Assembly (NCBI GenBank): GCA_019312705.1
Contig: JAFDCW010000279.1
Span: 1-6,364, forward strand
Reading direction: 5' to 3'
DNA from: Deltaproteobacteria bacterium
GTDB taxonomy: Bacteria; Myxococcota; Polyangia; Polyangiales; B10-G4
Length of the DNA stretch: 6,364 bases
Part shown: in pieces, positions 1-6,364 of the stretch
Position numbering within the stretch: the first letter of the stretch is position 1
How the letters are laid out: each line of letters opens with the position of its first letter
The notes under the pieces: model-generated
Seen by the model: only the letters and a program-made list of their open reading frames with translations
The model's database searches: none
What the model was told of the DNA's origin: nothing
Program-made: the position numbers and the translations under genes

Positions 1-1164
1 CGCCAGTCTTCGGTGTCTGTCGTGCTGCCCAAGGGGGATGCCGCGTCGGCCCAGGCCGCGGCCGAGGGGCTCCTCGGTGGGGCCTACCGCTATGACCAAT
101 ACCTGACAGGCTCGCGCAAGCCCCAAGGGACCATTCGCAGCGCGTCCATCCTCGGCATCAAGAAGGCCGACGCTGCGGCCCGAGCGGCCGTCAAGAACGG
201 GCAGATTCTCGGCGAGGCGGTGTGCTTCGCCCGGGACCTGGTGAACGCTCCGCCGAACGACCTCACCCCTGAGGTCCTGGCGAAGACCGCCGCGGCGGAA
301 GCGAAGGGAACGGGCATTCGCACGTCGGTCTGGAACAAGGCCAAGATCGACAAAGCCGGCATGCGCCTCTTCCTCGCCGTCAACCAGGGCGGGGGCAACG
401 AGCCGCGTTTCGTGCACATGGTCTACAAGCCGGCCCGTCCCAAGGCGAAGGTCGCGTTCGTAGGCAAGGGCCTGACCTTCGATTCCGGCGGCCTGTGCCT
501 CAAGCCCGCCAAGTCCATGATCGACATGAAGTGCGACATGGCCGGTTCGGCGACGACCTTCGGTATCGTCCTCGCCGCGGCGCGCATGAAGCTCCCGGTC
601 GAGGTCCACGCCGTCGTCGGAGCCACCGAAAACATGAACGGCGACTTCGCCTACCGTCCCGGGGACGTCATCGAATCCCTCGACGGAAAGATGGTCGAGA
701 TCATCAATACCGACGCCGAGGGGCGTCTGGTCCTCGCGGATATCCTCGCCTACACCCGGGACAAGATTCGCCCGGACTTCATGATCGACCACGCGACCCT
801 GACCGGGGCCTGCATGGTGGCCCTGGGCAAGTGGCGCGCCGCGATGTACGCCAACGACGACGCCTTCGGCAAGCAGTACGCTGCCGCCGCCGAGCGCGCC
901 GACGAGAACTACTGGAACCTGCCCCTCGACGACGAGCTCGCGGCGACGCTCAAGAGCGATATCGCAGACCTCAAGCACACCGGCGACGCCTACGGCGGCT
1001 CGATCACGGCGGCTCTCTTCCTCCGCGAATTCGTCGGAGATACGAAGTGGATCCACTGCGACATCGCCGGTCCGGCGTTCCTGGATGGCGGCCACGACCT
1101 CTCTCCGAAGGGCGGGACCGGCTTCGGCGTCGGGACCGGGATCGAGTTCCTCAAGGGCCTGTGA
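1..1164 (+). CDS. pepA: Leucyl aminopeptidase (M17 family), 5' end missing
   Basis: Cytosolic zinc/manganese exopeptidase that removes N-terminal residues from peptides. The reading frame is open to the first base of the window, so the GTG at 13 is an internal codon and the N-terminal domain lies outside. Numbered from that GTG, K152, D157, K164, D175, D234, E236 and R238 match E. coli PepA K270, D275, K282, D293, D352, E354 and R356 with identical spacing; D234-R238 lie in the family signature NTDAEGR. All five metal ligands (K152, D157, D175, D234, E236) and both catalytic residues (K164, R238) are therefore present. The constant offset of 118 implies a full protein of about 500 residues, the usual length. 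The gene ends ...FLKGL-TGA, and that TGA overlaps the GTG of the next gene. The E. coli enzyme also binds DNA in plasmid recombination and regulation; whether this one does cannot be judged without its N-terminus. Confidence 0.96.
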   Translation, partial: RQSSVSVVLPKGDAASAQAAAEGLLGGAYRYDQYLTGSRKPQGTIRSASILGIKKADAAARAAVKNGQILGEAVCFARDLVNAPPNDLTPEVLAKTAAAEAKGTGIRTSVWNKAKIDKAGMRLFLAVNQGGGNEPRFVHMVYKPARPKAKVAFVGKGLTFDSGGLCLKPAKSMIDMKCDMAGSATTFGIVLAAARMKLPVEVHAVVGATENMNGDFAYRPGDVIESLDGKMVEIINTDAEGRLVLADILAYTRDKIRPDFMIDHATLTGACMVALGKWRAAMYANDDAFGKQYAAAAERADENYWNLPLDDELAATLKSDIADLKHTGDAYGGSITAALFLREFVGDTKWIHCDIAGPAFLDGGHDLSPKGGTGFGVGTGIEFLKGL

Positions 1165-1958
1165 AGAGCACCAGGCCGCGCGAATCGATTCGTAGCGGTC
1201 TGGCAGTCTTCGCGACCCTGGTGACTTTTCTGGCGCCGGCGGTAGCCCGCGCTCACCTCGGCCACGCTGTTCAGTCTGCCGAGCGCTATCTGAAGGTCGA
1301 CTTCGAGGGCGGCCACGTTCGGGTCGTGGTTTCGCTCATGCTCGGCCCCGGTGAAGCCGCTCGCGTCCTCCGCGTCGCGGACCGGGAGGACGGTGACGGC
1401 GACGGCACCCTGAGCCCCACCGAAGCCGACGCCTATCTGGCCCGCTGGGGGGTGGGCCTCGGCGAGGACCTCGTCCTCGAGCTCGATGGCGCGCGGGTCC
1501 GGGTCGATTGGGGGGAGGCCTACCTCGACCCGACGGGGCCGATCAGTCCGCGGCCCGCCACGGTCGAAATGATCGGCCGGATCCCCCTCTCGGCCGGTGA
1601 GCACCATCTCGTTCTCCGCGATGGCATGCGGCGAGAGACCTTCGAGCGTACGGATGTGGCATTTAGTGGTCACGACGGCGCCGAACTCGTTGCGAGCGGC
1701 GGCAGCGAGGAGCGGCCTTCGGCTCGGATCCCGGCGATCGCCTTCGCCGGCGCCCGCGGCCCCGACGTCTTTTCCGCGGTCGCCGTCGTCGAAGGAGTGC
1801 GCCGCCGGGAAGGCTCGCCCGGGGATGCGGCGAGCGAAGGACCGCCGGCGGCCCACCCCTTGGGGGACTCCGGGGCCCTCGTCGCCGGCGTGGCGGCGGC
1901 GGTGACCCTCGCCCTCGCTGGCCTGGTACTCCTGCTTCGGCGGCGGCGCCGCCCCTGA
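1161..1958 (+). CDS. Exported EF-hand protein with C-terminal membrane anchor, HupE-ectodomain-like
   Basis: A 265-residue protein starting at a GTG that overlaps the aminopeptidase stop (GTGA), which suggests translational coupling. The same frame stays open far upstream inside pepA, but that stretch is an arginine-rich shadow; only the 1161 start gives a proper signal peptide (basic n-region, hydrophobic residues 13-28, cleavage predicted after ARA-31). The mature protein begins HLGH. Residues 77-88 (1389-1424) form a perfect EF-hand calcium loop, DGDGDGTLSPTE, followed by a helix AYLARWG and beta-rich sequence containing ELDGARV and GEHHLVLRDG. Residues about 239-259 are a membrane helix followed by five arginines, giving an outside-N, inside-C topology. 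The order signal peptide, AHxxG-like start, EF-hand, LxLDG, GxHxLxxRD resembles the exported N-terminal domain of HupE/UreJ or nickel/cobalt transporter proteins, but no permease follows. The gene call is firm; the family link is inference from motif order. Confidence 0.85.
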   Translation: MKSTRPRESIRSGLAVFATLVTFLAPAVARAHLGHAVQSAERYLKVDFEGGHVRVVVSLMLGPGEAARVLRVADREDGDGDGTLSPTEADAYLARWGVGLGEDLVLELDGARVRVDWGEAYLDPTGPISPRPATVEMIGRIPLSAGEHHLVLRDGMRRETFERTDVAFSGHDGAELVASGGSEERPSARIPAIAFAGARGPDVFSAVAVVEGVRRREGSPGDAASEGPPAAHPLGDSGALVAGVAAAVTLALAGLVLLLRRRRRP

Positions 1959-1991
1959 CGGTGAGGCCGCGCTGGGAGTGGCGGTCTGGGC

Positions 1992-2004
1992 ACACCCCGG
2001 GTGT
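1992..2004. other. Small hairpin after the EF-hand gene
   Basis: Arms ACACC (1992-1996) and GGTGT (2000-2004) enclose the loop CCG, 33 bases after the stop of the upstream gene. No T-run follows on either strand, so it is not a classical intrinsic terminator. It could help stabilise the 3' end of the pepA transcript. Confidence 0.3.
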
Positions 2005-2033
2005 CAACGGGCAGTCACGGTCGCCCCGAAACA

Positions 2034-2049
2034 TGTCCAAAAATGGACA
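2034..2049. promoter_or_regulatory. Operator-like inverted repeat TGTCCA-N4-TGGACA
   Basis: A perfect 6-bp inverted repeat around AAAA, lying 73 bases before the preferred start of the lipoprotein gene and in the most AT-rich part of this leader. The geometry (16 bp, symmetric arms) suits a dimeric helix-turn-helix repressor or activator. The right arm TGGACA is also a 5/6 match to a -35 hexamer, but the best -10 candidate, TGTTAG at 2069-2074, is poor (3/6, spacing 19). The regulator is unknown and none is encoded in the window. Confidence 0.45.
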
Positions 2050-2122
2050 AATTTCCCGGCACGAACTTTGTTAGAGGGAGTTCGTCCGGCGGACGGCTGC
2101 ATCGATGGAAGGTTGGAGTGTC

Positions 2123-2695
2123 ATGATCCGAGCTGAAAGAGTTCATACCGGGGGCTCACCGGGCCTCCGGGGCCTTCGGGGCGTCCGGCGCCTCTCGCGC
2201 CCCTCGGGCATTGGCGCAGCTCTCCTCGTCGCGCTTGGGCTCTCGGCATGTGGGGCGGGCGGAACGACGAGCTACTCCATGGGAGATATCGTCGATGGCG
2301 CGCCCTCCGGCATGCTCGGCGGAGCCACCTGGTCGATGCAGGCGGCGGTCGTGACCGTGACGGACGACGAGCTACGCGTCGGCCTCTTCCCCAGCGAGGT
2401 CGAAGGCTGTGAATCGCGCGCTGGGCGCCCCAAGCTGCTTCGCTTCGACGTGCCGCGCATGGAGGGGGAGTATCCCCTCGACCTCGATTTCTCAGCGATC
2501 GCCGAGCGTCAGACCATTACGTTCGTGACGGCGCCGGGTCGCAACGTCGTAGCCACCGAAGGCCTCATCGTCGTCGAGGACCTCGACGAGGAGACCGTCA
2601 CCCTCGGCCTCATCGCCGACGCCGGCGACGGAAACCACATGAACGGCCGCGTCACCGCGACCCTCTGCGGCAACGACCGAGACCACCGACACTAA
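2123..2695 (+). CDS. Small exported lipoprotein of unknown function
   Basis: A 190-residue protein with a lipoprotein signal: an arginine-rich n-region, a hydrophobic stretch, and the lipobox LSAC with the lipidated cysteine at residue 43 (followed by GAGG). The ATG at 2123 is preferred because GGAAGG (2107-2112) and GGAG (2115-2118) lie just upstream; the in-frame ATG at 2105 would add six residues and has no close ribosome-binding site. The n-region is unusually long (about 28 residues) with no later in-frame ATG. The mature part, about 148 residues, is beta-rich in appearance and has two further cysteines (C96 and C182) that could pair in the periplasm or outside the cell. The motif-free sequence, ending NHMNGRVTATLCGN, resembles small lipoproteins common in Myxococcota, but I do not recognise a named family. 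It is preceded by the TGTCCA-N4-TGGACA repeat and converges on the minus-strand genes. Confidence 0.85.
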   Translation: MIRAERVHTGGSPGLRGLRGVRRLSRPSGIGAALLVALGLSACGAGGTTSYSMGDIVDGAPSGMLGGATWSMQAAVVTVTDDELRVGLFPSEVEGCESRAGRPKLLRFDVPRMEGEYPLDLDFSAIAERQTITFVTAPGRNVVATEGLIVVEDLDEETVTLGLIADAGDGNHMNGRVTATLCGNDRDHRH

Positions 2696-2969
2696 AAGAG
2701 TATCGCCTGGAGCGCGATCCACGGCGCGAGGTCGGCAAGAAGGCGGAGGGCGACGCGAGTCGACCGGAGCTGGATTGACTACCGGATCTGGCCCCGGTTC
2801 CTGCGCTGCCTGCTCACCTACGAAAGGTAGGCTCCGCTAAGCTGCTCGGAACCGAGACCACCTCGCTTGTGCCTCACGCTCCATCCGACACTCTTTAGAG
2901 GCCTTCCCAACGGGGCGCACTCCGAGCGCCCGCAGGCATCGACCGAATCGCGAGTCACGCCCAGCTGAC
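2696..2969. other. Non-coding stretch with several small hairpins
   Basis: I see no convincing gene here on either strand. Three compact hairpins are present: CCTAC-GAAAG-GTAGG (2817-2831), CTCGG-AA-CCGAG (2845-2856), and GGGCGC-N7-GCGCCC (2913-2931). None is followed by a T-run. Positions 2953-2964 hold a sequence complementary to part of the right arm of the large hairpin that follows. The stretch could be the 3' untranslated region of the lipoprotein gene or part of a longer structured RNA. Confidence 0.5.
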
Positions 2970-3095
2970 TAGAAGGCGTCCAGTTGCGTCATTGGCCGAG
3001 CGCGCCCGCAGGGGCCTGCCGAAGGAATACCAGAGGTATTTCGAGGTAGGTGCCGAGGACGTAAGCCGGCCAATGGCGTGACTGGGCGTCTTCTA
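2970..3095 (+). repeat. 126-nt long imperfect hairpin, structured RNA or TA-bounded MITE-like element
   Basis: Positions 2970-2998 pair with 3067-3095 as a continuous 29-bp stem: 24 Watson-Crick pairs and 5 G.U pairs when read as plus-strand RNA (2976/3089, 2979/3086, 2985/3080, 2986/3079, 2989/3076). Inside, 3011-3020 pairs with 3045-3054 (two G.U pairs, one G.G mismatch) and 3024-3031 pairs with 3035-3042 (one G.U pair), closed by an AGA triloop and separated by a GAA/GA internal loop. The linking part, 2999-3010 against 3055-3066, can form further short pairs. On the minus strand all eight wobbles become A.C mismatches, so the fold favours a plus-strand transcript. Both ends carry TA (2970-2971 and 3094-3095), as an IS630/Tc1-type miniature element would. 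The right end overlaps the stop codon of the minus-strand gene. No T-run follows on either strand, so a simple intrinsic terminator is unlikely. Confidence 0.75.
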
Positions 3096-4874
3096 AATGC
3101 GGTAGGGGAAGCTGACTTGGAACGTGGGCCGACTAAACCGCGGGAACCGCGCCCCTCGGACCGCTCGAGCCACGCAGGAGCCGATTGGCGTGCCCGCGAA
3201 CTGGCCGGTGACGCGTGCGTTGGAGACTCGGCCGTTCGTGCCGGATACCGTGATGGTCGTATTGGCGACGCCGTGCTGGCCCTCGCCGCAGCGACCGACC
3301 GCGCCCTGCACGCTCCGGAGGGCGCGGAGCACTCCATCGCGGGGCGGCGCCTCGGGGAGGTTGCTGCCCGCGGGGGCGGCCGCCATCATCGGCGCGGCCA
3401 TCATGCCGCCGAGGGCTGCGTTGAGCAGGTCATCGATGTCACCACCGCCGCCCGAGGTCCTCGTGGCGGGGGCTGATGCGGGGGTTGGGTTGGATGCCGC
3501 CGCCATGGGGGCCCTGCCGCCGGTTCGCGGGCGACGCCGCATGTTGGCGCCGCCTCCGGCCGTGTCGGCGCCCTCGTCGGCGCCCTCGTCGGCGCCTTCG
3601 TCGGCCGTGGGCGTCGCCTGGGCAGGAGCGGGCAGCGCCCCGGCCGTTGCTGCGCCGGCTTCCGTCCCCGGTGTCGGGGCGGTGCCTTCACCTGCTGCGA
3701 TGGCACCGGCGCCCGGTGAGGCCCCGTTGGCCGCGATTGCGACCGGCTCCGGCTCCGAGGTCACGACGACCGCGATGACCGCCGCCGCAGCAATGGCGAC
3801 GATGCCTCCGACCACCGAGACGGCGATGATGAGGCCATTGCCGCTCTTCTCTTCCTGAACCGGAGCCAGGACCGGCGCGCCGAGGCCGCTCGCCATGGGC
3901 GATCCCGTGCCGATGCTGAGAAGCTGGTCGACGCTGTCTTCGTTGGAGGCTGCGCCTCCGCCAAAGGCAGGTCCGCCGCCTCCGCCCGATACGCCGGTCG
4001 CGGTGGCGAGGGCCTTGATGTCGATGAGGCCCGAGCCTTCGCCCGATGCGTGACCGGTCTTGGGGCTCGACGAGCCCATCGACGACGAGCTCATCGACGA
4101 CGCGCTGCTCGACGAGCCACTCGGGCCCCCCGTCGCCAGCGCCTGAAGGTTGGAGAGCGAGAAGAGAACGGAGTTCTCGTTGCGCTGACCGGTCATCGCC
4201 TGGTCTGCACTCACTCGGGGACCGGGGGAACTCGCGACGACTTCGTCGTCGCCTCCGCCCGCTTCGAAGGGGCTACCGCCGGCGTCTTGCTGAGCGAAGA
4301 GGTCCGCGCCGCCTCCGCTCTCTCCGCCGCCGAACCCGGCGTCACCGCCGAAGCCCGCGTCGCCGGACGCTGCGAAGAGTCCGCCGCCGCCGGCGTCCGC
4401 CGCAGGCTCTGCGCCGGCGCCTGGATCGCTCGCCCCGGCGGCATAGGGATCGGCAGCTTGGTCGCCGAACGCGCCGGCGTCCGCCGCTGCCGCTGCCGCC
4501 GCACCTTCTTGCGGTTGGCCGGTGATCGCCTCGACGAGCTCCGGCACGTCGCGGGCGGCGAGCCAGTTTTCGAACCCCTCGCGCCACACGTAGACTTCCC
4601 AGTCGATGGTGCCGGCGGTGAGCATCTCTCCGAGTTGCCCCGGAGCGAACGGGCCCTGCTGATCTCCGTCGACGACGGCGTGCCAGACAACGTCTGGATT
4701 ATCGTCACCGTAATCGTAGACCTGGGTCGACTCGTCCTTCGGTTGATCGAGTTGATCGCCCCGAACGACGATGACCTCGCTGCATTTCTTGCAGCGGATC
4801 TTGAAGACCTTTCCGGCGACTTTCTCGTCGGCAATCGAGTACTTAGCGCTGCAACTTTCGCAGACGATCTTCAT
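3093..4874 (-). CDS. AgmX/GltJ-like zinc-ribbon, GYF, single-pass membrane protein
   Basis: A 593-residue protein whose ATG at 4874 has AGAGG nine bases upstream. Residues 1-39 are an MJ0042-type zinc ribbon (C5/C8 and C28/C31). Residues about 63-114 are a GYF_2-type domain (W64, QQGPF 72-76, VYVWREGFENW 94-104). A disordered Ala/Gly/Ser linker (about 120-345) carries three conserved-looking motifs at 232-247, 282-290 and 313-322. Residues 348-371 are a membrane helix, followed by a periplasmic Ala/Pro linker with GADE repeats (424-437) and a DIDDLL helix at 479. Residues 514-593 match the AgmX/PglI C-terminal domain, with its cysteine pair at C529 and C567. In Myxococcus xanthus, GltJ (AgmX) has this layout; its cytoplasmic zinc ribbon and GYF domain bind the polarity GTPase system of the gliding machine. 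No other glt/agl gene is visible here, so this may be a paralogue with another envelope role. Architecture is firm; function is inference. Confidence 0.93.
   Translation of the reverse strand: MKIVCESCSAKYSIADEKVAGKVFKIRCKKCSEVIVVRGDQLDQPKDESTQVYDYGDDNPDVVWHAVVDGDQQGPFAPGQLGEMLTAGTIDWEVYVWREGFENWLAARDVPELVEAITGQPQEGAAAAAAADAGAFGDQAADPYAAGASDPGAGAEPAADAGGGGLFAASGDAGFGGDAGFGGGESGGGADLFAQQDAGGSPFEAGGGDDEVVASSPGPRVSADQAMTGQRNENSVLFSLSNLQALATGGPSGSSSSASSMSSSSMGSSSPKTGHASGEGSGLIDIKALATATGVSGGGGGPAFGGGAASNEDSVDQLLSIGTGSPMASGLGAPVLAPVQEEKSGNGLIIAVSVVGGIVAIAAAAVIAVVVTSEPEPVAIAANGASPGAGAIAAGEGTAPTPGTEAGAATAGALPAPAQATPTADEGADEGADEGADTAGGGANMRRRPRTGGRAPMAAASNPTPASAPATRTSGGGGDIDDLLNAALGGMMAAPMMAAAPAGSNLPEAPPRDGVLRALRSVQGAVGRCGEGQHGVANTTITVSGTNGRVSNARVTGQFAGTPIGSCVARAVRGARFPRFSRPTFQVSFPYRI
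3564..3606 (-). repeat. 12-bp tandem repeat encoding Gly-Ala-Asp-Glu
   Basis: Three full copies of GTCGGCGCCCTC (plus-strand reading; the third has one change) and a partial fourth. They encode an acidic run of GADE units at residues 424-437 of the AgmX/GltJ-like protein, in the periplasmic linker just after the membrane segment. The unit is a multiple of three, so copy-number slippage would change linker length without breaking the frame. Confidence 0.85.
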
Positions 4875-4910
4875 GCGATGTGACCTCTGAAGGGGGGAAG
4901 AGCGGACGGC

Positions 4911-4920
4911 ATGGATCCAT
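4911..4920. promoter_or_regulatory. 10-bp perfect palindrome ATGGATCCAT in the leader
   Basis: A perfect palindrome between the proposed -10 box and the ribosome-binding site of the AgmX/GltJ-like gene, just downstream of the expected transcription start. It could be an operator, but a single short palindrome may also be chance. Confidence 0.25.
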
Positions 4921-4939
4921 AAACCCTTTTCGACCCGCG

Positions 4940-4969
4940 ATGATAGCTGTCACGTGGTGGCGCGATCAA
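4940..4969 (-). promoter_or_regulatory. Candidate sigma-70-type promoter of the AgmX/GltJ-like gene
   Basis: Read on the minus strand, TTGATC (4969-4964, 4/6) and TATCAT (4945-4940, 5/6) are separated by 18 bases. Transcription would begin near 4933, giving a leader of roughly 59 bases that contains the ribosome-binding site AGAGG (4888-4884). This would let the gene be expressed independently of the upstream zinc-ribbon gene. Confidence 0.5.
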
Positions 4970-5020
4970 GATTCCCACGAGCCCGACGCGACAGGTACGT
5001 CTGCATGGACCCAGAGCCTG

Positions 5021-5045
5021 GGGCGCCCTTGGGCCAAGATCGCCC
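5021..5045 (-). other. Hairpin just after the Ig/zinc-ribbon gene
   Basis: GGGCG (5021-5025) pairs with CGCCC (5041-5045) and CTTG (5028-5031) with CAAG (5035-5038), with a 2x2 internal loop and a GGC triloop. It begins seven bases after the stop codon of the upstream gene. No T-run follows on the minus strand, so it is a weak terminator candidate or an mRNA 3'-end stabiliser. Confidence 0.35.
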
Positions 5046-5052
5046 TCGGGAG

Positions 5053-6364
5053 TCAATTGATCTCCTCCAAGACCGCCCCATCTTTGCCGCAGAACACGGT
5101 ATTTCTGCCAAAACGCTCTCCGCAGGTGGGGCAAATTTTGCCACCGCTGGATGTTTCGGACGCCCGGTGCTGCTCGACAAAAGCCGCATACGGGATTAGC
5201 TCGACCCCGTCAGATGGGCAGATTTTTGTCTCTGGGCCGAACCCACGGCGGCAGGTGGGGCAGATTAGGGCCTCTCCGGCTGATTCCGCAGGGGGTGGGG
5301 CGCTGCCCCCGGGGGTGCCGCTCTGGGCTCCGGCGGCCGGTTCCAGCGCTTCGAAGCCGGGGTCAGACTCTCCGGTCACTGGGGGCTCTGACGTCGCATC
5401 CTCATCCTCTGGCGTGCTGGCCTTCCGCCCCCCACGCTGGGCGACGATCACCACCGCGACGGCGAAAAGCAGGGCGAGGACCAGAACCGCCGCGATGACC
5501 AAGGGCAGGATCGAACTCTCCTCTTCATCCCCCTCGTCCCCTCGGGCCGACACGACCGCGGACGACTCGGCCGTCAACTCGAAGTCCTCGTCGACCGTCT
5601 GCGTGACGCCGACCGTCGCCCGTCGTGCGATGAGGTCCGAGAGGTCGGCGGTCCGCACGGTGACCGTCGCCCGGGCGCTCGACCCGCCGCCGCTCGCCGT
5701 CACGGTGAACTCGCCTTCGGCTTCCGCTGCGTTTTCGGCGGCGGTGAAGAGGCCCCCGTCGAGCTGCCCTGTCGCGCCGGAGGGCGCCGCGAGCTGCCAT
5801 TGTACGCGCCGCCCCGGGACAGGGCAGCCGCTCCCGTCGACGACCCGCGCGGTGAAGCGCACAGCGCCGGCAGGCTCGACCTGCGCGTCGCGCGGACGCA
5901 GGCGTATGCCCGCGGGACTCCCCGGAGTGCATCGCGATTGTTCCGGCTGCTGCTCTGGCGTCGCCTTGGTCGGCGTGGTCCGCGTGCCGGCCCGGGTGAA
6001 CACCTGAGTCACGGTCATCCGTGCCCTGCAGTGCGACTCGTTCAACTGCCAGTCGTAGTTGCTGACCTCCCGATAGCTCAGGCGGTTGTCGTCACTCGCC
6101 GTGAGGGAGTAGGTGCCGGTCTCCCCCCGGGGGTCGTCGGGTCGGATGCGACAGACCACGCGCCACGTACCGTCGCGGTGGGAGCTCGAGACCGGCCGCA
6201 CGTTCCGGTTGTAGCTCCAGCACCGGTTGGTGCGGCGCTCTGGCGTACCGTGAATGACGAGTTGATCGCCGGCCTCGGTGATACGCACGCTGCCCGTCGC
6301 CTCGCCGGTGGAGCTTTGGGGCCGCGGTCCACAATCGCGTCCCCAGCTCTCGACGGTCACTTGC
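5053..6364 (-). CDS. Membrane protein with Ig-like exported domain and two C-terminal zinc ribbons, 5' end missing
   Basis: The frame is open to the window edge (a CAA codon lies upstream of the GTG at 6360), so the true start is outside. Numbered from that GTG, residues 1-125 form a cysteine-rich exported region (C10, C47, C70, C111; probably two disulfides). After a Thr/Pro/Gln linker, residues about 148-240 look like a bacterial Ig-like beta-sandwich (GIRLRP...FTARVVDGSG...FTVTASGGG...ATVTV). Residues 284-306 are a membrane helix flanked by acidic residues before and QRGGRK after, so the C-terminus is cytoplasmic. A Pro/Glu-rich linker leads to two zinc ribbons: C367/C370/C381/D384 and C410/C413/C424/D427. 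Each has CPTC followed by CxxDG, with Asp in place of the fourth Cys, a pattern often seen in Myxococcota regulatory proteins. It precedes the AgmX/GltJ-like gene on the same strand. I do not recognise a named protein; a sensor or envelope scaffold role is inference. Confidence 0.88.
   Translation of the reverse strand, partial: QVTVESWGRDCGPRPQSSTGEATGSVRITEAGDQLVIHGTPERRTNRCWSYNRNVRPVSSSHRDGTWRVVCRIRPDDPRGETGTYSLTASDDNRLSYREVSNYDWQLNESHCRARMTVTQVFTRAGTRTTPTKATPEQQPEQSRCTPGSPAGIRLRPRDAQVEPAGAVRFTARVVDGSGCPVPGRRVQWQLAAPSGATGQLDGGLFTAAENAAEAEGEFTVTASGGGSSARATVTVRTADLSDLIARRATVGVTQTVDEDFELTAESSAVVSARGDEGDEEESSILPLVIAAVLVLALLFAVAVVIVAQRGGRKASTPEDEDATSEPPVTGESDPGFEALEPAAGAQSGTPGGSAPPPAESAGEALICPTCRRGFGPETKICPSDGVELIPYAAFVEQHRASETSSGGKICPTCGERFGRNTVFCGKDGAVLEEIN

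Follow-up and report, generated by a model that had tools for sequence, protein, structure and literature searches.

A many-copy hairpin element of myxobacteria-like bacteria, mostly placed on stop codons and in one orientation

The hairpin at positions 2970..3095 of the window, by which we mean the whole stretch of 6,364 nucleotides analysed here, belongs to a mobile DNA element, termed element A, that is present in many copies in myxobacteria-like bacteria. Its many copies rule out a single-locus riboswitch-like RNA. One strand of the element, the plus strand, is selected to fold, and presence, absence and decay of element A at orthologous sites among sister genomes are shown below. We consider it somewhat probable (about 0.6) that element A is a non-autonomous MITE-like element of ~126 nt which moves as a folded single strand into the TA of stop codons.

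The hairpin and its distribution

Element A in the window (plus strand) is 126 nt long with TA at both ends. Its plus-strand fold has 53 pairs and an energy of -89.0 kcal/mol (z -10.7; 200 shuffles, mean -45.7, 0 as good), and the minus strand folds more weakly (-56.9 kcal/mol, z -5.1). The left TA flank (2970..2971) is a putative target duplication. The near-invariant core, delimited in alignment A1, consists of a 5' half, CGAGCGCGCCCGCAG, at 2997..3011 and a 3' half, CGAGGACGTAAGCCG, at 3054..3068, both on the plus strand, and encloses an apical hairpin (3024..3042, plus strand) of the GGAATACC.. type, one of two subtypes recognized by copy comparison and alignment. The right TA flank (3094..3095) forms, together with C3093, the minus-strand TAG stop of a convergent gene (3093..4874, minus strand) with zinc ribbon and GYF_2 domains. 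A previous sequence-only reading of this DNA had placed the end of the hairpin on that stop codon, and this is correct (CTA, 3093-3095); the folding strand is antisense to the convergent gene. The same reading had noted the lack of a terminator T-run and of any nameable RNA family. Both observations hold: by eye, no T-run of an intrinsic terminator follows the hairpin in the window sequence, and no Rfam covariance model matched the window or seven loci with other element A copies. In contrast, a link of the hairpin to the upstream lipoprotein gene is unsupported. The lipoprotein-like gene (2105..2695, plus strand; no Pfam family, lipobox assigned by eye) has its stop codon at 2693-2695, the hairpin starts 274 bases past it with two further repeats, elements B and C, in between, and the mobile repeat is linked instead to the stop of the convergent gene. 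Several element A copies are also without an upstream plus-strand gene in a simple gene model. A fragment at ~2921-2940, GAGCGCCCGCAGG, resembles the 5' core of element A and is absent at this place in the orthologous locus L073; possibly it is a remnant of another copy.

The closest relative is MAG B10_G4 (G001), whose aminopeptidase shares 97% identity with the one encoded at 1-1164, and further relatives by this protein are Myxococcales, Sandaracinaceae and Deltaproteobacteria MAGs, which makes Myxococcota the probable phylum of G001. Scoring 40 of 72 candidates in G001 yielded at least 29 copies of element A at E<=1e-14, 78-92% identical, and at least 31 at E<=1e-6. A covariance model was built from 32 copies (alignment A1) and scores the window copy, itself one of the 32 members, at 128.5 bits. 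With this model, 40 of 282 genomes of the same phylum matched at E<=1e-3 and 32 at E<=1e-8, under strict filters and with at most 12 candidates scored per genome. One of 15 genomes from other phyla (Planctomycete and Elusimicrobia), for which more candidates were scored per genome, also reached E<=1e-3 (best 34.1 bits); the tally of 40 thus contains weak matches, hence the stricter count of 32. The MAGs surveyed are fragmented and incomplete. The window copy had no match in plasmids, and viral contigs held no exact match to one degenerate core pattern of the element. As in MITEs, a short palindrome without a protein gene is found in many dispersed copies. In G234 and G130 the copies are near-identical and several lie at contig ends, and in L092 and L094 two copies stand directly in tandem. 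At five loci (L062, L070, L076, L079, L087) an intact copy is preceded by a truncated one and/or by an AT-rich GTAAGACAATTAAGCAACC stretch followed by a short CCCCAA/TTGGGG-like hairpin; this arrangement may represent a deletion derivative or a promoter.

Strand-specific folding

Standard pairs occupy 94.4% of the 1435 pair cells in the 32 copies, and two-sided compensation is seen at 35 of 45 pairs. None of 500 shuffles matched the pairing or the compensation, and sliding the partner by 1-3 columns left 32-43% paired, a control in which the consensus structure is favoured over the slid versions since it derives from the same 32 copies. Thus, the covariation of paired positions that the sequence-only reading had asked of homologues is present. 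The arms vary and compensate around the near-invariant core, CGAGCGcGCCCGCAG / CGAGGACGUAAGCCG in alignment A1, in which 4 copies have C-G in place of one G-C pair (columns 41 and 99). Compensation is also seen between orthologs: at the 3' end of nrdJ, L092 has A-U where L121 has an outer C-G pair. The window and L073, which occupy the orthologous place, have the outer arms in common, whereas the inner stems differ, each being internally paired, and the apical subtypes differ as well.

Departures from Watson-Crick pairing are strongly asymmetric. On the plus strand, the 32 copies contain 157 G.U and 12 A.C pairs, which shows that one strand is selected to fold, and 49 distinct rows from other genomes contain 156 and 13, respectively (beyond alignment A1, the counts draw on the 85 best of 90 matches, with 80 distinct rows among them). 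The parity of A.C and G.U that had been named as fatal to a strand-specific fold is therefore not what the copies show. In the window copy, all departures in the outer stem are G.U, as had been claimed; a pair listing gives these five as 2976.3089, 2979.3086, 2985.3080, 2986.3079 and 2989.3076. The inner stems had been credited with three wobbles and one G.G mismatch. The G.G (3013.3052) stands, the wobbles number four (3002.3062, 3014.3051, 3018.3047, 3025.3041), and there is in addition a C.A at 3005.3059, so that a supposed eight of eight in one direction becomes nine G.U wobbles with one C.A running against them. This C.A sits in the conserved core, with the C >=90% conserved and the A invariant in the 32-copy alignment. 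Folding of 66 copies gave a more stable plus strand in 63, with a mean gain of 14.5 kcal/mol; L132, L100 and L134 are without this advantage. Recombination or template switching can keep inverted repeats complementary but should give no wobble bias. The proposal that a folded plus-strand RNA has been kept is therefore right about the strand, but the folded molecule may be RNA or single-stranded DNA, either of which gives the same wobble signature. Some copies lie between same-direction genes, where a plus-strand transcript is not expected.

Stop codons, target sites and neighbouring repeats

In a simple codon-usage gene model, 57 of 78 copies of element A have their right end <=12 nt from a minus-gene stop, and 10 of 78 have their left end equally close to a plus-gene stop. 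Counting only exclusive cases, 50 copies touch a minus gene with the right end and 3 a plus gene with the left end. Right ends at minus-gene stops mean that the folding strand is antisense to the gene touched. All ten copies that G130, G222 and G234 contribute to the count, with their longer arms, are among the 18 in which neither end touches a stop. The 78 copies comprise 62 of 90 matches from a first set and 16 of 20 loci from a second. Excluded were seven contig-end copies in G234 and G130, L148, eight copies interrupted by element B, both copies each of L094 and L158, further copies in L092, L139 and L156, five weak opposite-strand matches and L254-L257. Since copies in the count are related (nrdJ orthologs, the window and L073, copies within groups), a binomial test of the orientation overstates certainty. 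The abutting genes are mostly unrelated, with all-against-all matches only among the nrdJ-like orthologs and between the window and L073. Judged by sequence, some of the genes abutted by element A resemble purA, nuoD, groEL, nusG, apt and nrdJ. Some of the abutted genes are presumably essential, with element A beside purA-, nuoD-, groEL-, nusG- and nrdJ-like genes and element C beside a bamA-like one. Many arms in G001 end a few nt off the stop, and TGA stops are common there. Convergent neighbours are frequent around element A in the gene model; the neighbour in L126 is convergent by comparison with G006, unlike the gene-model call. The two copies in L158 (G092), at 1751-1883 and 2462-2594, both fall within a predicted open frame and so break the stop-codon rule.

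Flanking TA dinucleotides were counted in the G007 group (G004, G006, G007, G008, G146, G184, G194), in which G006 and G007 are 88% identical across 21 kb. TA precedes the left end in 18 of 22 copies and follows the right end in 21 of 24, and 15 of 20 copies have it at both ends, against a background of 1.6% of dinucleotides in the G007 loci; ends too diverged to place were left uncounted (9 left, 7 right, 31 loci). Like these, the window copy is flanked TA..TA, the pattern of a TA target duplication. Orthologous sites were compared at three loci. At the first, the gene has a native TAG stop and no hairpin in G146 and G184, in G007 a full hairpin begins in that TAG, in G006 the core of the hairpin is deleted between short repeats, and G004 and G194 retain arm remnants (G008 is uninformative). 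At the purA site the hairpin is present in two of seven genomes, G007 and G008. At the apt site, inspected in three genomes, G007 has the hairpin, G006 lacks it and G008 has a remnant.

Two further repeats share the intergenic region of the window. The left part of element C (2692..2729, plus strand) starts on the TAA stop of the lipoprotein gene, element B, ~55 nt long, is inserted into C (2730..2784, plus strand) and is absent from the orthologous L073, and the right part of C follows (2785..2896, plus strand). The copy numbers of both were obtained from G001 alone. Element C has at least 40 copies there (43 matches, 40 of 100 candidates scored), with ends of the form cTAAACAGTRTCG...CGAYACTGTTTA. 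Among 20 inspected copies (L191-L210), 16 start exactly on an upstream stop codon, and in all 20 the antisense strand is the more stable one. L192 has its right end on a stop, L193 and L195 touch no stop and L203 is without upstream sequence; the gene calls at L202 and L209 are weak. Element C thus largely follows the stop-codon rule of element A. The 3' end of the nrdJ-like gene carries C in G001 (L201) and A in G004, G007, G008, G184 and G194; nrdJ-like loci with A instead of C are L121, L092, L093 and L160. Element B, with at least 43 matches in G001 (40 of 103 candidates scored), is a module of a conserved core and varying, mutually complementary arms. It is inserted into C in the window, into at least eight copies of A in G001, and into copies of itself (window 2730-2784, L087, L072, L074, L076, L079, L080, L088, L089, L091); tandem matches occur at G001 C142.

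Mode of movement and competing explanations

Element A works most like a TA-terminal MITE, but conserves its inside and is oriented on stop codons. The RUP, Correia/NEMIS and ERIC MITEs are described as dispersed elements of ~100-200 bp with TA termini, the transcripts of which contain long stable stem loops (PMC2229807). Element A resembles them in size, dispersion and TA termini. It differs in that conservation across many genomes of the phylum is confined to the inner core rather than to the ends, and in its strand-specific compensation and its location mostly on stop codons in one orientation. With REP/REPIN sequences it shares dispersed hairpins of which some are near gene ends; REPs <=15 nt from a stop are reported to stall ribosomes (PMC12306157). 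In comparison to REP/REPIN-RAYT systems, element A is larger and without a linked Y1 transposase (30 loci). In Coxiella, one QMITE is described as an in-frame insertion at the 3' end of a gene that supplies the last 33 residues with a stop just downstream, and in another strain a stop directly precedes the element (PMC5896051). What is described there is a single case, in contrast to the oriented stop-codon rule of element A. No published description of element A was found among titles and abstract beginnings, a search whose coverage mostly excluded subscription journals.

We propose that element A would move as a folded single strand, either as ssDNA or as RNA that is copied back. A putative enzyme would recognize the core of the folded strand, and joining would take place at TA, in GC-rich genomes often the TA of a TAG or TAA stop. 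The first base of the element (G or A) would then restore the stop codon and so leave the gene unharmed. The orientation bias might arise because joining is strand-specific or because a strong hairpin in the sense mRNA is selected against. IS630 reportedly prefers TA within CTAG, a finding said to date from work of Tenzen and Ohtsubo in 1991. CTAG would be expected to be commonest at stop codons in a GC-rich genome, which would explain the position of element A, but not its orientation.

The search for a mobilising enzyme found none, as all 64 Y1, DDE_3, integrase and RT loci were without the hairpin. No copy occurred at 30 Y1 transposase loci (of 34 listed Y1 matches) and none at 34 DDE_3, integron-integrase-like and RT loci (14 RT; the integrases were the ten best of many). 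A RAYT/REP system was rejected on the Y1 loci and on the lack of Y1 in 8 of 22 carriers searched. An integron attC system was rejected since an integron integrase scores above the cut-off in 2 of 26 genomes only, neither of them G001 or G007; weaker tyrosine-recombinase matches are common to all 26 genomes and all 14 controls. A retroelement (group II intron, retron) was rejected as RVT_1 is present in 8 of 18 carriers and element A in none of the 14 RT loci; G001 and G007 have one RT each, and G002, G004, G006, G008, G035, G092, G146, G184, G194 and G254 gave no RVT_1 match. DDE_3 is above the cut-off in 5 of 26 genomes and in none of G001 and the G007 group. This covers one DDE family in incomplete MAGs, and an IS630-type enzyme stays among the candidates.

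Among the alternatives, a one-way transcription insulator survives best, though we think it unlikely. The hairpin, which would form strongly only in antisense transcripts, would halt the polymerase or expose RNase III sites, so that antisense transcription is stopped before the 3' end of the gene while sense transcription passes, to the benefit of the host. The orientation bias of 50 to 3, the more stable antisense strand of both A (63/66) and C (20/20), the frequent convergent neighbours and the occupation of the nrdJ 3' end by A in five genomes and by C in G001 would all suit such a function. However, hairpin presence differs among sister genomes, several copies lie between same-direction genes in the gene model, a T-run is absent by eye, and an invariant core of ~30 nt is more than a terminator should require. 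Still less probable is an ordinary DNA-transposase MITE with TA duplication (IS630/Tc1 type), in which the fold and the wobbles would be by-products of an old palindrome. TA on both sides of element A points to this type, as do the 5'-TA-3' termini of RUP, Correia and ERIC MITEs (PMC2229807) and the insertion of ISY100 almost only at TA, which it duplicates (PMC2170065). But it is the inner core that is invariant, and the ends differ from genome to genome; a transposase that recognizes the ends would need the opposite. Neither the G.U excess (157 to 12) nor the orientation bias fits; the scarcity of DDE_3 described above also argues against it. In integrons, the folded strand of attC is antisense to the gene and lies directly after the stop codon. 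Element A has the same geometry, but an attC-like site used by a tyrosine recombinase via its bottom strand is very improbable given the rarity of the integron integrase (2/26 hosts), the TA flanks, the mostly single dispersed copies and the fact that no cassette arrays were noticed in the fetched contexts.

It is tempting to speculate, at clearly less than even odds, that the unrelated-looking hairpin families A, C and, in part, B of one genome obey one rule and represent a class of mobile elements. Such elements would move as folded RNA or ssDNA and be aimed at stop codons, with an enzyme that reads structure rather than ends and a junction made to the template strand of the gene. If our reading of element A is true, many genes across the phylum, some of them presumably essential, carry mobile hairpins on their stop codons, and the protein end, intact in the compared cases, would reflect the use of safe harbours by the element. 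That selection acts on one strand and keeps the core invariant implies that the folded strand is read by something. With sites that are empty, full or decayed, the mode of movement can be tested directly.
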